A stretch of DNA of 64,000 nt, taken from positions 310,001-374,000 of the forward strand of contig NZ_JXAL01000016.1 of NCBI RefSeq assembly GCF_000829465.1, read 5' to 3'. A model generated the notes under the pieces. The model was not told the origin of the DNA. It did not search any database and was given only the letters and a program-made list of their open reading frames with translations. The position numbers and the translations under genes were made by a program. Below are positions 1 to 64,000 of this stretch, in pieces (the stretch's first letter is position 1; each line of letters begins with the position of its first letter). This stretch comes from Cohnella kolymensis (lineage in GTDB: Bacteria; Bacillota; Bacilli; Paenibacillales; Paenibacillaceae).

Positions 1-224
<224 letters not shown>

Positions 225-273
225 CGGCGAACGAGCAAAGCATTTATTTCGAGAAAAATGAGGGGAGTTTCCC

Positions 274-2724
274 ATGAACGTTTCTTATCGGTGGTTATCC
301 GACTATATCGACTTGAGCGGCATCACACCGCAGAAGCTGGCGGAGATGATGACACGCGGCGGGATCGAGATCGATTCCGTTCCATCGCGCAACAGCGGTA
401 TCAACAACGTCGTCGTCGGCTATGTGAAATCGCGGGAGAAACATCCCGATGCCGACAAGCTGGGCGTCTGTATCGTTGATGCCGGGACAGGCGAGGATCT
501 GCAAATCGTATGCGGAGCGCCCAACGTGGCTGCCGGACAGAAGGTGCCGGTAGCGAAAGTCGGCGCAAAATTACCCGGCGATGTGAATATCAAGCGGGCG
601 AAACTGCGCGGTGTGGAATCGCAAGGCATGATCTGCTCCGCACGCGAGCTGGGCATGAACGACAAGCTTTTGCCGAAAGACCAGCAAGAAGGCATTATGG
701 TGCTGCCGGGAGATACGGAGATCGGCACGGATATTCTTGAAGTGCTGGCATTGGAGGATTCGATTCTGGAGCTGGATTTGACGCCGAACCGTTCAGACTG
801 CCTGAGCATGCTCGGTGTAGCTTACGAGGTGGCGGCTTTGACCGGCCGGCCTCTGACGCTGCCGGATCCGTCGAAGGATTTACATGCGTCTGCGGACAAG
901 ACGGAGGATCATGTTAAGGTCTCCATCGGTAATCCGGAGGTCTGTTCGCTCTATACCGCACGTTATATCAAAGGCGTGAAGATCGGACCTGCGCCTCAGT
1001 GGATGCAGAACCGTCTCATTGCCGCGGGCATCCGGCCGATTAACAACATCGTTGACATTACGAACTATGTCATGCTGGAGTACGGTCAGCCGCTTCATGC
1101 TTTCGATGCGGCCAAGGTATCCGGCGGACGCATTGAGGTGCGCCTGGCTCGAGAGGGCGAAGTGCTCGTTACTCTGGACGATCAGGAGCGTAAGCTGCAG
1201 CCTCATATGATTGTCATTGCCGACGGTGATGACAAGCCGATCGGTCTGGCGGGTGTGATGGGCGGAGCGAATTCTGAAGTGACACCCGAGACGACGGATA
1301 TTATTCTGGAATCCGCCAAGTTCGACGGCGGCGCCGTGCGCCGCACTTCCCGGCAATTGGGATTGCGGTCGGAGGCGTCGGCCCGTTTTGAAAAAGGGGT
1401 GGACCAGGGCCGGGTTCGTGAAGCTCTGAATCGCGCGGCTGTGTTGATGGTGCGTCATGCGGGCGGCCAGCTCACCGAAGGAGTTGCGGAGGCGGAGACT
1501 GCCGATGTGGAACCGGTCAAGGTTGAATTGTCGCTGTCCCGCGTAAACGGCATGCTGGGAACCGACCTGTCCTCTTTGGAGATTAAGACGATCTTGTCCC
1601 GCTTGCAGTTTGATGCTGTTGCGAATGGAGAAGGCTCCTGGACGGTTACCGTTCCTACACGCCGCGGCGATATTTCGCGCGATGTGGATTTGGTCGAGGA
1701 AGTGGCGCGTTTGCACGGGTATGATGAAATCCCGACCACGCGCATCGAAGGGCCTGCGACCACGGGAGCGTTGACTAAATCCCAGGCGATACGCCGTGAG
1801 CTTCGCTCGATTTTGACGAACGGCGGACTTCAAGAGGCGATCAGCTATTCTGTTACGTCATTGGAACAGGCTCATTTGTTTAAGGAGTTAACGGATGGCG
1901 CTCTTCCGATTGCTCTGGCTATGCCGATGAGCGAAGAGAGAAGCGTGCTGCGCACCGCGCTGCTGCCGAGTCTTTTGGAATCGGCGGCTTACAATCTGAA
2001 CCGCAAGAACAATGCGCCGGCACTGTTCGAAATCGGCAGCGTATACCATTCCGATGAAGAGGTTCTAACCCGGCTGCCTCAGGAGAAACCGCGCGCAGCT
2101 TTGCTTGTTGCCGGGAACCGTCGTTCGGCGAGCTGGAATCGCGCTGGTGAGGCTGTTGATTTTTATGACGCAAAAGGTTTGCTGGAGACGGTATTCGATC
2201 GGTTGGGATTGGCTGGGCTGATCGCATACGAGCCGGCGCAGCCTTCAGGATTCCATCCGGGAAGAACGGCCGCAATCACGCTGAAGACGGAACGGGGAAC
2301 GGAAACGATCGGTTACGTCGGGCAGCTGCACCCCGACTTGCAAAAGCAGTTCGATCTGCCCGACACATATGTTGCCGAGATTGAATTGTCTGCGGTATAT
2401 GACCATGCGGACCGCCGGATCAAGTATCGAGCGCTGCCGCGCTACCCAGCAATGGAAAGAGACATTGCCGTTGTTGTCGACCGTGCTGTTTCGGGAGGCG
2501 CGCTGACGGAAGCGATCAGATCGGTCGGCGGCGAGCTGTTGGAATCGGTGGAGGTGTTCGACGTATACACCGGGGACAGGATCGGCAGCGACAAGAAAAG
2601 CGTTGCTTTAGCCCTGGTGTACCGTCACGCTGAGCGCACTTTGACGGATGAAGAAGTGTCGGCGGTTCACGCCCGTATTCTGGAAAAGTTGGAACAATCT
2701 TTCCACGCCGAGCTGCGCAAATAG
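274..2724 (+). CDS. pheT: Phenylalanyl-tRNA synthetase beta subunit
   Basis: 816 residues, the normal length for a long bacterial PheT. The order is an N-terminal tRNA-binding (EMAP/OB) domain at about residues 40-150, the B3/B4 editing region near 210-390 (motifs NNIVDITNYVMLEYGQPLHAFD and GLAGVMGG), the B5 domain near 410-480, a catalytic-like core and a C-terminal FDX-ACB anticodon-binding domain (about 725-815, starting around RYPAMERDIAVVVD). The ATG start follows a GAGGGGAG ribosome binding site. It pairs with PheS from the gene just upstream. Confidence 0.97.
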   Translation: MNVSYRWLSDYIDLSGITPQKLAEMMTRGGIEIDSVPSRNSGINNVVVGYVKSREKHPDADKLGVCIVDAGTGEDLQIVCGAPNVAAGQKVPVAKVGAKLPGDVNIKRAKLRGVESQGMICSARELGMNDKLLPKDQQEGIMVLPGDTEIGTDILEVLALEDSILELDLTPNRSDCLSMLGVAYEVAALTGRPLTLPDPSKDLHASADKTEDHVKVSIGNPEVCSLYTARYIKGVKIGPAPQWMQNRLIAAGIRPINNIVDITNYVMLEYGQPLHAFDAAKVSGGRIEVRLAREGEVLVTLDDQERKLQPHMIVIADGDDKPIGLAGVMGGANSEVTPETTDIILESAKFDGGAVRRTSRQLGLRSEASARFEKGVDQGRVREALNRAAVLMVRHAGGQLTEGVAEAETADVEPVKVELSLSRVNGMLGTDLSSLEIKTILSRLQFDAVANGEGSWTVTVPTRRGDISRDVDLVEEVARLHGYDEIPTTRIEGPATTGALTKSQAIRRELRSILTNGGLQEAISYSVTSLEQAHLFKELTDGALPIALAMPMSEERSVLRTALLPSLLESAAYNLNRKNNAPALFEIGSVYHSDEEVLTRLPQEKPRAALLVAGNRRSASWNRAGEAVDFYDAKGLLETVFDRLGLAGLIAYEPAQPSGFHPGRTAAITLKTERGTETIGYVGQLHPDLQKQFDLPDTYVAEIELSAVYDHADRRIKYRALPRYPAMERDIAVVVDRAVSGGALTEAIRSVGGELLESVEVFDVYTGDRIGSDKKSVALALVYRHAERTLTDEEVSAVHARILEKLEQSFHAELRK

Positions 2725-2840
2725 GCAGGAAACTGCCGTCGTTGCAGCGAATACGTGTAGACAACAAGTGATCGGGATCGTTCGCTGTAACTTATTTTCA
2801 CGTCCGTTGACATAATGGACGCAGGTAGGAGGGACACGCC

Positions 2841-4160
2841 GTGAATGCCAATGAAAAAACGCGTGTGACCGTTGACATATATGGAACGCAATATACGCTT
2901 ACGGGTCACTCCAGTTCGGATCATATGAAAAGAGTTGCCTCGCTCGTCAATGATCAAATGTATAAGGTTGAATCCGGGGCACCGCGATTGGATTTGCCGC
3001 GTTTAGCGGTACTGGCTGCAGTAAATATGGGCGATGAGCTGGTACGTCTGCGCTTGGACACCCAGAGGCTGCAACAAGCTGAAAGCGAGCGTGTCCGTCT
3101 GTTGGAGGAATTGGAACGCCAGAAGGCGGAAGCCGCGCAAGAGCTGGACAGCATCATCGCACAGGCGACTGCGGAACTGGAGAGAATGAGGGCCGAATCC
3201 GCCGAGCGAGAGGAAGCTTTGAAGGCCGTTGCGGTTGATGATCTGGCGGCTTCCAAAGCTCAGGCAGATAAGGAACTGGAGAGCATAAAAACCAAGTTTG
3301 CCGAGCAGTGGTCCGCTCTTAAAGCCGAGCTTGAAGCGGGGAAGGTCTCCTCATCGGCAATGAAAGATGAGCTGGAAGCCGCATATACCGTGCAGATCGA
3401 ACAATTCAAACGAAATCATGCCGTTCTTGCTGAGAAGTCCGAAAGCCGGCACGCTGCGGAGCTGAAGGCGGCAGAAGCGAAATATGCGGCCGAACTGAAC
3501 GCCGCGCTTAAGGAAAAGCAGACGTTTGTGCGGGAACGTGAAGAGTGGCATGTACGGGAGCAGGAATGGAATAAGCTGCGCGGTCAGCTGGAAGGTGATC
3601 TCGAGCATTGGCTCCGGGAAGCGGAGGATAAGCGCCGGGCCGTTGCGGAGCAGCAGGAAATGCTGCAGGCGATCGAAGCGCAGACGCAGGAGCGAATCCG
3701 CGAGCATGCGGCAGCCCGCGAGAAGGCGGAGCGGGAACGCGACGAGCTGAGCGGCATGCTTCGGGAGCGAGAGGAGCGCGACAAGTCGTCGCGCGAATCG
3801 CTGCAGCAGATGCAAGAGCGGCTTGTCGCCGCTCAGCGGGACGGGCGCGCCGCAACGGAACGGGCTGCGGCGCTGGAAGCACGGGTGGCCGAGCTCAGCG
3901 CGGCCGAGGCTGGCATTCGCGAAGCCGCGGAGCGGGCGTCGCGCGAGCTTGAGGCGGCCAGAGCGGAAGCGGCCGCCGCGGGTTCTCGCGAGGCGGAGTC
4001 GACCGCCTCGCAAGAGCAGCTGCGCGAGCAAGCTGCTCGCGGGCTGCGGGCGCAAGCGGAGCTTGATGCGCTCAAGCGGGAGCACGCCGGGCTGCGGAGT
4101 GAATACGCGAAGCTGCAGACGGAGTACAACGAGTGGATCGATTTGTTGGAACAACCGTGA
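2841..4160 (+). CDS. zapA: Cell-division protein ZapA with a long coiled-coil extension
   Basis: Residues 1 to about 85 match ZapA, the small FtsZ-binding protein that supports Z-ring assembly (VDIYGTQYTLTG, then HMKRVASLVNDQM and LAVLAAVNMGDEL). The family usually ends near 85-110 residues. Here the frame continues for about 340 more residues of charged heptad-like sequence rich in Glu, Ala, Arg and Gln with hardly any helix breakers: a long predicted coiled coil. The GTG start sits seven bases after AGGAGGG. The position right after pheT matches Bacillales, although the cvpA and polX genes that usually lie between zapA and mutS2 are missing. The tail function is unknown; a spacer or second protein contact is an inference. 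Confidence 0.85.
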   Translation: MNANEKTRVTVDIYGTQYTLTGHSSSDHMKRVASLVNDQMYKVESGAPRLDLPRLAVLAAVNMGDELVRLRLDTQRLQQAESERVRLLEELERQKAEAAQELDSIIAQATAELERMRAESAEREEALKAVAVDDLAASKAQADKELESIKTKFAEQWSALKAELEAGKVSSSAMKDELEAAYTVQIEQFKRNHAVLAEKSESRHAAELKAAEAKYAAELNAALKEKQTFVREREEWHVREQEWNKLRGQLEGDLEHWLREAEDKRRAVAEQQEMLQAIEAQTQERIREHAAAREKAERERDELSGMLREREERDKSSRESLQQMQERLVAAQRDGRAATERAAALEARVAELSAAEAGIREAAERASRELEAARAEAAAAGSREAESTASQEQLREQAARGLRAQAELDALKREHAGLRSEYAKLQTEYNEWIDLLEQP

Positions 4161-4169
4161 GGAGTGTCG

Positions 4170-4213
4170 GAGCTGTGACTTTAGTCGCTGACTTAGGATC
4201 ACAGCTCTTTCTA
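4170..4213 (+). terminator. Rho-independent terminator after zapA
   Basis: Arms GAGCTGTGA and TCACAGCTC pair around a loop and are followed by a short T-rich run. It closes the pheST-zapA unit. Confidence 0.6.
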
Positions 4214-4269
4214 TTTGCATTGTCGATGAGGTGTAGGGGCTACAAACACTAGCTATTTCGGAGCTTCAT

Positions 4270-4425
4270 GAGCCAAATCAGACAGAGATAACCGGAAAAA
4301 CCTGCTATCTCGAGTCTTCAGGAGCTAAATCAAACGGAGATAGCCAGAAAATCATGCTAACTCGAGTCTTCAAGAGCCAAATCAAACGTAGATAACCGGA
4401 AAAACCTGCTAACTGGGGCTGCGGA
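4270..4425. repeat. 52-bp tandem repeat array A (three copies)
   Basis: Three units start at 4270, 4322 and 4374 (each opens GAGCCAAATC or GAGCTAAATC), exactly 52 bases apart. Each unit has short inverted arms, clearest in the first copy (GAGATA...TATCTC). A partial older unit may precede it (GAGCTTCATG near 4261). It lies in a 738-base stretch without genes. Short ORFs that cross it on the minus strand follow the repeat and do not look like a real protein. Confidence 0.9.
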
Positions 4426-4490
4426 TGATTCGGGGTCGTGTAATTAGTTGGAAAGCGGATAAACGGAGGAACGAGGCTAGTCGCAATTTC

Positions 4491-4802
4491 GAGATTGTAT
4501 AGAAAATGAACTAACGCCGCGCATTTTGAGGCTAATCGCACAGAGATCGTATAAAAATTAAACTAACACCGCGCACTTAGAGGCTCATCGCACAAAGATC
4601 GTATAAAAACTATACTAACGGCGCGCATTTTGAGGCTAATCACAGAGAGATCGTATCAAAACTAGACTAACGCCGCGCACTTAGAGGCTCATCGCACGGA
4701 GATCGTATAAAAACTAAACTAACGCCGTGCACTTGAAGGCTGATTGCTCGGAGATCGTATAAAAACTAAACTAACTCCGCGCACTTGAAAGCTCATCACA
4801 TT
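4491..4802. repeat. 52-bp tandem repeat array B (six copies)
   Basis: Six units start at 4491, 4543, 4595, 4647, 4699 and 4751, each exactly 52 bases. The core is GAGATCGTATAAAAACTA, then ACTAAC(G/T)CCG(C/T)GCACTT. Differences between copies are substitutions only, so the phase is strictly kept. The unit can be loosely aligned with array A (shared (G)AGAT, AAAA, CTAAC and CTT blocks), which suggests a common origin. No spacer-like unique sequence is present. Confidence 0.92.
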
Positions 4803-4857
4803 TTCCTGTGGAGTAACCGCGTGCGCGAGCTCATTGTGATCCACTCAAGCCAGCAAA

Positions 4858-4891
4858 CAAAAAAAGTGCAAAGCTGTCACCAGCTTGCACT
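4858..4891 (-). terminator. Terminator of the cupredoxin gene
   Basis: On the minus strand GTGCAAGCTGG...CAGCTTTGCAC forms a stem just after the stop codon and is followed by seven T. Confidence 0.8.
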
Positions 4892-4898
4892 CAACGCC

Positions 4899-5276
4899 TT
4901 ACTTTACTGTAATTTTCGATACCATTTGGGCATGGCCGGCGCCGCAGACGATACTGCATCTGATTGGGTAGGTGCCTGCCTTCAAGGTGACGACTTGCGA
5001 ATCGTTCCCCCGAATATTGATGTCGGTGCCTTCGACCTCAACGCCGTGAGCGCCCTTCAAGTTTTCCACCGTAATTTTGACGGGTGTGTCCTTCGGAATT
5101 ACATATTCAGGCTGGTCGAACTCCCAGCTTGTCGCTTTTATCACAATTTCTTGGGACGCCTCTTGCGCCGGCGAAGCTTCATTACCCGCAGAACCGTTAT
5201 CGTTGCTTCCTCCGCAAGCAGAAAGCGTAAGCATCATGACAACCGCGGCGAGCAGCAATGCAAGCTTTTTAGACAT
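4899..5276 (-). CDS. Cupredoxin-domain lipoprotein with a CuA-type site
   Basis: 125 residues. The N-terminus is a lipoprotein signal (MSKKLALLLAAVVMMLTLSAC; lipobox LSAC, lipidated Cys21), so the protein should be anchored outside the membrane. A Ser/Ala/Gly-rich linker leads into a cupredoxin beta-barrel resembling subunit II of cytochrome oxidase. The ligand pattern C-x3-C-x3-H-x2-M (CSIVCGAGHAQM) with an upstream His (GAHGV) is that of a binuclear CuA centre. No oxidase genes are nearby, so an electron-transfer or copper-handling role is inferred. The ribosome binding site is AAGGGGGAAAG before ATG. Confidence 0.85.
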   Translation of the reverse strand: MSKKLALLLAAVVMMLTLSACGGSNDNGSAGNEASPAQEASQEIVIKATSWEFDQPEYVIPKDTPVKITVENLKGAHGVEVEGTDINIRGNDSQVVTLKAGTYPIRCSIVCGAGHAQMVSKITVK

Positions 5277-5368
5277 GTTTCTTTCCCCCTTAAATCAAAG
5301 CTATGGTAAGCACAGCCAATTGTAACATATGTAACTCCATACAGCCTATGTCGAAACCATGACAATAA

Positions 5369-5404
5369 CACAAACCCCCTGACTCGGCAGGGGGTTTGTG
5401 TTCG
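5369..5404 (-). terminator. Terminator-like hairpin after the YvlD-like gene
   Basis: A near-perfect stem, CACAAACCCCCTG with CAGGGGGTTTGTG. The T tract on the minus strand is poor, so it may also act as a two-sided boundary. Confidence 0.5.
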
Positions 5405-5411
5405 TCTGGCG

Positions 5412-5795
5412 TCAACTGCGCGGATTGTCGCGTCCGCCGGCTCCGCCCTTAACCGTATCGAACGGGTTGGCCACGGGAATGAACAGGTCGATGATCCCGA
5501 TGACCAGAGCAGCCAGGATCGCGCCGATCAGCGTCGCCCTCACATTGTCAACAACGAACTGAGCTAACCAAATGACGAGTGCGCTCGTTAAGAACCCGAC
5601 GATGCCCCTGCCGAAAGGTGTCACCCTTTTGCCGAAAATTCCTTCAATGATCCAACCGAGCAGCGCGATAACCAAAGCGAGCAGAAGGGCACTGCCGAAG
5701 CCCCCTACGGAAAATCGGGGCACTAGGTAACTAACGACCATCAGGACGATGGCAGAGACAATGAACCGAACCACTGTGCTTAAAAAACGCATCAT
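5412..5795 (-). CDS. YvlD/phage-holin-4-like small membrane protein
   Basis: 127 residues from the ATG at 5795, chosen because GAGGAGG lies six bases upstream. Four hydrophobic segments (around residues 5-25, 35-55, 60-85 and 95-115) alternate with short loops. The layout and the ending IDLFIPVANPFDTVKGG match the YvlD group often named 'phage holin family'. No phage genes surround it, so the name should not be read as lysis. In Bacillus the group is linked to envelope-stress operons; its role here is unknown. Confidence 0.75.
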   Translation of the reverse strand: MMRFLSTVVRFIVSAIVLMVVSYLVPRFSVGGFGSALLLALVIALLGWIIEGIFGKRVTPFGRGIVGFLTSALVIWLAQFVVDNVRATLIGAILAALVIGIIDLFIPVANPFDTVKGGAGGRDNPRS

Positions 5796-5940
5796 GCTTG
5801 ACCTCCTCAACATTGAGGTTTTAACCGTTGAAGCGCCGGTTTGATGTATAGTGTGTCCTATGTTCTTTCCAGTATGTGCGCCGGTTTCTCAAGTTCTCCA
5901 GATTCGGCTATAATATAGGTCGAAGGAGTTGAATATCGCC

Positions 5941-8300
5941 GTGAACGACAAGGCGTTATATACATTAGAATACCAAAAAATCATTCATCGCCTCACCGGA
6001 TTGACGGCCACCGGCTTAGGCCGCGAGGAGGCAGAACAGCTCAAGCCGTCCCGTGAACTGCAGATAGTGGAGCGCAGATTGGCCGCAACGGATGAAGCGG
6101 TTCGAGCGGTGTCGTTGAAAGGCACTCCTCCCTTCGGCGGAATAACGGATGTAAGGCCCGCTCTTCGGCGCGCCAAGCTGGGCGGCGTGCTGCAGCCGGC
6201 TGAATTGATGAGTGTCGCCCAATTCATTATGGGATCGCGCAGGCTCACCCGGTATATTTCCTCGGCTGCAGAAGAAACTTCCATGCCTTTATTGGAAGAT
6301 CTGTGCGAGCCATTAACCGATTTCAAGCCGCTTGAAGATGAAATCCGGCGCTGCATCGACGAACAGGGGGATGTGCTGGATACAGCCAGTGCGGAGCTCG
6401 CGTCTTTGCGCCGGGATATCCGGGTGAATGAGGGCCGCGCAAGGGAGAAGCTGGAAAGCCTGATCCGATCTGCGTCCATTCAGAAAATGCTGCAGGAAAC
6501 CCTCATTACGATGCGTAACGATCGCTATGTTATCCCTGTGAAACAGGAATATCGGGCGCACTTCGGCGGCATTGTCCATGATCAATCCGGGAGCGGGGCG
6601 ACGCTTTTCATCGAGCCGGAAGCGGTAGTGCAGATGAACAACAAGCTCCGTGAGCTGACAATAAAAGAACAAAACGAGATCGAACGAATATTGCGCAGGC
6701 TCAGCGAACAGACGGGGGAACGTGCGGAGCTGCTTACGGGGGACGCGGAAATTTTAGGGCGGATCGATTTTATTTTCGCCAAAGCCGCGCTCGCAGAGGC
6801 GATGTTCGCCACATTGCCTGCTATGAATGCGGAGGGACGGTTGTACTTGCGCAGGGCCCGCCATCCTCTGATCGATATTAAACAAGTGGTGCCCATTGAC
6901 ATCGAGCTCGGAGAAGATTATTCCGCTATCATCGTTACAGGACCCAATACCGGCGGTAAGACCGTTTCACTGAAAACGATCGGCTTGCTCAGCCTGATGG
7001 CCATGTCCGGCTTGTTCATTCCGGCGGATGACGGCAGCCGCCTATGTGTATTCGACGGCATCTATGCCGATATCGGCGATGAACAGAGCATTGAGCAGAA
7101 TCTGAGCACTTTCTCCAGTCATATGACGAATCTCATTTCCATGTTAGGACAGGTCACTTCGCAAAGCTTGGTGCTGCTCGACGAGCTAGGGGCGGGCACC
7201 GATCCGGCAGAAGGCTCCGCTCTTGCCATCGCCATACTCGAGCATTTGCACAGGGTCGGCTGCCGGTTGATCGCCACGACCCATTACAGCGAATTGAAGG
7301 CTTATGCTTATAACCGTGAGGGCATCACCAACGCCAGCATGGAGTTTGATGTCGCTACATTGAGGCCGACTTATCGGCTCTTGGTAGGCGTCCCTGGGCG
7401 CAGTAACGCTTTCGCTATTGCGGAGCGGCTGGGTCTGCCGGCCGGCATTATCGACCATGCCCGCGGGGAAGTGAGCGAGGATGAGCTGAAGGTCGATACG
7501 ATGATTGCTTCCTTGGAGCAGGACCGGATTCGGGCGGAATCGGAACGGAAGATCGCCGAGAGCTGCGCCGGGAAATAGAAACATTGCAGAATCAAATTCA
7601 GGAAGAGCGCCAACGCTTCCAAGAACAAAAAGCCAAGCTTATGGAGGAAGCCCGGGAGCAAGCCCGCGCATCCGTCGCCAAAGCCAAGCGCGAAGCGGAA
7701 GAGATCATTTCCGATCTCCGCAAGCTTGCGATGGAAGAAGGGGCTTCCGTCAAGGAGCACAAGCTGATTGAAGCCCGCAGGCGTCTGGAGGACGCGGTGC
7801 CCGCACCGGCAGCGAAGCCGGCAAGAACAACCGGCGGGAAGCCGGTTAAGCTCGAGCCTGGCGATGAAGTGAAGGTTTTCAGCCTGGGCGGGCAAAGAGG
7901 GCACATCGTAGAGCTGTCAGGCGATTCGGATGCGCTCGTTCAGCTCGGGATCATGAAAATGAAGGTGCCCCTTGCAGACTTGGAGCCGGTTCGCAAAACC
8001 GCGCAAGCCAAGCCGCAGGCACAAGCAACGATCGTCAAGCGTTCCAGGGACGAGAATATTCGTACGGAGCTCGATTTGCGCGGCGCGACACTGGACGAAG
8101 CCATCATGGAGTTCGACCGTTTTTTGGATGAAGCGTTTCTGTCCAATCTGGGGCAAGTGTACGTGATACATGGTAAAGGTACCGGAGCTCTGCGGACCGG
8201 AATTCAAGAGTTTTTGCGCAAACACAAGCATGTCAAAAGCTATCGTTTGGGGCAATTCGGGGAAGGCGGAGCCGGTGTGACGGTAGCCGAGCTTCACTGA
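5941..8300 (+). CDS. mutS2: Endonuclease/recombination suppressor MutS2, frame broken by one base
   Basis: Two adjoining frames (to 7578, and from about 7560 to 8300) together give a normal-length MutS2 of about 785 residues. The first part carries the core and clamp and the ATPase: Walker A TGPNTGGKTVSLK, Walker B VLLDELGAGTDP, and the ATTHYSELKAYA motif. The second part has the KOW-like region and the C-terminal Smr nuclease domain (LDLRGATLDEA, HGKGTGALR). The break is near 7560, where GCCGAGAGCTG fits GCC-GAG-GAG-CTG with one G missing. The GTG at 5941 is my preferred start; a TTG at 5929 touches GAAGGAG and is the alternative. Probably intact in the organism. Confidence 0.9.
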
Positions 8301-8315
8301 TTGGGGGGTTTGCAG

Positions 8316-8735
8316 ATGCAGAGTTTGGTCGATACGGTAATGTCTAACGCTTTTTCAGCGGTGCTCGCTTATTTCTCTGTAGGAATTCTCGCTTTGATTG
8401 TGTTTCTCGCTGTCTTTGAATGGGTGACGAAATACGACGGCTGGAGCGAAATCCGCAAAGGGAACCTGTCCGTGGCGATGGCGACGGGCGGTAAAATATT
8501 CGGCATCTGCAACATTTTCCGATTCTCGATCGAGGCGAATGATACGATCTATCTCAGCCTGCTGTGGTCCGCGGTCGGGTTTCTGCTTCTGCTGGCCGGC
8601 TATTTTCTATTCGAGTTTTTAACGCCCGTTCTCCGTGTCGATGAAGAAATCGCGCGGGATAATCGTGCGGTCGGCTTCTTGGCGATGATTCTATCGGTCT
8701 CCTTGTCCTACATTATCGGCGCCGCGGTCATTTAA
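8316..8735 (+). CDS. DUF350 family membrane protein
   Basis: 139 residues with four predicted transmembrane helices (approximately 15-38, 55-75, 85-108 and 118-138), fitting the DUF350/YjfL family of unknown function. The ATG at 8316 follows GGGGGG at a usable distance. It begins 15 bases after mutS2 and is followed by a 27-aa membrane peptide and a zinc-ribbon protein in what looks like one operon. Confidence 0.75.
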   Translation: MQSLVDTVMSNAFSAVLAYFSVGILALIVFLAVFEWVTKYDGWSEIRKGNLSVAMATGGKIFGICNIFRFSIEANDTIYLSLLWSAVGFLLLLAGYFLFEFLTPVLRVDEEIARDNRAVGFLAMILSVSLSYIIGAAVI

Positions 8736-8749
8736 ACGGAGGAATCGCA

Positions 8750-8833
8750 ATGAAATACCTTTGGGGTACGTTGTTTGCTTTGGCTGTTTTGTTCTTCGCG
8801 ATCGGTATCATATATATGATGAAGGAGGGTTAA
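8750..8833 (+). CDS. 27-residue single-helix membrane peptide
   Basis: ATG at 8750 with GGAGG eight bases before it; stop at 8833. The product is MKYLWGTLFALAVLFFAIG plus IIYMMKEG: one strong transmembrane helix with a Lys near each end. It starts 14 bases after the DUF350 gene and ends seven bases before the next gene, whose ribosome binding site overlaps its last codons. That spacing supports real translation. It may be a small partner of the DUF350 protein; this is an inference. Confidence 0.6.
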   Translation: MKYLWGTLFALAVLFFAIGIIYMMKEG

Positions 8834-8840
8834 CGAATAT

Positions 8841-9374
8841 ATGGCAGTTACTATTTGTCCTTGGTGTCAAAGTGAAGTGCCGCACGAGGAAGGCGAGGAG
8901 CCCGAAAAATTCTGCCCGGTGTGCGACAATGAGATGGACGGTTATCGGACGCTGAGGGTGAACGTCGGCTCCGAAGAGGAAGAAGAGGAACAGGAAGAGG
9001 AAGAAGCAGAGGAAAATGACGACAGCGCAATAGATTGGAATTCGGACGTGGCAATGAGCGAAAAAGACGAAGCGTTGCTTCGGTTCGAAGAAACGGTTGC
9101 GGAGATTTTGGATGAGCAGGATTTGGCGCCGGAATGTCCGCAATGCCGTGAATACATGTTGGAGGCCGGTGAGCAGCTCATATCCGGCGAGCAGTTTCGT
9201 CCCCGCATTCCTGAAGCTCTAGGTCAAGCGGTTCTTGAAGCCCCGTTTGCTTTGACCGTATATATGTGTCCTTCTTGCTTCACTGTCCAGACCACACTTG
9301 CGGAAAACGACCGGCATCATGTCGCCCGCCGCTTGAGCGAGGCTTCGACCAGACGCACTGGAGGCCATCCATGA
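8841..9374 (+). CDS. Zinc-ribbon protein with an acidic linker
   Basis: 177 residues. Two Cys pairs at the N-terminus (CPWC at residues 6-9 and CPVC at about 25-28) look like a zinc ribbon; a second set (CPQC near 100, CPSC near 140) may bind another metal. Between them is a strongly acidic run (EEEEEEQEEEEAEENDD, about residues 46-62). No known family is recognised. It overlaps the cysteine synthase start by four bases (ATGA), so the two are probably translationally coupled. Function unknown. Confidence 0.65.
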   Translation: MAVTICPWCQSEVPHEEGEEPEKFCPVCDNEMDGYRTLRVNVGSEEEEEEQEEEEAEENDDSAIDWNSDVAMSEKDEALLRFEETVAEILDEQDLAPECPQCREYMLEAGEQLISGEQFRPRIPEALGQAVLEAPFALTVYMCPSCFTVQTTLAENDRHHVARRLSEASTRRTGGHP

Positions 9375-10288
9375 CACGGGTCGTTCAATCCGTAACGGAC
9401 TTGATCGGCGATACGCCTGCGGTCCGGCTTCAGCGGCTGCCAGGTCCCGATGACGCCGAAGTTCTCGTGAAGCTGGAGAAAATGAATCCGAGCGGCAGCG
9501 TTAAGGACCGCGCGGCCTACGGGCTGCTGCAAGATGCGGAAGAGAAAGGGCTCATTCGCGAAGGTTCCGTCATTATCGAGCCGACCAGCGGCAACACCGG
9601 GATCGGCTTGGCCATGATTGCCGCCGCCAAGGGGTATCGGCTTATTCTCGTGCTGCCGGACAACATGACGCCTGAACGTATTGCCTTGCTTCGCGGCTAT
9701 GGCGCCGAGGTCGTGTTGACACCGGCGGCAGAGCGTATGCCTGGATCGATAGCGAAAGCTCAGCAATTGCTCGCAGAAATTCCGGGAAGCTATATGCCGA
9801 ACCAATTCGAGAATCCCGCCAATCCCGACATACACCGGATCACAACAGCCGTGGAAATATTGGAGCAAACCGAAGGCAGGCTTGACGCTTTTGTGGCTAC
9901 GGCAGGTACGGGCGGCACGATCACGGGAGTCGGTGAAGCGCTGAGAGATAAACTGCCGCAGCTTCATATCGCGGTGGTGGAGCCCGCCGGATCACCCGTA
10001 TTGTCAGGGGGACAACCCGGGCCGCATAAGCTGGTCGGGACAAGTCCGGGCTTTGTGCCGTCGATCCTGAACACCTCGGTGTACGACGAGATCATTCAGG
10101 TTAAGGACGAGGATGCGCTGGAGACGACACGCCTGCTTGCACGCCAAGAAGGAATACTCGTCGGCCCTTCATCCGGAGCTTCCGTCTGGGCTGCTTTGCA
10201 GATCGCCCGCCGGCTGGGCCGGGACAAGCGTGTGCTCTGCATCGCACCGGACACGGGTGAGCGGTATTTGAGCATGGATATCTTCTGA
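9371..10288 (+). CDS. cysK: Cysteine synthase (O-acetylserine sulfhydrylase)
   Basis: 305 residues, the normal length for a CysK/CysM-type PLP enzyme that makes cysteine from O-acetylserine and sulfide. The PLP lysine is in NPSGSVKDRAA, the substrate loop in PTSGNTGIGLA, the phosphate-binding loop in TAGTGGTITGVG, and GPSSGAS lies near the end. The ATG at 9371 follows GGAGG and overlaps the previous gene. The subtype (CysK, CysM or a specialised paralog) cannot be settled from sequence alone. Confidence 0.85.
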   Translation: MTRVVQSVTDLIGDTPAVRLQRLPGPDDAEVLVKLEKMNPSGSVKDRAAYGLLQDAEEKGLIREGSVIIEPTSGNTGIGLAMIAAAKGYRLILVLPDNMTPERIALLRGYGAEVVLTPAAERMPGSIAKAQQLLAEIPGSYMPNQFENPANPDIHRITTAVEILEQTEGRLDAFVATAGTGGTITGVGEALRDKLPQLHIAVVEPAGSPVLSGGQPGPHKLVGTSPGFVPSILNTSVYDEIIQVKDEDALETTRLLARQEGILVGPSSGASVWAALQIARRLGRDKRVLCIAPDTGERYLSMDIF

Positions 10289-10366
10289 AAATGGTTTGTT
10301 TTTAGTCAAATCGGGGAAATATGAGAAAATAGATAATATTACCTATTCAATAAGGGGCTCAACCCG

Positions 10367-10558
10367 ATGCAGCCATTCGAACACATTAGCGAAGACTACA
10401 GCTTCGATGAGACATTCGACCAGCAATCGTTATTGCAGCTCGCTGCCGAAACCGCTTCATCCATCGGCAACCCGCATCTGCTGCAGGTTTATTCCCACAT
10501 GGTCGACGTGCATATGCAGCATTATCATGTGCTTATGAACAGCCTGCACAATCACTAG
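10367..10558 (+). CDS. Small unknown protein, 63 residues
   Basis: A short His- and Gln-rich acidic protein (HLLQVYSHMVDVHMQHYHVLMNSLHNH) with AAGGGG upstream of the ATG and a strong terminator right after it. It does not look like a shadow of another frame. The many His residues could bind metal, but nothing confirms that. Confidence 0.5.
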   Translation: MQPFEHISEDYSFDETFDQQSLLQLAAETASSIGNPHLLQVYSHMVDVHMQHYHVLMNSLHNH

Positions 10559-10576
10559 ACACACTCAAGCAGCCGG

Positions 10577-10621
10577 CTCCCCTGATCGGAGAAAGCTTTC
10601 CGACAGGGGAGTTTTTTGTTT
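10577..10621 (+). terminator. Rho-independent terminator
   Basis: CTCCCCTG...CAGGGGAG stem followed by TTTTTTGTTT. Confidence 0.85.
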
Positions 10622-10683
10622 TAATCGCTTTTCATGCTGCCTGTTTTTGAGGTAAGATGGATAGTAATTCAGGAGGGATCTCG

Positions 10684-11175
10684 ATGAACGAATTCAAACA
10701 CAGCATCTTGGATCTGCTCAAGGAAGACGCCCGACTGTCCGCCGCTACCATCGCAACGATGCTTGGGGCAGATGAGAAGGACGTTTCCGCCGCAATTGCG
10801 GATATGGAGCGCGATCATGTCATCGTAAAATACACGTCCGTTGTGAACTGGAGCAAAGTGGACGAAGATAAGGTTACCGCACTCATCGAGGTCGAATGTA
10901 CCCCTCAAAGAGGAAGAGGCTTTGAAAGCATCGCAGAGCGCATTTATCTCTATCCGGAAGTGAAATCCGTTTATCTGATGTCCGGTGCATACGATCTGCA
11001 AGTCGAGATCGAAGGCAAGAACTTGAAGGAAGTCGCTTCATTCGTCTCCAACAAGCTGTCAACCATCGAGAATGTCATCTCCACCAAAACCTTTTTTATA
11101 TTGAAAAAATACAAACAGGACGGCATCATTTTCGAAGAATTCGAAGACGATCACCGCTTGCCGGTATCTCCATAA
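10684..11175 (+). CDS. Lrp/AsnC-family transcriptional regulator (YugG-like)
   Basis: 163 residues: an N-terminal winged helix-turn-helix (about 1-55; LLKEDARLSAATIATMLG) and a C-terminal RAM/AsnC ligand-binding domain (about 65-145; SGAYDLQVEIEGKNLKEVASFV). The ATG is preceded by GGAGGG. The adjacent downstream aminotransferase reproduces the Bacillus yugG-yugH pair, so amino-acid-responsive control of that gene is likely. Confidence 0.88.
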   Translation: MNEFKHSILDLLKEDARLSAATIATMLGADEKDVSAAIADMERDHVIVKYTSVVNWSKVDEDKVTALIEVECTPQRGRGFESIAERIYLYPEVKSVYLMSGAYDLQVEIEGKNLKEVASFVSNKLSTIENVISTKTFFILKKYKQDGIIFEEFEDDHRLPVSP

Positions 11176-11204
11176 GCAGCAGTCCTCGTAAAGGAAGAAG
11201 CCCG

Positions 11205-12431
11205 ATGATAAAAGATGAAGAAAAGCCGCAAGCTTTGATGGAACAGTCTCGCAGCAACGGGATGAACCAGTATTTGGCAGCGAATGCGCGAGCCATACCT
11301 CCGTCCGGTATCCGGCGTTTCTTTGACTTGGTCAACGCGAGCAAAGATAAGGACATTATCACCCTCGGCGTCGGCGAACCCGATTTTGTGACTCCATGGC
11401 GGGTAAGAGACGCTGCGGTGTATTCGCTTGAAAAGGGCAAAACGCAGTACACTCCGAACGCGGGAATGCCGGAGCTGCGTGAAGCGATCGCACAATACTT
11501 ATCCAACCAATTCAATGTAAGCTACGATCCTGCCAAAGAAATGCTCGTTACGGTCGGAGGAAGCGAAGGGATCGATCTGGCGCTCAGAGCGCTGGTTGAG
11601 CTTGGGGATGAAATCCTCATTCCGGAGCCGAGCTACATCTCTTATTCTCCGATAACGACACTGAGCGGTGGAGTCGCAGTAGGCATAGAAACTTTCGCTG
11701 AAGATCAGTTCAAGCTGACGGCCGAGAACTTGAAGGCGGCCATTACGCCGAAATCGAAAATTCTTGTTCTCTGCTACCCAAGCAATCCGACGGGCGCGAT
11801 TATGAATTATGAGGAGCTTCTGCCCATCGCGAAAGTTGTCGAGGACAACGATCTGATTGTTATTTCCGACGAAATTTACGCGGAATTGACTTATACCGAC
11901 ACGCAGCATGTTAGCTTTGCCGCCCTTCCGGGTATGAAAGATCGTACGATACTCGTCAGCGGTTTCTCCAAAGCTTTTGCGATGACAGGCTGGCGTATGG
12001 GCTATGCTTGCGGGCATCCGGATCTGATCGGCGCAATGCTGAAGATCCATCAATATACTGTAATGTGCGCTCCGATTATGGGGCAGGTCGCCGCATTCGA
12101 AGCGCTGACCAACGGGCTGGAAGAAAAAGACCGTATGGTCGAATCCTATAATCAGCGTCGTCGTCTGGTCGTCCAAGGATTCCGCGAGATGGGACTTGAC
12201 TGTCACGAGCCGCAGGGTGCGTTTTACGCGTTTCCTTCCATTCGGTCAACAGGCTTGACATCCGAGCAATTTGCAGAGAGGCTCATCCAGGAAGCTAAAG
12301 TGGCTGCTGTGCCGGGACATGTTTTCGGTAAAGGCGGAGAGGGCTTCATCCGGTGCTGCTACGCAACCTCGGTGAATCAATTGACGGAAGCGTTGGAACG
12401 GATCGGCGCATTTTTGCGAAAATTGGGTTAA
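11205..12431 (+). CDS. Class I aminotransferase (YugH/PatA-like)
   Basis: 408 residues, fold-type I PLP aminotransferase. Seen are GVGEPDF, the Asn of YPSNPTGA, the Asp/Tyr of ISDEIYAELTY, the PLP lysine in SGFSKAFAMTGWRMGY and the C-terminal Arg in GEGFIRCCYA. The start follows AAAGGAAG. It lies 29 bases after the Lrp-type regulator and is probably co-transcribed. Substrate is not evident; the group includes aromatic and branched-chain enzymes. Confidence 0.85.
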   Translation: MIKDEEKPQALMEQSRSNGMNQYLAANARAIPPSGIRRFFDLVNASKDKDIITLGVGEPDFVTPWRVRDAAVYSLEKGKTQYTPNAGMPELREAIAQYLSNQFNVSYDPAKEMLVTVGGSEGIDLALRALVELGDEILIPEPSYISYSPITTLSGGVAVGIETFAEDQFKLTAENLKAAITPKSKILVLCYPSNPTGAIMNYEELLPIAKVVEDNDLIVISDEIYAELTYTDTQHVSFAALPGMKDRTILVSGFSKAFAMTGWRMGYACGHPDLIGAMLKIHQYTVMCAPIMGQVAAFEALTNGLEEKDRMVESYNQRRRLVVQGFREMGLDCHEPQGAFYAFPSIRSTGLTSEQFAERLIQEAKVAAVPGHVFGKGGEGFIRCCYATSVNQLTEALERIGAFLRKLG

Positions 12432-12538
12432 GACGGTAGAAGGCCTCCAACAATCGTGTTCGAATTGATGACGAGTCCGCTGCAACCACCATGGCTCTTT
12501 AACCCGCTCAAGATTTTGTTGTGAAAAGGGGGAAAAAC

Positions 12539-12769
12539 ATGGGCGCGGCAGAACCCAATTCTATGGACATCCCTGTTGTTTACCGGAAGAGCTTTTACGA
12601 CTCCAAGCTGATGGGCGAAATCGATAAGCTCCGCAAAGAGATGATCGATTCGTTCATCACGCAAGACTCTCTTAATTCAGGCGCGGTCATGGAGCTTAGC
12701 CGCCGGCTGGATCAAAAAATCAATCAGTATATGAAACAAGCACTTATCCGTCGCGATGAGGCTCGGTGA
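12539..12769 (+). CDS. Spo0E-like sporulation regulatory protein
   Basis: 76 residues from the ATG at 12539, which follows AAAGGGGGAAAA. The helical hairpin ends in MELSRRLDQKINQYM, which fits the S-x-x-L-D-x2-I signature of Spo0E-type aspartyl phosphatases that dephosphorylate Spo0A-P and delay sporulation. It stands alone between two unrelated units. A GTG at 12521 would add six residues but ignores the ribosome binding site. Confidence 0.7.
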   Translation: MGAAEPNSMDIPVVYRKSFYDSKLMGEIDKLRKEMIDSFITQDSLNSGAVMELSRRLDQKINQYMKQALIRRDEAR

Positions 12770-12862
12770 TATTTTTCTCCGAGTCTCTTTTTTCTTTTGG
12801 GAGAAAATGTGTTTATGCTATAGTGAGGATAGTCTATGACGCTCGGGGCGGGAGGACAGTCC

Positions 12863-13469
12863 ATGCTTTGGTTAATATCCGGCGGGATCGCCAGTGGAAA
12901 ATCGGCCTTTGCAGAGGAATTGGCACTCAGCGTGGGCCGCGAAGCGATTTGCTTGTCATGTCCTGCTCTGCCCGAAGCTCAAATATATGATAGAGAACGG
13001 CAGCATCCGCACGAGGCGGACTTCTGCTGGACGGATACGGATGCAGACGATACTTTGGCCGCAAAAATCAAATTCATTAACGTGCAATCCAATTTTTTTT
13101 CGTGCGGAGCACAGGGTGTTGGTGGTAGATAGTATATCCGGATGGCTTCGCGCTCTTGTCAGCAAAGCTCAACCAGGAAATCTCCGCGCTGTGCAACCGC
13201 AAGTGGAGGCTGCATGGGCCGAGGTTCTGGATGCGGTTTTATCTTTTCAGGGTAAAATGATAGTTGTAACGGAAGATGCGTCCGCCGGGTTATCGCTTGG
13301 ATCGTGGGAGCAGTGGTATACATACAAAGTGGCCGATGCGAATCGTACTTTGGCGGAGGCGAGCCATACATTTTACCGTGTCAATGCCGGAGTCGCGGCG
13401 GAAGTAAAAGGCTACCGAGTGAAACGGGGGAATATCCATCATGAAAATATATACCCGGACCGGAGATGA
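12863..13469 (+). pseudogene. cobU: CobU-like adenosylcobinamide kinase, frame broken in a T8 run
   Basis: The ATG at 12863 follows GGAGG. The protein opens with a P-loop (ISGGIASGKSAFAEELAL), as in CobU, the kinase/guanylyltransferase of cobalamin salvage. The frame is lost at eight T (13093-13100); with one T removed it continues SNFFRAEHRVLVVDSISGW and reaches KMIVVTEDASAGL and DANRTLAEASHTFYRVNAG, which match the C-terminal half of CobU. About 200 residues in total. It overlaps the next cobalamin gene by 29 bases. The family match is divergent. Probably intact in the organism, given similar breaks elsewhere in the window. Confidence 0.65.
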
Positions 13470-14031
13470 AGGCCAAACGTCGGTAATCGGCGGAAGAGTG
13501 CGTAAAGACGATGTCCGCGTGGAAGCTTACGGCACGATTGATGAGTTGAACTCCTGTGTCGGCCATGCGGCTGCTGTTGCAGCGGGCGGGCACACCGGGA
13601 AATGGGGCGATCTTGTAGAGCAGTTGACGATCATTCAGCATGAGCTGTTCGATTGCGGCTCCGATCTTTCTTACGCGCAGCCCGAGCCGGAGAAGATGAA
13701 GGTCGAATCTGCGATGATTGACAGGTTGGAAGCATGGATCGATGCCTATGAACAGGAAACCCCGCCGATCAAAAGGTTTATTCTGCCCGGAGGCAGCGAG
13801 CCGGCAGCGCTTCTTCATGTATGCCGGACGGTGTGCAGGCGTGCGGAAAGAAGGGTCGTATCGCTCGCCGGCGAGCAGCCATGCCCGGAAGCGGTGCGCA
13901 AGTATTTGAACCGGCTTTCGGATTACTTCTTCACCGCCGCACGCGCCGCTAACGCTCGTCTTGGCGTGTCGGATGTCGAATATGAACGCGGAGCGGATGT
14001 TTTCCGGCGGAGGTCATCATCTCATGAATGA
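13441..14031 (+). CDS. PduO-type cob(I)alamin adenosyltransferase
   Basis: 196 residues, matching the PduO/YvqK family that transfers adenosyl from ATP to cob(I)alamin. Clear motifs are the N-terminal KIYTRTGDEGQTSVIGGRV, then VEAYGTIDELNSCVG, FILPGG near the middle, and CRRAERRVVSL and LNRLSDYFFTAAR at the end. ATG follows ACGGGGGA. Together with the CobU-like gene just upstream it suggests corrinoid salvage. The gene overlaps the next one by eight bases. Confidence 0.93.
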   Translation: MKIYTRTGDEGQTSVIGGRVRKDDVRVEAYGTIDELNSCVGHAAAVAAGGHTGKWGDLVEQLTIIQHELFDCGSDLSYAQPEPEKMKVESAMIDRLEAWIDAYEQETPPIKRFILPGGSEPAALLHVCRTVCRRAERRVVSLAGEQPCPEAVRKYLNRLSDYFFTAARAANARLGVSDVEYERGADVFRRRSSSHE

Positions 14032-15016
14032 CGAAAATTCAGGCTACTATGCGCCGGTTGAGTTTGTCGCCGAAGCTGCCGATGACGGCCGCTATTTGCG
14101 GGATGTGTTAAGAAAGCGTGTGGGCATCTCGCGCCGGCTCATGATCCGCTTGAAAACGTCCGACGAAGGCTTGACCGTCAACGGTGAACGGGCTCGGGCG
14201 ATGGATACGATCCGCGAAGGAGATGTCATCGCGATGCGAATGGAAACGGAAGTTTCCGAAGATATCATGCCGCAGCCGATGCATCTGGATATTGTTTTCG
14301 AGGATGACCACTTGCTGGTTGTGAACAAACCGGCGGGATTAATCGTACACCCAACCACCGGCCATTATTTGAACACGCTGGCTAACGGTGTAATGCATTA
14401 TTGGCAGGAACGCGGAGAGCGGGTCCGGTTTCGTCCTGTTAACCGATTGGATGAACATACTTCGGGGCTCGTTATCGTCGCGAAAAACCCTTTTGCCAAT
14501 CAGCAGCTGGCTGCGCAAATGAAAGAAGGCACCGTGCAGAAGGAATACCGCGCCTTTGTCTATGGCCGCGCGCCTGAGCTAGAGGGTGAGATCAACGCAC
14601 CGATCGGCCGCGAGACGGAAGATCCGCATCGCCGGGTTATTCGGGAGGACGGTGCTCCGTCGCAGACGTTCTATGAAGTAACGGCCAGCTACATAGGCAA
14701 AGCAAGCGCATTGGACGTGCGGCTCGGTACCGGCCGGACTCATCAGATCCGGGTACATCTGACCTCCATTGGCTGTCCGTTGATCGGTGACACGTATTAC
14801 ACGGATCCCGAATGGAGTAACAGTGAAATTGCCGGCAGGCTCTCCACGATTATAACTCGTCAGGCGCTGCATGCCGTGAGATTGAGTTTTGCACATCCGG
14901 TAACGGGAGAGCTTATGAAACTGGAAGCTGCGATGCCGGAAGATATGCAGCTGCTCGAGAAAGAGCTGCTGTCGATGGAGACCGATTATTTCGCCCATCT
15001 TGCCGATAAAAAATAA
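14024..15016 (+). CDS. RluA-family 23S rRNA pseudouridine synthase
   Basis: 330 residues: an N-terminal S4-like RNA-binding part (about 20-85; VGISRRLMIRLKTSDEGLTVNGE) and the pseudouridine synthase domain with catalytic Asp in RPVNRLDEHTSGLVIVAK and the GRTHQIRVHL motif. The ATG at 14024 follows GCGGAGGTC and overlaps the adenosyltransferase. The target uridine cannot be assigned within the RluA/RluD group. Confidence 0.88.
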   Translation: MNDENSGYYAPVEFVAEAADDGRYLRDVLRKRVGISRRLMIRLKTSDEGLTVNGERARAMDTIREGDVIAMRMETEVSEDIMPQPMHLDIVFEDDHLLVVNKPAGLIVHPTTGHYLNTLANGVMHYWQERGERVRFRPVNRLDEHTSGLVIVAKNPFANQQLAAQMKEGTVQKEYRAFVYGRAPELEGEINAPIGRETEDPHRRVIREDGAPSQTFYEVTASYIGKASALDVRLGTGRTHQIRVHLTSIGCPLIGDTYYTDPEWSNSEIAGRLSTIITRQALHAVRLSFAHPVTGELMKLEAAMPEDMQLLEKELLSMETDYFAHLADKK

Positions 15017-15034
15017 TAAGAGGTGTTCTGCAGC

Positions 15035-15403
15035 GTGACACGAAAGTTGAAGGTTTACCATTATCCCGCATGCGATACTTGCCGTAAGGCGGTCAAAGCG
15101 CTGCAGCAGCAGGGGTATACTGTGGATCTGCATAACATTAAAGAGACGCCTCCTTCCGCCGAGGAGCTTCGTCAACTTATTCCGCTAAGCGGTCTGCCCA
15201 TTGCCAAGTGGTTTAATGTTGCCGGTGAAGTGTACCGGGAAATGGGCTTGAAAGATAAGATTAAGGATATGAGCGATGACGAGAAAATAAAGCTTCTCGC
15301 TTCCAACGGCATGCTGATCAAGCGGCCGATCGTGACAGACGGTAAACGGGCATCCATCGGTTTCCGTGAAGAGGATTTCGCCCGGATATGGTATAATTCA
15401 TGA
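15035..15403 (+). CDS. ArsC/Spx-family thioredoxin-fold protein
   Basis: 122 residues from a GTG at 15035 after AGAGGTG. Motifs are YHYPACDTCRKAVKAL (a CxxC at the start of the thioredoxin fold) and IKRPIVTDGKRASIGFREEDF at the end. This fits the YffB/Spx/MgsR group rather than true arsenate reductase, since no ars genes are near. It could be a redox-sensing RNA-polymerase-binding regulator or a reductase. It overlaps the next gene by four bases. Confidence 0.8.
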   Translation: MTRKLKVYHYPACDTCRKAVKALQQQGYTVDLHNIKETPPSAEELRQLIPLSGLPIAKWFNVAGEVYREMGLKDKIKDMSDDEKIKLLASNGMLIKRPIVTDGKRASIGFREEDFARIWYNS

Positions 15404-16605
15404 TGGCGCAACAATGGAGATCACAGCGGCTGAACCGTTTGGGCTCGGCGATCTTTGCCGAGGTGGCGGAATGGAAAAGAGAAGCCCGCAATAACGGGTT
15501 GGACGTCATCAGTCTTGACATCGGAAGCCCGGATCAGCCTCCGGCTGAAAAGGTTCGAGCGTCTTTAGCGGCAGCTTGCGAGCGCCCGGATGTATATCGG
15601 TATCCGGGAACGGAAGGCTCTGTCCGGTTTCGAGAGACAGTGGCCAAGTGGTTTCATCATCGGTTTGGGGTAGAGCTTGACCCGTATGGCGAGGTACTCG
15701 CACTCATGGGAACCCAAGATGGATTAGCGCATTTGGCGCTCGCCATAACCGATCCCGGCGATGCGGCGCTTCTGCCGGATCCAGGTTATCCTGTATATGG
15801 GGCGGGACTGGCTGTAGCCGGTGTGGAAGCGATACCTCTCCCTCTTTCAGCGGAGAACGGCTATCTGCCTGATTTCGATGCCGTTCCACAGACGGTATGG
15901 GATAAAGTGAAGTTTATGATCTTGAACTACCCGAGCAATCCTTTATCTGTTACGGCCGACTTGGCTTTTTTTGAACGGGCTGTGGATGCGGCGCGCCGTC
16001 ACGGGGTGCTGCTGGTGCATGACAATGCATACAGCGAAATGGCATTCGACGGCCTGCGTCCTCCGAGTGTATTGGAAATTCCGGGCGCTGCAGATGTGGC
16101 AATCGAGTTTCATTCACTGTCCAAATCGTTTCACATGGCGGGCACGCGCATCGGTTTTGCTGTAGGCAATCGGCAAGTATTGTCGGCTGTGCGAGCTCTG
16201 AAAGATAATATAGACTTTGGTGTATTTCTAGGCACGCAGGAAGCAGGAATCACCGCCTTAGAGATGGGTATGTACGACCCGCAGCCTGTTGCGGCATTAT
16301 ACGAGAAACGCAGAGATGTGTTCGTGAACACTCTTCGTCATCAAGGTTGGAAAGTTCCTGCCCCTCAAGCGACTATGTTTGTATGGGCCCCTGTTCCTGA
16401 AGGATGGAGTTCTCGACAAATTTCCCGGGCAATTTTGACCGGTACGGGAGTCGCATCTATACCCGGAAACGCTTTTGGCGAGCGGGGTGAAGGGTACATC
16501 CGTCTGGCGTTGGTCGAATCTGAAGATAGATTGATAGAAGCTGCGAGGCGGATCGGCGAATTTCTTAAGACTACAGAACCATTGGGGAGAACGGATCATG
16601 AATGA
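15400..16605 (+). CDS. Class I aminotransferase (LL-DAP aminotransferase-like)
   Basis: 401 residues, fold-type I. Visible are LDIGSPDQPP, YRYPGTEGS, LNYPSNPLS, HDNAYSEMAF, the PLP lysine in HSLSKSFHMAGTRIGFAVG and the C-terminal Arg in GEGYIRLALV. The pattern is closest to the group commonly annotated as LL-diaminopimelate aminotransferase, but substrates in this group vary. Start ATG at 15400 or 15403; the first overlaps the stop of the ArsC-like gene, so coupling is likely. Confidence 0.8.
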   Translation: MMAQQWRSQRLNRLGSAIFAEVAEWKREARNNGLDVISLDIGSPDQPPAEKVRASLAAACERPDVYRYPGTEGSVRFRETVAKWFHHRFGVELDPYGEVLALMGTQDGLAHLALAITDPGDAALLPDPGYPVYGAGLAVAGVEAIPLPLSAENGYLPDFDAVPQTVWDKVKFMILNYPSNPLSVTADLAFFERAVDAARRHGVLLVHDNAYSEMAFDGLRPPSVLEIPGAADVAIEFHSLSKSFHMAGTRIGFAVGNRQVLSAVRALKDNIDFGVFLGTQEAGITALEMGMYDPQPVAALYEKRRDVFVNTLRHQGWKVPAPQATMFVWAPVPEGWSSRQISRAILTGTGVASIPGNAFGERGEGYIRLALVESEDRLIEAARRIGEFLKTTEPLGRTDHE

Positions 16606-17479
16606 ACAGAAAGTACTGCTGGTAGACGGCATGGCGTTGCTGTTCCGAGGATTCTACGCCAATTCTTACGGCGGGTTTATCAGAAAAACAAAAGCGGGCC
16701 TTCCTACCAATGCCGTATATGGCTTCGTTAAGTATCTGATGGATGCTTGTAAAACTTTTAATCCTACTCATGTGATCTGCTGTTGGGATTTGGGAAGCAA
16801 AACTTTCAGAACGGACAAATTTGCAGACTATAAAGCGAACCGGCCGGAAGCTCCCTTGGAGATGATTCCGCAATTCGATTTGGTCAAGGAAGTCGTCAGC
16901 GGCTTCAACATTCCCAACATCAGCTTTCCCGGCTATGAAGCGGACGATTGCATCGGCACTTTATCGCGGCAGCTTAGCGAACATATGGAAGTCCTCGTTC
17001 TGACGGGCGACCACGACATGCTGCAGCTGGTAGACGAACGGGTTAAGGTCGTCATTATGAAAAAAGGCGCATCCAATTATGCCGTCTATGATTGCGACAA
17101 ACTGCTGGAAGAGAAACAGTTGACCGCGAAGCAATTTATAGATCTGAAAGGTCTGATCGGCGACACCTCTGATAATTATCCGGGGGTGCGGGGCATCGGT
17201 GAGAAGACAGCGACAAAGCTGCTGGTCGAATACCTATCGATCGAAGGAATTCTTGAAAATTTGGCATTGCTCCCGAAAAGCGTGAAGGCAAAGATTGAAG
17301 CCGAGCTTGAGATGCTGCACTTGTGCCGAGAGCTGGCTACAATCAGCTGCGACGCACCGGTCACCTGCTTGCCCGATGAATGCCTATGGCGGCCGGATTC
17401 GGCCAAGATCGCGAAGATGTTCGCGGAGCTTGAGTTCAATAGTCTGGTGAAGGATGTCAGCTTTATCGCGGTATCATAA
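16598..17479 (+). CDS. 5'-3' exonuclease (YpcP-like, Pol I nuclease-domain homolog)
   Basis: 293 residues corresponding to the FEN-like N-terminal domain of DNA polymerase I without the polymerase. Metal-binding acidic clusters are seen in LLVDGMALLFRGFY, PGYEADDCIGTL and LTGDHDMLQLVDE, and a helix-hairpin-helix in GVRGIGEKTATKLL. In Bacillus the standalone YpcP takes part in RNA-primer removal. ATG follows GGGGAGAACGG and overlaps the aminotransferase end by eight bases. Confidence 0.88.
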   Translation: MNEQKVLLVDGMALLFRGFYANSYGGFIRKTKAGLPTNAVYGFVKYLMDACKTFNPTHVICCWDLGSKTFRTDKFADYKANRPEAPLEMIPQFDLVKEVVSGFNIPNISFPGYEADDCIGTLSRQLSEHMEVLVLTGDHDMLQLVDERVKVVIMKKGASNYAVYDCDKLLEEKQLTAKQFIDLKGLIGDTSDNYPGVRGIGEKTATKLLVEYLSIEGILENLALLPKSVKAKIEAELEMLHLCRELATISCDAPVTCLPDECLWRPDSAKIAKMFAELEFNSLVKDVSFIAVS

Positions 17480-17495
17480 ATTTTAGTAAATAAAC

Positions 17496-17522
17496 AAGCC
17501 CGGCCGATGGCCGGGCTTTTCC
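17496..17522 (+). terminator. Rho-independent terminator
   Basis: AAGCCCGGCC...GGCCGGGCTTTT stem shortly after the exonuclease stop. Confidence 0.85.
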
Positions 17523-17562
17523 AATGGACCGTCAGTGCTAGCTTCCCTGACGGTTTTCTAAA

Positions 17563-17738
17563 GGACAAATTGTCCGTATCAACGACAGTTTACGGCAAAA
17601 CGCCACGCATGCGGACAAATTGTCCTTAACAGCGCCGAAAATAAGGGCATTGCGGCTTCAAATCCTTTTGATAAGCCCTTTTTGTCCGCAAGAATAGGCA
17701 GCCGCACAGTAATGAGAGTTGATAAGGACAATTTGTCC
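17563..17738. repeat. Palindromic GGACAAATTGTCC repeat cluster
   Basis: The 13-base palindrome occurs at 17563-17575 and 17613-17625 and as GGACAATTTGTCC at 17726-17738; a decayed copy (GCCCTTTTTGTCC) lies at 17675-17687. Distances between starts are 50, 62 and 51. Flanking words (GCATGCG before the second copy, CGCATGC after the last) are also shared in inverted form. It fills the gap between the exonuclease terminator and a minus-strand gene. Confidence 0.8.
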
Positions 17739-17755
17739 GCATGCTCAAAATCCGT

Positions 17756-18043
17756 TCAACTTGGGGGTGAACCGTGGCTTTTGCCGCCGTTCTCTGCATG
17801 CGTGTCGTGGTCGCCGGGGTAATCTCTGTCCCTGCCGGCATGGAGTGCGCGATTTTCGTAGGTGAAAGTATTTGGCGGCCGTTGGTCGTCCCGCCATGGG
17901 GTGCTTTTGCCTAACGATTCTTGGGCCATCGGCGAACCGTAAGGGCCTTCCGGGAATTCCTCGGCGGTCAGGTCATTGCGCTGCGATTCGACTGTAGCCA
18001 GATCGGTGGTCGGTTGTTTGTTCTCTTTCATGAATTCGGACAC
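17756..18043 (-). CDS. Small hydrophilic protein of unknown function
   Basis: 95 residues from a GTG at 18043, chosen because GGGGGAG lies seven bases upstream; ATG codons at 18061 and 18028 are alternatives. The protein is very polar, rich in Pro, Gly, Asp, Glu and His, with no hydrophobic core (EEFPEGPYGSPMAQESLG, then DRDYPGDHDTHAENGGKSHG), so it is probably disordered. Its separate ribosome binding site supports expression. A spore-associated role is possible but not shown. Confidence 0.5.
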   Translation of the reverse strand: MSEFMKENKQPTTDLATVESQRNDLTAEEFPEGPYGSPMAQESLGKSTPWRDDQRPPNTFTYENRALHAGRDRDYPGDHDTHAENGGKSHGSPPS

Positions 18044-18102
18044 TTGAAGACTCCCCCTCATAAGGGACAATTTTGCAGTTAGAATGTCCGTTTCTTGAAT
18101 CT

Positions 18103-18399
18103 TTAGTCTGTAAAGATTACCTCTCCGAGAACCAAAACGAGAAACTGAGCGAGTTCGGAAGCCTCTTCTTCGTTAATCCGAAAAGCCGCCTCGAGCACGC
18201 CGTCTTCCTCCAGATCATCGGGTCCCAGAATTGCGCTGCGCCCGAATTGCAGATCGGTTACAAGTTTCTTCCCATAAAACCGGTTTGTCGTAAGGATCGC
18301 AAGATCGAACCGTTTCAAGCCGGGGGTTATAAAAGTGACAAAGCGTGTTTCCGTCTTTTCCGTAGTATCCGATAAAAAGTCGAAATCCTTCATTTCCAT
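18103..18399 (-). CDS. DUF3055-like small protein
   Basis: 98 residues with ATG after GAGGAGGAATTG. The sequence RFVTFITPGLKRFDLAILTT followed by FYGKKLVTDLQFGRSAILGPDD and an acidic C-terminal helix resembles the small Bacillales DUF3055 family, whose function is not known. My family match is from memory of the motif order, so it is tentative; the gene itself looks real. Confidence 0.6.
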   Translation of the reverse strand: MEMKDFDFLSDTTEKTETRFVTFITPGLKRFDLAILTTNRFYGKKLVTDLQFGRSAILGPDDLEEDGVLEAAFRINEEEASELAQFLVLVLGEVIFTD

Positions 18400-18510
18400 A
18401 AGTACAATTCCTCCTCAGAAGCTGAGCTTACCCTATTATAAATCATCGAAGGGTACTTGCCTAACTTACAAAATTTTGCTAATCTGAAGGTGTTCATGTT
18501 TGCAGGAGAG

Positions 18511-18552
18511 AGGAAGCACCTCGATCGCCATCCGGCGGCGGGGTGCTTTTTT
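18511..18552 (+). terminator. Terminator-like hairpin upstream of the HRDC gene
   Basis: AAGCACCTCG pairs with CGGGGTGCTT and is followed by a run of T. It stands in the leader of the HRDC gene, 70 bases before its start. It could be an attenuator or the end of an upstream transcript. Confidence 0.5.
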
Positions 18553-18624
18553 GCATGCTGTTCCACCGGTACGCGGCTTGAACGCTACTTAATCGCCGCA
18601 GAAGCGGTCAGAGGAGGATTCAAG

Positions 18625-19626
18625 ATGCAGGTGGTGTTTTTGAATCAGTTCGAGCGTTTGGACGGGAATGGAGAAGCACGTGCGCAAGTTGTAATCGGGG
18701 AAGACCAAGGCATCTGGAGCGCAGGCTGGCGCTCCGTACAGCCGGATGCTTCCACGTTGGACGACGTATGGTATGAAGGCATGAGCTGGGAAGAGCTGCT
18801 CGCAGCGTTTCGTCACGGAGTGGCGGGAAAGATGAGACAAGGCTTTCGTCCTTTGCTTGACGGCATGCTGGAGGAAACCCCGTTCTGGGAGCGCCGGCCA
18901 AGCCTGCCGCTTCTGCTGCAATGCTATGCGGACATGCAGGAGGATGTGGAGGAGCTGTTAAACGGGCTGCGCTTATGGCGCAGGGCCAAAGCTGCCGAGG
19001 AGAAGAGATCGGCGTACCTGGTCGCTACCAATCGGGAGCTGCAGATGCTGGCGGTTTACATCCCGCATACGATGGAAGAGCTCGGGCAGATTCCCGGCTT
19101 CGGCAAAATTAAAACGGAACGCTACGGAAAGGATCTGCTCGAAATGCTGAAGGATGTGGAGCGCACACATTCCTTTCCGCTGGAAGGCTGGGTCTCGAAG
19201 GCCGTGAATGAAGATCAGCTCTGCTCGTGGATGTTCCAGCAGAAGGAAGAGAGATACGGTAAGGCTCTGTCTTCCGTTCAGGAGAAACGCTCCCTGTTGT
19301 CGGGAATTCGTGACGGCAGAACATTAGGCGAGTTGGAGAACGAATTGAGTTGTCCGCGCCGCAAGCTGCTGGAGAGAATCGAGCGGCTCGACGAGGAGGG
19401 ATACGACGTGCTTCCGGTTGTAGAGAAGGAATTGTCCGGCTTGACGGCTGAAGAGTCCTTGCAGATCGAGTCTGCGTTGAATGAATTAGGCGACCGCTAT
19501 CTTAAGCCGCTTCTTCGCAAAGTATATGGGGATGTAACGTCCAGCGAGCAGGAAGTGGAGAGACAATATGAGAAGCTCAGGATGATGCGGATACGCTTCC
19601 GCCGTGTGAGTAAAGCAGCGATTTAA
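18625..19626 (+). CDS. HRDC-domain protein
   Basis: 333 residues from the ATG at 18625, which follows GAGGAGG; an upstream in-frame extension has no ribosome binding site. An HRDC domain (about residues 113-180; WRRAKAAEEKRSAYLVATNRELQMLA split over WRRAKAAEEK, YLVATNRELQ, TMEELGQIPGFGKIKTERYG) is the nucleic-acid-binding module also found at the end of RecQ and RNase D. The C-terminal half has a helical region that resembles the RQC/helix-turn-helix 'LGELENELSCPRRKLLERI'. No helicase is attached. Likely DNA- or RNA-binding; partner unknown. Confidence 0.75.
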   Translation: MQVVFLNQFERLDGNGEARAQVVIGEDQGIWSAGWRSVQPDASTLDDVWYEGMSWEELLAAFRHGVAGKMRQGFRPLLDGMLEETPFWERRPSLPLLLQCYADMQEDVEELLNGLRLWRRAKAAEEKRSAYLVATNRELQMLAVYIPHTMEELGQIPGFGKIKTERYGKDLLEMLKDVERTHSFPLEGWVSKAVNEDQLCSWMFQQKEERYGKALSSVQEKRSLLSGIRDGRTLGELENELSCPRRKLLERIERLDEEGYDVLPVVEKELSGLTAEESLQIESALNELGDRYLKPLLRKVYGDVTSSEQEVERQYEKLRMMRIRFRRVSKAAI

Positions 19627-19686
19627 AGCGAAATGGGCTGACCCTGTGTCGATTCCCATCGACTTATGGGCCAGCCCGTTTGTTTG

Positions 19687-20623
19687 TCACAGCCAATCCT
19701 TTTTGCGGAAGAAGTAGAACATACCGAACCCGATTGCGGCCATGATCACAAGCAGGATAACGGATCCAAAACTCTCGTGCATACCGGGAATATAATCAAA
19801 ATTCATTCCATATATACCTGTAATGAAGGTTAGAGGCATGAAGATCGTGGTCAGAGCGGTGAACACGCGCATGATTTCATTAGCGCGGCTGGCAATACTA
19901 GATTGGTATGCTTCACGCAAGTTTCCCATCAGATCGCGGTAAGTTTCGAATGTTTCATACACTTTGACCGCGTTCTCATGGATGTCGCCGAAATATTTTT
20001 GAAGCTCGTCGTCGATCAATCGGAGATCTTTTTTATTCAAGGTGGCAATGAGCTCCCGCTGCGGACCGAGCGCTTTTTTTGAGCCACAAAATTTCACTTC
20101 GAAGTCCGATGATTTCCGTCAAATGCGACTTCTTCGTATGCATCAGAATATCTTCTTCAAGGCTTTCGATTCGGGCTTCAATACGGTCGCCGACCGTGAA
20201 GTAATTATCGACGACAATATCCACCAAGTGATAGAGGAAGCGGTCCGCACGGTTAACCTCCTGCTCCCAAAGCACCGGTTTGACGCTTCTGAGTTCGTTG
20301 ATTTTTTGGCGGGTGACAGTAATGAGATAATCACGTCCAAGGAAAATGTTCACTGCCCGCAGGAAAATCTCTTCATCATCGAAACGAATGCTGTTAATGA
20401 CTAGGAAGTATTGGTTTTCGTAAATCTCCAGCTTCGGCCGCTGCTCTTCTTCAGACAGGCAGTCCTCGACCGCGAGATCGTGTAAGCCGAACAGCGGCTG
20501 CAGCACGGCCAGGTCATCCACGTCCGCATCAATCCAATAAAACCCGTTATCGGGTGGAGTGAGTGTGTCGTTAATATCTTCGATCGGCGTAAACACACCG
20601 TTGTGAACCAGTCTGATTTTCAT
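19687..20623 (-). pseudogene. corA: CorA-family magnesium transporter, frame broken in an A7 run
   Basis: From the ATG at 20623 (AAAGGAGCG upstream) the protein reads through the cytoplasmic domain to EIIGLRSEILWLKK, where seven A on the coding strand (20074-20080) disrupt the frame. Removing one A gives WLKKALGPQRELIATLNKKD and then the two C-terminal transmembrane helices with the signature YGMNFDYIPGM (GMN motif) and a final KKDWL. Total about 312 residues, normal for CorA, which carries Mg2+ (or Co2+/Ni2+) as a pentamer. The break is probably a sequence error. Confidence 0.85.
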
Positions 20624-20694
20624 CGGATATCGCTCCTTTGCATGTACGGTGAGGTGCATGCAGGACGAATCTCCACAGTTAAAAAGAGGGAGCC

Positions 20695-20796
20695 TTAGCC
20701 GTTGAAGCCGGAGCAAAGGAAGATTCCCAGTGCGGATTCGGATCCTGCATTGTTCATGTTGTTTATACTTTGCGGCCTGGGCTTATCGCCTTCCAT
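20695..20796 (-). CDS. Possible 33-residue peptide
   Basis: An ATG at 20796 follows AAAGGGGGGAG and opens a 33-codon frame (MEGDKPRPQSINNMNNAG at the start, SALGIFLCSGFNG at the end). It lies upstream of corA on the same strand. The only support is the good ribosome binding site, so it may be chance. Confidence 0.3.
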   Translation of the reverse strand: MEGDKPRPQSINNMNNAGSESALGIFLCSGFNG

Positions 20797-20921
20797 TTCC
20801 GGCTCCCCCCTTTATTTTCCGATTACCATTGCCGCCGTAAGGCGCGGTTGACGTGTTAAGTATAATCCTCGCCCACGCTCCTTTCAAGGACAAAATCGGA
20901 CGGCTCCAAGCAGCCGGTATC

Positions 20922-20950
20922 TTGACTGGACCTATAATTTCGGGTAAATT
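20922..20950 (+). promoter_or_regulatory. Predicted sigma-A promoter of the met operon
   Basis: TTGACT, a 17-base spacer, then TAAATT, 40 bases before the SAM riboswitch. Plausible by position; not a perfect -10. Confidence 0.45.
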
Positions 20951-20990
20951 AAGTTTAGTTTTATCCCACAACTGAATAAGAGTTTTGCCA

Positions 20991-21103
20991 TCTTATCAAG
21001 AGCAGGCGGAGGGACTAGCCCGATGAAGCCCGGCAACCGGCGTGTATCAGCAACGCACGGTGCTAATTCTTGCGGAAACGTAAAGTTTCTGACAGATGAG
21101 AGG
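20991..21103 (+). ncRNA. SAM-I (S-box) riboswitch upstream of metA
   Basis: The diagnostic blocks are CTTATCAAGAG, GGCGGAGGGACTAGCCC, GATGAAGCCCGGCAACC, GGTGCTAATTC and GATGAGAGG, in the correct order for an S-box aptamer. When S-adenosylmethionine binds, a downstream terminator forms and the metA-metI-patB operon is switched off. Confidence 0.96.
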
Positions 21104-21123
21104 GGCGCGCGTACGTTTCTTAC

Positions 21124-21155
21124 ACGACCCTATCTCATTCGGGGTCGTTTTTTAT
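21124..21155 (+). terminator. Riboswitch-controlled terminator before metA
   Basis: ACGACCC...GGGTCGT stem plus six T, immediately after the S-box aptamer and 24 bases before the metA start codon. Confidence 0.85.
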
Positions 21156-21178
21156 TTGAACTGAAGGAGGAACTGCAG

Positions 21179-22111
21179 ATGCCGATTAAAGTGCCTGACA
21201 GTTTGCCGGCCAAAGAAGTACTGGCCGCCGAGAACATCTTCGTGATGGATGAAAGCGTCGCTTATCATCAGGATATTCGTCCGCTGCGCATTGCGATCTT
21301 AAATTTAATGCCTGAGAAGGAAACGACTGAAACCCAGCTGCTTCGGCTGATCGGTAATACGCCGCTGCAAGTTGAGGCCGTATTGATACACCCGAGAACG
21401 CATACTTCGAAGAACACTTCCGCCGATCATTTGGAAAGCTTTTATAAAACGTTCGACGATATCAAGGACGATATGTACGACGGGATGATCATTACCGGAG
21501 CGCCGGTGGAACAGCTCGACTTTGAGGAAGTGAATTACTGGGACGAATTAAAGGAAATTATGGACTGGACCGTCGATAACGTCACCTCGACTTTTCATAT
21601 CTGCTGGGGTGCTCAAGCGGGCTTGTACCATCACTTCGGTGTTGCGAAGCACCCGCTGAGAGAGAAGATTTTCGGAGTGTTCCCGCATGGAATCTCCAAA
21701 CCTAACGTGCCGCTGCTTCGGGGCTTCGATGAAATGTTCTATGTGCCTCAGTCTCGGCACACTGAGGTACGTCGGGAAGATATAGAGAAAATACCGGGCG
21801 TCGATATTTGGTCGGAGTCCGAGGAAGCCGGTGTGTACATCGCCGCCTCCGAGGATGGCAAACAGATTTTCGTCACAGGTCACTCCGAATACGATCCGCA
21901 AACGCTGAAGTGGGAATATGACCGGGATCAAGCGAAAGGGCTGCGCATCGACGTTCCTAAAAATTATTATCCCAATAATGATCCTTCCAAATTACCGGTG
22001 TCCACCTGGCGTGCGCATGCCAACCTGCTGTTCTCCAACTGGTTGAATTATTACGTTTACCAGACAACACCTTATGAACTAGGCAAAGCAAGCCAATTCT
22101 CGTTGCGATAG
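21179..22111 (+). CDS. metAA: Homoserine O-acetyltransferase (MetA family)
   Basis: 310 residues from the ATG at 21179 after GAAGGAGGAA. MetA activates homoserine for methionine synthesis. The nucleophile is Cys142 (HICWGAQAG). The codon for residue 111, which in this family separates acetyl-CoA users (Glu) from succinyl-CoA users (Gly), is GAA: Glu, in [15 protein letters not shown]. So despite the common 'succinyltransferase' label the acetyl donor is predicted. First gene of an operon with metI and patB under SAM-riboswitch control. Confidence 0.93.
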
Positions 22112-22127
22112 GGGGCACTTCAGTTCA

Positions 22128-23285
22128 ATGAATATCGAAAGCCGTTTGGCTCAAATCGGATCTCAGAGCGATCCGCAGACCGGAGCAGTCAGCTTCCCCG
22201 TGTATCAGTCCACCGCGTTCCGTCATCCGAAGCTCGGTCAGAGCACCGGCTTTGATTACGCTCGTACCAAAAGCCCCACCCGCTCGGTATTGGAGGCTGC
22301 GGCCGCCGATCTGGAGAGCGGACATGCCGGCTTTGCTTGCAGCTCAGGGATGGCGGCTCTGCAGACGATATTTGCTTTATTCAAGCAAGGCGACCACCTG
22401 CTAGTATCGCTGGACTTGTACGGCGGCACGTACCGCATGCTGGAACAGATCATGTCACGCTTCGGCGTAACGGCTTCCTATGTGGACACCAACGATCTGG
22501 ACGCGTTGGAATCGCATCGGACGGCCGGCACGAAGGCCGTACTGATCGAGACGCCGACCAATCCGCTGATGATGATTACGGATCTGGCGAAAGTATCGGC
22601 TTGGGCCCAGAAGCATGGCCTGCTGACGATCGTGGACAACACGCTGCTAACGCCGTTTTTTCAACGTCCTATCGAGCTTGGTGCGGATATCGTGATCCAC
22701 AGTGCCACGAAATATTTAGGCGGGCACAATGATGTGTTGGCGGGGTTGATTGTCACCAAAGGCAAAGAGCTGTCGGCTGAAATGGCGTTTTTGCACAATT
22801 CTATCGGCGCTGTCCTCGGGCCTCAAGACTCTTGGCTGCTCATGCGCGGAATGAAGACTCTTGCCCTGAGGATGGAGCGCCATCAATATAATGCGACCCG
22901 GCTGGCGGAATGGCTGAAAACCTATCCTGCAGTAGAGGAGGTTTACTATCCTGCCCTTCCTCACCATCCGGGACATGAGATCCAGAACGCACAGTCCTCC
23001 GGTAACACAGGCATTTTCTCCTTTAAAATGAAAGATGCCCGTACGATCGAGCCGATCCTGCGGAACATCCGTCTCATTGCGTTTGCGGAAAGCTTGGGCG
23101 GTGTGGAATCGCTGATGACCTACCCGGCAGTACAGACACACGCGGACATTCCTGAGGAGATACGGCGCAAGATCGGTGTGGACGACAGACTGCTGCGTTT
23201 CAGTGTGGGAATTGAGCATATCGACGATATCATGGAAGATTTAGGGCAGGCTATTAAAGCGGCAGAGCGTGAAATCAACGGCTGA
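22128..23285 (+). CDS. metI: Cystathionine gamma-synthase / O-acetylhomoserine thiolyase (MetI type)
   Basis: 385 residues of the Cys/Met-metabolism PLP family. The PLP lysine is in HSATKYLGGHNDVLAG, with FDYARTKSPTR and FACSSGMAALQTI near the N-terminus, closely following Bacillus MetI. It joins activated homoserine to cysteine (giving cystathionine) or to sulfide (giving homocysteine). It starts 16 bases after metAA, in the same S-box operon. Confidence 0.9.
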   Translation: MNIESRLAQIGSQSDPQTGAVSFPVYQSTAFRHPKLGQSTGFDYARTKSPTRSVLEAAAADLESGHAGFACSSGMAALQTIFALFKQGDHLLVSLDLYGGTYRMLEQIMSRFGVTASYVDTNDLDALESHRTAGTKAVLIETPTNPLMMITDLAKVSAWAQKHGLLTIVDNTLLTPFFQRPIELGADIVIHSATKYLGGHNDVLAGLIVTKGKELSAEMAFLHNSIGAVLGPQDSWLLMRGMKTLALRMERHQYNATRLAEWLKTYPAVEEVYYPALPHHPGHEIQNAQSSGNTGIFSFKMKDARTIEPILRNIRLIAFAESLGGVESLMTYPAVQTHADIPEEIRRKIGVDDRLLRFSVGIEHIDDIMEDLGQAIKAAEREING

Positions 23286-23302
23286 TCGGAGGGAATTCCG
23301 CA

Positions 23303-24484
23303 ATGAAGTATGATTTCGATAAAGTGATTGACCGAACAAATACGGCTTCGTACAAATGGGACCAGTCCGAGAAAATGTTCGGCCGCGCCGGCGTGCTGCC
23401 TTTGTGGGTAGCGGATATGGACTTCCAGGCGCCGAAAGAAGTGGTGGAAGCCATTACGCGCAGGGCGGAACACGGCTTGTACGGTTATTCGTTCCGCACT
23501 CAAACATACTACGATGCCATCATCGGCTGGCTGTCACGCCGCCATGGCTGGAACATCGAACAAGACTGGATCACTTCGAGCCCCGGAGTTGTGCCCGCCA
23601 TGAGCGTGATCGTGCAGGCGTTCACCGAGCCTGGGGACAGCATTATTTTGCAATCGCCGGTCTATTATCCTTTCTATGATGTCATTCAGCTGAATGGGCG
23701 CAAAGTGGTGGACAACGCTCTGGTTTTAAAAGACGGCCAATATACGATGGACTTCGATCTGCTGGAACGGCAAGCGCAAGAAGGGGCAAAAATGCTGCTG
23801 CTTTGCTCGCCGCATAATCCGGGCGGGCGCGTGTGGAGCCGGGAGGAATTGCAGCGGGTGGGCGACATCTGTGTAAAATACAATATTCTGGTCGTTGCCG
23901 ACGAAATCCATCACGATCTCGTATTTCCCGGGCACAAACATATTCCGTTCGCCTCTATTTCGGAGTCATTCGCACAGCAGTCCATTACCTGTATGGCACC
24001 GAGCAAGACTTTTAATCTGGCGGGCCTTGCGGCGGCGGTCGTTATCATTCCTAACTCCGAACATCGCACGAAGTACAACCAGCTGCTCAAAACCTTGTCT
24101 CTGCACATGGAGAGCTATTTCGGGCTTACGGCAATCGAAAGCGCCTATACATACGGCGATGAATGGTTGGATCAGCTCATTCCGTATTTGGAAGGCAATC
24201 TCGAGACACTGATTCAATTTGTGGGCGAACATTTGCCGCAGGTGAACGTTATCAAGCCGGAAGGAACGTACCTCGTCTGGCTGGACTGCCGCGGAATTTC
24301 GGACGATCCGCAGACGCTCAAAAAGCTCATGTGGGAAAAAGCCGGTGTCGCGTTTAACGAGGGTTCCATGTTCGGCAAGCAAGGTGCAGGGTTTCTGCGT
24401 GTCAACATCGCCTGCCCGCGGTCGCTATTGCTGAAAGCATTGCAGCAATTCGCCGAAGCGGCCGGCTCGGCTATTAAGCAGTAA
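23303..24484 (+). CDS. patB: MalY/PatB-family cystathionine beta-lyase
   Basis: 393 residues, fold-type I aminotransferase-like lyase. Typical for the family are LPLWVADMDFQAP, GLYGYS near residue 65, CSPHNPGGRVW, ADEIHHDL and the PLP lysine in MAPSKTFNLAGL. In this operon it would split cystathionine to homocysteine, completing the route metAA-metI-patB. It lies 17 bases after metI with GGAGG upstream. Confidence 0.88.
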   Translation: MKYDFDKVIDRTNTASYKWDQSEKMFGRAGVLPLWVADMDFQAPKEVVEAITRRAEHGLYGYSFRTQTYYDAIIGWLSRRHGWNIEQDWITSSPGVVPAMSVIVQAFTEPGDSIILQSPVYYPFYDVIQLNGRKVVDNALVLKDGQYTMDFDLLERQAQEGAKMLLLCSPHNPGGRVWSREELQRVGDICVKYNILVVADEIHHDLVFPGHKHIPFASISESFAQQSITCMAPSKTFNLAGLAAAVVIIPNSEHRTKYNQLLKTLSLHMESYFGLTAIESAYTYGDEWLDQLIPYLEGNLETLIQFVGEHLPQVNVIKPEGTYLVWLDCRGISDDPQTLKKLMWEKAGVAFNEGSMFGKQGAGFLRVNIACPRSLLLKALQQFAEAAGSAIKQ

Positions 24485-24489
24485 GCGTT

Positions 24490-24838
24490 GCTGTAAGACA
24501 GCTTGGACGCCTTACAGGGTGGGCGAGTGAAGCAATAGTTTGCTGTAAGGCGGTTTTGCCGCCTTACAGGGTCGGCGAGTGCGCGAATTCTTTGTTGTAA
24601 GGCGGTTTCGCCGCCTTACAGGGTGGGCAAGTGAGTGAATTGTTGGATGTAAGGCGGTTTAGCCGCCTTACAGGGTGACGACTTAGCGAATTTGTAAGGT
24701 GTAAGGCCAGTCACCAGACTTAGAGCCACTGAGATGTAGTAAAGTTACTTGTGTAAGGCCGATCACCGGACTTACAGCCACTCAAATGGAGTAACGTTGC
24801 TGGTGTAAGTCCGATTACCTGCCTTACAGTTGCGCAGG
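24490..24838. repeat. 52-bp tandem repeat array C (seven copies) with strong hairpins
   Basis: Units start at 24490, 24542, 24594, 24646, 24698, 24750 and 24802: exactly 52 bases each. The first four contain a perfect or near-perfect palindrome, TGTAAGGCGGTTTTGCCGCCTTACA in the second copy (positions 24544-24568), so RNA or single-stranded DNA would fold into a row of hairpins. The last three copies have decayed arms (TGTAAGGCC...GGACTTACA). The array occupies the 460-base gap between patB and mqnC; nothing else is evident there. Confidence 0.95.
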
Positions 24839-24944
24839 TGCAAGCTGCGCATCATCTCCTCGTGACTCATTCGGGCTTTTTATGTTACCATGGGAACAAG
24901 CAGCAAGGAGTTAAGTCGCGCAACAAAAAGGAGGGTCCAGCGTA

Positions 24945-26081
24945 ATGAGCCAAGTGGACCGGATTTTACAAAGAGCGCTCCAAGGCGAGCGCATGCAGCT
25001 GGAAGATGTCGTCACCCTGTTTGAGAGCGACGAGGTCGAGAAAATGGGCCATACGGCCAATCAGCTCATGCTCCGGCAGCACCCGGAACCGATCACGACA
25101 TTCGTCGTGGGTCGAAACATAAATTATACGAACGTTTGCGATGTTTATTGCCGCTTTTGCGCATTTTACCGTGCACCGGGTTCGGCTGAAGGGTATGTGC
25201 TTCCGAACGAAGCGATCTTCAAAAAAATCCAGGAAACGGTTGATGTCGGCGGCACGGAAATTCTCATGCAGGGCGGTACCAACCCGGATCTGCCTTTTAG
25301 TTACTACTTAGATCTGCTGAGGGAAATCAAGATTAGATTTCCCAACATCACGATGCACTCATTCTCTCCTGCCGAAATCCGCAAAATGCAGGTCGTAGCA
25401 GGCAACATACCGCTGGAAGATGTGGTCCGTCAACTGCACGAAGCGGGCCTGGACTCGCTGCCGGGAGGCGGCGGGGAGATCCTCGACGATCGGACCCGCA
25501 AGAAAATCAGCCGTCTGAAAGGCACCTGGCGCGACTGGATGGACGTGATGACGACCGCACACAAAGTTGGCATGAACACGACTGCGACGATGGTCATCGG
25601 CTTCGGTGAAGAGATGGAAGAACGGGCGCTCCATCTTCTCAGAGTGCGGGACGCACAGGACGAATGCATGAACAACGGCTATCCGTCCCCGGGGTTTCTG
25701 GCGTTCATCCCTTGGACGTTCCAGCCCGAGAACACGAATATGAAGCGTGAGAAAGCGACGCCGGAAGAGTATTTGAAGACACTGGCCATCAGTCGCATTA
25801 CATTGGACAATATCCCCAATTTCCAATCCTCCTGGGTGACCATGGGGCCGGAAATCGGCAAGCTTTCTCTGTCTTACGGCTGTAACGACTTCGGCAGCAC
25901 GATGATGGAAGAGAACGTCGTGTCCGCAGCCGGCGCCACACATAAAGTGAATATCGAACTCATCCTGAAACTCATTCGGGACGCGGGCAAAACGCCTGCG
26001 CAGCGCGACACCAAGTATCGTACCTTAAAAATTTATCGCGAGAACGAAACGGTAGCGCAAGATTTCGTCATGCAGAATTAA
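24945..26081 (+). CDS. mqnC: Cyclic dehypoxanthinyl futalosine synthase (radical SAM)
   Basis: 378 residues of the radical-SAM MqnC family in the futalosine route to menaquinone. The iron-sulfur cluster motif is CDVYCRFC (C-x3-C-x2-C) within NINYTNVCDVYCRFCAFYR; further matches are GGTEILMQGGTNPDLPF, DSLPGGGGEIL and FIPWTFQPENT. ATG follows AAAGGAGGG. It is monocistronic here, between the repeat array and a terminator. Confidence 0.93.
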   Translation: MSQVDRILQRALQGERMQLEDVVTLFESDEVEKMGHTANQLMLRQHPEPITTFVVGRNINYTNVCDVYCRFCAFYRAPGSAEGYVLPNEAIFKKIQETVDVGGTEILMQGGTNPDLPFSYYLDLLREIKIRFPNITMHSFSPAEIRKMQVVAGNIPLEDVVRQLHEAGLDSLPGGGGEILDDRTRKKISRLKGTWRDWMDVMTTAHKVGMNTTATMVIGFGEEMEERALHLLRVRDAQDECMNNGYPSPGFLAFIPWTFQPENTNMKREKATPEEYLKTLAISRITLDNIPNFQSSWVTMGPEIGKLSLSYGCNDFGSTMMEENVVSAAGATHKVNIELILKLIRDAGKTPAQRDTKYRTLKIYRENETVAQDFVMQN

Positions 26082-26103
26082 CATGCCTAATCGTCCATAC
26101 CGT

Positions 26104-26140
26104 AAGCTCCGCCGGCTCCCGCCGCGGGGCTTTTTTTTGG
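26104..26140 (+). terminator. Terminator after mqnC
   Basis: AGCtCCGC...GCGGgGCT imperfect stem followed by eight T. Confidence 0.65.
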
Positions 26141-26287
26141 ATTGGAAATAACTATCTGCCCCTTACCAGGGGGAAAACAGCAAAAACGGGAGATACTCGA
26201 ATGAGGAATGATTGAGGAAATGGGGTAACCCATCCGTATAACCCTTTTTGGGCCGCCATATAGTTATTAAAAGCCGGGGGTGACGAT

Positions 26288-27155
26288 ATGAAAAAATGGC
26301 AGTTCGTCGTGGAGAATAGTCAGGATCAACCTTCGTTGGAGCGTTTGGCAGCCATGTTGAATCGTACGACGGTAGGCACCGAGACTGCGGTGGACAGCGT
26401 GCAGTGGGAATTGTCGCGGGAAGACGGTTTCATCTGTTGCCAGTTTCCTTTGGGGCCGAGCCCCGAGGACAAAAAAAAATTACTGCGACAAAGTGGGCCG
26501 GGTGCTCGCCGATTACACATTGACGGAACAAGAACCATCACTGCTGCGAAAAATTTTTCAATATCGGTTCGGGCTTAAAGATGCTGTGGAAACGGATGCG
26601 TTGATTGCCGAAGCGGTGAGTCTCCTGGATGGAGAGCCGGGCATCGGAGAAATCTGGGCCGGCGTGGGGCGGGAACGTCGTATGAGAAAGCTGGCGACGA
26701 GGTTTTCCGTTTATTTAGAGGATTTCGACCGTTTGCACTTGGACGGGTTCATGCGCTTCCGGCTCAGCGATTATCGCGCCGAAGTTTATGAAGCTGCGGA
26801 AACCGCCGTTGAGGAAAGATTAATGGAAACCCAGTACCAGGAATTTATGTCGCTGCTGAAATCGATGGTCGAGTGGCAGGAAACGAGGACGCCGGCCGTG
26901 CACGTCCTTCATTCGGGCGGCTTTGCATTTCGATTGCTGGATGGCGAAATGAGACCGCTGGAAGACGATGTGGACGCAGACCCGGATTCAGACCCGGATG
27001 AAGAAGAAGAGAGCTTGGTCGTCAGCCGGTTGCTGGCCGCCTCGCCGGGGCAGTTGTACATCCATACTCCGGAACCGGAATCCCAAGTCATAAGAACCAT
27101 TATCGGGATTTTCGGGGATCGGGCCGCGCTGTATCCGGACATGCCGATTCATTAG
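26288..27155 (+). pseudogene. ytxC: Sporulation protein YtxC, frame broken in an A9 run
   Basis: ATG at 26288 after GGGGGTGACG. The frame is lost at nine A (26471-26479); with one A removed it runs EDKKNYCDKVGRVLADYTLTEQ and on to 27155, giving about 288 residues, the usual YtxC length. The middle (IFQYRFGLKDAVETDALIAEAV) and the helical C-terminal half with an acidic stretch (DADPDSDPDEEEES) fit the family. Its position before thrS matches Bacillus ytxC-thrS. Molecular function is unknown. Confidence 0.82.
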
Positions 27156-27166
27156 ACGCTCATAAC

Positions 27167-27196
27167 TTGACGGCACACGGCGAACGAGAGTATAAT
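27167..27196 (+). promoter_or_regulatory. Predicted sigma-A promoter of thrS
   Basis: TTGACG, 18-base spacer, TATAAT, placed directly before the T-box leader. Confidence 0.75.
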
Positions 27197-27204
27197 GTGC
27201 CATA

Positions 27205-27495
27205 ACAATCCACATTTACAAGCGATGAGAAAGACACCGATGCCCGATTTGGACGGTACAGAGAGAGGAACCCCGGCTGTAAGTTCCTTCCGAAACCTGC
27301 TGGCATTGACCCCTTTCTGGCTGCGGAGTTGAATTCGTCACCGGATTCGCGATACGGTACGATAGTAAGCTTGGCCGGGTCATGACCGTTATTACATGCC
27401 TGAGGACCGGTGTTTCAACTGCCGGTTGAAGGAGGGTGGAACCACGGGCCGCACACAGAGCACCCGTCCCTTTTGGGACGCGGTGTTTTTTTGTT
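27205..27495 (+). ncRNA. T-box leader of thrS
   Basis: The T-box signature AGGGTGGAACCACGG lies at about 27433-27447, and the stem I distal elements CAGAGAGAGG and GGCTGTAAG lie upstream. A terminator, CACCCGTCCC...GGGACGCGGTG followed by eight T (27461-27492), competes with the antiterminator. Uncharged tRNA-Thr should allow readthrough into thrS. I could not place the specifier codon with certainty. Confidence 0.93.
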
Positions 27496-27527
27496 GCCTT
27501 TTAAGAACAAACGAGGAGGTTCGCCGA

Positions 27528-29468
27528 ATGAGCGTACAAGTTAAATTTCCGGATGGTGCGGTACGTACTTACGACGATGGGGTGACTGTCGAAGACATAG
27601 CCGGGTCGATTAGTCCCGGACTGAAGAAAAACGCCGTAGCAGGCAAAGTAAACGGGGTCGTTGTGGACCTGAGAACCGAGGTGTCGGGGGACGTGTCGCT
27701 GGAGATCGTTACTCTGGACAACGCCGACGGGGTCGAAGTGATGCGTCACAGCACCGCACACTTGATGGCGCAAGCGATCAAGAGGATTTTTGGCGCCGAT
27801 AAAGTAAAGCTCGGCATCGGACCGGTCATCGAAGACGGGTTCTACTACGATATCGATATGGAACAGTCCGTTACACCTGAAGACCTGGCGGTCATCGAGA
27901 AAGAGATGGACAAAATCGTCAAAGAAAACCTGCCGATCGTCAGAAGGGAAGTCAGCCGGGAAGAAGCTTTGCGGATCTATGAAGAGGTATCCGACCCGCT
28001 CAAGCTCGAGCTGATCCGGGATTTGCCGAATGACGTTGCGATTACGATTTATGATCAAGGCGAATTTTTCGACCTTTGCCGCGGTCCTCATGTTCCTTCA
28101 ACCGGACGCATCAAATCTTTCAAGCTGCTCAGCGTGGCAGGCGCGTACTGGCGCGGCGACAGCAAAAACAAGATGCTGCAGCGCATTTACGGGACGGCAT
28201 TCGCGAAAAAATCCGAGCTCGATGAGCATCTGCATTTCCTGGAAGAAGCAAAGAAAAGGGATCACCGCAAACTCGGCCGAGAGCTGAAAATGTTCACATT
28301 TTCCAAGGAAGTCGGTCAAGGGCTCCCGCTTTGGCTGCCGCATGGAGCGAAAGTCCGTCAAACATTGGAGCGATATATCGTAGATCTCGAGGAAAAGCTC
28401 GGGTACTCTCACGTGTATACGCCTGTTCTCGCCAATGTGGAGCTTTACAAAACTTCCGGCCACTGGGAGCACTACCAGGAAGACATGTTCCCCAAGATGG
28501 AGCTGGATAACGAAGAATTGGTGCTTCGGCCGATGAACTGCCCTCACCATATGATGGTGTACAAAAGCGAAATGCGCAGCTACCGCGATCTGCCGGTCCG
28601 CGTTGCGGAGCTCGGAACGATGCACCGCTACGAGATGTCCGGCGCTTTGACAGGACTGCACCGCGTACGCGCAATGACTCTTAATGACGCTCATATCTTT
28701 TGCCGAATGGATCAAATCAAGGAAGAGTTCACAAGAGTCGTCAATTTGATCCGCCAGGTGTACGAAGACTTCGGTATCCGTGACTACCGTTTCCGTCTTT
28801 CCTACCGGGACCCTAACGATGCCGAGAAATACTGGCCGGACGATCAAATGTGGGAGACTACCCAGCGCATGCTGCGCGAAGTTGCGGAGGAGCTTGAACT
28901 TCCTTTCTTCGAGGCTGAGGGTGAGGCCGCATTTTACGGTCCGAAGCTGGACGTACAGATCAGAACGGCGCTCGGCAAGGAAGAGACGTTGTCCACTGCC
29001 CAGATCGATGTTCTGCTTCCTGAAAGGTTCCAGCTCGAATATGTCGGCGATGATGGCAAGAAACACCGTCCCGTTGTTATTCACCGGGGCATCATCAGCA
29101 CGATGGAGCGCATGACAGCTTTCCTGCTTGAAAACTTCGCAGGCGCTCTTCCGGTGTGGCTGTCTCCGGTACAGGCGAAGCTCATCCCTGTTAATCCTGC
29201 TTATGAGAGCTATGTCCAACAGGTCGCTGAGAAGCTTCAGCATGCGGGCGTACGAGTCGAGATGGATCTGCGCAATGAAAAGCTCGGATACAAAATTCGC
29301 GAAGCGCAGCTTGAGAAAGTTCCCTATATGCTGGTCATCGGCGAAAACGAGTCGCAAAACGGAACCGTGTCGGTGCGCCGCCGCGGCGAAGGTGACTTGG
29401 GAGCGGAATCGGTCGCAGACTTCATTACTCGAATTACATCCGACATCTCGACCAAACGAACTGATTAA
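27528..29468 (+). CDS. thrS: Threonyl-tRNA synthetase
   Basis: 646 residues from the ATG at 27528, which follows GAGGAGG. Domains in order: TGS (1-60), the second additional/editing domain ([11 protein letters not shown] near 75, [10 protein letters not shown] near 185), the class II catalytic core ([19 protein letters not shown] and TLNDAHIFC) and the C-terminal anticodon-binding domain (from about 535). Length and motifs are normal. Controlled by the T-box just upstream. Confidence 0.97.
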
Positions 29469-29480
29469 TCGAAGCAGCCG

Positions 29481-29518
29481 GAAGACTGTCAGGCTTAACC
29501 CTGACAGTCTTCTTTTTT
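29481..29518 (+). terminator. Terminator after thrS
   Basis: GAAGACTGTCAGG...CCTGACAGTCTTC perfect stem with six T. Confidence 0.95.
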
Positions 29519-29650
29519 GTCTGCTCCCCGCTTTAAAAGGCAATAATTGTCGTTACATGCCATTTAAATGGAAAATATTTTCTTTTTTATTCGTTTATGA
29601 TAAAATGAGAGTGCTTTCATTATGGCATCGTTTGGGGTGACATCGAACCT

Positions 29651-30172
29651 ATGGGCATGCTCCGAAACCCTCATTTCCCCGAAACTTTTTGCACGGAAGA
29701 GCAGCTCCTTGAGGAATTGTATCGCCAGATGTTGAAAGTCGTTCGACATAAACTGTGGCATAAACCTGATGCGGGCGATGTGGTGCAAGAAGCTTGGGTG
29801 CGCATTTTGGAAAACAGATCAAGTCTGCGGGAACAGGACAAGCTCATTCCCTGGGCCAAAACGATCGCAGCCAATTTGGCGTATAATGCTAATCGGGCGC
29901 GGAGTAAAGAAGTCATTTGCGAAACTTGCGAGAATGAATACAATATCCACGGCGCGATGTCGGAACCGGAGTTAATGCTGGAGCTTTCCGATCTGCTCGG
30001 CTGTCTCGATCCGACGACCCGGACATTACTCCTGTATAAATTTTACTACGGGCTGAAGGACAGAGAGATTGCGGATACCTTGGGTGTCCCGGTCGGCACG
30101 GTTAAAGCCCGGATTCATCGCAGCAAAGCCAGGTTAAACGCCCAAGTACACGACGACAGCCCTCGTACATAA
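29651..30172 (+). CDS. ECF-type RNA polymerase sigma factor
   Basis: 173 residues. Region 2 spans about 20-90 (DVVQEAWVRILENRSSL, WAKTIAANLAYNANRAR) and region 4 about 110-165 (LDPTTRTLLLYKFYYGLKDREIA, then GVPVGTVKARIHRSKARL). No linked anti-sigma gene is recognisable: the next gene is liaF, beyond a terminator. Target promoters are unknown. Two ATG starts three codons apart are possible; a GGGGTGA site lies slightly far upstream. Confidence 0.88.
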   Translation: MGMLRNPHFPETFCTEEQLLEELYRQMLKVVRHKLWHKPDAGDVVQEAWVRILENRSSLREQDKLIPWAKTIAANLAYNANRARSKEVICETCENEYNIHGAMSEPELMLELSDLLGCLDPTTRTLLLYKFYYGLKDREIADTLGVPVGTVKARIHRSKARLNAQVHDDSPRT

Positions 30173-30196
30173 TGTTTTTGCCGGCCACGATTTTCA

Positions 30197-30224
30197 GAGG
30201 AACCGCAGCGGTTCCTCTTTCATT
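30197..30224 (+). terminator. Terminator after the sigma factor gene
   Basis: AGAGGAACCG...CGGTTCCTCTTTC stem, separating the sigma gene from liaF. Confidence 0.75.
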
Positions 30225-30344
30225 TGGAACGGAAATAACCTCTCTCGGTCTGGAGACGGAGAAAAAGTTACAACCCGCGCCGCTATTTCAAGGAATGCGG
30301 TTCCGCTATACTTGGTACATGAAGCTGGAAACGGAGGACAAGTT

Positions 30345-31337
30345 ATGCAATCGTCAATGATACACCGGTTGTTCTGGGGGATTGTGCTTGTGGCGGTCGG
30401 CGTAATCTTCTTGTTGAATCAGACGGGCACCATCTCTCTTGAAATAGGTCGTTTATTCTCGGATTATTGGCCGGTCATTATTATTCTTTTCGGGTTACAG
30501 GGCATGCTCCTGCAGCACGCCGGCGCTTTGTGGTGGAACCCGATCGTGGTCATCATCGGTGTCATGCTGCTCGGCCGAAATCTGGATTGGTTCGAGTGGG
30601 ACTTATCGGATATTTTTCAATTAATCGGACCCATTGCGCTGATCTTATTCGGTATAGGTATGATCACAAGGGGCCATCGTCCACGCAAGAAGCAGCGGGA
30701 GCATCGGCCTTCCGATCACTGGAACCCCGTTACCCCGCCGGTTCCGCCAATGCCTCCCGGGCCTCCGCCTGCGCCGCCCGGGTTTGATGAACCGCACGAC
30801 AGGGTCTCTTATACGGAGGCCAATCCGAACCAAGGCGCCGGGCCATCCTTTCAACAAACGGAGGCTCCGCAGCCCAAAGTCCATCACTATGGTTGGAAAC
30901 AACGCAACGATCAGAAAGAATGGTGGAAGGCCGGCTGGAACGAGCACGATTGGCACCGGCGGGTCAGTTACAGCCGATTCATCGGGGACTTGCATCTTGG
31001 CCACGATTACTGGGAGCTGCGCCCGATGAACATCTCTCAATTTATCGGCGACACGACATTGGATTTAACGAAAGCGCAAATACCGGTCGGAGAGACGAGA
31101 GTTTATGTGTCTTCCTTTATCGGCGATGTGAAAGTTTTCGTTCCGAGTGATATCGGAGTGGGAATACAGGTCATATCCAGCTGCCTGATCGGCGACGTCA
31201 AAGTGCTGGACCAGAGACGCGGCGGCATTTTTAACCAAATGTCCGTAGAAACGCCGAGTTTTGCGGATTCCGATAAGCGGGTCGTGCTCATTGTCAGCAG
31301 CTTTATCGGAGACGTTCGTGTGACGAAGGTAGGTTAA
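30345..31337 (+). CDS. liaF: LiaF-like membrane regulator
   Basis: 330 residues from the ATG at 30345 after ACGGAGGACA. The N-terminal ~115 residues hold three or four hydrophobic helices; then a proline-rich linker (PVTPPVPPMPPGPPPAPPG, about residues 135-153) and a C-terminal beta domain with five copies of a short (F/L)IGD motif at about residues 212, 233, 258, 281 and 320. LiaF holds the LiaS kinase inactive until cell-wall stress. Followed by liaS three bases later. Confidence 0.85.
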   Translation: MQSSMIHRLFWGIVLVAVGVIFLLNQTGTISLEIGRLFSDYWPVIIILFGLQGMLLQHAGALWWNPIVVIIGVMLLGRNLDWFEWDLSDIFQLIGPIALILFGIGMITRGHRPRKKQREHRPSDHWNPVTPPVPPMPPGPPPAPPGFDEPHDRVSYTEANPNQGAGPSFQQTEAPQPKVHHYGWKQRNDQKEWWKAGWNEHDWHRRVSYSRFIGDLHLGHDYWELRPMNISQFIGDTTLDLTKAQIPVGETRVYVSSFIGDVKVFVPSDIGVGIQVISSCLIGDVKVLDQRRGGIFNQMSVETPSFADSDKRVVLIVSSFIGDVRVTKVG

Positions 31338-31339
31338 AG

Positions 31340-32410
31340 TTGATGATGAGGTTCGTAAAAAACAGCAAATGGGAATCTGCGATATACTCGGGTTTGGCCA
31401 CATTGTCTCTCATGCTGCTTCTTTACTTCGGTTGGATTGTCATGACGGATAATCCCCCGGATATCGAATCGTGGCTTGGCTGGACATCGGGTCTGGTCAT
31501 TGCGCAGATGATTATATCTTATCGTTTCGGGCAAAAGACGCATAGACGGCTGGACCAGCTTCAGGTGGTCATCAAGCAAGCGTCTGCAGGAAATTGGACT
31601 GCTCGTCTTCCGGACATCAGCTCGGACATATTCTCAGACGTTTACAGGGACTTCAACGCGATGATCGGAGATGTGGAATCCCGGCTGAAGCTGCTTCAGA
31701 AGATGGGGGAACGGCACATTATGGAAGACGCCTCTTCCAAGGAAGCAGCCGTTCTCGAGGAAAGGCGCCGTCTGGCAAGAGACCTGCACGACACCGTAAG
31801 TCAGCAGCTGTTCGCTTTGCATATGTCTGCCTCATCCTTGCCGAAACTGCTCGATCGCGATGCCGCTCAAGCCCAGAAGGTGATGGCCCAGCTCATCGAA
31901 ATGTCATCCTCGGCGCAGCGCCAAATGCGAGGCCTGATTGCTCAGCTGCGTCCCATGGAGCTGCAAGGAAGAACGCTGGCGGAAGCGTTGGAGAAATGGT
32001 TCCCCGACTATTGCCGCCAGAATGGTCTTCAGGGTACGCTTGACGTGCAAATTAACCGGCGGCTCAAGGACGCTAAGGAACATCAGCTGTTTCTCATCAT
32101 TCAGGAAGCGATGGCGAATGTCGTGAAACATGCGGAAGCTACCAGCGTCCGCTTATATCTGGGTGAAACGGACCAGCAAATTTCCTTGCATATCGAGGAT
32201 AACGGCGTAGGATTCAGCGGAGATCATGTGCGGACCGGCGCATACGGCCTGTTTACGATGCGGGAACGCGCACAGACGCTTGGCGGCGAGGCGGAAGTTG
32301 TTACGAAGCCGGGCTCCGGCACACGAGTAAGGGTCTCGCTTCCGAAATTCACCGCGAACACGGACGACGAGACAGTGACCGATGTTGATCTTAAAAGAGG
32401 AGAAAAGTGA
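31340..32410 (+). CDS. liaS: LiaS-like sensor histidine kinase
   Basis: About 356 residues from a TTG at 31340; the ATG codons at 31343 and 31346 are equally possible. Two transmembrane segments (about 12-32 and 45-65) enclose a very short outer loop, typical for intramembrane-sensing kinases. The HisKA_3 box is RRRLARDLHDTVSQQLFALH and the ATP-binding part has AMANVVKHAEA and ENNGVGF-like DNGVGFSGDH. Works with LiaF and LiaR on envelope stress. Confidence 0.9.
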   Translation: MMMRFVKNSKWESAIYSGLATLSLMLLLYFGWIVMTDNPPDIESWLGWTSGLVIAQMIISYRFGQKTHRRLDQLQVVIKQASAGNWTARLPDISSDIFSDVYRDFNAMIGDVESRLKLLQKMGERHIMEDASSKEAAVLEERRRLARDLHDTVSQQLFALHMSASSLPKLLDRDAAQAQKVMAQLIEMSSSAQRQMRGLIAQLRPMELQGRTLAEALEKWFPDYCRQNGLQGTLDVQINRRLKDAKEHQLFLIIQEAMANVVKHAEATSVRLYLGETDQQISLHIEDNGVGFSGDHVRTGAYGLFTMRERAQTLGGEAEVVTKPGSGTRVRVSLPKFTANTDDETVTDVDLKRGEK

Positions 32411-32411
32411 A

Positions 32412-33086
32412 ATGGCAGATGGTTCGGTATCCCCTTGGAAGGTGCTCATCGTTGACGATCATGAGATGGTGCGCATGGGCCTTCGCACTTATTTAATGTT
32501 AGACTCCAGATTTGAAGTCATCGGGGAAGCTGCAAGCGGCAAGGATGCGGTCGAAGCTCTGCAAAGCGGACGATTTGACGGCGGGATGCCTCAATTGGTA
32601 CTCATGGATTTGATGATGCCCGACATGGATGGTGTGGAGACGACTCGAGCGCTGCTGGAAAAGTATCCGGATCTTCGGATCATCATTCTGACCAGTTTTC
32701 TTGAGGATGACAAGATCGTCGAAGCGATCGAAGCGGGTGCGGTAAGCTATGTTCTGAAGACGGTATCTGCAGATGAACTCATTTACGCGATGCAGGGAGC
32801 GATCCGTAACATGCCGGTGATGAGCGGCGAAGTTTCCCAAGCGTTGACACGGGGGCTGCGCAAACGTTCCACCGACAATGAGACGGAAGGCTTGACTGAA
32901 CGGGAACGTGAGGTGCTGCTGCTCATAGCCGAAGGAAGATCGAATAAAGAAATCGGAGACGAGCTGCATATCAGTATCAAAACCGTTAAAACCCATGTGA
33001 GCAACCTGCTCATGAAGTGTGAGCTTGAAGACCGCACGCAGCTTGCGATCTATGCTCACCGAAAAGGCTGGGTCAAAAACGGATAA
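32412..33086 (+). CDS. liaR: LiaR-like response regulator (NarL family)
   Basis: 224 residues from the ATG at 32412, which follows AGAGGAGA and overlaps nothing; an ATG at 32382 would overlap liaS and lacks a site. Receiver domain with phosphorylated Asp66 (LVLMDLMMPDMDG), then a LuxR-type helix-turn-helix (LTEREREVLLLIAEGRSNKEI, DELHISIKTVKTHVSNL). Third gene of the liaFSR unit. Confidence 0.92.
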   Translation: MADGSVSPWKVLIVDDHEMVRMGLRTYLMLDSRFEVIGEAASGKDAVEALQSGRFDGGMPQLVLMDLMMPDMDGVETTRALLEKYPDLRIIILTSFLEDDKIVEAIEAGAVSYVLKTVSADELIYAMQGAIRNMPVMSGEVSQALTRGLRKRSTDNETEGLTEREREVLLLIAEGRSNKEIGDELHISIKTVKTHVSNLLMKCELEDRTQLAIYAHRKGWVKNG

Positions 33087-33169
33087 AGCGCCCGTTTTAC
33101 GGGCATTCTAGTAATAATAGGGCAAGGGTAATTTTGTCTGCCATCACATCATATATACTTAACTTAACG

Positions 33170-33198
33170 AATAACGGCATTCGGCAATGCCGTTATTT
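33170..33198 (+). terminator. Terminator after liaR
   Basis: ATAACGGCATT...AATGCCGTTAT stem with a short T run. The rest of the 267-base gap before htrA shows no clear signal. Confidence 0.75.
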
Positions 33199-33353
33199 TC
33201 ATATCCGCGCTTTCCCGGGTAAATGACCTGCGCGGTATATCTTTTACTTCATCTTCATTTCGGTTTAAGATAGTTTTAAGGATTGATGATTAACATCTAA
33301 TCAAAGACACAAGATTGCGCCCATCTTTTCCGGCGCGCGAGGAGGCATACACA

Positions 33354-34862
33354 ATGGATGATCAAAACAGAAAGCCGGATGATAGGCAGGGCTTCTCTTC
33401 CGAGGAGCCGGCCAGGGACGATCCGTACGCCAACGTCCGCAGGGAATCCGAGCCTTATACATTCGGTCCGTTCGGATCCGGCCAGAGAACCGGAAGCGAG
33501 CGTCCATACCCCGAGCAATCCCAGCCGGACATCATCGTTCCTGTTTCCTCCACCAAGGAGTACCGTCCGTTTACGGTATCCGGAGGCTCCCGTGACTGGG
33601 GCTCCAAGCCCCCGAGAAGAAGTTCCTTCCGATCGATGTTCGCAGCATTCCTGGTCGGTGTTGTAACTCTGGGAGCCTTGATGTTTGCTGCCGATCACAA
33701 CAACTGGTTTTCATCTTCGCTGCTGGGCGGTACGATGAATGCCGAGGAAGCCGTGTCCAAGCCTGCAGGCAGCCCGGTTAACAATTCGACGGATGTGGTT
33801 AGACCCAACAACATTGCCAAGATATTCGAGCAATCATCTCCTGCGGTCGTAAAAATCGAAACCTACTCGAGCAGCAGCGCGAACGACAATGGAGGCGGCG
33901 GTATTCTTGAGGATCCGTTCTTCCGCCAATTCTTCGGAGATAATTTCGGCAACGGCAACGAGGGCGGAAATCGCGGCAACGGAAGCGATAACGGCGCTGC
34001 TCAGCCGACCGGTATGGGATCCGGATTTATTTTCGATTCGACCGGCTATATCCTGACCAACCAACACGTAATCGGCGGCGCCGATCAGATCAAAGTAACG
34101 GTCAACGGACACGATCAACCCCTCAACGCCAAATTGCTCGGCTCAAGCTACGACCTGGATTTGGCGGTATTGAAAGTTGAAGGCAAGGATTTCCCGACAT
34201 TGAAGCTCGGCGACTCCAGCAGCTTGAACATGGGAGACTGGGTCGTTGCAATCGGCAATCCTTACGGATTCGACCATACCGTAACAGTAGGCGTATTAAG
34301 CTCCAACGAACGTGAGATCAGTATTCCGGACAGTAACGGCCAACGCAACTATCAACACTTGCTTCAGACGGACGCGTCGATCAATCCCGGCAACTCCGGC
34401 GGACCGCTGCTCAACTTGAAGGGTGAGGTCGTGGGGATCAATACCGCAGTCAGCGCTCAAGCGCAAGGAATCGGATTCGCTATTCCGACGAGCACGATCA
34501 CGGAAGTGCTCGACAACCTGAAAAGCAATACCAAGATTCCGCAAAAGCCGGCACCATTCATTGGCGCAACTCTTGCGGATATGACAGCGGATATCGCAAC
34601 GAGGCTCGGTATTGATAAAAGCACCGCCGGCGCCTTCGTCACGGAAGTTCTATACGGCTCCCCCGCTTACAAAGGCGACCTGCGTCAATATGACGTTATT
34701 GTCGGAATCGACGGTCAAAGTGTCAGCAAGAAGGAAGAATTGATCGCAGCCATTCAGAAGAAAACGGTCGGAGATAAGGTCACGCTTAATGTAATAAGGT
34801 CAGACAAGAAAATCGATGTCCCTGTAGAGATCGGCGACAGGAACGAGTACCAGACTCAGTAA
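33354..34862 (+). CDS. htrA: HtrA/DegP-type membrane-anchored serine protease
   Basis: 502 residues from the ATG at 33354 after GAGGAGG. A polar N-terminal ~100 residues precede one transmembrane helix (MFAAFLVGVVTLGALMFAA), so the protease domain lies outside. Catalytic triad: His238 (TNQHVIGG), Asp269 (DLDLAVLKV), Ser348 (GNSGGPLL). A PDZ domain follows (about 400-495). A Gly/Asn-rich loop (about 195-220) interrupts the front of the protease domain. Quality control of secreted proteins. The neighbouring two-component pair may regulate it, as CssRS does in Bacillus. Confidence 0.93.
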   Translation: MDDQNRKPDDRQGFSSEEPARDDPYANVRRESEPYTFGPFGSGQRTGSERPYPEQSQPDIIVPVSSTKEYRPFTVSGGSRDWGSKPPRRSSFRSMFAAFLVGVVTLGALMFAADHNNWFSSSLLGGTMNAEEAVSKPAGSPVNNSTDVVRPNNIAKIFEQSSPAVVKIETYSSSSANDNGGGGILEDPFFRQFFGDNFGNGNEGGNRGNGSDNGAAQPTGMGSGFIFDSTGYILTNQHVIGGADQIKVTVNGHDQPLNAKLLGSSYDLDLAVLKVEGKDFPTLKLGDSSSLNMGDWVVAIGNPYGFDHTVTVGVLSSNEREISIPDSNGQRNYQHLLQTDASINPGNSGGPLLNLKGEVVGINTAVSAQAQGIGFAIPTSTITEVLDNLKSNTKIPQKPAPFIGATLADMTADIATRLGIDKSTAGAFVTEVLYGSPAYKGDLRQYDVIVGIDGQSVSKKEELIAAIQKKTVGDKVTLNVIRSDKKIDVPVEIGDRNEYQTQ

Positions 34863-34929
34863 CGTTGGAAACAGCGGGAGGGCCATAACCGGTTTTCCCG
34901 CTCTTTTGTGCCAGGGGAGGACGATCCGG

Positions 34930-35616
34930 ATGAGGCCTCATATCGCTGTCATCGATGATGATGAGAAAATCACTTCGCTGCTCAGGCGCAGCTTGGCGTT
35001 CGAGGGTTACGAAGTAACGACGGCTCCGGACGGTACGGCGGGTTTGAACCTGCTCAGCCGGCGGAACGCGGATCTGGTTATATTGGACGTCATGATGCCC
35101 AACATGGATGGCTGGGAGGTGTGCAGGCGGCTGCGCGAGGCCGGGATCAAGACTCCGGTCCTCCTCCTGACTGCGCGTGATGAAGTGCATGACAGGGTGA
35201 AGGGACTGGATCTCGGAGCGGATGACTATCTCGTTAAGCCGTTTGCTCTTGAAGAGCTGATGGCGCGTGTTCGGGCTTTGCTCAGAAGGCGGCCGGAGAC
35301 AGCCGGTACGGAGACGCTCTTACAGTATGAGGATCTCTCTTTGGATGTTGAGGCGCGAGAAACGGCTAGGGGAGGCAGGCGGATCGAGCTGACCGCCAAA
35401 GAATTCGACCTGCTGCATCTTTTTATGCTGAATCCCAGGCGGGTATTGTCACGGGATTTGATCATGGAGCGGATCTGGGGTTACGACTACAGCGGTGAGT
35501 CGAACGTGCTCGAGGTCTATATCGCCATGCTCCGGCAGAAGCTCGAAGAGCAAGGAGAGAAACGGCTGATCCAAACCGTCCGAGGCGCGGGATACATCTT
35601 GAAAGGAGAAAGCTAG
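34930..35616 (+). CDS. OmpR-family response regulator (CssR-like)
   Basis: 228 residues, ATG at 34930 after GGGGAGGACG. The receiver domain has the acidic pocket VIDDDEK, phosphorylated Asp53 (LVILDVMMPNMDGWEV) and Lys103 (DYLVKPF); the winged-helix output domain follows (ELTAKEFDLLHLFMLNPRRV, RGAGYILKG). An inverted repeat (AGCGGGA...TCCCGCT, 34873-34903) between htrA and this gene may limit readthrough. Two bases separate it from its kinase. Confidence 0.9.
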   Translation: MRPHIAVIDDDEKITSLLRRSLAFEGYEVTTAPDGTAGLNLLSRRNADLVILDVMMPNMDGWEVCRRLREAGIKTPVLLLTARDEVHDRVKGLDLGADDYLVKPFALEELMARVRALLRRRPETAGTETLLQYEDLSLDVEARETARGGRRIELTAKEFDLLHLFMLNPRRVLSRDLIMERIWGYDYSGESNVLEVYIAMLRQKLEEQGEKRLIQTVRGAGYILKGES

Positions 35617-35618
35617 GC

Positions 35619-37101
35619 ATGTCCATCCGGCTTCGGTTGACGCTCTGGTATTCCGGGCTGCTGGCCGTTCTGTTGGTGGCAGTCGGTATTATCGTGTACA
35701 GCGTCGTCTACAACAACACGATGTCGGACCTGCGGCATCGATTGCAGCAGGAAGCGGAACAGATCCGGGTTTCCGGCAGCTTTTTCTCCGGCGGGATTGA
35801 TTTGAACGCTAGAATTACGGGCAGCATCGATGTGAATACCATCGGTGTGCAGGTCATCAACTATACGGAAGATACGCAAGGCATCGTCAGCAGCAAAACG
35901 AATAACCTGGTCAGATGGAATATAACCTATCCTCATCCGGACTTCTTGGAGGCCGAGAACCGCTTCGTATCCACCCAAGTGCAAGGTTATCCCTTCTTGG
36001 TCTACGAGCAGCCGATTCAATTGAGAAACAAAATCGTAGGATTGCTGCAAGTCGGCGCATTTATAGGAGGAGAAGAGCAGTTTTTCACCCGGTTAAGAAC
36101 GATATTGTGGATTTCCGTAGCTGCCGGTCTGGTAGCGGCTTTCTGGCTCGGCATGATCTTGTCCCGGCAGGCGCTGCGTCCGCTTAATCGGGTAACCGAA
36201 GCCGCAGAGCAAATTCAAGGCGGGTCCGAGCTTGGCTTAAGAATTCCGCGGGAGAAATCCGATGATGAGATCGGGCGCTTAACCGACACATTAAACGGCA
36301 TGCTGACAGGCTTGGAGCGGGCATACAAAACGCTGGAGGAATCGAACACCGCGCAGCGCCGGTTTGTTTCCGATGCTTCGCATGAATTAAGGACACCTCT
36401 GACGACGATTCGCGGCAACATCGATCTATTGGAGAAAATTTGGTCGGATGAACAGCGGCAGGGGGAAGGAGAAGGAGAGCCGGGTGCCGGCAGCGGGCTG
36501 TCCTCTGCCGACAAGCGGCAGATGTCATTGGAGTCTATTCGGGACATCGCAGACGAAGCGCGCAGGATGAGCAGACTGGTTAATGATTTGCTTGCGCTCG
36601 CCCGTGCCGACGCGGGAGTATGTGATGGAGATGGAAAATTTGCCGCTGCGGCCGTTAGCCGAAGAGGCCGCACGGCGGGCGGCTTTTCTTCCCAGGAACG
36701 CGGAATGGGTTGCGGGACCCTTCGATACACTTGAGGGCGTATGGGTGCGGGGTAACCGGGATTATTTGCTGCAATTGTTATTCATTCTTATCGAGAACGG
36801 CTTTAAGTACACACCGTCAGGACAAGTTCGCCTTTCCGCGGTGCAATCCGAATCTCATGTCGGTCTGACGGTATCCGACACCGGCATCGGATTAACGCCT
36901 GAGGAAGTGCCGCACATTTTTCAGCGGTTCTATCGCGCCGACGTTTCAAGAGGTCAAACCTCCGGAACCGGACTGGGACTGTCGATCGCCAAGTGGATCG
37001 CCGACATGCATGACAGCAGGCTCGAAGTAAGGAGCAAACTCGGAGAAGGCAGCGCGTTCACCGTCTGGCTGCCGATCACGGCGGTGCAATATTCCGATTG
37101 A
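35619..37101 (+). pseudogene. Sensor histidine kinase (CssS-like), frame broken by one base
   Basis: About 494 residues when repaired. TM1 (about 9-31), an outer domain (about 32-160), TM2 (about 163-187), HAMP (to about 240), HisKA (RRFVSDASHELRTPLTTIRGN) and ATPase (LFILIENGFKYTPSG, SDTGIGL, GTGLGLSIAKW). The frame breaks near 36617, where GACGCGGGAGTATGTG fits GAC-GCG-GAG-TAT-GTG with one G added, between HisKA and the ATPase. ATG follows GAAAGGAGA. Forms a pair with the upstream regulator; probably intact in the organism. Confidence 0.85.
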
Positions 37102-37190
37102 TGCGTTATAATAATATACATCGTAACGCCCGCAGCCTTTACGATCCATGGAGGCTTTTGCAGAACGGGCAAGAAAGCAGGCGAAAGCTT

Positions 37191-38150
37191 ATGGAAGTCG
37201 TTAAAATATCTCCGCGCGGCTATTGTTACGGCGTGGTGGATGCGATGGTGTTGGCGCTGCAAACGGCCCGTAACCTGGATCTGCCGCGCCCTATTTATAT
37301 ATTGGGCATGATCGTGCATAACAGTCATGTCACGGAAGCTTTCAAGGAAGAAGGCATTATCACGTTGGACGGGCACGACCGGATTGAAATTCTCGAGAAG
37401 ATCGATCATGGCACCGTCATTTTCACCGCGCACGGCGTTTCTCCGGAAGTTCGCCGCAGGGCCAAGGACAAAGGACTGACCGTCGTAGACGCGACTTGTC
37501 CCGATGTCACCAAAACCCATGATTTGATCCGGGAGAAGACCGCTGAAGGTTATGAGGTCATCTACATCGGCAAGAAGGGCCATCCCGAGCCGGAAGGCGC
37601 GATCGGAATCGCCCCGGGCCATGTGCATCTGATTGAACGGGAAGAAGATATAACAGCGCTCAGTCTAACAACGGACCGGATTATCATTACGAATCAGACG
37701 ACCATGTCGCAGTGGGACATTAAGCATCTCATCTCACTGCTGATCAAAGCTTTTCCATCGGCCGAAATACACAATGAAATTTGCCTGGCGACGCAGGTCC
37801 GTCAAGAAGCGGTAGCCGATCAAGCGAAGGAAGCCCAGCTTTGTATCGTGGTCGGCGACCCGCGCAGCAACAACTCCAATCGGCTGGCACAAGTATCGCA
37901 AGAGATTGCCGGCGTTCCCGCCTATCGGGTGGCCGATGTGACCGAGATCAGGCAGGAGTGGCTGCAGGGGATTGAAAGGGTTGCAGTGACCTCCGGCGCT
38001 TCGACGCCCACCGCCCTGACCAAAGAGGTCATCTCGTACCTCGAACAATACGACCCCAATCAACCGGACACCTGGATAGTGCGTCGAACGGTGAATCCGA
38101 ACAAGCTCCTGCCGAATGTCAGGGAGAAAACAGTCGAAGCCGGAAAGTGA
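37191..38150 (+). CDS. ispH: 4-hydroxy-3-methylbut-2-enyl diphosphate reductase
   Basis: 319 residues. The last enzyme of the MEP isoprenoid route, giving IPP and DMAPP. Three conserved Cys for the iron-sulfur cluster are visible: Cys12 (GYCYGVVDA), [12 protein letters not shown] and [11 protein letters not shown]. Also HGVSPEVR and [10 protein letters not shown]. The start at 37191 matches the family N-terminus ([14 protein letters not shown]), though its ribosome binding site is weak. Confidence 0.95.
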
Positions 38151-38183
38151 CCGCTTTTGCGATAGAATCGGAAGGAGCATTCC

Positions 38184-38675
38184 ATGCATCGAATTCGCTT
38201 GCTGCGGCGTTGGCTGAAATACAAATACTTGATGCTCATTCGCGCCAAGGGAGGAGCTTCGATGGTCGCGATGGGCTTTGCGATCGGGTTGGCCGTCGAA
38301 ATGTTTACACTTCCCACCTTGGGTTTTGCTTTTCTGTTAATTTTACCGCTCGCGTACTTGCTTCGCGGTAATTTTGCCGCTGCATTGATCGGCTTCGTAT
38401 TCGGCAAGCTGATCTACATTCCAATGATGATCCCCAATTCGATCGTCGGCGGATGGGTGCTGCCGGAACATCTCTCATTCCATTTGTCGTTCGTCCCGGA
38501 ATGGGTGGACCGCCTTCTGCTCGCCAATGTGAAGCTGATTGTCGGTGGAATGATCGACGGCGTTGCGCTGGGCATCTTGTTCTATTTTCCAATCAAATAC
38601 AGCATCAATGCATTCAAAAACAAGCGCCGGGACAAAAGAAAACAAAGGCGCGCAACTCTGGAAGCGAACGCTTGA
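38184..38675 (+). CDS. DUF2062 membrane protein
   Basis: 163 residues. A basic N-terminus, then hydrophobic segments at about 27-45, 48-64, 66-90 and 112-135 and a very basic C-terminal tail (KNKRRDKRKQRR). The spacing and GLAVEMFTLPTLGF resemble the DUF2062 family, unknown in function. The ATG follows GGAAGGAG and lies 33 bases after ispH. Confidence 0.7.
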   Translation: MHRIRLLRRWLKYKYLMLIRAKGGASMVAMGFAIGLAVEMFTLPTLGFAFLLILPLAYLLRGNFAAALIGFVFGKLIYIPMMIPNSIVGGWVLPEHLSFHLSFVPEWVDRLLLANVKLIVGGMIDGVALGILFYFPIKYSINAFKNKRRDKRKQRRATLEANA

Positions 38676-38679
38676 ATCA

Positions 38680-38733
38680 AAGAGCTCCTGTCCGTTCTAG
38701 CAGTAGAACGTGGTTGACAGGTGCTCTTTTTTT
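38680..38733 (+). terminator. Terminator after the DUF2062 gene
   Basis: AGAGCTCCTGTC...GACAGGTGCTCT long stem with a T7 tract. Confidence 0.85.
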
Positions 38734-38812
38734 AGCTATATTTACTTTAGTGCTTAAAAGCGTATAAGCGTTGAAGCGTATAAGTGTTAAAATGATAGGG
38801 AGAGTGAAACTG

Positions 38813-39874
38813 ATGATCGTGATAACTTCCCCGCATATCGCTGAAGAGCGTATTGCGGAAATCGTTCGCCATATTGAGAAAAGCGGCGTTCAGGCGCATG
38901 TGTCTCATGGCAAAGACCGTACGGTCATCGGAATTATCGGCAGAGCCGAGCCGTCTCTCGCGGAACATATCCGTTCCATGCAGGGTGTCGAGAACGTCAT
39001 TAAGATTTCTAAATCTTATAAATTGGCGAGCCGGGAGTTTCATCCGGATGATACGATCATCGAAGTGAAAGGCGTCAGAATCGGCGGCGACGACCTGGTT
39101 GTGATGGGCGGGCCTTGCGCGGTCGAGACTCCTGAGCAAATCGATGAAATTGCCCGTCTGGTGAAGGAAGCCGGCGGCCAGGTGCTGCGCGGCGGCGCTT
39201 TTAAACCCCGTACCGGTCCATACAGTTTTCAAGGAATCGGTGTGGAAGGGCTCAAGTGGATGAAGGAAGCCGGAGACAAATACGGCCTTCTCACGATTAC
39301 GGAAGTTATGGCGCCCGAATTTGTAGATATTTGTGCGGAGTATGCGGACATCATGCAGGTGGGAACGCGGAATATGCAAAACTTCGATTTGCTCCGCAAG
39401 CTCGGCACGATTCAAAATCCGGTGCTGCTCAAGCGCGGCTTCAGCTCCACTTATGACGAGTGGCTTAACGCGGCCGAGTATATTTTAGCCGGCGGCAACC
39501 CTAATGTCATGTTGTGCGAGCGCGGCATTCGGACATTCGAAACCTATACCCGCAACACGTTCGACCTGGCCGCTGTCCCGGTCATTCAGGAACTGTCCCA
39601 TCTGCCGGTTATCGCCGATCCGAGTCATGCCACGGGACGCCGCGAGCTGGTCGAAAGGATGACCAAAGCTTCCGTAGCAGCCGGCGCGAACGGACTCATT
39701 ATCGAAATGCATACCGATCCGGACAACTCCGCGACGGGAGACGGCGTCCAATCCCTGTTCCCGGATCAGTTCGCAAATCTGCTGAAAGAGCTCGAACAGC
39801 TTGCGCCGCTTTGCGGCAAGCAGTTTAATACCGAGAAAGCGCCGGCTGAAGCTTTTGCGACCTGGAGGAAGTAA
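38813..39874 (+). CDS. aroF: DAHP synthase, AroF/AroA(Iβ) type with ferredoxin-like N-domain
   Basis: 353 residues from the ATG at 38813 (GGGAGAG upstream). The first ~65 residues form a ferredoxin-like regulatory domain as in the Thermotoga-type enzyme; the rest is the TIM barrel (MGGPCAVETPEQ, GAFKPRTGPYSFQG, PVLLKRGF, IADPSHATGRR, IEMHTDP). First step of the shikimate pathway. The Bacillus subtilis version carries a chorismate mutase domain instead, which is absent here. Confidence 0.92.
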   Translation: MIVITSPHIAEERIAEIVRHIEKSGVQAHVSHGKDRTVIGIIGRAEPSLAEHIRSMQGVENVIKISKSYKLASREFHPDDTIIEVKGVRIGGDDLVVMGGPCAVETPEQIDEIARLVKEAGGQVLRGGAFKPRTGPYSFQGIGVEGLKWMKEAGDKYGLLTITEVMAPEFVDICAEYADIMQVGTRNMQNFDLLRKLGTIQNPVLLKRGFSSTYDEWLNAAEYILAGGNPNVMLCERGIRTFETYTRNTFDLAAVPVIQELSHLPVIADPSHATGRRELVERMTKASVAAGANGLIIEMHTDPDNSATGDGVQSLFPDQFANLLKELEQLAPLCGKQFNTEKAPAEAFATWRK

Positions 39875-39893
39875 GGCCCTCAAATATTCTGAG

Positions 39894-39941
39894 ATCACAC
39901 CGGTTGTTTGCCGAAACGGCGAGCGGCGGTGTGATTTTTTT
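39894..39941 (+). terminator. Terminator after aroF
   Basis: ATCACACCG...CGGTGTGAT stem followed by seven T. Confidence 0.85.
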
Positions 39942-40016
39942 AGTGGAACGCGCCGTTATGACACATGCTAACTCACCTCCGTCAACGCCAGTAACTCTTA
40001 ATCGACACACGGTACG

Positions 40017-40045
40017 TTGAGTTTCCCATCTTTTTCTTTTAAACT
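40017..40045 (+). promoter_or_regulatory. Predicted sigma-A promoter of glpKD
   Basis: TTGAGT, 17-base spacer, TAAACT, 55 bases before glpK. I saw no clear GlpP-type antiterminator in the short leader. Confidence 0.45.
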
Positions 40046-40075
40046 GAGCACGATAGGGAGCATGATGCGCCGTGA

Positions 40076-41593
<1,518 letters not shown>

Positions 41594-41617
41594 GCTGGTC
41601 AACGAGGAGGAATCACA

Positions 41618-43276
41618 ATGGCAGCATCATTCTCGGCAGCTACCCGTAACGAACGGTTGCAGCAGATGGCAAAACAGACTTTCGACCTGATCGTCATCGG
41701 GGGAGGTATTACCGGCGCCGGCATTGCGCTGGATGCCCAAACCCGCGGCATGACTACGGCATTGTTCGAAATGCAGGATTTTGCGTCAGGAACTTCAAGC
41801 CGCTCCACGAAGCTTGTTCACGGCGGTCTGAGATATTTGAAGCAGCTGGAAGTGCGCGTCGTTGCGGAGGTCGGCAAGGAGAGAGCCATCGTGTACGAGA
41901 ACGGGCCTCATGTCACTACACCGATCCGCATGCTGCTGCCGATTTATAAAGGCGGAACTTTCGGCCGGTTCAGCACGTCGATCGGGCTGGCGGTATACGA
42001 CTTTTTGGCCGGGGTGAAAAAAGAAGAGCGGCGTAAAATGCTGAGCCCTGAGCAGACACTTGATCAAGAACCGCTGTTAAAAAGAGAGGGTCTTCTGGCA
42101 AGCGGCAACTACGTTGAATACCGTACGGACGATGCCCGCCTCACTGTTGAAGTGATGAAGAAGGCGGCCGAGCACGGCGTCGCCGCAGTGAATTACGCCC
42201 AAGTAACAGGGTTCATCTATGAACACGGGCGGATCGCCGGAGTGACCGTAGAGGAACGGATGAGCGGTGAAGTATATCAAATTCATGCGGCGACAGTTGT
42301 GAATGCGGCCGGCCCCTGGGTGGATACGTTGAGAGAAAAAGACGAGTCCAAGCACGGCAAGACGCTGCATCTTACGAAAGGCGTGCATCTTGTTTTTGAC
42401 GGCGAGCGTTTCCCTTTGAGGCAGGCTGTCTATTTCGATACGCCGGACCGTCGGATGGTATTCGCCATTCCCCGAGACGGGAAAACCTACGTCGGAACGA
42501 CCGATACCAATTACAACGGCGACAAAGCGAATCCCCGCATGACGGAAGAAGACCGGCGGTACCTGCTCGACGCGGTCAATCCGCTTTTTCCCGAGCTCAA
42601 GCTTACTGCCGAGGACGTAGAATCCAGCTGGGCCGGCCTGCGTCCTCTCATACATGAAGAAGGCAAAGATCCTTCGGAAATATCCCGCAAGGATGAAATC
42701 TTCCGTTCGGATGCCGGTCTCATCTCAATCGCAGGAGGAAAGCTCACGGGCTATCGGAAAATGGCGGAGACCGTTGTCGATCGCGTGGCGGAGGAGCTTG
42801 CAAAACAAGGCACACGGTTCGGCGGCTCCATTACCCGCAGCTTGCCGATATCGGGTGGAGAAGTGAACGGATCCGCTGCATACCCGGCTTTTGTAAGAGA
42901 ATGTACAGCTCAGGGCGTTCGCGCCGGACTAAATGAAGCGGCGGCTGCCCGGCTCGCTCATCGTTATGGAACGAATGCGGGGAAGATTCTCGAACGGGTA
43001 ACGCGTAATACGGATGAAGCAGAATCGTACGGAATGCCTGTTGAACTTTACGCGGAGCTTCTGTATGCAATGGATGAGGAAATGGCGGCGACACCGGCGG
43101 ACTTTTTCATTCGGCGCACGGGAGCGCTATTCTTTGACATACAGAAGGTAAGCAGATGGCGGGAGGCGGTCATTCGCGTTATGTCCGACAAACTGAATTG
43201 GACGAATGAGATGCGCGAAAGATTTGAGGAGGATCTGCTAGTGGAAATCAATGCGGCGACGACAGCCCTTAGATGA
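41618..43276 (+). CDS. glpD: Aerobic glycerol-3-phosphate dehydrogenase
   Basis: 552 residues. FAD-binding GxGxxG region in DLIVIGGGITGAGIALDA (about residues 26-43), SSRSTKLVHGGLRYLKQ and TVVNAAGPWVD; C-terminal DAO_C domain from about 400. Membrane-associated enzyme that oxidises glycerol-3-phosphate to DHAP and feeds electrons to menaquinone. AGGAGG lies before the ATG. Confidence 0.95.
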   Translation: MAASFSAATRNERLQQMAKQTFDLIVIGGGITGAGIALDAQTRGMTTALFEMQDFASGTSSRSTKLVHGGLRYLKQLEVRVVAEVGKERAIVYENGPHVTTPIRMLLPIYKGGTFGRFSTSIGLAVYDFLAGVKKEERRKMLSPEQTLDQEPLLKREGLLASGNYVEYRTDDARLTVEVMKKAAEHGVAAVNYAQVTGFIYEHGRIAGVTVEERMSGEVYQIHAATVVNAAGPWVDTLREKDESKHGKTLHLTKGVHLVFDGERFPLRQAVYFDTPDRRMVFAIPRDGKTYVGTTDTNYNGDKANPRMTEEDRRYLLDAVNPLFPELKLTAEDVESSWAGLRPLIHEEGKDPSEISRKDEIFRSDAGLISIAGGKLTGYRKMAETVVDRVAEELAKQGTRFGGSITRSLPISGGEVNGSAAYPAFVRECTAQGVRAGLNEAAAARLAHRYGTNAGKILERVTRNTDEAESYGMPVELYAELLYAMDEEMAATPADFFIRRTGALFFDIQKVSRWREAVIRVMSDKLNWTNEMRERFEEDLLVEINAATTALR

Positions 43277-43310
43277 ATGAGATGAAGTCAGACAAATTTC
43301 GACACATTTC

Positions 43311-43339
43311 TTGACTTACTAGTTGTTATCTATTAAAAT
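43311..43339 (+). promoter_or_regulatory. Predicted sigma-A promoter of metNIQ
   Basis: TTGACT, 17-base spacer, TAAAAT, about 50 bases upstream of the S-box aptamer. Confidence 0.65.
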
Positions 43340-43390
43340 TACATTCATTGCTTTGTTTCATAATGATTTTCATATCATCATATACAACTT

Positions 43391-43502
43391 CTTATCAAGA
43401 GAGGCGGAGGGATAACGGCCCTATGATGCCCGGCAACCGATCCACGCAAGTGTGGAGTTCGGTGCCAATTCCGCCGGACGCAAGGTCCGGAAGATGAGAG
43501 GG
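43391..43502 (+). ncRNA. SAM-I (S-box) riboswitch upstream of metN
   Basis: The blocks CTTATCAAGAG, GGCGGAGGGA, ATGATGCCCGGCAACC, GGTGCCAATTCC and GATGAGAGGG appear in order. It should turn off methionine uptake genes when SAM is plentiful. Confidence 0.96.
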
Positions 43503-43519
43503 TCATGAGCGAACGACAG

Positions 43520-43550
43520 GCCTCTGTACCCTTTGGTATGGAGGTTTTTT
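43520..43550 (+). terminator. Riboswitch-controlled terminator before metN
   Basis: CCTCTGTACC...GGTATGGAGG stem with six T, between aptamer and start codon. Confidence 0.85.
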
Positions 43551-43577
43551 ATATACCGAAAAAAGGAGGGGTAAGGA

Positions 43578-44600
43578 ATGATCAAGCTGTCCGGCATTCG
43601 TAAGGACTATCAAGCAGGCCGAGGTACGATAACGGCGCTTGATACGCTCAATCTGGAGGTCGGCAGAGGAGAAATTTTCGGAGTGATCGGTCATTCCGGA
43701 GCGGGAAAGAGCACATTGATCCGGACGATCAATCTGCTGGAGCGGCCTACGGACGGTACAGTCCACATTGACGGCATCGAGCTTACTGCGCTGAACGGCC
43801 GGCGGCTCCAGCAAGAGCGCAGCAACATCGGAATGATCTTTCAGCATTTTAATTTGCTTTCCTCGGCCACTGTGGCGGAGAACATTGCGTTTCCTCTAAG
43901 TCTTTCCAAGGCTCCCCGGGCAGAGATAGAGCGGCGGGTACGAGAGCTCGTCGGACTCGTCGGCCTCGAGGGGCAAGAAAATAAATATCCCGCTCAATTG
44001 TCGGGCGGTCAGAAGCAGCGTGTCGGCATTGCGCGGGCGCTCGCCACGAATCCGAAAGTACTGCTCTGCGACGAAGCGACATCCGCGCTCGATCCGCAAA
44101 CGACGAAATCGATTCTGTCGCTGCTGCTCGAAATCAACCGCGAGCTTGGCATCACAATCGTACTGATTACGCATGAGATGGCGGTTATCCGGTCAATCTG
44201 CGACCGGGTTGCGGTATTGGACGGCGGCCGGATCGTCGAATCGGGAGCCGTTGCGGATGTTTTTCTGAAGCCGCAGCACCCGACAACGAGGGAATTTGTT
44301 GCGCAGACGGAGGACGCTGCTGACGCAAGGCTTATCGATACCGACGATTCTAAGCCGCGTGACAGGACGAGAATCCGTGTTACCTTCGTAGGGGAGCAAA
44401 CCTATGAGCCCGTCTTATATGAAACGATGCGAGACACGGGTGTCCCTTTCATCATTTTGCAGGGCACTGTGTCTCGCCTCAAGGAGACGCCTTACGGTCA
44501 GCTGGTTCTGGAACTCAAGGGATCGGGTGAGGAAACCGAAAGAGCAGTGCTCGCTCTGCGGAACCGTGGGCTTGATGTGGAGGTGATGGATCATGCTTGA
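43578..44600 (+). CDS. metN: Methionine ABC transporter ATP-binding protein
   Basis: 340 residues. Walker A GHSGAGKST, signature LSGGQKQRVGIARAL, Walker B VLLCDEATSALD, H-loop LITHE; the C-terminal ~90 residues form the NIL domain that binds methionine and limits transport. AAAGGAGGGG before the ATG. Overlaps metP by eight bases. Confidence 0.96.
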   Translation: MIKLSGIRKDYQAGRGTITALDTLNLEVGRGEIFGVIGHSGAGKSTLIRTINLLERPTDGTVHIDGIELTALNGRRLQQERSNIGMIFQHFNLLSSATVAENIAFPLSLSKAPRAEIERRVRELVGLVGLEGQENKYPAQLSGGQKQRVGIARALATNPKVLLCDEATSALDPQTTKSILSLLLEINRELGITIVLITHEMAVIRSICDRVAVLDGGRIVESGAVADVFLKPQHPTTREFVAQTEDAADARLIDTDDSKPRDRTRIRVTFVGEQTYEPVLYETMRDTGVPFIILQGTVSRLKETPYGQLVLELKGSGEETERAVLALRNRGLDVEVMDHA

Positions 44601-45258
44601 TTGGCTGGCTGACGTCGATTGGAGCGACATCTGGCAGAATACGCTGGACACATTGACGATGCTCGGCGGGTCCACCCTTTTCACATTGATTCTCGGTCTG
44701 CCGATCGGCATTCTGCTCTACATGACAAGGCGAGGTCAGCTGCTGGAGCAGCCGGTCGTATATTGGGTGCTTTCGGTGGTCGTCAACGTGCTGCGTTCGG
44801 TGCCATTCATCATTCTTATGATTCTCGTCATCCCGGTAACGAAGTTTCTAGTCGGTACTTCGCTTGGTGTTCGCGGCACGATTCCGCCCCTCGTCATTGG
44901 TGCAGCGCCGTTCTTCGCGCGGCTGGTCGAGACGTCGCTGCGCGAAGTCGACCGGGGTGTGGTGGAGGCCGCCCAGTCGATGGGCGCGTCCAAATGGCAG
45001 ATCATCCGGCGGGTATTGCTTCCGGAAGCGCGTCCCGGCCTGATCGCCGGCATTACGATCACGGCGGTTACGCTCGTCGGCTACACCGCAATGTCGGGCG
45101 CCATTGGGGGCGGAGGTCTTGGCGATCTGGCCATTCGCTACGGCTATTATCGGTTCGAGACGACCGTCATGATCATTACGGTCATCATCCTGCTGATCCT
45201 GGTGCAGATCCTGCAAATGATCGGCGACCGGCTGGTCCGGCATTATTCTCGCAAATAG
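44593..45258 (+). CDS. metP: Methionine ABC transporter permease
   Basis: 221 residues with five or six transmembrane helices and the EAA loop (EAAQSMGASKWQIIRRVLLPEARPGL, in parts EAAQSMGAS and VLLPEARPG) that contacts the ATPase. Standard second gene of metNIQ. The symbol metP is used in Bacillus for the permease and avoids confusion with the biosynthetic metI in this window. Confidence 0.94.
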   Translation: MLDWLADVDWSDIWQNTLDTLTMLGGSTLFTLILGLPIGILLYMTRRGQLLEQPVVYWVLSVVVNVLRSVPFIILMILVIPVTKFLVGTSLGVRGTIPPLVIGAAPFFARLVETSLREVDRGVVEAAQSMGASKWQIIRRVLLPEARPGLIAGITITAVTLVGYTAMSGAIGGGGLGDLAIRYGYYRFETTVMIITVIILLILVQILQMIGDRLVRHYSRK

Positions 45259-45303
45259 AGAGAACCAACACATTATTAGATAAGAAAAGGGAGAGAACCA
45301 CTC

Positions 45304-46164
45304 ATGAAAAAAATACTGTTTCTTTCGTTGACCATTGTGCTTGCATTTACGCTGTCCGCCTGCGGACAGAAGCCGGAGAATACGAGTCCCGATTCAGCGA
45401 GTGCTTCCGCTTCTAATGAAGCGGGCAGCACCGCGTCGTCCGAACCCGTAACGCTGAAAGTCGGCGCGACCGCTGTACCGCAGGCTGAAATTCTGGAGCA
45501 TATCGTCCCTGCGCTGAAAGCTGAAGGGGTTAACCTTGAAATCAAGGAATTCACGGATTATGTCCAGCCAAACGTACAAGTGTATGAAAAGCAACTGGAT
45601 GCCAACTTTTTTCAGCATATTCCGTACATGGAACAATTCAACAAGGATAGGAACATGGATCTCGTAAAGGTGACGGGCGTTCATATCGAGCCGTTCGGCG
45701 CATACTCCAGCAAGATCAAGAAGACGGATGAGCTGAAGGACGGCGCATCGGTGGCTATTCCGAACGACCCGTCCAACGGCGGCCGCGCGCTGGCGTTGCT
45801 GGAGAAGAACGGCTTGATCAAGTTGAAAGCCGGCGTCGGCATCTCCGGTACGGTGAAGGACATCACAGAGAATCCGAAAAACCTGAAGCTGAAGGAATTG
45901 GAAGCCGCCATGCTGCCGCGTGCGCTGGACGAGGTGGACCTTGCGCTGATTAATACGAACTACGCAATCGAAGCAGGCCTAAATCCGATGAAAGATGCGC
46001 TGTTCATTGAGGACAAAGAATCGCCTTACGTGAATATCCTCACCGCGCGTCCGGACAACGCCCAGTCCGATGCCATGCAGAAGCTCGCAAAGGCGCTGAA
46101 CTCCGAAGACGTGAAGCAGTTCATCAATGATAAGTACAAAGGCGCCGTCGTACCGGCGTTCTAA
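45304..46164 (+). CDS. metQ: Methionine-binding lipoprotein
   Basis: 286 residues. Lipoprotein signal with lipobox LSAC (lipidated Cys20), a Ser/Ala-rich linker and the NlpA/MetQ fold: VGATAVPQAEILE, FTDYVQPN, DANFFQHIPYM and VAIPNDPSNGGRAL. Captures methionine outside the membrane for MetN-MetP. GGGAGAG upstream of the ATG. Confidence 0.95.
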   Translation: MKKILFLSLTIVLAFTLSACGQKPENTSPDSASASASNEAGSTASSEPVTLKVGATAVPQAEILEHIVPALKAEGVNLEIKEFTDYVQPNVQVYEKQLDANFFQHIPYMEQFNKDRNMDLVKVTGVHIEPFGAYSSKIKKTDELKDGASVAIPNDPSNGGRALALLEKNGLIKLKAGVGISGTVKDITENPKNLKLKELEAAMLPRALDEVDLALINTNYAIEAGLNPMKDALFIEDKESPYVNILTARPDNAQSDAMQKLAKALNSEDVKQFINDKYKGAVVPAF

Positions 46165-46183
46165 GTTGAGATAACGCACGAAT

Positions 46184-46213
46184 TGCCCTATGCCCGTTGG
46201 CATAGGGCTTTCT
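46184..46213 (+). terminator. Terminator after metQ
   Basis: GCCCTATGC...GCATAGGGC stem with a short T-rich tail. Confidence 0.75.
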
Positions 46214-46263
46214 CATGGAGAAAGCCGATTGTCCCAATGATTTCATGGCTTTTAGATGAACAG

Positions 46264-46280
46264 TGTGAGCTATGCTCACA
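46264..46280. promoter_or_regulatory. Perfect palindrome, candidate operator
   Basis: TGTGAGC-TAT-GCTCACA: seven-base arms with a three-base centre, about 29 bases upstream of the glnA -35 box. Does not match the GlnR/TnrA consensus (TGTNAN7TNACA). Confidence 0.55.
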
Positions 46281-46308
46281 TATGAATAAAAAATACCTGA
46301 CATAACTA

Positions 46309-46337
46309 TTGACGCTCGAAAAGTGGAGTTTTATAAT
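46309..46337 (+). promoter_or_regulatory. Sigma-A promoter of glnA
   Basis: TTGACG, 17-base spacer, TATAAT: nearly ideal. The leader to the ATG is about 75 bases. Confidence 0.85.
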
Positions 46338-46419
46338 TACTTTCATAAGTAAGGTGAAAACTTGAACGAAATGATGTTTTCACGCGCTTAATGTTCGGAA
46401 ATGGGGAGGAAATACCAAG

Positions 46420-47844
46420 ATGTCTGCTCAAAAAGTATTGAATTTGATTCAAGAACACAACATTGAGTTCGTTGACTTCCGTTTTGTCGACCTTGCCGGT
46501 CGTGCTCACCACATCACGCTGCCGGCCACAGAAGTTGACGCAGATACATTCGTAAATGGCGTTGCGTTCGACGGCTCTTCCATCGTGGGCTTCCGGGGCA
46601 TTGAGGAATCCGACATGGTCATGATGCCGGATGCGGAAACGGCATACGTTGATCCTTTTACTGCACATGCGACATTGATCGTAATGTCCAATATCCATAC
46701 ACCGGACGGCGACCGCTATGAGCGGGATCCTCGTTCGATCGCACACAAAGCCGAAGAATACTTGCAGAAATCCGGTGTCGGCACGGACGCTTTCTTTGCA
46801 CCGGAATCCGAGTTTTTCATTTTCGACGACGTTCGATATGAGTCCACTATGAATTCCTCTTCGTTCTTCGTAGACTCTGAGGAAGCCTCTTGGAACACGA
46901 ACCGCAAAGAAGAAGGCGGAAACCTCGGCTTCAAAATCCGTACCAAAGGCGGTTATGTACCGGTTGCGCCGGTCGATGCCCAGCAGGACATCCGCAGCGA
47001 GATGGTTCGCCTGATGCAAGAAACCGGCCTGCGCGTCGAGCGTCACCACCACGAAGTGGCGACAGCCGGCCAAGCGGAAATCAACTTCCGTTTCGACACG
47101 CTGACTAAAACAGCCGATAACTTGATGAAATACAAATACATCATCCACAACGTAGCCCGCCAATACGGCAAAGTCGCAACGTTCATGCCTAAACCGCTTT
47201 TCGGCGATAACGGCAGCGGGATGCACGTGCATACGTCCATCTTCAACGGCGATACTCCTTTGTTCTATGAAAAAGGCGCCTATGCGAACCTTAGCCAAAT
47301 GGCTCTGAACTTCATCGGCGGCATTCTGTACCATGCACCTGCTTTGATCGCGATCACGAACCCATCGACGAACTCGTTCAAACGTCTCGTTCCGGGTTAC
47401 GAAGCGCCGGTGAACCTGGTGTATTCCAAAGGTAACCGTTCGGCAGCTGTCCGTATTCCGGTTGCGGCTGTAACGCCAAAAGGCTGCCGCGTCGAGTTCC
47501 GCACGCCGGACTCCACGGCTAACCCGTACCTTGCTTTCGCAGCGATGCTTATGGCTGGTCTGGACGGAATCAAGCGCAAGCTGGATCCCGAAGCTCTGGG
47601 TTACGGTCCGTTCGATAAGAACATTTATGAGCTTTCCGATGACGAGAAGAAAGAAATCCGCAGCGTTCCAGGCACATTGGACGAAGCGCTCGACGCTCTC
47701 GAAGCGGATTCCGACTTCCTCACCGAAGGCGGCGTATTCACGAAGGAATTCATCGACAACTATGTCGGTGTGAAGCGTGCTGAGGCCAAAGCGGTCGCGA
47801 TCCGCATTCATCCTCACGAGTACGGTCTGTACTTCGACTGCTAA
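46420..47844 (+). CDS. glnA: Glutamine synthetase, long (GSI-beta-like) form
   Basis: 474 residues, about 30 longer than the usual Bacillus GlnA. Motifs: VAFDGSSIVGF, FAPESEFFIFD, the NGSGMHVH metal/ATP site, NPSTNSFKRLVPGYEAP and RTPDSTANPYLAF. A segment rich in Ser/Glu/Asn near residues 140-180 and the stretch around Tyr403 (KNIYELSDDE) match the E. coli-type enzyme, where the equivalent Tyr is adenylylated. No glnR is adjacent. ATG follows GGGGAGG. Confidence 0.93.
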   Translation: MSAQKVLNLIQEHNIEFVDFRFVDLAGRAHHITLPATEVDADTFVNGVAFDGSSIVGFRGIEESDMVMMPDAETAYVDPFTAHATLIVMSNIHTPDGDRYERDPRSIAHKAEEYLQKSGVGTDAFFAPESEFFIFDDVRYESTMNSSSFFVDSEEASWNTNRKEEGGNLGFKIRTKGGYVPVAPVDAQQDIRSEMVRLMQETGLRVERHHHEVATAGQAEINFRFDTLTKTADNLMKYKYIIHNVARQYGKVATFMPKPLFGDNGSGMHVHTSIFNGDTPLFYEKGAYANLSQMALNFIGGILYHAPALIAITNPSTNSFKRLVPGYEAPVNLVYSKGNRSAAVRIPVAAVTPKGCRVEFRTPDSTANPYLAFAAMLMAGLDGIKRKLDPEALGYGPFDKNIYELSDDEKKEIRSVPGTLDEALDALEADSDFLTEGGVFTKEFIDNYVGVKRAEAKAVAIRIHPHEYGLYFDC

Positions 47845-47867
47845 TATGAGATTCAACAATCAAGATA

Positions 47868-47899
47868 AAAGCTCCCATCGCGGGAGCTTTTGTTTTTTT
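47868..47899 (+). terminator. Terminator after glnA
   Basis: AAAGCTCCC...GGGAGCTTTTG and T7; convergent with the catalase gene, whose stop codon region it overlaps. Confidence 0.8.
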
Positions 47900-48764
47900 A
47901 TATATTTGGAGGCATCGACATCTTATAGTCTTGCACCACAGACGGCGGCGTGTCATGAATATAAGGCGGTGCAGGCGGAAGAGATTGCTGCTCTCCCATG
48001 GCCTGCGGGTTGGTGACATACTGAAAGACTCCCTTGCCGTCGCATGAAGGTCCACGGGCCCACCGTCCTTGTGCGCTTTGCTCGCCTCTCGAAAAGTTGA
48101 AAAACACATAAGAAAACTCTCTTCGCTCCCTTTCCTGCGGGAACGTACCCGGCGCAACAAATCCTTCATTCTCTTCAAGCTCGGAAAGTGCGGCCGCCCA
48201 TTGATTCTGATGCATCGTATCTCGGGCAATCAGAAATGCCAGCGTGTCGCGAACCCCGCGATCGGTAGTCGATTCATACACTCTCGCGGCCTCCACTCTG
48301 CCTCCGGACTCTTTTGCCAGATTGTCCCGAAAGTCAGCTAATAAATTGCCTGTAGCCGTTACATAACGTCCGTTCCAAGGGTACCCTTCAGCGTCGGACG
48401 GCAGTGCTCCCAATCCGGAATAGATTGCATGCATCGGACTCATACCGGCCAGAATGGCGCCTACCATAGGATTCTGTGCGGCAATCGCATCTTGATCCTG
48501 CCAAGGCGCATTATCGAGCAGCCTCGCAATGAGTGTCGACACGATTTCCACATGGGCGAGTTCTTCAGTGCCTGTATCCAGCAGCAAATCCTTATACTTG
48601 CTGTTCGCGTCGCCGCGAAGATTCCATCCCTGCAATAAATATTGGATCGCCACCGTCATTTCACCGAACTTACCCGCCAGAATTTCCTGCAGCCGCTTGG
48701 CAAGGAGAGGGTCGGGGCGTTCAGGCCTCGCTTGGTATTGCAGCTCTTTGATATGGTAAAACAA
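47898..48764 (-). CDS. Manganese catalase (YjqC/CotJC family)
   Basis: 288 residues. Ferritin-like four-helix bundle with dimanganese ligands in GKFGEMTVAIQY (Glu), GTEELAHVEIV (Glu, His) and DTMHQNQWAAAL (His). The C-terminal ~55 residues are proline-rich, as in spore-coat-linked Mn catalases. Removes hydrogen peroxide; may be spore-associated (inference). GGAGG-type site (AAGGGGTGGAGG) before the ATG. Confidence 0.9.
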   Translation of the reverse strand: MFYHIKELQYQARPERPDPLLAKRLQEILAGKFGEMTVAIQYLLQGWNLRGDANSKYKDLLLDTGTEELAHVEIVSTLIARLLDNAPWQDQDAIAAQNPMVGAILAGMSPMHAIYSGLGALPSDAEGYPWNGRYVTATGNLLADFRDNLAKESGGRVEAARVYESTTDRGVRDTLAFLIARDTMHQNQWAAALSELEENEGFVAPGTFPQERERREFSYVFFNFSRGEQSAQGRWARGPSCDGKGVFQYVTNPQAMGEQQSLPPAPPYIHDTPPSVVQDYKMSMPPNI

Positions 48765-48993
48765 ACTCCTCCACCCCTTTCATGCTATGGACTCAAACCG
48801 ATGAGGCTTTGATTAAGCATTTTATACCGATGTGCGGGAATAGGTGTTTGTACGCGGTAAGCTATTGATGGTCGGCGAGAGTGGAACTTTGCGTGAAAAG
48901 GGTTCGGATAGAGCCGGAAACCGTTGGGCTGTCGTCGGGGGGGCTTAATTTCCTGGTTGGACGAGCATCCCAAGCAGGCTAGAAGTAAAATAA

Positions 48994-49290
48994 ACGGAGA
49001 AAGCCGGCTTCGAGCTGCGCCGGGACACGCCGATGGGACCGGACGGCAGATGGCTCGAGGTGGCACCGCCCAATGCGCAATCCTGCCTCGTGATTTATCC
49101 GAAGTCGATGATGGCCGGCTGGGAGGAAATGAAGGCGGGGATCGTATTCTTATGTGACGATATCAACGGCACGTTCGAACGGATGAAAGCGGCGGGCGTG
49201 AAGTTTTTGGAGGAGCCGAACCCGATGCCTTGGGGCACCTATGCGCGGTTCGAGGATGAGGACGGCAACGAATTTCTTTTGAAAGGTTAG
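48994..49290 (+). pseudogene. VOC (glyoxalase-like) gene remnant lacking its 5' end
   Basis: An open frame from just after a TAA at 48991 reads EKAGFELRRDTPMGPDGRW and ends with the typical VOC finish WGTYARFEDEDGNEFLLKG. The first ~25 residues of the family (first beta-alpha of the fold) are absent, and no start with a ribosome binding site is present; ATG 49033 would remove even more. Sequence upstream has no coding signal. Either a decayed gene or another disrupted assembly region. Confidence 0.65.
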
Positions 49291-49382
49291 AATGGCGGGC
49301 AGCGCAATCTCCGTGTTGATACGGGGGATGCCTTTTTATTGCGTGATGGATGGAGAGATCGTCAGTGACGAGAAAATAAACT

Positions 49383-49570
49383 GGAAATCCTCCAGCTAAT
49401 TGTTTCCCCAGGATTGTTCGCAGAAAATGAGCTAAAAAGCGCCATCTTATCGCGGCCAAAAGTACTGCAAAGTCGATCAGAGCTGAATTAGCTGGAGACT
49501 TTCCATATAAAGTGCCAAAACGGCGTCAAAAGCTGAAATTAACCACAGGATTTCCTTTTAATCGAGGCGC
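49383..49570. repeat. Degenerate ~50-base repeat and inverted repeat
   Basis: GAGCT(A/G)AA-type words recur at about 49429, 49480 and 49530 (51 and 50 apart), and GGAAATCCTCCAGCTAATT (49383) is the near inverse of GAATTAGCTGGAGACTTTCC (about 49484-49503). It fills most of the 315-base gap before thpR; otherwise that gap has no gene. Confidence 0.45.
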
Positions 49571-49605
49571 CCAACCCCAGTGCACTCTGGCATACGTTCT
49601 GCGAC

Positions 49606-50220
49606 TCAGCGGCTGAAGGGGAACTCGCCGATCGACTCATAGCTGGGGCGGCGGCCTAAGTGGGTGCGGAGCAGCGTGACCTGGTCCGCTGTCCATACGG
49701 CGGGCGGAGCCAATTCCGGCTGCGCAGCGCCCGCTGACGGCGTGTCGCACGCAGCGCCGCGCCACGCTGCCTCCAGCGCCGCCGGGCTGAAGCCGGCGGC
49801 GCCGCCGCGCGCAAGCGTCACGTGCGCGCGAAAGGGCCTCGCCTCCGTCGCGAAGCCGGAGGCGCTGAGACGCGCGCCCAGCGCCGCGTGCAGCGCGGCC
49901 AGCGCGCCCCCTGGTTCGGCCAGCTCCGCCAGGCCGGACCACAGCACGCGCGGCGCCGACCGCGGGCCGAAGGTGCCCGCCTCGGTCAGCGCAAGCGCGA
50001 ACGGCGCGAACTCCGCGGCGGCTTCGGCCGCGGCAGCGCTTAGCGCATCCACCCGCGCCACAGGCGTGTCGCCTAGGAAATGCAGGGTCACGTGCAAGTC
50101 CGCCGGATGTACCCAGCTGCGAAAGCTGACAGCTTCGGACAAAGCCTGCATTTTGCAGGAAAGATATTCTGTTGCGGCTTCCGATAACCTCAATCCTAGA
50201 AAAAGACGAAAATTTTCCAT
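49606..50220 (-). CDS. thpR: RNA 2',3'-cyclic phosphodiesterase (2H family)
   Basis: 204 residues from the ATG at 50220 (MENFRLFLGL fits the family start; a GTG three codons upstream is possible). Both catalytic H-x-T-x motifs are present: LHVTLHFLG and AHVTLARGG. The 2H phosphoesterase opens 2',3'-cyclic RNA ends. Base composition is unusual: the middle (about 49730-50060) is extremely GC- and Ala-rich compared with the neighbours. Confidence 0.85.
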   Translation of the reverse strand: MENFRLFLGLRLSEAATEYLSCKMQALSEAVSFRSWVHPADLHVTLHFLGDTPVARVDALSAAAAEAAAEFAPFALALTEAGTFGPRSAPRVLWSGLAELAEPGGALAALHAALGARLSASGFATEARPFRAHVTLARGGAAGFSPAALEAAWRGAACDTPSAGAAQPELAPPAVWTADQVTLLRTHLGRRPSYESIGEFPFSR

Positions 50221-50346
50221 TCTTGACACCGCTTTCGTTCGGAATTTATGTAGAAGTGTGCCGAAACCAGTTCATTTTAGGTTGCTCCATACACATGGCT
50301 TTGCTATGATAAGCCTATTATTATTTTACACGAGGGTGGGAATAAG

Positions 50347-51435
50347 ATGGCCAACCGTGCTTATAATTTCAACGCCGGCCCGGCGGCTCTGCCCCTGGAG
50401 GTGCTCGAGCGGGCGCAGAAGCAGTTCGTCGAATTCGAGAACAGCGGCATGTCCTTGATGGAGATGTCCCATCGGGGCGCTGTCTATGAGAAAGTTCATT
50501 TTGAGGCGGTTGCGCTTCTCCGCGAATTGATGGGTATTCCGCACAATTACAAGGTGTTGTTCATCCAGGGCGGGGCGAGCACGCAGTTTGCCATGGTTCC
50601 CATGAATTTGATCAAATCGGGCAAGGCGCCGGCGTATATCGCAACGGGCAGCTGGGCGACGAAAGCGATTCAGGAAGCGAAAATGTTCGGCGATATTACC
50701 ATTGCAGCTTCCACAGAAGCCGATCAATACAGACGCGTTCCTGCGATCAACGAATTGCAATACAGCGAGGATACATCCTATCTCCATCTTACATCCAATG
50801 AAACGATCGAGGGAACGCAATGGCGGGAATATCCCGACACGGGCTCGGTGCCGTTAATCGGAGACTTGTCCAGCGATATTCTGTGCCGTCCTATTGACGT
50901 TTCCCAATTCGCCGTCATTTATGCCGGCGCGCAAAAAAATCTCGGCCCTTCCGGTGTTACCATCGTCATCATTCGCGAGGATTTGATCGGACAGCCCGAT
51001 CTTCCCGTTCCGACCATGCTGCGGTACAGCACGCATGCGAAAGCCGACTCGTTATACAATACTCCGCCGACCTTTGCGGTTTATATGATGAATGAGACGC
51101 TGAAATGGTTAAAAGAACAAGGCGGCGCTGCGGCGATGGAACAACGGAATCGTGAAAAAGCGCGGCTGTTGTACGAAGTGATCGACGGAAGCAGCGGTTT
51201 TTACCGCGGGTTCGCTGAACCGGGCAGCCGCTCCATCATGAACGTGACATTCCGCCTCGGCTCCGAGGAACTGGATAAGAAGTTCGTCAAGGAATCGGAA
51301 GCTGAAGGCTTTGTCGGCCTGAAAGGCCACCGCAGCGTAGGCGGCATGCGGGCATCCATTTACAATGCGGTGCCTGTGGAAAGTGTCCGTGCGCTCGTCA
51401 ATTTTATGAAGGATTTCCAAAGCCGGAACGGCTAA
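50347..51435 (+). CDS. serC: Phosphoserine aminotransferase
   Basis: 362 residues. Class V PLP enzyme of serine synthesis; N-terminus YNFNAGPAALPLEVLE, FIQGGASTQFAMVPMNL, PLP lysine in YAGAQKNLGPSG, and GGMRASIYNAVP at the end. ATG follows GAGGGTGGG. Monogenic, ended by a strong terminator; serA and serB are not nearby. Confidence 0.95.
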   Translation: MANRAYNFNAGPAALPLEVLERAQKQFVEFENSGMSLMEMSHRGAVYEKVHFEAVALLRELMGIPHNYKVLFIQGGASTQFAMVPMNLIKSGKAPAYIATGSWATKAIQEAKMFGDITIAASTEADQYRRVPAINELQYSEDTSYLHLTSNETIEGTQWREYPDTGSVPLIGDLSSDILCRPIDVSQFAVIYAGAQKNLGPSGVTIVIIREDLIGQPDLPVPTMLRYSTHAKADSLYNTPPTFAVYMMNETLKWLKEQGGAAAMEQRNREKARLLYEVIDGSSGFYRGFAEPGSRSIMNVTFRLGSEELDKKFVKESEAEGFVGLKGHRSVGGMRASIYNAVPVESVRALVNFMKDFQSRNG

Positions 51436-51452
51436 ATCGGACTTACCGGGAG

Positions 51453-51480
51453 ATAACGGTACTGTGTACCGTTATTTTTT
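51453..51480 (+). terminator. Terminator after serC
   Basis: ATAACGGTAC-TGT-GTACCGTTAT perfect stem with T6. Confidence 0.95.
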
Positions 51481-51565
51481 CTGGCCGGAGGGGCAATCAA
51501 TAAATATCGGGATACGGCTCTGCACATCCCGCGTTTGTTTCGAACGAAAGGAGGGTAACTGAATC

Positions 51566-52026
51566 ATGTCTTTTCATATCGTGCTCGTGGAACCGGAAAT
51601 CCCGGCCAATACGGGCAATATCGCCCGCACTTGCGCAGCTACCGGCACACATTTGCATCTGGTTCGGCCGCTTGGTTTCGACACGGATGACCGTACATTA
51701 AAAAGAGCGGGCTTGGACTACTGGTATGCGGTTAATATTACTTATTACGATCCTTCGAAGAGGTGCGAAAGGCCAATCCAGAAGGGCGCTTTTTCTTTGC
51801 GAGCACAAAGGTGAGCAAACGGTACAGCGATTTCCAATTTCGGGATGGCGATTTCTTTGTATTCGGGAAGGAGACCGCGGGTCTTCCGAAAGCGCTGCTG
51901 GACGCCAATGCGGAGACGGGGATCCGAATCCCGATGACGGATAAAGTGCGCTCTCTGAATCTGGCCAATTCCGCTGCTATTGTCATTTACGAGGCGCTTC
52001 GGCAAAATGATTTTCCTGTTTCTTAA
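51566..52026 (+). pseudogene. trmL: tRNA (cytidine/uridine-34 2'-O) methyltransferase, frame broken by one base
   Basis: Two frames join into a normal ~154-residue SPOUT methyltransferase: [20 protein letters not shown] at the start, DFFVFGKETAGLP and RSLNLANSAAIVIYEALR at the end (the knotted SAM site). The break is near 51750, where GATCCTTCGAA fits GAT-TCC-TTC-GAA with one T missing (giving [16 protein letters not shown]). AAAGGAGGG upstream of ATG. Methylates the wobble base of certain tRNA-Leu. Probably intact in the organism. Confidence 0.88.
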
Positions 52027-52058
52027 CACGATGGGGGATCAACATGTTAATCGTTCGA

Positions 52059-52088
52059 CAAATTCCTCGTTTTTCCGAGGTTTTTTGT
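52059..52088 (+). terminator. Terminator after trmL
   Basis: CCTCG-TTTTTC-CGAGG with T6, inside a wider CGACAAA...TTTTGTCG pairing. Confidence 0.8.
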
Positions 52089-52217
52089 CGAAACATTGTA
52101 TAATTTTAAGCAAATCTTGTATTTAGAAGGAAATAGAGTCGCAATATCGAACGCTATAGGTTGGCTAAAAGGTTTCAGTATTACTAGCTAGAATAGTGTA
52201 TGAATGGAGGAACTGCA

Positions 52218-52460
52218 TTGAAACCTGCAGGCGTGGTTCGTAAAGTCGATCAATTAGGGCGCATAGTATTGCCCAAATCGTTGCGTAAAAGATATCAAAT
52301 GAATGAAGGCGATCCGGTGGAGATTCTGGTCCAGGGCGATCATATCATTCTGGAGCGTTATCGGCCCCGCTGCGTGTTTTGTTCTTCGATGGAAGGCGTC
52401 GGAGAATTCAAGGAACGTTATGTATGCGAATCCTGCCTGAAGGATATGCAAGGGCTGTAA
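52218..52460 (+). CDS. AbrB/SpoVT-type regulator with C-terminal Cys pairs
   Basis: 80 residues from a TTG at 52218, which is supported by GGAGG and by the family start (KPAGVVRKVDQLGRIVLPKSLRK). The AbrB swapped-hairpin domain covers residues 1-50. The tail carries CVFCSS and CESCLK, a probable zinc knuckle not found in B. subtilis AbrB. Likely a transition-state or sporulation regulator; targets unknown. Confidence 0.85.
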   Translation: MKPAGVVRKVDQLGRIVLPKSLRKRYQMNEGDPVEILVQGDHIILERYRPRCVFCSSMEGVGEFKERYVCESCLKDMQGL

Positions 52461-52511
52461 TAACAGCCTGCAATAATGAGACCGTCCCGGTGGGTAACGG
52501 GTTCTGTTAGG

Positions 52512-52544
52512 AAAAATGGCGTCCAAATTGGCCGCCATTTTTTG
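52512..52544 (+). terminator. Terminator after the AbrB-like gene
   Basis: AAATGGCG...CGCCATTT stem with T6. Confidence 0.8.
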
Positions 52545-52614
52545 TATAGTCGAAGGACTTTATCAATTTTATGGTAAAATTATGTTCATTAGATGCAGGA
52601 AAGTGGGGAAGTGG

Positions 52615-53077
52615 ATGCGAAAAAAAGCTGGTTGGACTGCTTGGCATACTCTTCCTTCTTTCCAGTTGCAGCCTAAATAACACCGAGATGCAAGAAGAAA
52701 TCCTATATCATTATACGGGTGAGTTCATCGGATTAGTGGATCAAAGGAAGGAGCCCGTGAACGAGGAGTACGGAATAGCGTATACATTGAACATGGATAA
52801 ATTTTATGTGACCGAGCCTGTTTTCGAAAAATATAACGCAACTTATCCTAAAGACTTTCAGGGATTTCGACATATTGATTTTACGGAGCGCACGAAGGTT
52901 TATATTCGAAAGGGAAATACAAAAACTCTTATTTCACCTTTAAAATTGAACGAATTTGCGAAGCCTCTCCCGCGTAATCCAAACACCAAATATCAAGAGT
53001 TGGAAGTCTGGATCAAGCCTTATAAGAAAATGGATTCAGCTATTGAAGCTGTTGAAGTGGTTGTACTGCAAGATTAA
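52615..53077 (+). pseudogene. Small lipoprotein, frame broken in an A7 run at the start
   Basis: The downstream frame encodes KKLVGLLGILFLLSSCSLNN, a classic lipoprotein signal (lipobox LSSC) that lacks a start codon with a ribosome binding site. An ATG at 52615 sits after GGGGAAGTGG in the neighbouring frame; removing one A from the seven at 52620-52626 gives MRKKLVGLLGILF. The mature part (~130 residues) has no recognised domain; it looks like a compact beta-rich extracellular protein. Confidence 0.65.
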
Positions 53078-53123
53078 TCATGCCGTCCCGAAAACGACAA
53101 CATCGCCTATGGCCATTCCAATA

Positions 53124-53176
53124 GAAAAAAAGCCGGATTCTCCGTCCTGTCAGAACGGGAGAATCCGGCTTTTCTT
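53124..53176. terminator. Bidirectional terminator
   Basis: AAGCCGGATTCTCC...GGAGAATCCGGCTT with T on the plus side and a run of seven A (T on the minus strand). It serves the lipoprotein gene and the convergent small gene. Confidence 0.9.
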
Positions 53177-53186
53177 GTGTGGTTCA

Positions 53187-53339
53187 TTAAAGGCCTTTGG
53201 TCTTGTCTTCGTTATAAGAGGATGTCAAAATTGCGGTCAGGAACAAAACCATGACAATCATAACAATCCAAAACTTATTGGACATCCCGAGGAATCCCAG
53301 ATGTTCCGCCGCTTTCGCTGCTGTTTCCGCAAGAAACAT
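53187..53339 (-). CDS. 50-residue single-pass membrane protein
   Basis: ATG at 53339 with GGAGGTG eight bases upstream, stop at 53187. The product begins MFLAETAAKAAEHLGFLGMS, has one transmembrane helix (FWIVMIVMVLFLTAILTS) and a short charged tail (YNEDKTKGL). The terminator between it and the lipoprotein gene supports a real gene. I do not recognise the family. Confidence 0.65.
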   Translation of the reverse strand: MFLAETAAKAAEHLGFLGMSNKFWIVMIVMVLFLTAILTSSYNEDKTKGL

Positions 53340-53497
53340 GTCCCACACCTCCACTTAGCTCCTCTTATTATACCTAACGCCGGTAAAAAAAGAAAACGCA
53401 AATTGTTGTGAACTTCCCCTGCGTTTTTCTCGACCTGACTTCAGTCCCCCCGGCATACAATGGTAACAAACATGAGATAGTCAGGGGGAGGATCGCC

Positions 53498-54601
53498 TTG
53501 AGCCCGATCATCAACTGGATGGGCGGCTGGCCGAAAGAAGGGCTGGTGTCTGGAGCGGATTGGGAAGAACGGTTGACTGTTGCGGCTAAGGAAGCAGTGG
53601 AGTCAGCCGTCAATCGTGCTCCCGAACGTCTCCGCCTGCAAGCGGAACAAAGGCTGCGTGCGCAATTGGCGGCCGGATTGTTGAAGCATAAAACAGGAGG
53701 AGACGAACAGCTGTTAATGTTAACATCCGGCGCAGATGCCGGTTTGGCATGGCTGCTGGAGAAGCTTCTTACACCCGGTGACGTCATATTAACGGAGCAT
53801 CTGACCTCGAGAGCTGCGCTTCACGCTTTTCGCAAGGCAGACATGCAGGTGAAGGCGGTACAGGGCGACGAGGAGGGCATGCATCCGGATGCTCTGTCAG
53901 CAGCTATACACCGGGAGCGCCCGAGAATGGTCTATATATCAGCTGCATGCACCGATCCTGAGGGCCGCAGTTGGAGCCCCGAGCGCAAGAAAAAAGCGGC
54001 GCAAGCCTGCAGGGAATCCGGTGTATTGCTCGTGACGGACGACAGGCAGGAAATGCTTCTATACGACAATGATGGATGCCTGGAGAAGCCGGAGCCCGGC
54101 AGCCTTTCAATCGGGCAGCTCCCGCCCGGACTCATCGCAGGCTTCCGGTTCGGCTGGATTGCCGGTTCTTCCATCGACATTATGCCTGCCGCCGGTAAAG
54201 CAAACTTCCCGGTGGAGCATTTGGCATTGTCGCGGCTGCTGGACACGCAGCCGTTAGAACCGCTCATCGAGATGCTTCGGGTACAGTGTGCGGAGAGGCT
54301 GAGACAGATGACCGAACAATTGAGGCGCTGCGGTCAGCCGGATTTGATGTGGACTTCGCCGAAGGGCGGATTGCATCTATGGCTGCATCTTCCCTCTGGC
54401 TTGGACGGAGAGTCTCTGCTGCGGGCGGCCTGGTTAAAAGGGTTGATATTCCAGCCGGGAGCGCCGTTCTATGCGGCGAACCCGCATAAAAACACGCTCC
54501 GGCTGACTCACGCTTTTGCCGATGAACGGCAAATTAAGCTTGGCGTCACACGGCTCAGCGAGAGCATAGAAGAATTTACGGGGCGCTGGTCCCGGAGCTA
54601 G
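53498..54601 (+). CDS. Aminotransferase-fold protein lacking the PLP lysine
   Basis: 367 residues from a TTG at 53498 (GGGGGAGG seven bases upstream; longer starts lack a site). The fold is that of MocR/PLP class I proteins: LMLTSGADAGLAWLLEKLLTPGDVILTE in parts (LTSGADAGLA, PGDVILTE), VYISAACTDPEGRSW for the Asn-Pro region, LVTDDRQEML, and GFRFGWIAGS after the active site. Where the family has S-x-S-K it has SIGQ (Gln207), so the Schiff-base lysine seems lost; the usual NPTG Asn is also missing. Probably not a transaminase. No helix-turn-helix domain is attached. Confidence 0.7.
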   Translation: MSPIINWMGGWPKEGLVSGADWEERLTVAAKEAVESAVNRAPERLRLQAEQRLRAQLAAGLLKHKTGGDEQLLMLTSGADAGLAWLLEKLLTPGDVILTEHLTSRAALHAFRKADMQVKAVQGDEEGMHPDALSAAIHRERPRMVYISAACTDPEGRSWSPERKKKAAQACRESGVLLVTDDRQEMLLYDNDGCLEKPEPGSLSIGQLPPGLIAGFRFGWIAGSSIDIMPAAGKANFPVEHLALSRLLDTQPLEPLIEMLRVQCAERLRQMTEQLRRCGQPDLMWTSPKGGLHLWLHLPSGLDGESLLRAAWLKGLIFQPGAPFYAANPHKNTLRLTHAFADERQIKLGVTRLSESIEEFTGRWSRS

Positions 54602-54900
54602 CGGTCTTCACCCACCGCGAACAAATTGCCGCCCCGGACTTCAATGGTACGCTGCATAAGCCGTTCATCCGTAACGTTCGTACAATTGCCGGTCTCGCCG
54701 TCAAAAGTCCACCAATGCAGCGGACAAAGGAACATATTCTCAACGGGGCGGATTTCTCCCCCTGCATGGGGACAGATCGCCATAAGCAGCCGATATTCCC
54801 CTTCCTTCGTATGGACAAGCCAGTATGGCGTTTCGTCCAGCGTTATTTGCGCAGGGTATTCCTTGAAGGAGTCAATCGGCCCTAATTCGATTTCTTTCAT
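54598..54900 (-). CDS. Rieske [2Fe-2S] ferredoxin-type protein
   Basis: 100 residues from the ATG at 54900 after CAGGAGGAGA. Cluster ligands C-x-H (CPHAGGEI) and C-x2-H (CPLHWWTF) are 15-16 residues apart, as in NirD-like and ferredoxin-type Rieske proteins. Its start overlaps the stop of the DUF2161 gene (ATGA), so they are co-translated. The redox partner is unknown. Confidence 0.85.
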   Translation of the reverse strand: MKEIELGPIDSFKEYPAQITLDETPYWLVHTKEGEYRLLMAICPHAGGEIRPVENMFLCPLHWWTFDGETGNCTNVTDERLMQRTIEVRGGNLFAVGEDR

Positions 54901-55754
54901 TTCGTCTGCTCTCCTCCTGAGCGCTGAGCAGCATGCTGCCACTCCGCAGCCCATGGGAATTTCGCCGCCCAAACGGCGGTTACTTCGCTGAATTCCAGAA
55001 GCGCTTCCGCACCTTCGGGCGTAAGCTCATATAAGCCTGTGCCGATACGCTTAAACCAGCCGTAATAGTTAATGCGCAGGAGCGCTGCCGGATTCGGACA
55101 GCCTGTCCATTCCCTGACCATCCGCGGAGCGGAGGGGCCGTGGCAAGCGAGCGCCAAGGCGCACTGTATGGCCTTTTCGCGGTAGCCGGTGACCAGCTTA
55201 GTCTTCGTGCTGCCGCCTAAGTTGTAATCGCCGCTTCGGGCATTGAACTCCTGCTGTAATCGCGCCGCTCTCTTTTTCTGCCGCGGCCCTCTTGCGGCCG
55301 AAGCCGCTATGTAAGGTTCCGGAGACTCTGCAGCTTTGCCGCTCACAGCCGCGGACGAGCTTGGGAGGGTGCCTTGCGGCTCGCACCATACGTCTACAAC
55401 CGCAGGCTTCGTTTGGTAGAACGTGACGGTAAGAAACCCCAAATTTAAACGGCGGCACAGCGCGGTGAGCTCGTTAAACCGCTGATTATGCGCGCCGCGC
55501 TTGGCGCGGTTCCGTTCGACGGCCAGCCACACGGATGCTCCGGTTTTCTGGCGGTCTACGCCCTGGAGCAGCAGCGGCAAAGTAAAGATTTTTTTGATTT
55601 CCACAATAACCGGCAGGACTTCGTCCGCCCGGTAGGCGACAAGGTCGCATCCGCGAATTTCGGCCTTCACCTCATATCCGCGTCCGGTAAAAAAGGCTTT
55701 CAGCGGCGGGTAAAGTTCAGTTTCTAGTTTGACAGCCACCGGATTCTCCCCCAT
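54897..55754 (-). CDS. DUF2161 (PD-(D/E)XK-like) protein
   Basis: 285 residues from the ATG at 55754 (MGENPVAVKLETELYPPL). The front ~115 residues read like a restriction-endonuclease-like fold (GRGYEVKAEIRGCDLVAY, VIVEIKK), as in the DUF2161 family sometimes called putative phosphodiesterase. The C-terminal ~75 residues resemble a winged helix (MVREWTGCPNPAALLRINYYGWFKRIG in parts). An upstream ATG at 55793 overlaps a TATAAT-like -10 box and is less likely. Function unproven. Confidence 0.7.
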   Translation of the reverse strand: MGENPVAVKLETELYPPLKAFFTGRGYEVKAEIRGCDLVAYRADEVLPVIVEIKKIFTLPLLLQGVDRQKTGASVWLAVERNRAKRGAHNQRFNELTALCRRLNLGFLTVTFYQTKPAVVDVWCEPQGTLPSSSAAVSGKAAESPEPYIAASAARGPRQKKRAARLQQEFNARSGDYNLGGSTKTKLVTGYREKAIQCALALACHGPSAPRMVREWTGCPNPAALLRINYYGWFKRIGTGLYELTPEGAEALLEFSEVTAVWAAKFPWAAEWQHAAQRSGGEQTK

Positions 55755-55897
55755 CTGACGTAAAGCTGACGCTATCGACATTATAGCATGCACGGCGAGT
55801 TTTCAACCGTGATATTGGGCAACTTCGCTTATCCCTGCGCATAGTTATGTAGTACGTTCCTATGATGGCTAGAGAAAGAGGGCGAGGAGGAAACGGC

Positions 55898-57793
55898 ATG
55901 GATATCTTCAAACGGATCGCGGATTATCGGGCCGAGAGTGAGAAGCTGAACTGGTCGGGGACGTTCGGTGAATATATTGATTTGCTTCGTGGTAACAATA
56001 CTCCAGCGATGACGGCGCATGCCCGGGTTTACGACATGATCGTTTCTCAAGGTGTGGAGGAGAAGGGCGGCAATAAAAAATATACGTTTTTCAATTCTGA
56101 AATTTTCGGGCTCGACCGTACGATGGAGAAGCTGGTGGAGGAATATTTTCATTCTGCCGCGCGGCGGCTCGATGTGCGCAAAAGAATCTTGCTCCTGATG
56201 GGTCCGGTGAGCGGCGGTAAATCGACGATCGTGACGCTTCTGAAGAAGGGATTGGAGCAATACTCCCGTACCGACAGAGGAGCCATTTACGCGATCAAAG
56301 GCTGCCCGATGCATGAGGAGCCGCTCCATCTTATCCCGAACGAGCTTCGCGTTGAGGTTGAGCAGGAGCTGGGGGTGCGGATCGAGGGAAATCTCTGTCC
56401 TTCATGCCAAATGAGACTAAGAACGGAATTCGACGGCGACATCGAAAAGGTTCCGGTGGAGAGGGTGCTCATATCGGAGGAAAACCGGATCGGGATCGGC
56501 ACGTTCAGCCCTTCGGATCCGAAATCCCAGGACATCGCCGATTTGACGGGGAGCATCGACTTTTCCACGATAACGGAATTCGGTTCGGAATCGGATCCGA
56601 GAGCTTACCGCTTTGACGGCGAACTGAATAAAGCCAACCGGGGACTAATGGAATTCCAGGAAATGCTCAAATGCGACGAGAAGTTTCTATGGAATCTGCT
56701 TTCCCTCACGCAGGAGGGCAACTTCAAAGCAGGACGCTTTGCTCTTATAAGCGCCGACGAGCTCATCGTCGCCCATACGAACGAATCGGAGTACAAAGCG
56801 TTCATTGCGAACAAGAAAAACGAAGCGCTGCAATCGCGTATGATCGTCATGCCGATCCCCTATAACCTGAAGGTAACGGAAGAAGAGAAGATTTACGTGA
56901 AGCTGATCGGGCAGTCCGATATGAGCCACGTTCATATTGCCCCTCATGCTTTGCGCGCCGCCGCCATTTTCTCCATCCTCACCAGATTGAAGGAATCGAA
57001 GAAGCAGGGCATGGATCTCGTCAAAAAAATGCGAATGTACGACGGGGAAGAGGTAGAAGGCTACAAGGAAGCGGATTTGAAGGAAATGCAGAACGAGTAT
57101 GTGGAAGAAGGCATGTCGGGCATCGACCCGAGGTATGTCATCAACCGGATTTCCAGCGCGCTGATCAAGCATGATTTGCCGTGTATCAACGCTCTAGATG
57201 TGCTCCGTGCGATGAAGGACGGCCTCGACCAGCATCCCTCGATTACCAGGGAAGAGCGCGAAAGATATTTGAACTTCATATCCGTTGCCCGCAAGGAATA
57301 CGATAATCTCGCCAAGAAAGAAGTGCAGAAGGCGTTCGTTTATTCTTTTGAAGAGTCCGCCCGCACATTGTTCGAGAATTACCTGGACAATATCGAAGCC
57401 TATTGCAACTGGGCTAAGATCAAGGATCCGCTGACAGGCGAAGAAATGGATCCCGATGAGCGGTTAATGCGGTCGATCGAGGAGCAGATCGGAATCTCGG
57501 AAAATGCGAAGAAAGCGTTCCGGGAGGAGATTCTCATCCGTATATCCGCGTATTCGCGCAAAGGCAAAAAATTCGACTACAGCACGCACGAGCGCCTGCG
57601 CGAAGCCATAGAGAAAAAGCTGTTTACCGATTTGAAAGATATCGTGAAGATCACAACATCGACCAAAACGCCGGATGAGAATCAGTTAAAGCGCATCAAC
57701 GAGGTCACGAAGCGCTTGATCGACGAGCACGGTTATTGCCCGGTTTGCGCCAACGAGCTGATGCGGTATGTGGGAAGCTTGCTAAACCGGTAA
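55898..57793 (+). CDS. prkA: PrkA serine protein kinase / AAA+ protein
   Basis: 631 residues, ATG after GGCGAGGAGG. The N-terminal AAA+ region has Walker A MGPVSGGKST (about residues 102-111) and a CPSCQMRLR metal-like motif; the C-terminal half is the PrkA kinase-like domain (VINRISSALIKHDLPCINALD, CPVCANELMRYV). Induced early in sporulation in Bacillus. The usual partners yhbH and spoVR do not follow here. Confidence 0.95.
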   Translation: MDIFKRIADYRAESEKLNWSGTFGEYIDLLRGNNTPAMTAHARVYDMIVSQGVEEKGGNKKYTFFNSEIFGLDRTMEKLVEEYFHSAARRLDVRKRILLLMGPVSGGKSTIVTLLKKGLEQYSRTDRGAIYAIKGCPMHEEPLHLIPNELRVEVEQELGVRIEGNLCPSCQMRLRTEFDGDIEKVPVERVLISEENRIGIGTFSPSDPKSQDIADLTGSIDFSTITEFGSESDPRAYRFDGELNKANRGLMEFQEMLKCDEKFLWNLLSLTQEGNFKAGRFALISADELIVAHTNESEYKAFIANKKNEALQSRMIVMPIPYNLKVTEEEKIYVKLIGQSDMSHVHIAPHALRAAAIFSILTRLKESKKQGMDLVKKMRMYDGEEVEGYKEADLKEMQNEYVEEGMSGIDPRYVINRISSALIKHDLPCINALDVLRAMKDGLDQHPSITREERERYLNFISVARKEYDNLAKKEVQKAFVYSFEESARTLFENYLDNIEAYCNWAKIKDPLTGEEMDPDERLMRSIEEQIGISENAKKAFREEILIRISAYSRKGKKFDYSTHERLREAIEKKLFTDLKDIVKITTSTKTPDENQLKRINEVTKRLIDEHGYCPVCANELMRYVGSLLNR

Positions 57794-59214
57794 ACTTAAG
57801 CCTCCTCGCCACCCTGCACCTGGGTCTCCCAAGTGTATAGGGTGTTTTTTTATTTACGCGACGCGGGGAGCACACCGGTTCCCGAAGAGGCAGATTGATG
57901 CGGAACGAGGTTGTTCCGTCGTCCGAACTCTCCACGGCGATCTCTCCGCGGTAATGCCGGATCCGCTCCATGACGATAGCCAGTCCTAGACCGGAATGTC
58001 CTTCACCTTTGGTGGAATAACCGGAAATGAAAATCTTTTCTTTTTCCTTGTCATCCAGCCCCCGCCCTTCATTGACAACTTCTAGCAGTATGCTGTTATC
58101 TTGCAGCTGCATGGACGCGTGCACCTTTCTCTGATCGGGAGGAAGGAGAAGCGCCTCGTCAAAAGCGTTATCGACGAGATTTCCCATAATTTTCACGATA
58201 TCGATAATACGGACGGAGGATTGCTGCACGTTCCAGTTATCCGGGAGTTCATAAGTAAAAACGATTCCTTTGCCGAGCGCGACGGTCAGCTTCGCTTGAA
58301 CGAACGCAGCCAAGGCAGGCGACGAATGATGCACAATTTCGCTCACGTCCCGGGTTTCTTTTACCAGCTCGCCGACATAAGACTTCAACTGTTCCGTTTT
58401 GCCCATCTGGGCCATCGTGTGAATAACCTGCACATGGTTGAGAAAATCATGGCGCTGTCCGCGGATTGAAGTAAACATGTCGTTGATATCGTCCACGTAC
58501 ACCTCTTGGGTAGCGAGCACCGCCTGCTCCCGGGTGCGAATCAGCAGCCTAAGGGTGAGGGCCAAGGCATACAAGCTTACGATTATTATCATGAATATAA
58601 CGATAGAGACGATAAGCGGCTTATGTTGATCGCTGCTGTACTGGATAATAATCAACCCGGCAAGCAGCACAAATTGCGAAATCATGAGCACAATGACTTT
58701 GGTCAGGGCACTTCGTTCGCCTTCCATCACTAAAACGAACAGCTGCTTCGCGGAAAAAACGTTGCGTTTCCGTATGAACCATGAAGCGGCCAATATGATC
58801 AGCAGTTGAGGGTACAAGACGCCGAGGGCCTCATAGAGATGCTCGCCGATGAGACTCTCCCGATTCTGAACCCCCAGTATAAATATGGCAAAAGCAAGAC
58901 TGATCAGATCCATGACCATAGCGAACACATTGCTGAAAACATACATATATAATTTTTGCTTCGTATTTAGATCTTTAAACAGAATAAAAAACAACGCAAG
59001 CAGCGCAGTGTGAATTAATCAGGTGCAGATAGGAAGGAAGAAACAGCATTAAGAGATCGGTATAGATGGCGTGCGCAAATGTAAATACGGCAAGCTGAGC
59101 GTATAGACGCTTAGGTTGCCGTTGAAGAAAGGAAAAGACAAACAGCAGATAGATATACGTTTGCGGGAGAGATACCAGGATATGCAGTTTCAGAATGTCC
59201 GGCAAAGTATCCAA
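57705..59214 (-). pseudogene. AgrC-like sensor histidine kinase, frame broken by one base
   Basis: The first ~66 residues (from ATG 59214, MDTLPDILKLHILVSLPQTY) and the rest (from about 59015) are in different frames; removing one T near 59013-59016 gives YLHLIN-HTALLALFFILFKD. The whole has six or seven transmembrane helices (to about residue 210), a SpoOB/AgrC-type phospho-acceptor (RGQRHDFLNHVQVIH) and a GHKL ATPase (NLVDNAFDEAL, STKGEGHSGLGLAIV). The natural end is probably near 57865; beyond INLPLREP the frame crosses the prkA terminator and 89 bases of prkA. Divergent from the agrB operon, so it likely senses its peptide. Confidence 0.82.
57810..57851 (+). terminator. Terminator after prkA
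   Basis: CACCCT...AGGGTG long imperfect stem with T7. The convergent kinase frame reads across it. Confidence 0.8.
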
Positions 59215-59319
59215 TGCTGAAACCTCTTTTGGATGAAGTGGTATAAATGAACTTTATAATCGTTATTTGATACCATTAATTATAGTCGGGTTGAGCAATT
59301 ATATATAGCATTAAATTTT

Positions 59320-59348
59320 TTGATGCGTTTTCTGAGAATAATGATAAA
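59320..59348 (+). promoter_or_regulatory. Possible promoter of the agr-like operon
   Basis: TTGATG, 17 bases, GATAAA in the AT-rich region between the divergent kinase and operon. A second TATAAT (about 59355) has no matching -35. Confidence 0.35.
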
Positions 59349-59398
59349 ATATTTGTATAATTCACCAGTGTCGTCGTCACAGAGGAGAACACCTTCAG

Positions 59399-60061
59399 AT
59401 GAGCTTATTCCAATTTATTTTCTTTTCTTCTCTAGAATACTTTGGTTCCTTTCTGTTTGTTCTGGTACAATTTCGTTTCTCCTTAAGGGAAAACATCTCC
59501 AAAATCATCCTGATTTCAATATTACTTTCATTTGTTTCTTATTCATTCATCAATAATGACCTGGGTGCGATCTCTCCTCTCATTCAAAACTTAATATTTT
59601 TGATTTATATCCAGGTCGCACTGAAAGTAAGCGTGACGAATTCCATCATCATGGTTCTTACAGGATACATCGCGTTCGGATTGGTACAGACCTGCATCAT
59701 TGCGGCGGCCTCACATGTCGGTTTGATTGTACTGGAGACATTGGAAGCTGCGACTTCCACTGCGTATATCCTCCAGACATGTTCCTTTATCATGATATCG
59801 ATCCTAAGCTTTTTGACTTATTTCTTCAAAGGGGGCTTCAGCTTTATCGAGGCCCGCAGCCGGTTTTCCAAGAACTCGCTGACCGGCAAAAACAAAGGGT
59901 TTATCGTTTACATCCTGATTGCGTTCGTCGTCACTCTGTTTTCCAATCTAACACTGCTGAAAAGCGACAACCCGCCATATTTGCTGATCGCATCCGTTCT
60001 TATGCTGACTCTCGTTATACACGTTTATATGACATTGAGAAGGGATGAAACGAATGATTGA
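59399..60061 (+). CDS. Polytopic membrane protein resembling a kinase sensor domain without kinase
   Basis: 220 residues; ATG after AGAGGAG. Six or seven hydrophobic helices (about 5-25, 32-50, 58-80, 85-110, 125-145, 170-190, 194-212), a short basic C-terminus (TLRRDETND) and no soluble domain. The helix layout is similar to the N-terminal halves of AgrC-type kinases and to that of the divergent kinase. First gene of the agrB operon, overlapping agrB by eight bases. A role as receptor, transporter or immunity factor for the peptide is inference. Confidence 0.75.
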   Translation: MSLFQFIFFSSLEYFGSFLFVLVQFRFSLRENISKIILISILLSFVSYSFINNDLGAISPLIQNLIFLIYIQVALKVSVTNSIIMVLTGYIAFGLVQTCIIAAASHVGLIVLETLEAATSTAYILQTCSFIMISILSFLTYFFKGGFSFIEARSRFSKNSLTGKNKGFIVYILIAFVVTLFSNLTLLKSDNPPYLLIASVLMLTLVIHVYMTLRRDETND

Positions 60062-60596
60062 AGCGCTCGCCACACGCATTGCCGTGAAGCTGAAAGAAGC
60101 GAATCCGAAGGATACGGCCAGCGTGGAGGTTATGAGATATGCTCTCATCGGAATCTTACATAATGCCATCACCTTCTCGGCGGCATTTCTAATCGGATTG
60201 TTACTCGGCAAGCTCTTAGCGACATTCCTGGCAGCCGTCAGCTTTATGGCTTTACGTTTCGTTTCAGGCGGATACCACTTCAAAACTCCGTTATCATGCT
60301 TTATTTTTTCAACGATTATTTTCATTGCCATCCCTTTTATTCCACTTCAATCCGACTCTTACTGGATCGTTAACACCATCAGCTTGGCGTTGACGGCCAT
60401 TTTCGCACCTTCGAACATTAAAGAACATATTCAAGTTTCGGAAAAGTATTTTCCCTTGTTTAAACTGATCTCCGTTGTCATCGTAGTGATAAACTACTTC
60501 TGGCTAAATCCCGTAATCACTTTGGCATTATTTGCACAGTCTGTCACTCTCATCTATATTAAAAGAAAGGAGGTGGGCACCAATGAAAACGAGTAA
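60054..60596 (+). CDS. agrB: AgrB-like peptide-processing membrane endopeptidase
   Basis: 180 residues from the ATG at 60054 (GAGAAGGG at suitable spacing; ATG 60045 is too close to it). The catalytic pair of AgrB is kept: His75 and Cys82 in GGYHFKTPLSC, seven residues apart as in staphylococcal AgrB (77/84). Four or five transmembrane helices. It trims the AgrD precursor and closes the ring. Overlaps the peptide gene by 14 bases. Confidence 0.92.
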   Translation: MIEALATRIAVKLKEANPKDTASVEVMRYALIGILHNAITFSAAFLIGLLLGKLLATFLAAVSFMALRFVSGGYHFKTPLSCFIFSTIIFIAIPFIPLQSDSYWIVNTISLALTAIFAPSNIKEHIQVSEKYFPLFKLISVVIVVINYFWLNPVITLALFAQSVTLIYIKRKEVGTNENE

Positions 60597-60714
60597 AGCA
60601 GCTGCTATTGTTTCAAAGTTATTGGCGTTATGCGCAGTCGTGTTTGTCAGCACAGCATCTTATTGGGTCCTTTATCGTCCTGAAACTCCAAGTGAATTGA
60701 AGAAACAAGCGTAA
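60583..60714 (+). CDS. agrD: AgrD-like cyclic lactone autoinducer precursor
   Basis: 43 residues; AAAGGAGGTG before the ATG, inside the end of agrB. An amphipathic N-terminal helix (KTSKAAAIVSKLLALCAVV) is followed by the core and a charged tail PETPSELKKQA. Aligning the tail TPSEL with the staphylococcal VPKEL puts the five ring residues at Ser26-Tyr-Trp-Val-Leu30. A serine in the ring-closing place predicts an ester (lactone), not a thiolactone. Cys17 lies in the leader helix and is unlikely to be used. Confidence 0.85.
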   Translation: MKTSKAAAIVSKLLALCAVVFVSTASYWVLYRPETPSELKKQA

Positions 60715-60744
60715 TTCACAGCTTCGCAAGGAGGGGATGAAAAC

Positions 60745-61134
60745 ATGTCGGAACAAATTCGTTTGCTCGATCGTGACGGGAATTCATGCATAGTGAATTT
60801 GAATGATCTGATCGCGATTAAGCCGACAAGCGATGGTCCGGAGTTCCATACGAAGGACTGCATGTATTTCTACCCCACAACGCTGGACGAGCTCCTTATC
60901 GTTTTTAAGGATCTCGGATTCGAACGGTTGGACCGTACTAATCTAGTGAACATGAATCACGTTCAGGCTTATGATCCTAAAGCTCGCAAGGTTTATTTCG
61001 AGAATCCTTGGAGCAAAGACAGCCAGTTTGCCACCGTTTCTGAAGCCAACAAGAGCAAGGTAGAGCATTTGGCCAAAGAGGACAAGCCGCAGTATAACAC
61101 GTTTCCCAAACCGTCTTTGTTGTGGAAGAAGTGA
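60745..61134 (+). CDS. LytTR DNA-binding protein without receiver domain
   Basis: 129 residues, AAGGAGGGG before ATG. The LytTR domain spans about residues 5-100 (LDELLIVFKDLGFERLDRTNLVNMNHV is typical, in parts FKDLGFERLDR and LVNMNHVQAY). There is no CheY-like receiver, so it cannot be phosphorylated in the usual way. Fourth gene of the agr-like operon, ended by a terminator. It may regulate the locus directly. Confidence 0.85.
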   Translation: MSEQIRLLDRDGNSCIVNLNDLIAIKPTSDGPEFHTKDCMYFYPTTLDELLIVFKDLGFERLDRTNLVNMNHVQAYDPKARKVYFENPWSKDSQFATVSEANKSKVEHLAKEDKPQYNTFPKPSLLWKK

Positions 61135-61161
61135 ACAGCTCAGCTTACAAGGGATCATCTG

Positions 61162-61194
61162 CCAAGCCGCCGAGGCTTGGTTTTTATTTTTCAC
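61162..61194 (+). terminator. Terminator after the LytTR gene
   Basis: CCAAGCC-GCCGA-GGCTTGG with a T-rich tail. Confidence 0.85.
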
Positions 61195-61263
61195 ACATTG
61201 ACACTTCTATGTCCGCTGCGGGAGAATGGGAGAATCCTACTTAGCGAAGGGCGATTCTTCAAC

Positions 61264-62610
61264 ATGACAATACTTAAAAATTGGTATGCTATTCTTCTTT
61301 TAGCTCTGCCCTCGCTATTCGCATTCGCGACGCAAACGGTGACGGGTAACATTAACCTGATTCTGGTGGGCGACCTCGGGCCTACGGCCATTGTTGTGGT
61401 GGGTGTTTCTAATATCATTATGTATAACGTTTTCGCCGCATTTTCCGGAGTCGGCCACTCGGTGAATTACCTGGTCGCCCAAAATTACGGTGGGAACGAC
61501 ATGCGCAAAGGCATGCAGAGAACGTATCTTGCCCTCGTGGTGAGCGTTGGAGTTGCTCTGTTCATCGCCTTGGCCGGATGGCTGGCTAGCGGCGCGATCT
61601 TACGCGTCACAGGGGCAAGCGGCAACGTGCTTGCGGCGGGCGATGCGTATTTGGAAATGCGTTTTTACGCGATGTCGTTCAGCATGATCAATTTCGCTTT
61701 TCATGGTTTTTTCCGCGGGGTCGGAGATACGCGAATTTCCATGATCATATCCATCATCAACAATGTGCTGATCGTGGCCTTGACTTATGCGCTCACTTAC
61801 GGGCACTGGGGGCTTCCGGACTTAGGGCTCATCGGCGCCGGCTGGGCCATCCTGATCGGAGAAGCGGCAGGTCTTCTGCTGTGTGCCGTCGTGTTCTGGG
61901 GGCTGATGCATCGTCGATTCGGAACGAGGAACATTCCGGCAATGAACTGGAAAGAGCTGGGCCTGATCGGGAAAGAGAGCGGGAAGCTGGGCTTGCAGGA
62001 ATTCTCAATGAGCGTATCTATGTACATTTTTACGATATTCGTGTTTACGCTTGGCGAATTCGCGGTGGCGGCGAATGAGGTGGCCCTCAGCGTCATGTCA
62101 TTCGGATTCATGCCGGCGTTCGCGTTCGGAGCGACGGCGACAATTATCGTGGGACAGGAAATCGGACACAAAAGGCCTGATCTCGCTCGAAGAGCGGGAA
62201 CGGATGTGGCGATTCTGGGCGCAATATTCCTCATTGTCCTGGGTACGATTGAATTGGTCTGGGCGGAGCCGATCGCAAGGTTATACAGTGACGATCCGGC
62301 GGTATATGAACTTGCAGCTTTCCTCATCCAGGTATCCGCGTATCTGCAAATCTTTGACGGTTTCTATAATATCTACGCCGGAGGACTTAGGGGGATAGGC
62401 GATACGACGTTCCTTATGCGCGCTTCCCTTGTACTCAGCTGGTGCGTGTTCGTGCCTTCAAGCTATCTGTTCGTTATCGTGCTCGATTGGGGCAGTCTTG
62501 GCGCATGGCTGTCGTTATATTCATTCCTTGTTGTGTTAGGCTTGTCCGTCATGTTCCGCTACTATCGCACGGACTTCAACGCCGTTCGGGTGAAGGAAGC
62601 GGGGGTCTGA
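61264..62610 (+). CDS. MATE-family efflux transporter
   Basis: 448 residues from the ATG at 61264 (GAAGGG somewhat far upstream). Twelve hydrophobic helices in two halves. Typical features: VVVGVSNIIMYNVF near helix 2, ARNYGG-like AQNYGGNDMRKG, FRGVGDTRISM, and in the second half EIGHKRPDLARRAG and GGLRGIGDTTFLM. Drug/cation antiporter; substrate unknown. Separate from the agr operon by a terminator. Confidence 0.88.
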   Translation: MTILKNWYAILLLALPSLFAFATQTVTGNINLILVGDLGPTAIVVVGVSNIIMYNVFAAFSGVGHSVNYLVAQNYGGNDMRKGMQRTYLALVVSVGVALFIALAGWLASGAILRVTGASGNVLAAGDAYLEMRFYAMSFSMINFAFHGFFRGVGDTRISMIISIINNVLIVALTYALTYGHWGLPDLGLIGAGWAILIGEAAGLLLCAVVFWGLMHRRFGTRNIPAMNWKELGLIGKESGKLGLQEFSMSVSMYIFTIFVFTLGEFAVAANEVALSVMSFGFMPAFAFGATATIIVGQEIGHKRPDLARRAGTDVAILGAIFLIVLGTIELVWAEPIARLYSDDPAVYELAAFLIQVSAYLQIFDGFYNIYAGGLRGIGDTTFLMRASLVLSWCVFVPSSYLFVIVLDWGSLGAWLSLYSFLVVLGLSVMFRYYRTDFNAVRVKEAGV

Positions 62611-62617
62611 ATGGTGC

Positions 62618-62655
62618 AAAAAAACGACCTGTCCGTAAGTACGGGCAGGTCGTTG
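62618..62655 (-). terminator. Terminator of clpE
   Basis: AACGACCTG(C/T)CCGTA...TACGG(A/G)CAGGTCGTT stem with T7 on the minus strand; sits between the convergent MATE and clpE genes. Confidence 0.85.
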
Positions 62656-62668
62656 GCGGATATACACA

Positions 62669-64000
62669 TTATGCGACTTTGTCGACCTTAATCGTATCGT
62701 CTTGAACGTCGATCCGGATTCGTTCCACATGCTCCAAATCCAGAATAAGATCTGTGATTCCATCCTCGATATATTGCTGGATCACACGGCGGAGCGGCCT
62801 TGCTCCGAATGTCGGATGATATCCGAGCTCGGAAAGCTTTTTCTTTGCTTCGTCCGTTACGATCAGTGTAATGCCTTGTTCGTGCAAATTACTTTCGACT
62901 TCCATCAGCATTTTGTCCACGATATTAATGAGATGGTTTTCTCCCAGTGAATCGAATGGAATGATGGCATCGAAACGGTTAAGAAACTCCGGCCGAAAGT
63001 AGGAACCGAGCGAATCCATAATGGAGCTTGCTTTAGACCCTTCGGCGGAAAAGCCTACGGTAATTTTCTTTTCCGCGGTGCCGGCGTTCGAAGTCATAAT
63101 GATGACGGTGTCTTTGAAGCTCACCGTACGTCCCTGACTGTCGGTAAGGCGTCCGTCGTCGAGCACCTGCAGGAACATATTCTGGACATCGGGATGAGCT
63201 TTCTCGATTTCATCCAGCAAGATGATGCTGTAAGGATTGCGGCGAACGCGTTCGGTCAATTGCCCTGCCTCGTCATGACCGACATATCCCGGAGGAGAGC
63301 CGATCAATTTGGACACGGAGTGACGTTCCATATATTCGCTCATATCCAAACGCACCATCGCTTCGCTGTTCCCGAACAGTTCCTCCGCCAGTGATTTGGA
63401 CAATTCGGTTTTCCCGACACCGGTAGGTCCGAGGAACAGGAGGAAGCGATCGGTTTATTTTTCTGCTGCAGACCTGCGCGGCTGCGGCGGATCGCTTTCG
63501 CCACTTTCTCGACGGCCTCCGATTGACCGATAACCTTCGCGGCAAGCTGTTCGGCCAGGTTTTTCATTTTGGCCTGCTCGTCTTGCTGCAGTTTACCGAC
63601 AGGAATGCCTGTCTTCCGCTCGATGATCTCTTGAATGTGCTGAACCCGAACTTCAACAGGATTCACCCCCGCATTCCCGTCCAGCTGTTTAAGCAGTTCG
63701 TTCTCTTCATCGCGTAGCTGCGCTGCGCGTTCATAATTTTCTTCGCGGGTAGCGAGCTCTTTGTCCGCTTTAATTTTTTCCAGACGTGCGCGAAGCTCTC
63801 CGCCGTTTCCTTCGGATGCCCGGAGATTGAGTTTCGCGCCGGCTTCGTCTAGAAGGTCGATCGCTTTATCGGGCAGGAAACGATCCTGGATATAACGATG
63901 GGACAGCTGCACGCAGGCCCGGATCGTTTCGTCAGGGTATTGCACCTGGTGAAACTCTTCATATTTAGCCCGAAGCCCTTTCAATATTTCAACGGCCTCT
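62669..64000 (-). pseudogene. clpE: Clp ATPase, ClpE type, C-terminal part, frame broken by one base
   Basis: The gene runs off the window. The visible ~450 residues include the end of the first ATPase module (LPDKAIDLLDEAGAKLNL), a UVR-like coiled region (REENYERAAQLRDEENELL), the linker ERKTGIPVGKLQQDEQAKMK and the second AAA+ module ([48 protein letters not shown]). The [16 protein letters not shown] stretch fits ClpE better than ClpC. The frame breaks near 63448 just before Walker A (one G missing gives [15 protein letters not shown]). Unfolds proteins for ClpP under stress. Confidence 0.82.

Follow-up and report, generated by a model that had tools for sequence, protein, structure and literature searches.

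A conserved agr-type operon of the Paenibacillaceae pairs a likely kinase-less peptide sensor with a receiver-less LytTR protein

Four genes lie in the order MP, AgrB, AgrD and LytTR on the forward strand of the 64,000-nt stretch of DNA from the soil bacterium Cohnella kolymensis analysed here (the window), with neighbours that overlap or are separated by a gap of 30 nt and with plausible ribosome-binding sites. The first encodes a 220-aa membrane protein, MP (59399..60061), which the profile, co-divergence and AlphaFold2 evidence presented below suggests to be a kinase-less seven-helix AgrC-type sensor and the likely peptide receptor. It is followed by the peptide-processing protease AgrB (60045..60596; PF04647, E = 1e-24), the signal-peptide precursor AgrD (60583..60714; TIGR04223, 32.7 bits against a cut-off of 19) and a LytTR DNA-binding protein (60745..61134; PF04397, E = 1.3e-8) in which the receiver is absent and which is the likely output regulator. 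Upstream of MP we found an extended -10 promoter element, TGATAAAAT, at 59342..59350 (+ strand), and elements of this type were picked in 23 of 24 upstream regions of the genus by a search pattern that favours these letters, with no shuffle control. An AgrC-type kinase gene is divergent from the operon, with its main part at 57705..58994 and an N-terminal part in another frame at 58975..59214 (both - strand). The locus is flanked by prkA (55862..57793, + strand; PF08298 and PF06798), which fell within the stretch taken in 17 of 34 genus loci, and by a MATE efflux gene (61264..62610, + strand; PF01554 and TIGR00797). Two loci came from a scan of genome contigs.

The signal-producing genes have the expected features of agr. 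The catalytic His and Cys are present in AgrB, and the GGxHx6C motif was found in 57/57 AgrBs of this type. The AgrD score above the TIGR04223 cut-off identifies a precursor with a cyclic core and an acidic P-x-E-L tail. The ring position is occupied by cysteine in 23 and by serine in 12 of the 35 genus AgrDs. The predicted ring in the window is SYWVL, its five-residue length being taken from agr family spacing, and because this ring would contain a serine, the product is expected to be a lactone. In the AgrB tree, the AgrBs of kinase-less loci form one side of a 100/99 branch, L200 having been grouped with the kinase-bearing loci despite its kinase-less sensors.

We then surveyed the arrangement in relatives. 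The unit MP-AgrB-AgrD-LytTR was complete in 33 of the 35 loci counted from 37 genus genomes, and LytTR was missing beside the cassette in two. In a sample of 148 family genomes, MP was directly upstream at 129 of the 150 AgrB places listed, and both MP upstream and LytTR downstream were present at 103 (LytTR was not found at 26 of the 129 listed MP-AgrB places); all these places were found with the AgrB of the window as query, which favours that AgrB type. Re-examination with MP profiles of 16 of the 21 listed places lacking a listed MP recovered one beside AgrB in five (L207, L208, L209, L214 and L221). Conversely, three LytTR genes adjoin prkA without the cassette (L127, L129 and L130). Such recurrence of the four-gene set goes far beyond chance, and the set is common across the family. 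These counts bear out the view of an earlier note that the agr-like locus is a conserved, defined system, but not its portrayal of the arrangement as an oddity; among the family places listed with this AgrB as query, it is the common one.

The earlier note had also counted the kinase as the fifth member of the arrangement. While the four-gene operon stands, the kinase was intact in 13 of the 35 genus loci, broken in 2 (the window included) and not found in 20, among which L108 has just 385 nt of upstream sequence, too little for a verdict. In the window, the divergent position and the SPOB_a and HATPase_c domains of the AgrC-like kinase are as proposed, but the gene is disrupted: a separate frame (ORF 58975-59214) encodes its first ~70 residues, and the intact 449-aa kinase of L033, used as a tblastn query, matched in two different frames, with residues 8-91 and with residues 59-445. 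At its 3' end, the gene continues for ~60 residues beyond the last position matched by the relative, with an 89-nt overlap into prkA, which is a second sign of decay or assembly error. These two explanations fit better than a programmed frameshift, which was rejected since the frames cover overlapping residues and no slip site was seen at the break; a sequencing error may also be involved. As an AgrC-type neighbour, the divergent kinase is optional and stands outside the conserved unit.

MP matched no Pfam family above cut-off. A search of 398 Bacillota genomes with the MP profile, however, gave hits at 10 sites outside the family, and 8 of these sites were sensor domains in agr loci. AgrB was alongside in all seven of these MP-matched agr loci, receiver-LytTR regulators were present in four, the gene order was AgrC-AgrB-AgrD-AgrA in two (L203 and L205), and sensor and kinase were separate genes in L201, L202 and L206. 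The E-values are per single genome, the weakest being insufficient alone over 398 genomes; the case for homology rests on the agr context and not on single E-values. Profile comparison of MP with the set of agr sensors gave 97.9%, although the set was chosen for MP matches and is hence not independent, and the MPs of 20 family loci outside the genus gave 34.9 to 94.6% against single sensors, with AgrB and MATE controls at or below 0.8%. A direct profile comparison of MP with the sensor of the divergent kinase was negative, and the idea that MP is a copy of that sensor was rejected; nor was MP detectably related to sensors from the separate agrBDCA kinases of the family (L210, L211 and L215). 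AlphaFold2 modelled MP with seven long helices (pLDDT 83.5; 38 rows), an earlier AlphaFold model from 3 sequences having been weak (pLDDT 67.9). The model had no match at E <= 0.001 among either PDB or viral folds, and the MP profile had 0 matches among PDB sequences. Given the profile matches to agr sensors, the locus looks like agr with AgrC minus its kinase and AgrA minus its receiver, and MP looks like an AgrC-type sensor domain without a kinase, not the extra component for which it had been taken.

Passages of PMC12312760 describe a co-varying B-D-sensor cassette as the hypervariable region of Staphylococcus aureus agr, and MP, AgrB and AgrD co-vary in a like manner here. Among 13 loci, MP divergence tracked that of AgrB (r = 0.88) and AgrD (r = 0.62), and the same MP pattern was obtained in 17 loci, whereas the sensor of the divergent kinase tracked neither AgrD (r = -0.03) nor AgrB (r = 0.08; 13 loci). 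This difference makes MP the likely candidate for the peptide receptor. It also renders highly improbable a scheme in which the kinase is the receptor, as in classical agr, and signals to an unlinked response regulator with MP and LytTR as accessories; its domains are those of the AgrCs of other agr loci (sensor comparison, 95.9%) and 13 genus loci have it in divergent orientation to the operon, but it is broken in the window and was not found in most loci of the genus, as described above. Alternatively, MP could assist AgrB in processing, export or self-immunity, with the receptor elsewhere. The overlap of MP with AgrB and the closeness of their co-divergence would agree with such a helper, yet MP is homologous to the kinase sensor domain at agr loci in which AgrB adjoins a fused or split sensor kinase and no further MP, and we regard this option as quite unlikely.

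LytTR is the most conserved gene of the unit (mean identity 0.77 in 13 loci), and its co-divergence with MP is slight (r = -0.03 in 13 loci; 0.30 in 17 loci). Its profile gave its best scores, up to 40.8 bits, with the AgrAs of other agr loci (closest LytTR domain by score, L205), and lower ones, 15-20 bits, with the three other LytTR proteins of the genome. In the genus and in 20 family stretches, we found no regulator of the unit that combines a receiver with LytTR. This agrees with the earlier note, and in the absence of an adjacent AgrA-type receiver regulator the signal path must differ from that of classic agr. A receiver-less LytTR with a transmembrane protein, in a putative shared operon and with no kinase, is also the make-up of the LytTR Regulatory Systems HdrRM and BrsRM in passages of PMC6193735, where the regulator gene is upstream; here MP comes first and LytTR last, and AgrB and AgrD are present. 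Direct repeats are a further difference: in 24 upstream regions, 9-bp direct repeats of the type found in these systems, 11-13 bp apart and immediately upstream of the -35, did not exceed dinucleotide shuffles (lowest shuffle fraction, 0.13), a search that weakly conserved repeats could escape. Neither DUF3021 nor DUF2154 was among the 10 families matched by 36 MPs at E up to 0.1, and MP as a known inhibitor of such systems was dismissed since no such Pfam family was among its matches. The activating signals of HdrRM and BrsRM were unknown in 2018 according to the same passages; the MP-LytTR pair is best read as resembling a LytTR Regulatory System, here possibly with a known kind of signal.

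Broader kinase profiles, used because a first profile had missed 3 of the 5 kinases of a positive set, were then applied to 20 family loci from outside the genus: 19 gave no kinase in the vicinity of the unit, and in the remaining one, L164, a 1021-aa kinase with a receiver adjoins it. The four-gene unit also occurs in Brevibacillus and Paenibacillus phages (four phage stretches) and, without a kinase, in 33 of 37 AgrB-bearing viral contigs, which were found by one AgrB pattern and some of which nearly duplicate one another or phage records. No kinase was found with these profiles in the 37 viral or four phage stretches, each of at most 10.5 kb, and a receiver protein was present in 4 of the 37 viral loci. 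In some temperate phages, the unit adjoins integrase and repressor genes. The agr genes of the Brevibacillus phages Davies, Emery and Abouo, described in passages of PMC3901668 as comprising AgrB, AgrD and either one or two membrane proteins that lack an ATPase domain, are by profile this same unit, differing in being phage-borne; a LytTR gene is not mentioned in those passages. These distributions bear on a further reading, which keeps MP as the receptor but has it act through a histidine kinase encoded elsewhere, with phosphotransfer to an unlinked regulator; the receiver-less LytTR would compete with that regulator for shared promoters, in the manner of BlpS and BlpR. Such a division of labour has parallels in the separate sensor and kinase genes of L201, L202 and L206 and in the kinase at L164, and the genome has further kinases besides the three other LytTR proteins. 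BlpS of Streptococcus gallolyticus, in the parts of PMC8545106 concerned, is likewise a LytTR-only repressor in a peptide quorum-sensing locus, but its operon holds the full two-component system that it opposes, and there is none here. With no kinase found beside the viral and phage copies or, L164 apart, beside the family copies outside the genus, a mobile unit would depend on the kinases of its hosts, and we consider this reading doubtful.

Our preferred reading, to which we assign a probability of roughly 0.6, is that of an agr-type operon without phosphorelay domains, in which peptide binding by MP would control LytTR with no transfer of phosphate. Against it weigh the lack of direct repeats above shuffles, the slight co-divergence of MP with LytTR, the cassettes without LytTR and the LytTR genes without a cassette, the undetected relation of MP to the separate agrBDCA sensors of the family, the kinase at L164 and the receiver proteins at four viral loci. 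AgrB would trim and cyclise AgrD into a lactone with a five-residue ring, as its family suggests, and MP, through its homology to agr sensors, would sense this peptide from outside. The basic cytoplasmic loops of MP may then relay the signal to LytTR, whether through retention and release of this protein or through a change in its activity, and LytTR would act at promoters, perhaps including its own. MP-AgrB-AgrD would form a specificity cassette open to exchange, with LytTR staying in place as the output. Such a system would share AgrB, AgrD, an AgrC-type sensor domain and a LytTR output with agrBDCA of Staphylococcus, Listeria and clostridia, but its sensor has no fused kinase, its LytTR has no receiver, and the sole nearby kinase is optional and, in the window, broken. 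In other Bacillota families, the loci L203 and L205 share the C-B-D-A order of the unit and have a sensor homologous to MP, but retain kinase and receiver.

More tentatively, these loci may represent a phosphorylation-free class of peptide quorum sensing, in which an AgrC sensor stripped of its kinase acts directly on a LytTR protein stripped of its receiver. Such a class would have a single origin in or close to the Paenibacillaceae, and in the temperate phages that also carry it, a cyclic peptide sensed at the membrane could decide between lysis and lysogeny, as a counterpart of arbitrium. If the preferred reading is true, agr would be reduced to a receptor and a DNA-binding domain in much of the family and its phages, and direct signalling from a membrane receptor to LytTR would become testable with a known kind of ligand. 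Phages could then carry their own output regulator, in contrast to the phage agr systems lacking AgrA in passages of a 2025 review (PMC11945551), and genomes listed merely with 'cyclic lactone autoinducer' genes may carry complete sensing units.

The earlier note had described an operon for a membrane protein, AgrB, AgrD and a LytTR protein. These genes lie on the forward strand, and the calls were borne out by their coordinates and, for the last three, by family matches above cut-off. The operon consists of a kinase-less seven-helix membrane protein (MP; 59399-60061, no Pfam family above cut-off), AgrB (60045-60596; Pfam), AgrD (60583-60714; NCBIfam) and a receiver-less LytTR protein of 129 aa (60745-61134; Pfam), with adjoining genes overlapping or 30 nt apart. 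This AgrB match is the only one in the genome (4.34 Mb, 34 contigs). An extended -10 element preceded the MP gene in 23 of 24 upstream regions, as found with a search pattern that favours such an element.

We searched 398 Bacillota genomes with a profile of 36 MPs and, outside Paenibacillaceae, found matches at 10 places in 9 genomes. Two of these (loci L195 and L197) were rejected as relatives because their sequences read as unrelated membrane proteins, while the remaining eight places, in seven genomes, were sensor domains in agr loci. They comprised fused AgrC kinases (two in L203, and those of L204 and L205), sensors encoded separately from the kinase (L201, L202 and L206) and, in L200, kinase-less sensors preceding AgrB and AgrD, followed by a PAS-type kinase. 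AgrB was present in all seven agr loci, and a regulator with both receiver and LytTR domains in four. Since the order AgrC-AgrB-AgrD-AgrA in L205, and likewise in L203 with two AgrCs, is that of MP-AgrB-AgrD-LytTR, and MP matches the sensors of both loci, the operon resembles such a locus. The unit looks like an agr locus stripped of the AgrC kinase and of the AgrA receiver. Profile comparison of MP with the agr sensors of other Bacillota gave 97.9%, a partly circular value; MPs of the family from outside the genus gave 34.9-94.6% against single sensors, with AgrB and MATE controls at 0.8% or less. Counting against this derivation, profile comparison matched MP neither with the sensors of those kinases that belong to the separate agrBDCA loci of the family nor, directly, with the divergent Cohnella kinase. 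In agr loci of three other Bacillota families, AgrC is divided between two genes that overlap at their ends, one for the sensor and one for the kinase (L201:5400-6738, L202:4383-5806 and L206:472-1834), possibly an intermediate step.

The four-gene core was complete in 33 of 35 Cohnella loci, the other two (L120 and L128) having no LytTR gene beside it. Of 148 genomes sampled across the family, 92 had AgrB, 90 had MP and 124 had a LytTR of the window-type profile, the last count including paralogues. Among the 150 AgrB matches listed for this sample, found with the window AgrB as query and compared with equally long lists of MP and LytTR matches, MP lay directly upstream in at least 129 and was accompanied by a downstream LytTR in at least 103; outside the genus, the listed matches gave 122 places, at least 101 with MP and at least 78 with both. 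Outside the genus, three kinase profiles run on 20 loci of the family detected only one kinase (L164, 1021 aa), which a receiver profile also matches. Neither kinase nor receiver families occurred among the 25 commonest of 140 Pfam families in 109 neighbouring ORFs (180-750 aa), a tally that would miss rarer ones. Within the Cohnella stretches, the receiver profile had three matches (L120, L121 and L126), none on the unit's LytTR. In several genomes of the family there is an additional, separate agr locus (L210, L211, L213 and L215), in which a more distant AgrB is accompanied by a kinase and a receiver protein. A LytTR gene also adjoins prkA on its own, without MP, AgrB or AgrD, at L127:5033-5437, L129:4581-5024 and L130:2805-3191, in genomes that carry cassettes elsewhere.

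The AgrC-like kinase that the earlier note had placed divergent from the operon (57705-58994) does have this orientation, together with SPOB_a and HATPase_c domains, which AgrC kinases encoded in the agr loci of other Bacillota also carry, but its frame is broken. In tblastn, the intact 449-aa kinase of the Cohnella cholangitidis locus L033 matches it in two different frames, one covering residues 8-91 and the other residues 59-445, and the open frame continues into prkA antisense. Among the 35 Cohnella loci (of 37 genomes), the kinase was intact in 13, broken in two (the window and L101) and not found in 20, including L108, which cannot be judged with its 385 nt of upstream sequence. One member of the genus carries three tandem intact copies divergent from the unit (L104:817-4989). 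A ATACCATTAAATATAG-like stretch upstream of the kinase, at about 59250-59290, recurs at the same place in kinase-bearing Cohnella loci; its opposite strand resembles an extended -10 promoter that would serve the kinase.

Identity matrices were further compared by permutation for the 13 loci in which the kinase is intact. MP co-diverged with AgrB (r = 0.88) and AgrD (r = 0.62; each P = 0.0005), whereas the kinase sensor did not co-diverge with AgrD (r = -0.03), AgrB (0.08) or MP (0.14), but did so with LytTR (r = 0.76, P = 0.003). With PrkA as a yardstick in 17 loci, correlations were 0.88 for MP-AgrB, 0.65 for MP-AgrD and 0.62 for LytTR-PrkA; MP-LytTR was weak (0.30, or 0.19 after PrkA) and AgrD-LytTR reached 0.37. 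This pattern suggests that MP, AgrB and AgrD act as one exchangeable cassette, with LytTR and the kinase as residents. The hypervariable stretch of S. aureus agr comprises agrB, agrD and agrC (PMC12312760); in the present cassette, MP stands in for the AgrC sensor.

In a tree of 45 AgrBs, for which the tool warns of long branches, all 36 of the unit type fell on one side of a branch (support 100/99), with three family genomes of agrBDCA type on the opposite side. The LytTR profile scored 40.8, 30.4, 26.3 and 22.9 bits against the AgrAs of L205, L202, L203 and L201, 15-20 bits against the three other LytTR proteins of the window's genome, and 10-13 (L210, L211 and L215), 24.3 (L212) and 16.4 bits (L213) against regulators of the family. 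An AlphaFold2 model of MP, computed from an alignment of 38 MPs from the window, from L032 (Cohnella terricola), from L033 and from viral loci, has seven long helices (pLDDT 83.5, pTM 0.80) and matched no solved or viral fold at E <= 0.001. Counted by eye on the MP of the window, about 12 lysines and arginines lie in loops 22-35, 73-81, 143-166 and 213-220 and one in the others, which argues for an N-out, C-in topology. The inside loops of 26 Cohnella MPs were somewhat more conserved than the outside ones (0.61 vs. 0.50, one-sided P = 0.035), with the first outside loop as an exception (0.70).

AgrB also matched eight phage records by tblastn, which belong to three phages of Brevibacillus (Davies, Emery and Abouo) and two of Paenibacillus (Paisley and Harrison). 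Davies (L223), Emery (L224), Abouo (L225) and Paisley (L226) carry MP-AgrB-small peptide-LytTR at about 1604-4019, with LytTRs of 118-122 aa and two MPs in Davies and Emery; neither kinase nor receiver was matched in these four stretches. The AgrD profile gave no match with the small ORF in Paisley, and the Davies and Emery LytTRs were under the Pfam cut-off, yet were matched by our LytTR profile. In Davies and Abouo, the unit lies between an integrase gene and regulator genes, one of XRE type, which makes a part in lysogeny conceivable. Hargreaves et al. (PMC3901668) described AgrB, AgrD and membrane proteins lacking an ATPase domain in three of these phages, with no mention of the LytTR gene in the part of the article consulted. 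PHROG phrog_15081, labelled 'peptidase', holds phage LytTR proteins and is matched by L223:3654-4019 and the window LytTR; the label is probably wrong. A single AgrB pattern retrieved 37 viral contigs (L227-L263), not all independent, of which 36 have MP directly upstream, 33 a receiver-less LytTR and four a receiver protein; three profiles found no kinase in them, and none was among the 25 commonest of 45 Pfam families in 70 larger ORFs. The receiver-matching proteins (251-290 aa) adjoin a kinase-less unit at L228:6179-7015, L231:5254-6048, L239:6127 onward and L246:4957-5712, replacing LytTR in L246 and being additional to it in the other three. LytTR proteins of 235-246 aa lie around 5650-6400 in L229, L230, L232, L233, L235-L237, L240, L243, L252-L254 and L256, and the one in L229 looks like two tandem LytTR domains without a receiver.

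Earlier work touches on an agr-like cassette in P. polymyxa (Voichek et al., PMC7425212), AgrD-type clusters counted in a Cohnella genome paper (PMC10308117) and C. perfringens VirS in the role of peptide receptor (PMC7492741). The open PMC literature, as far as consulted, yielded no description of the four-gene unit or of a Paenibacillaceae agr path that does without a kinase. The path proposed here builds on the observed gene content and its conservation, the homology between MP and AgrC-type sensors, the co-divergence, and a unit without kinase or receiver. AgrB would convert AgrD to a serine lactone (among 35 Cohnella AgrDs, the ring residue is C in 23 and S in 12), MP would bind this lactone, and direct contact between MP and LytTR would control the latter. 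Among working models, the LytTR Regulatory System (LRS) comes nearest; there, a LytTR protein without a receiver is inhibited by a membrane protein (PMC6193735). Gene order in the unit is reversed relative to LRS, however, and LRS-type direct repeats were not found in the 24 upstream regions. By this analogy, the unit may act like an LRS without being classed as one.
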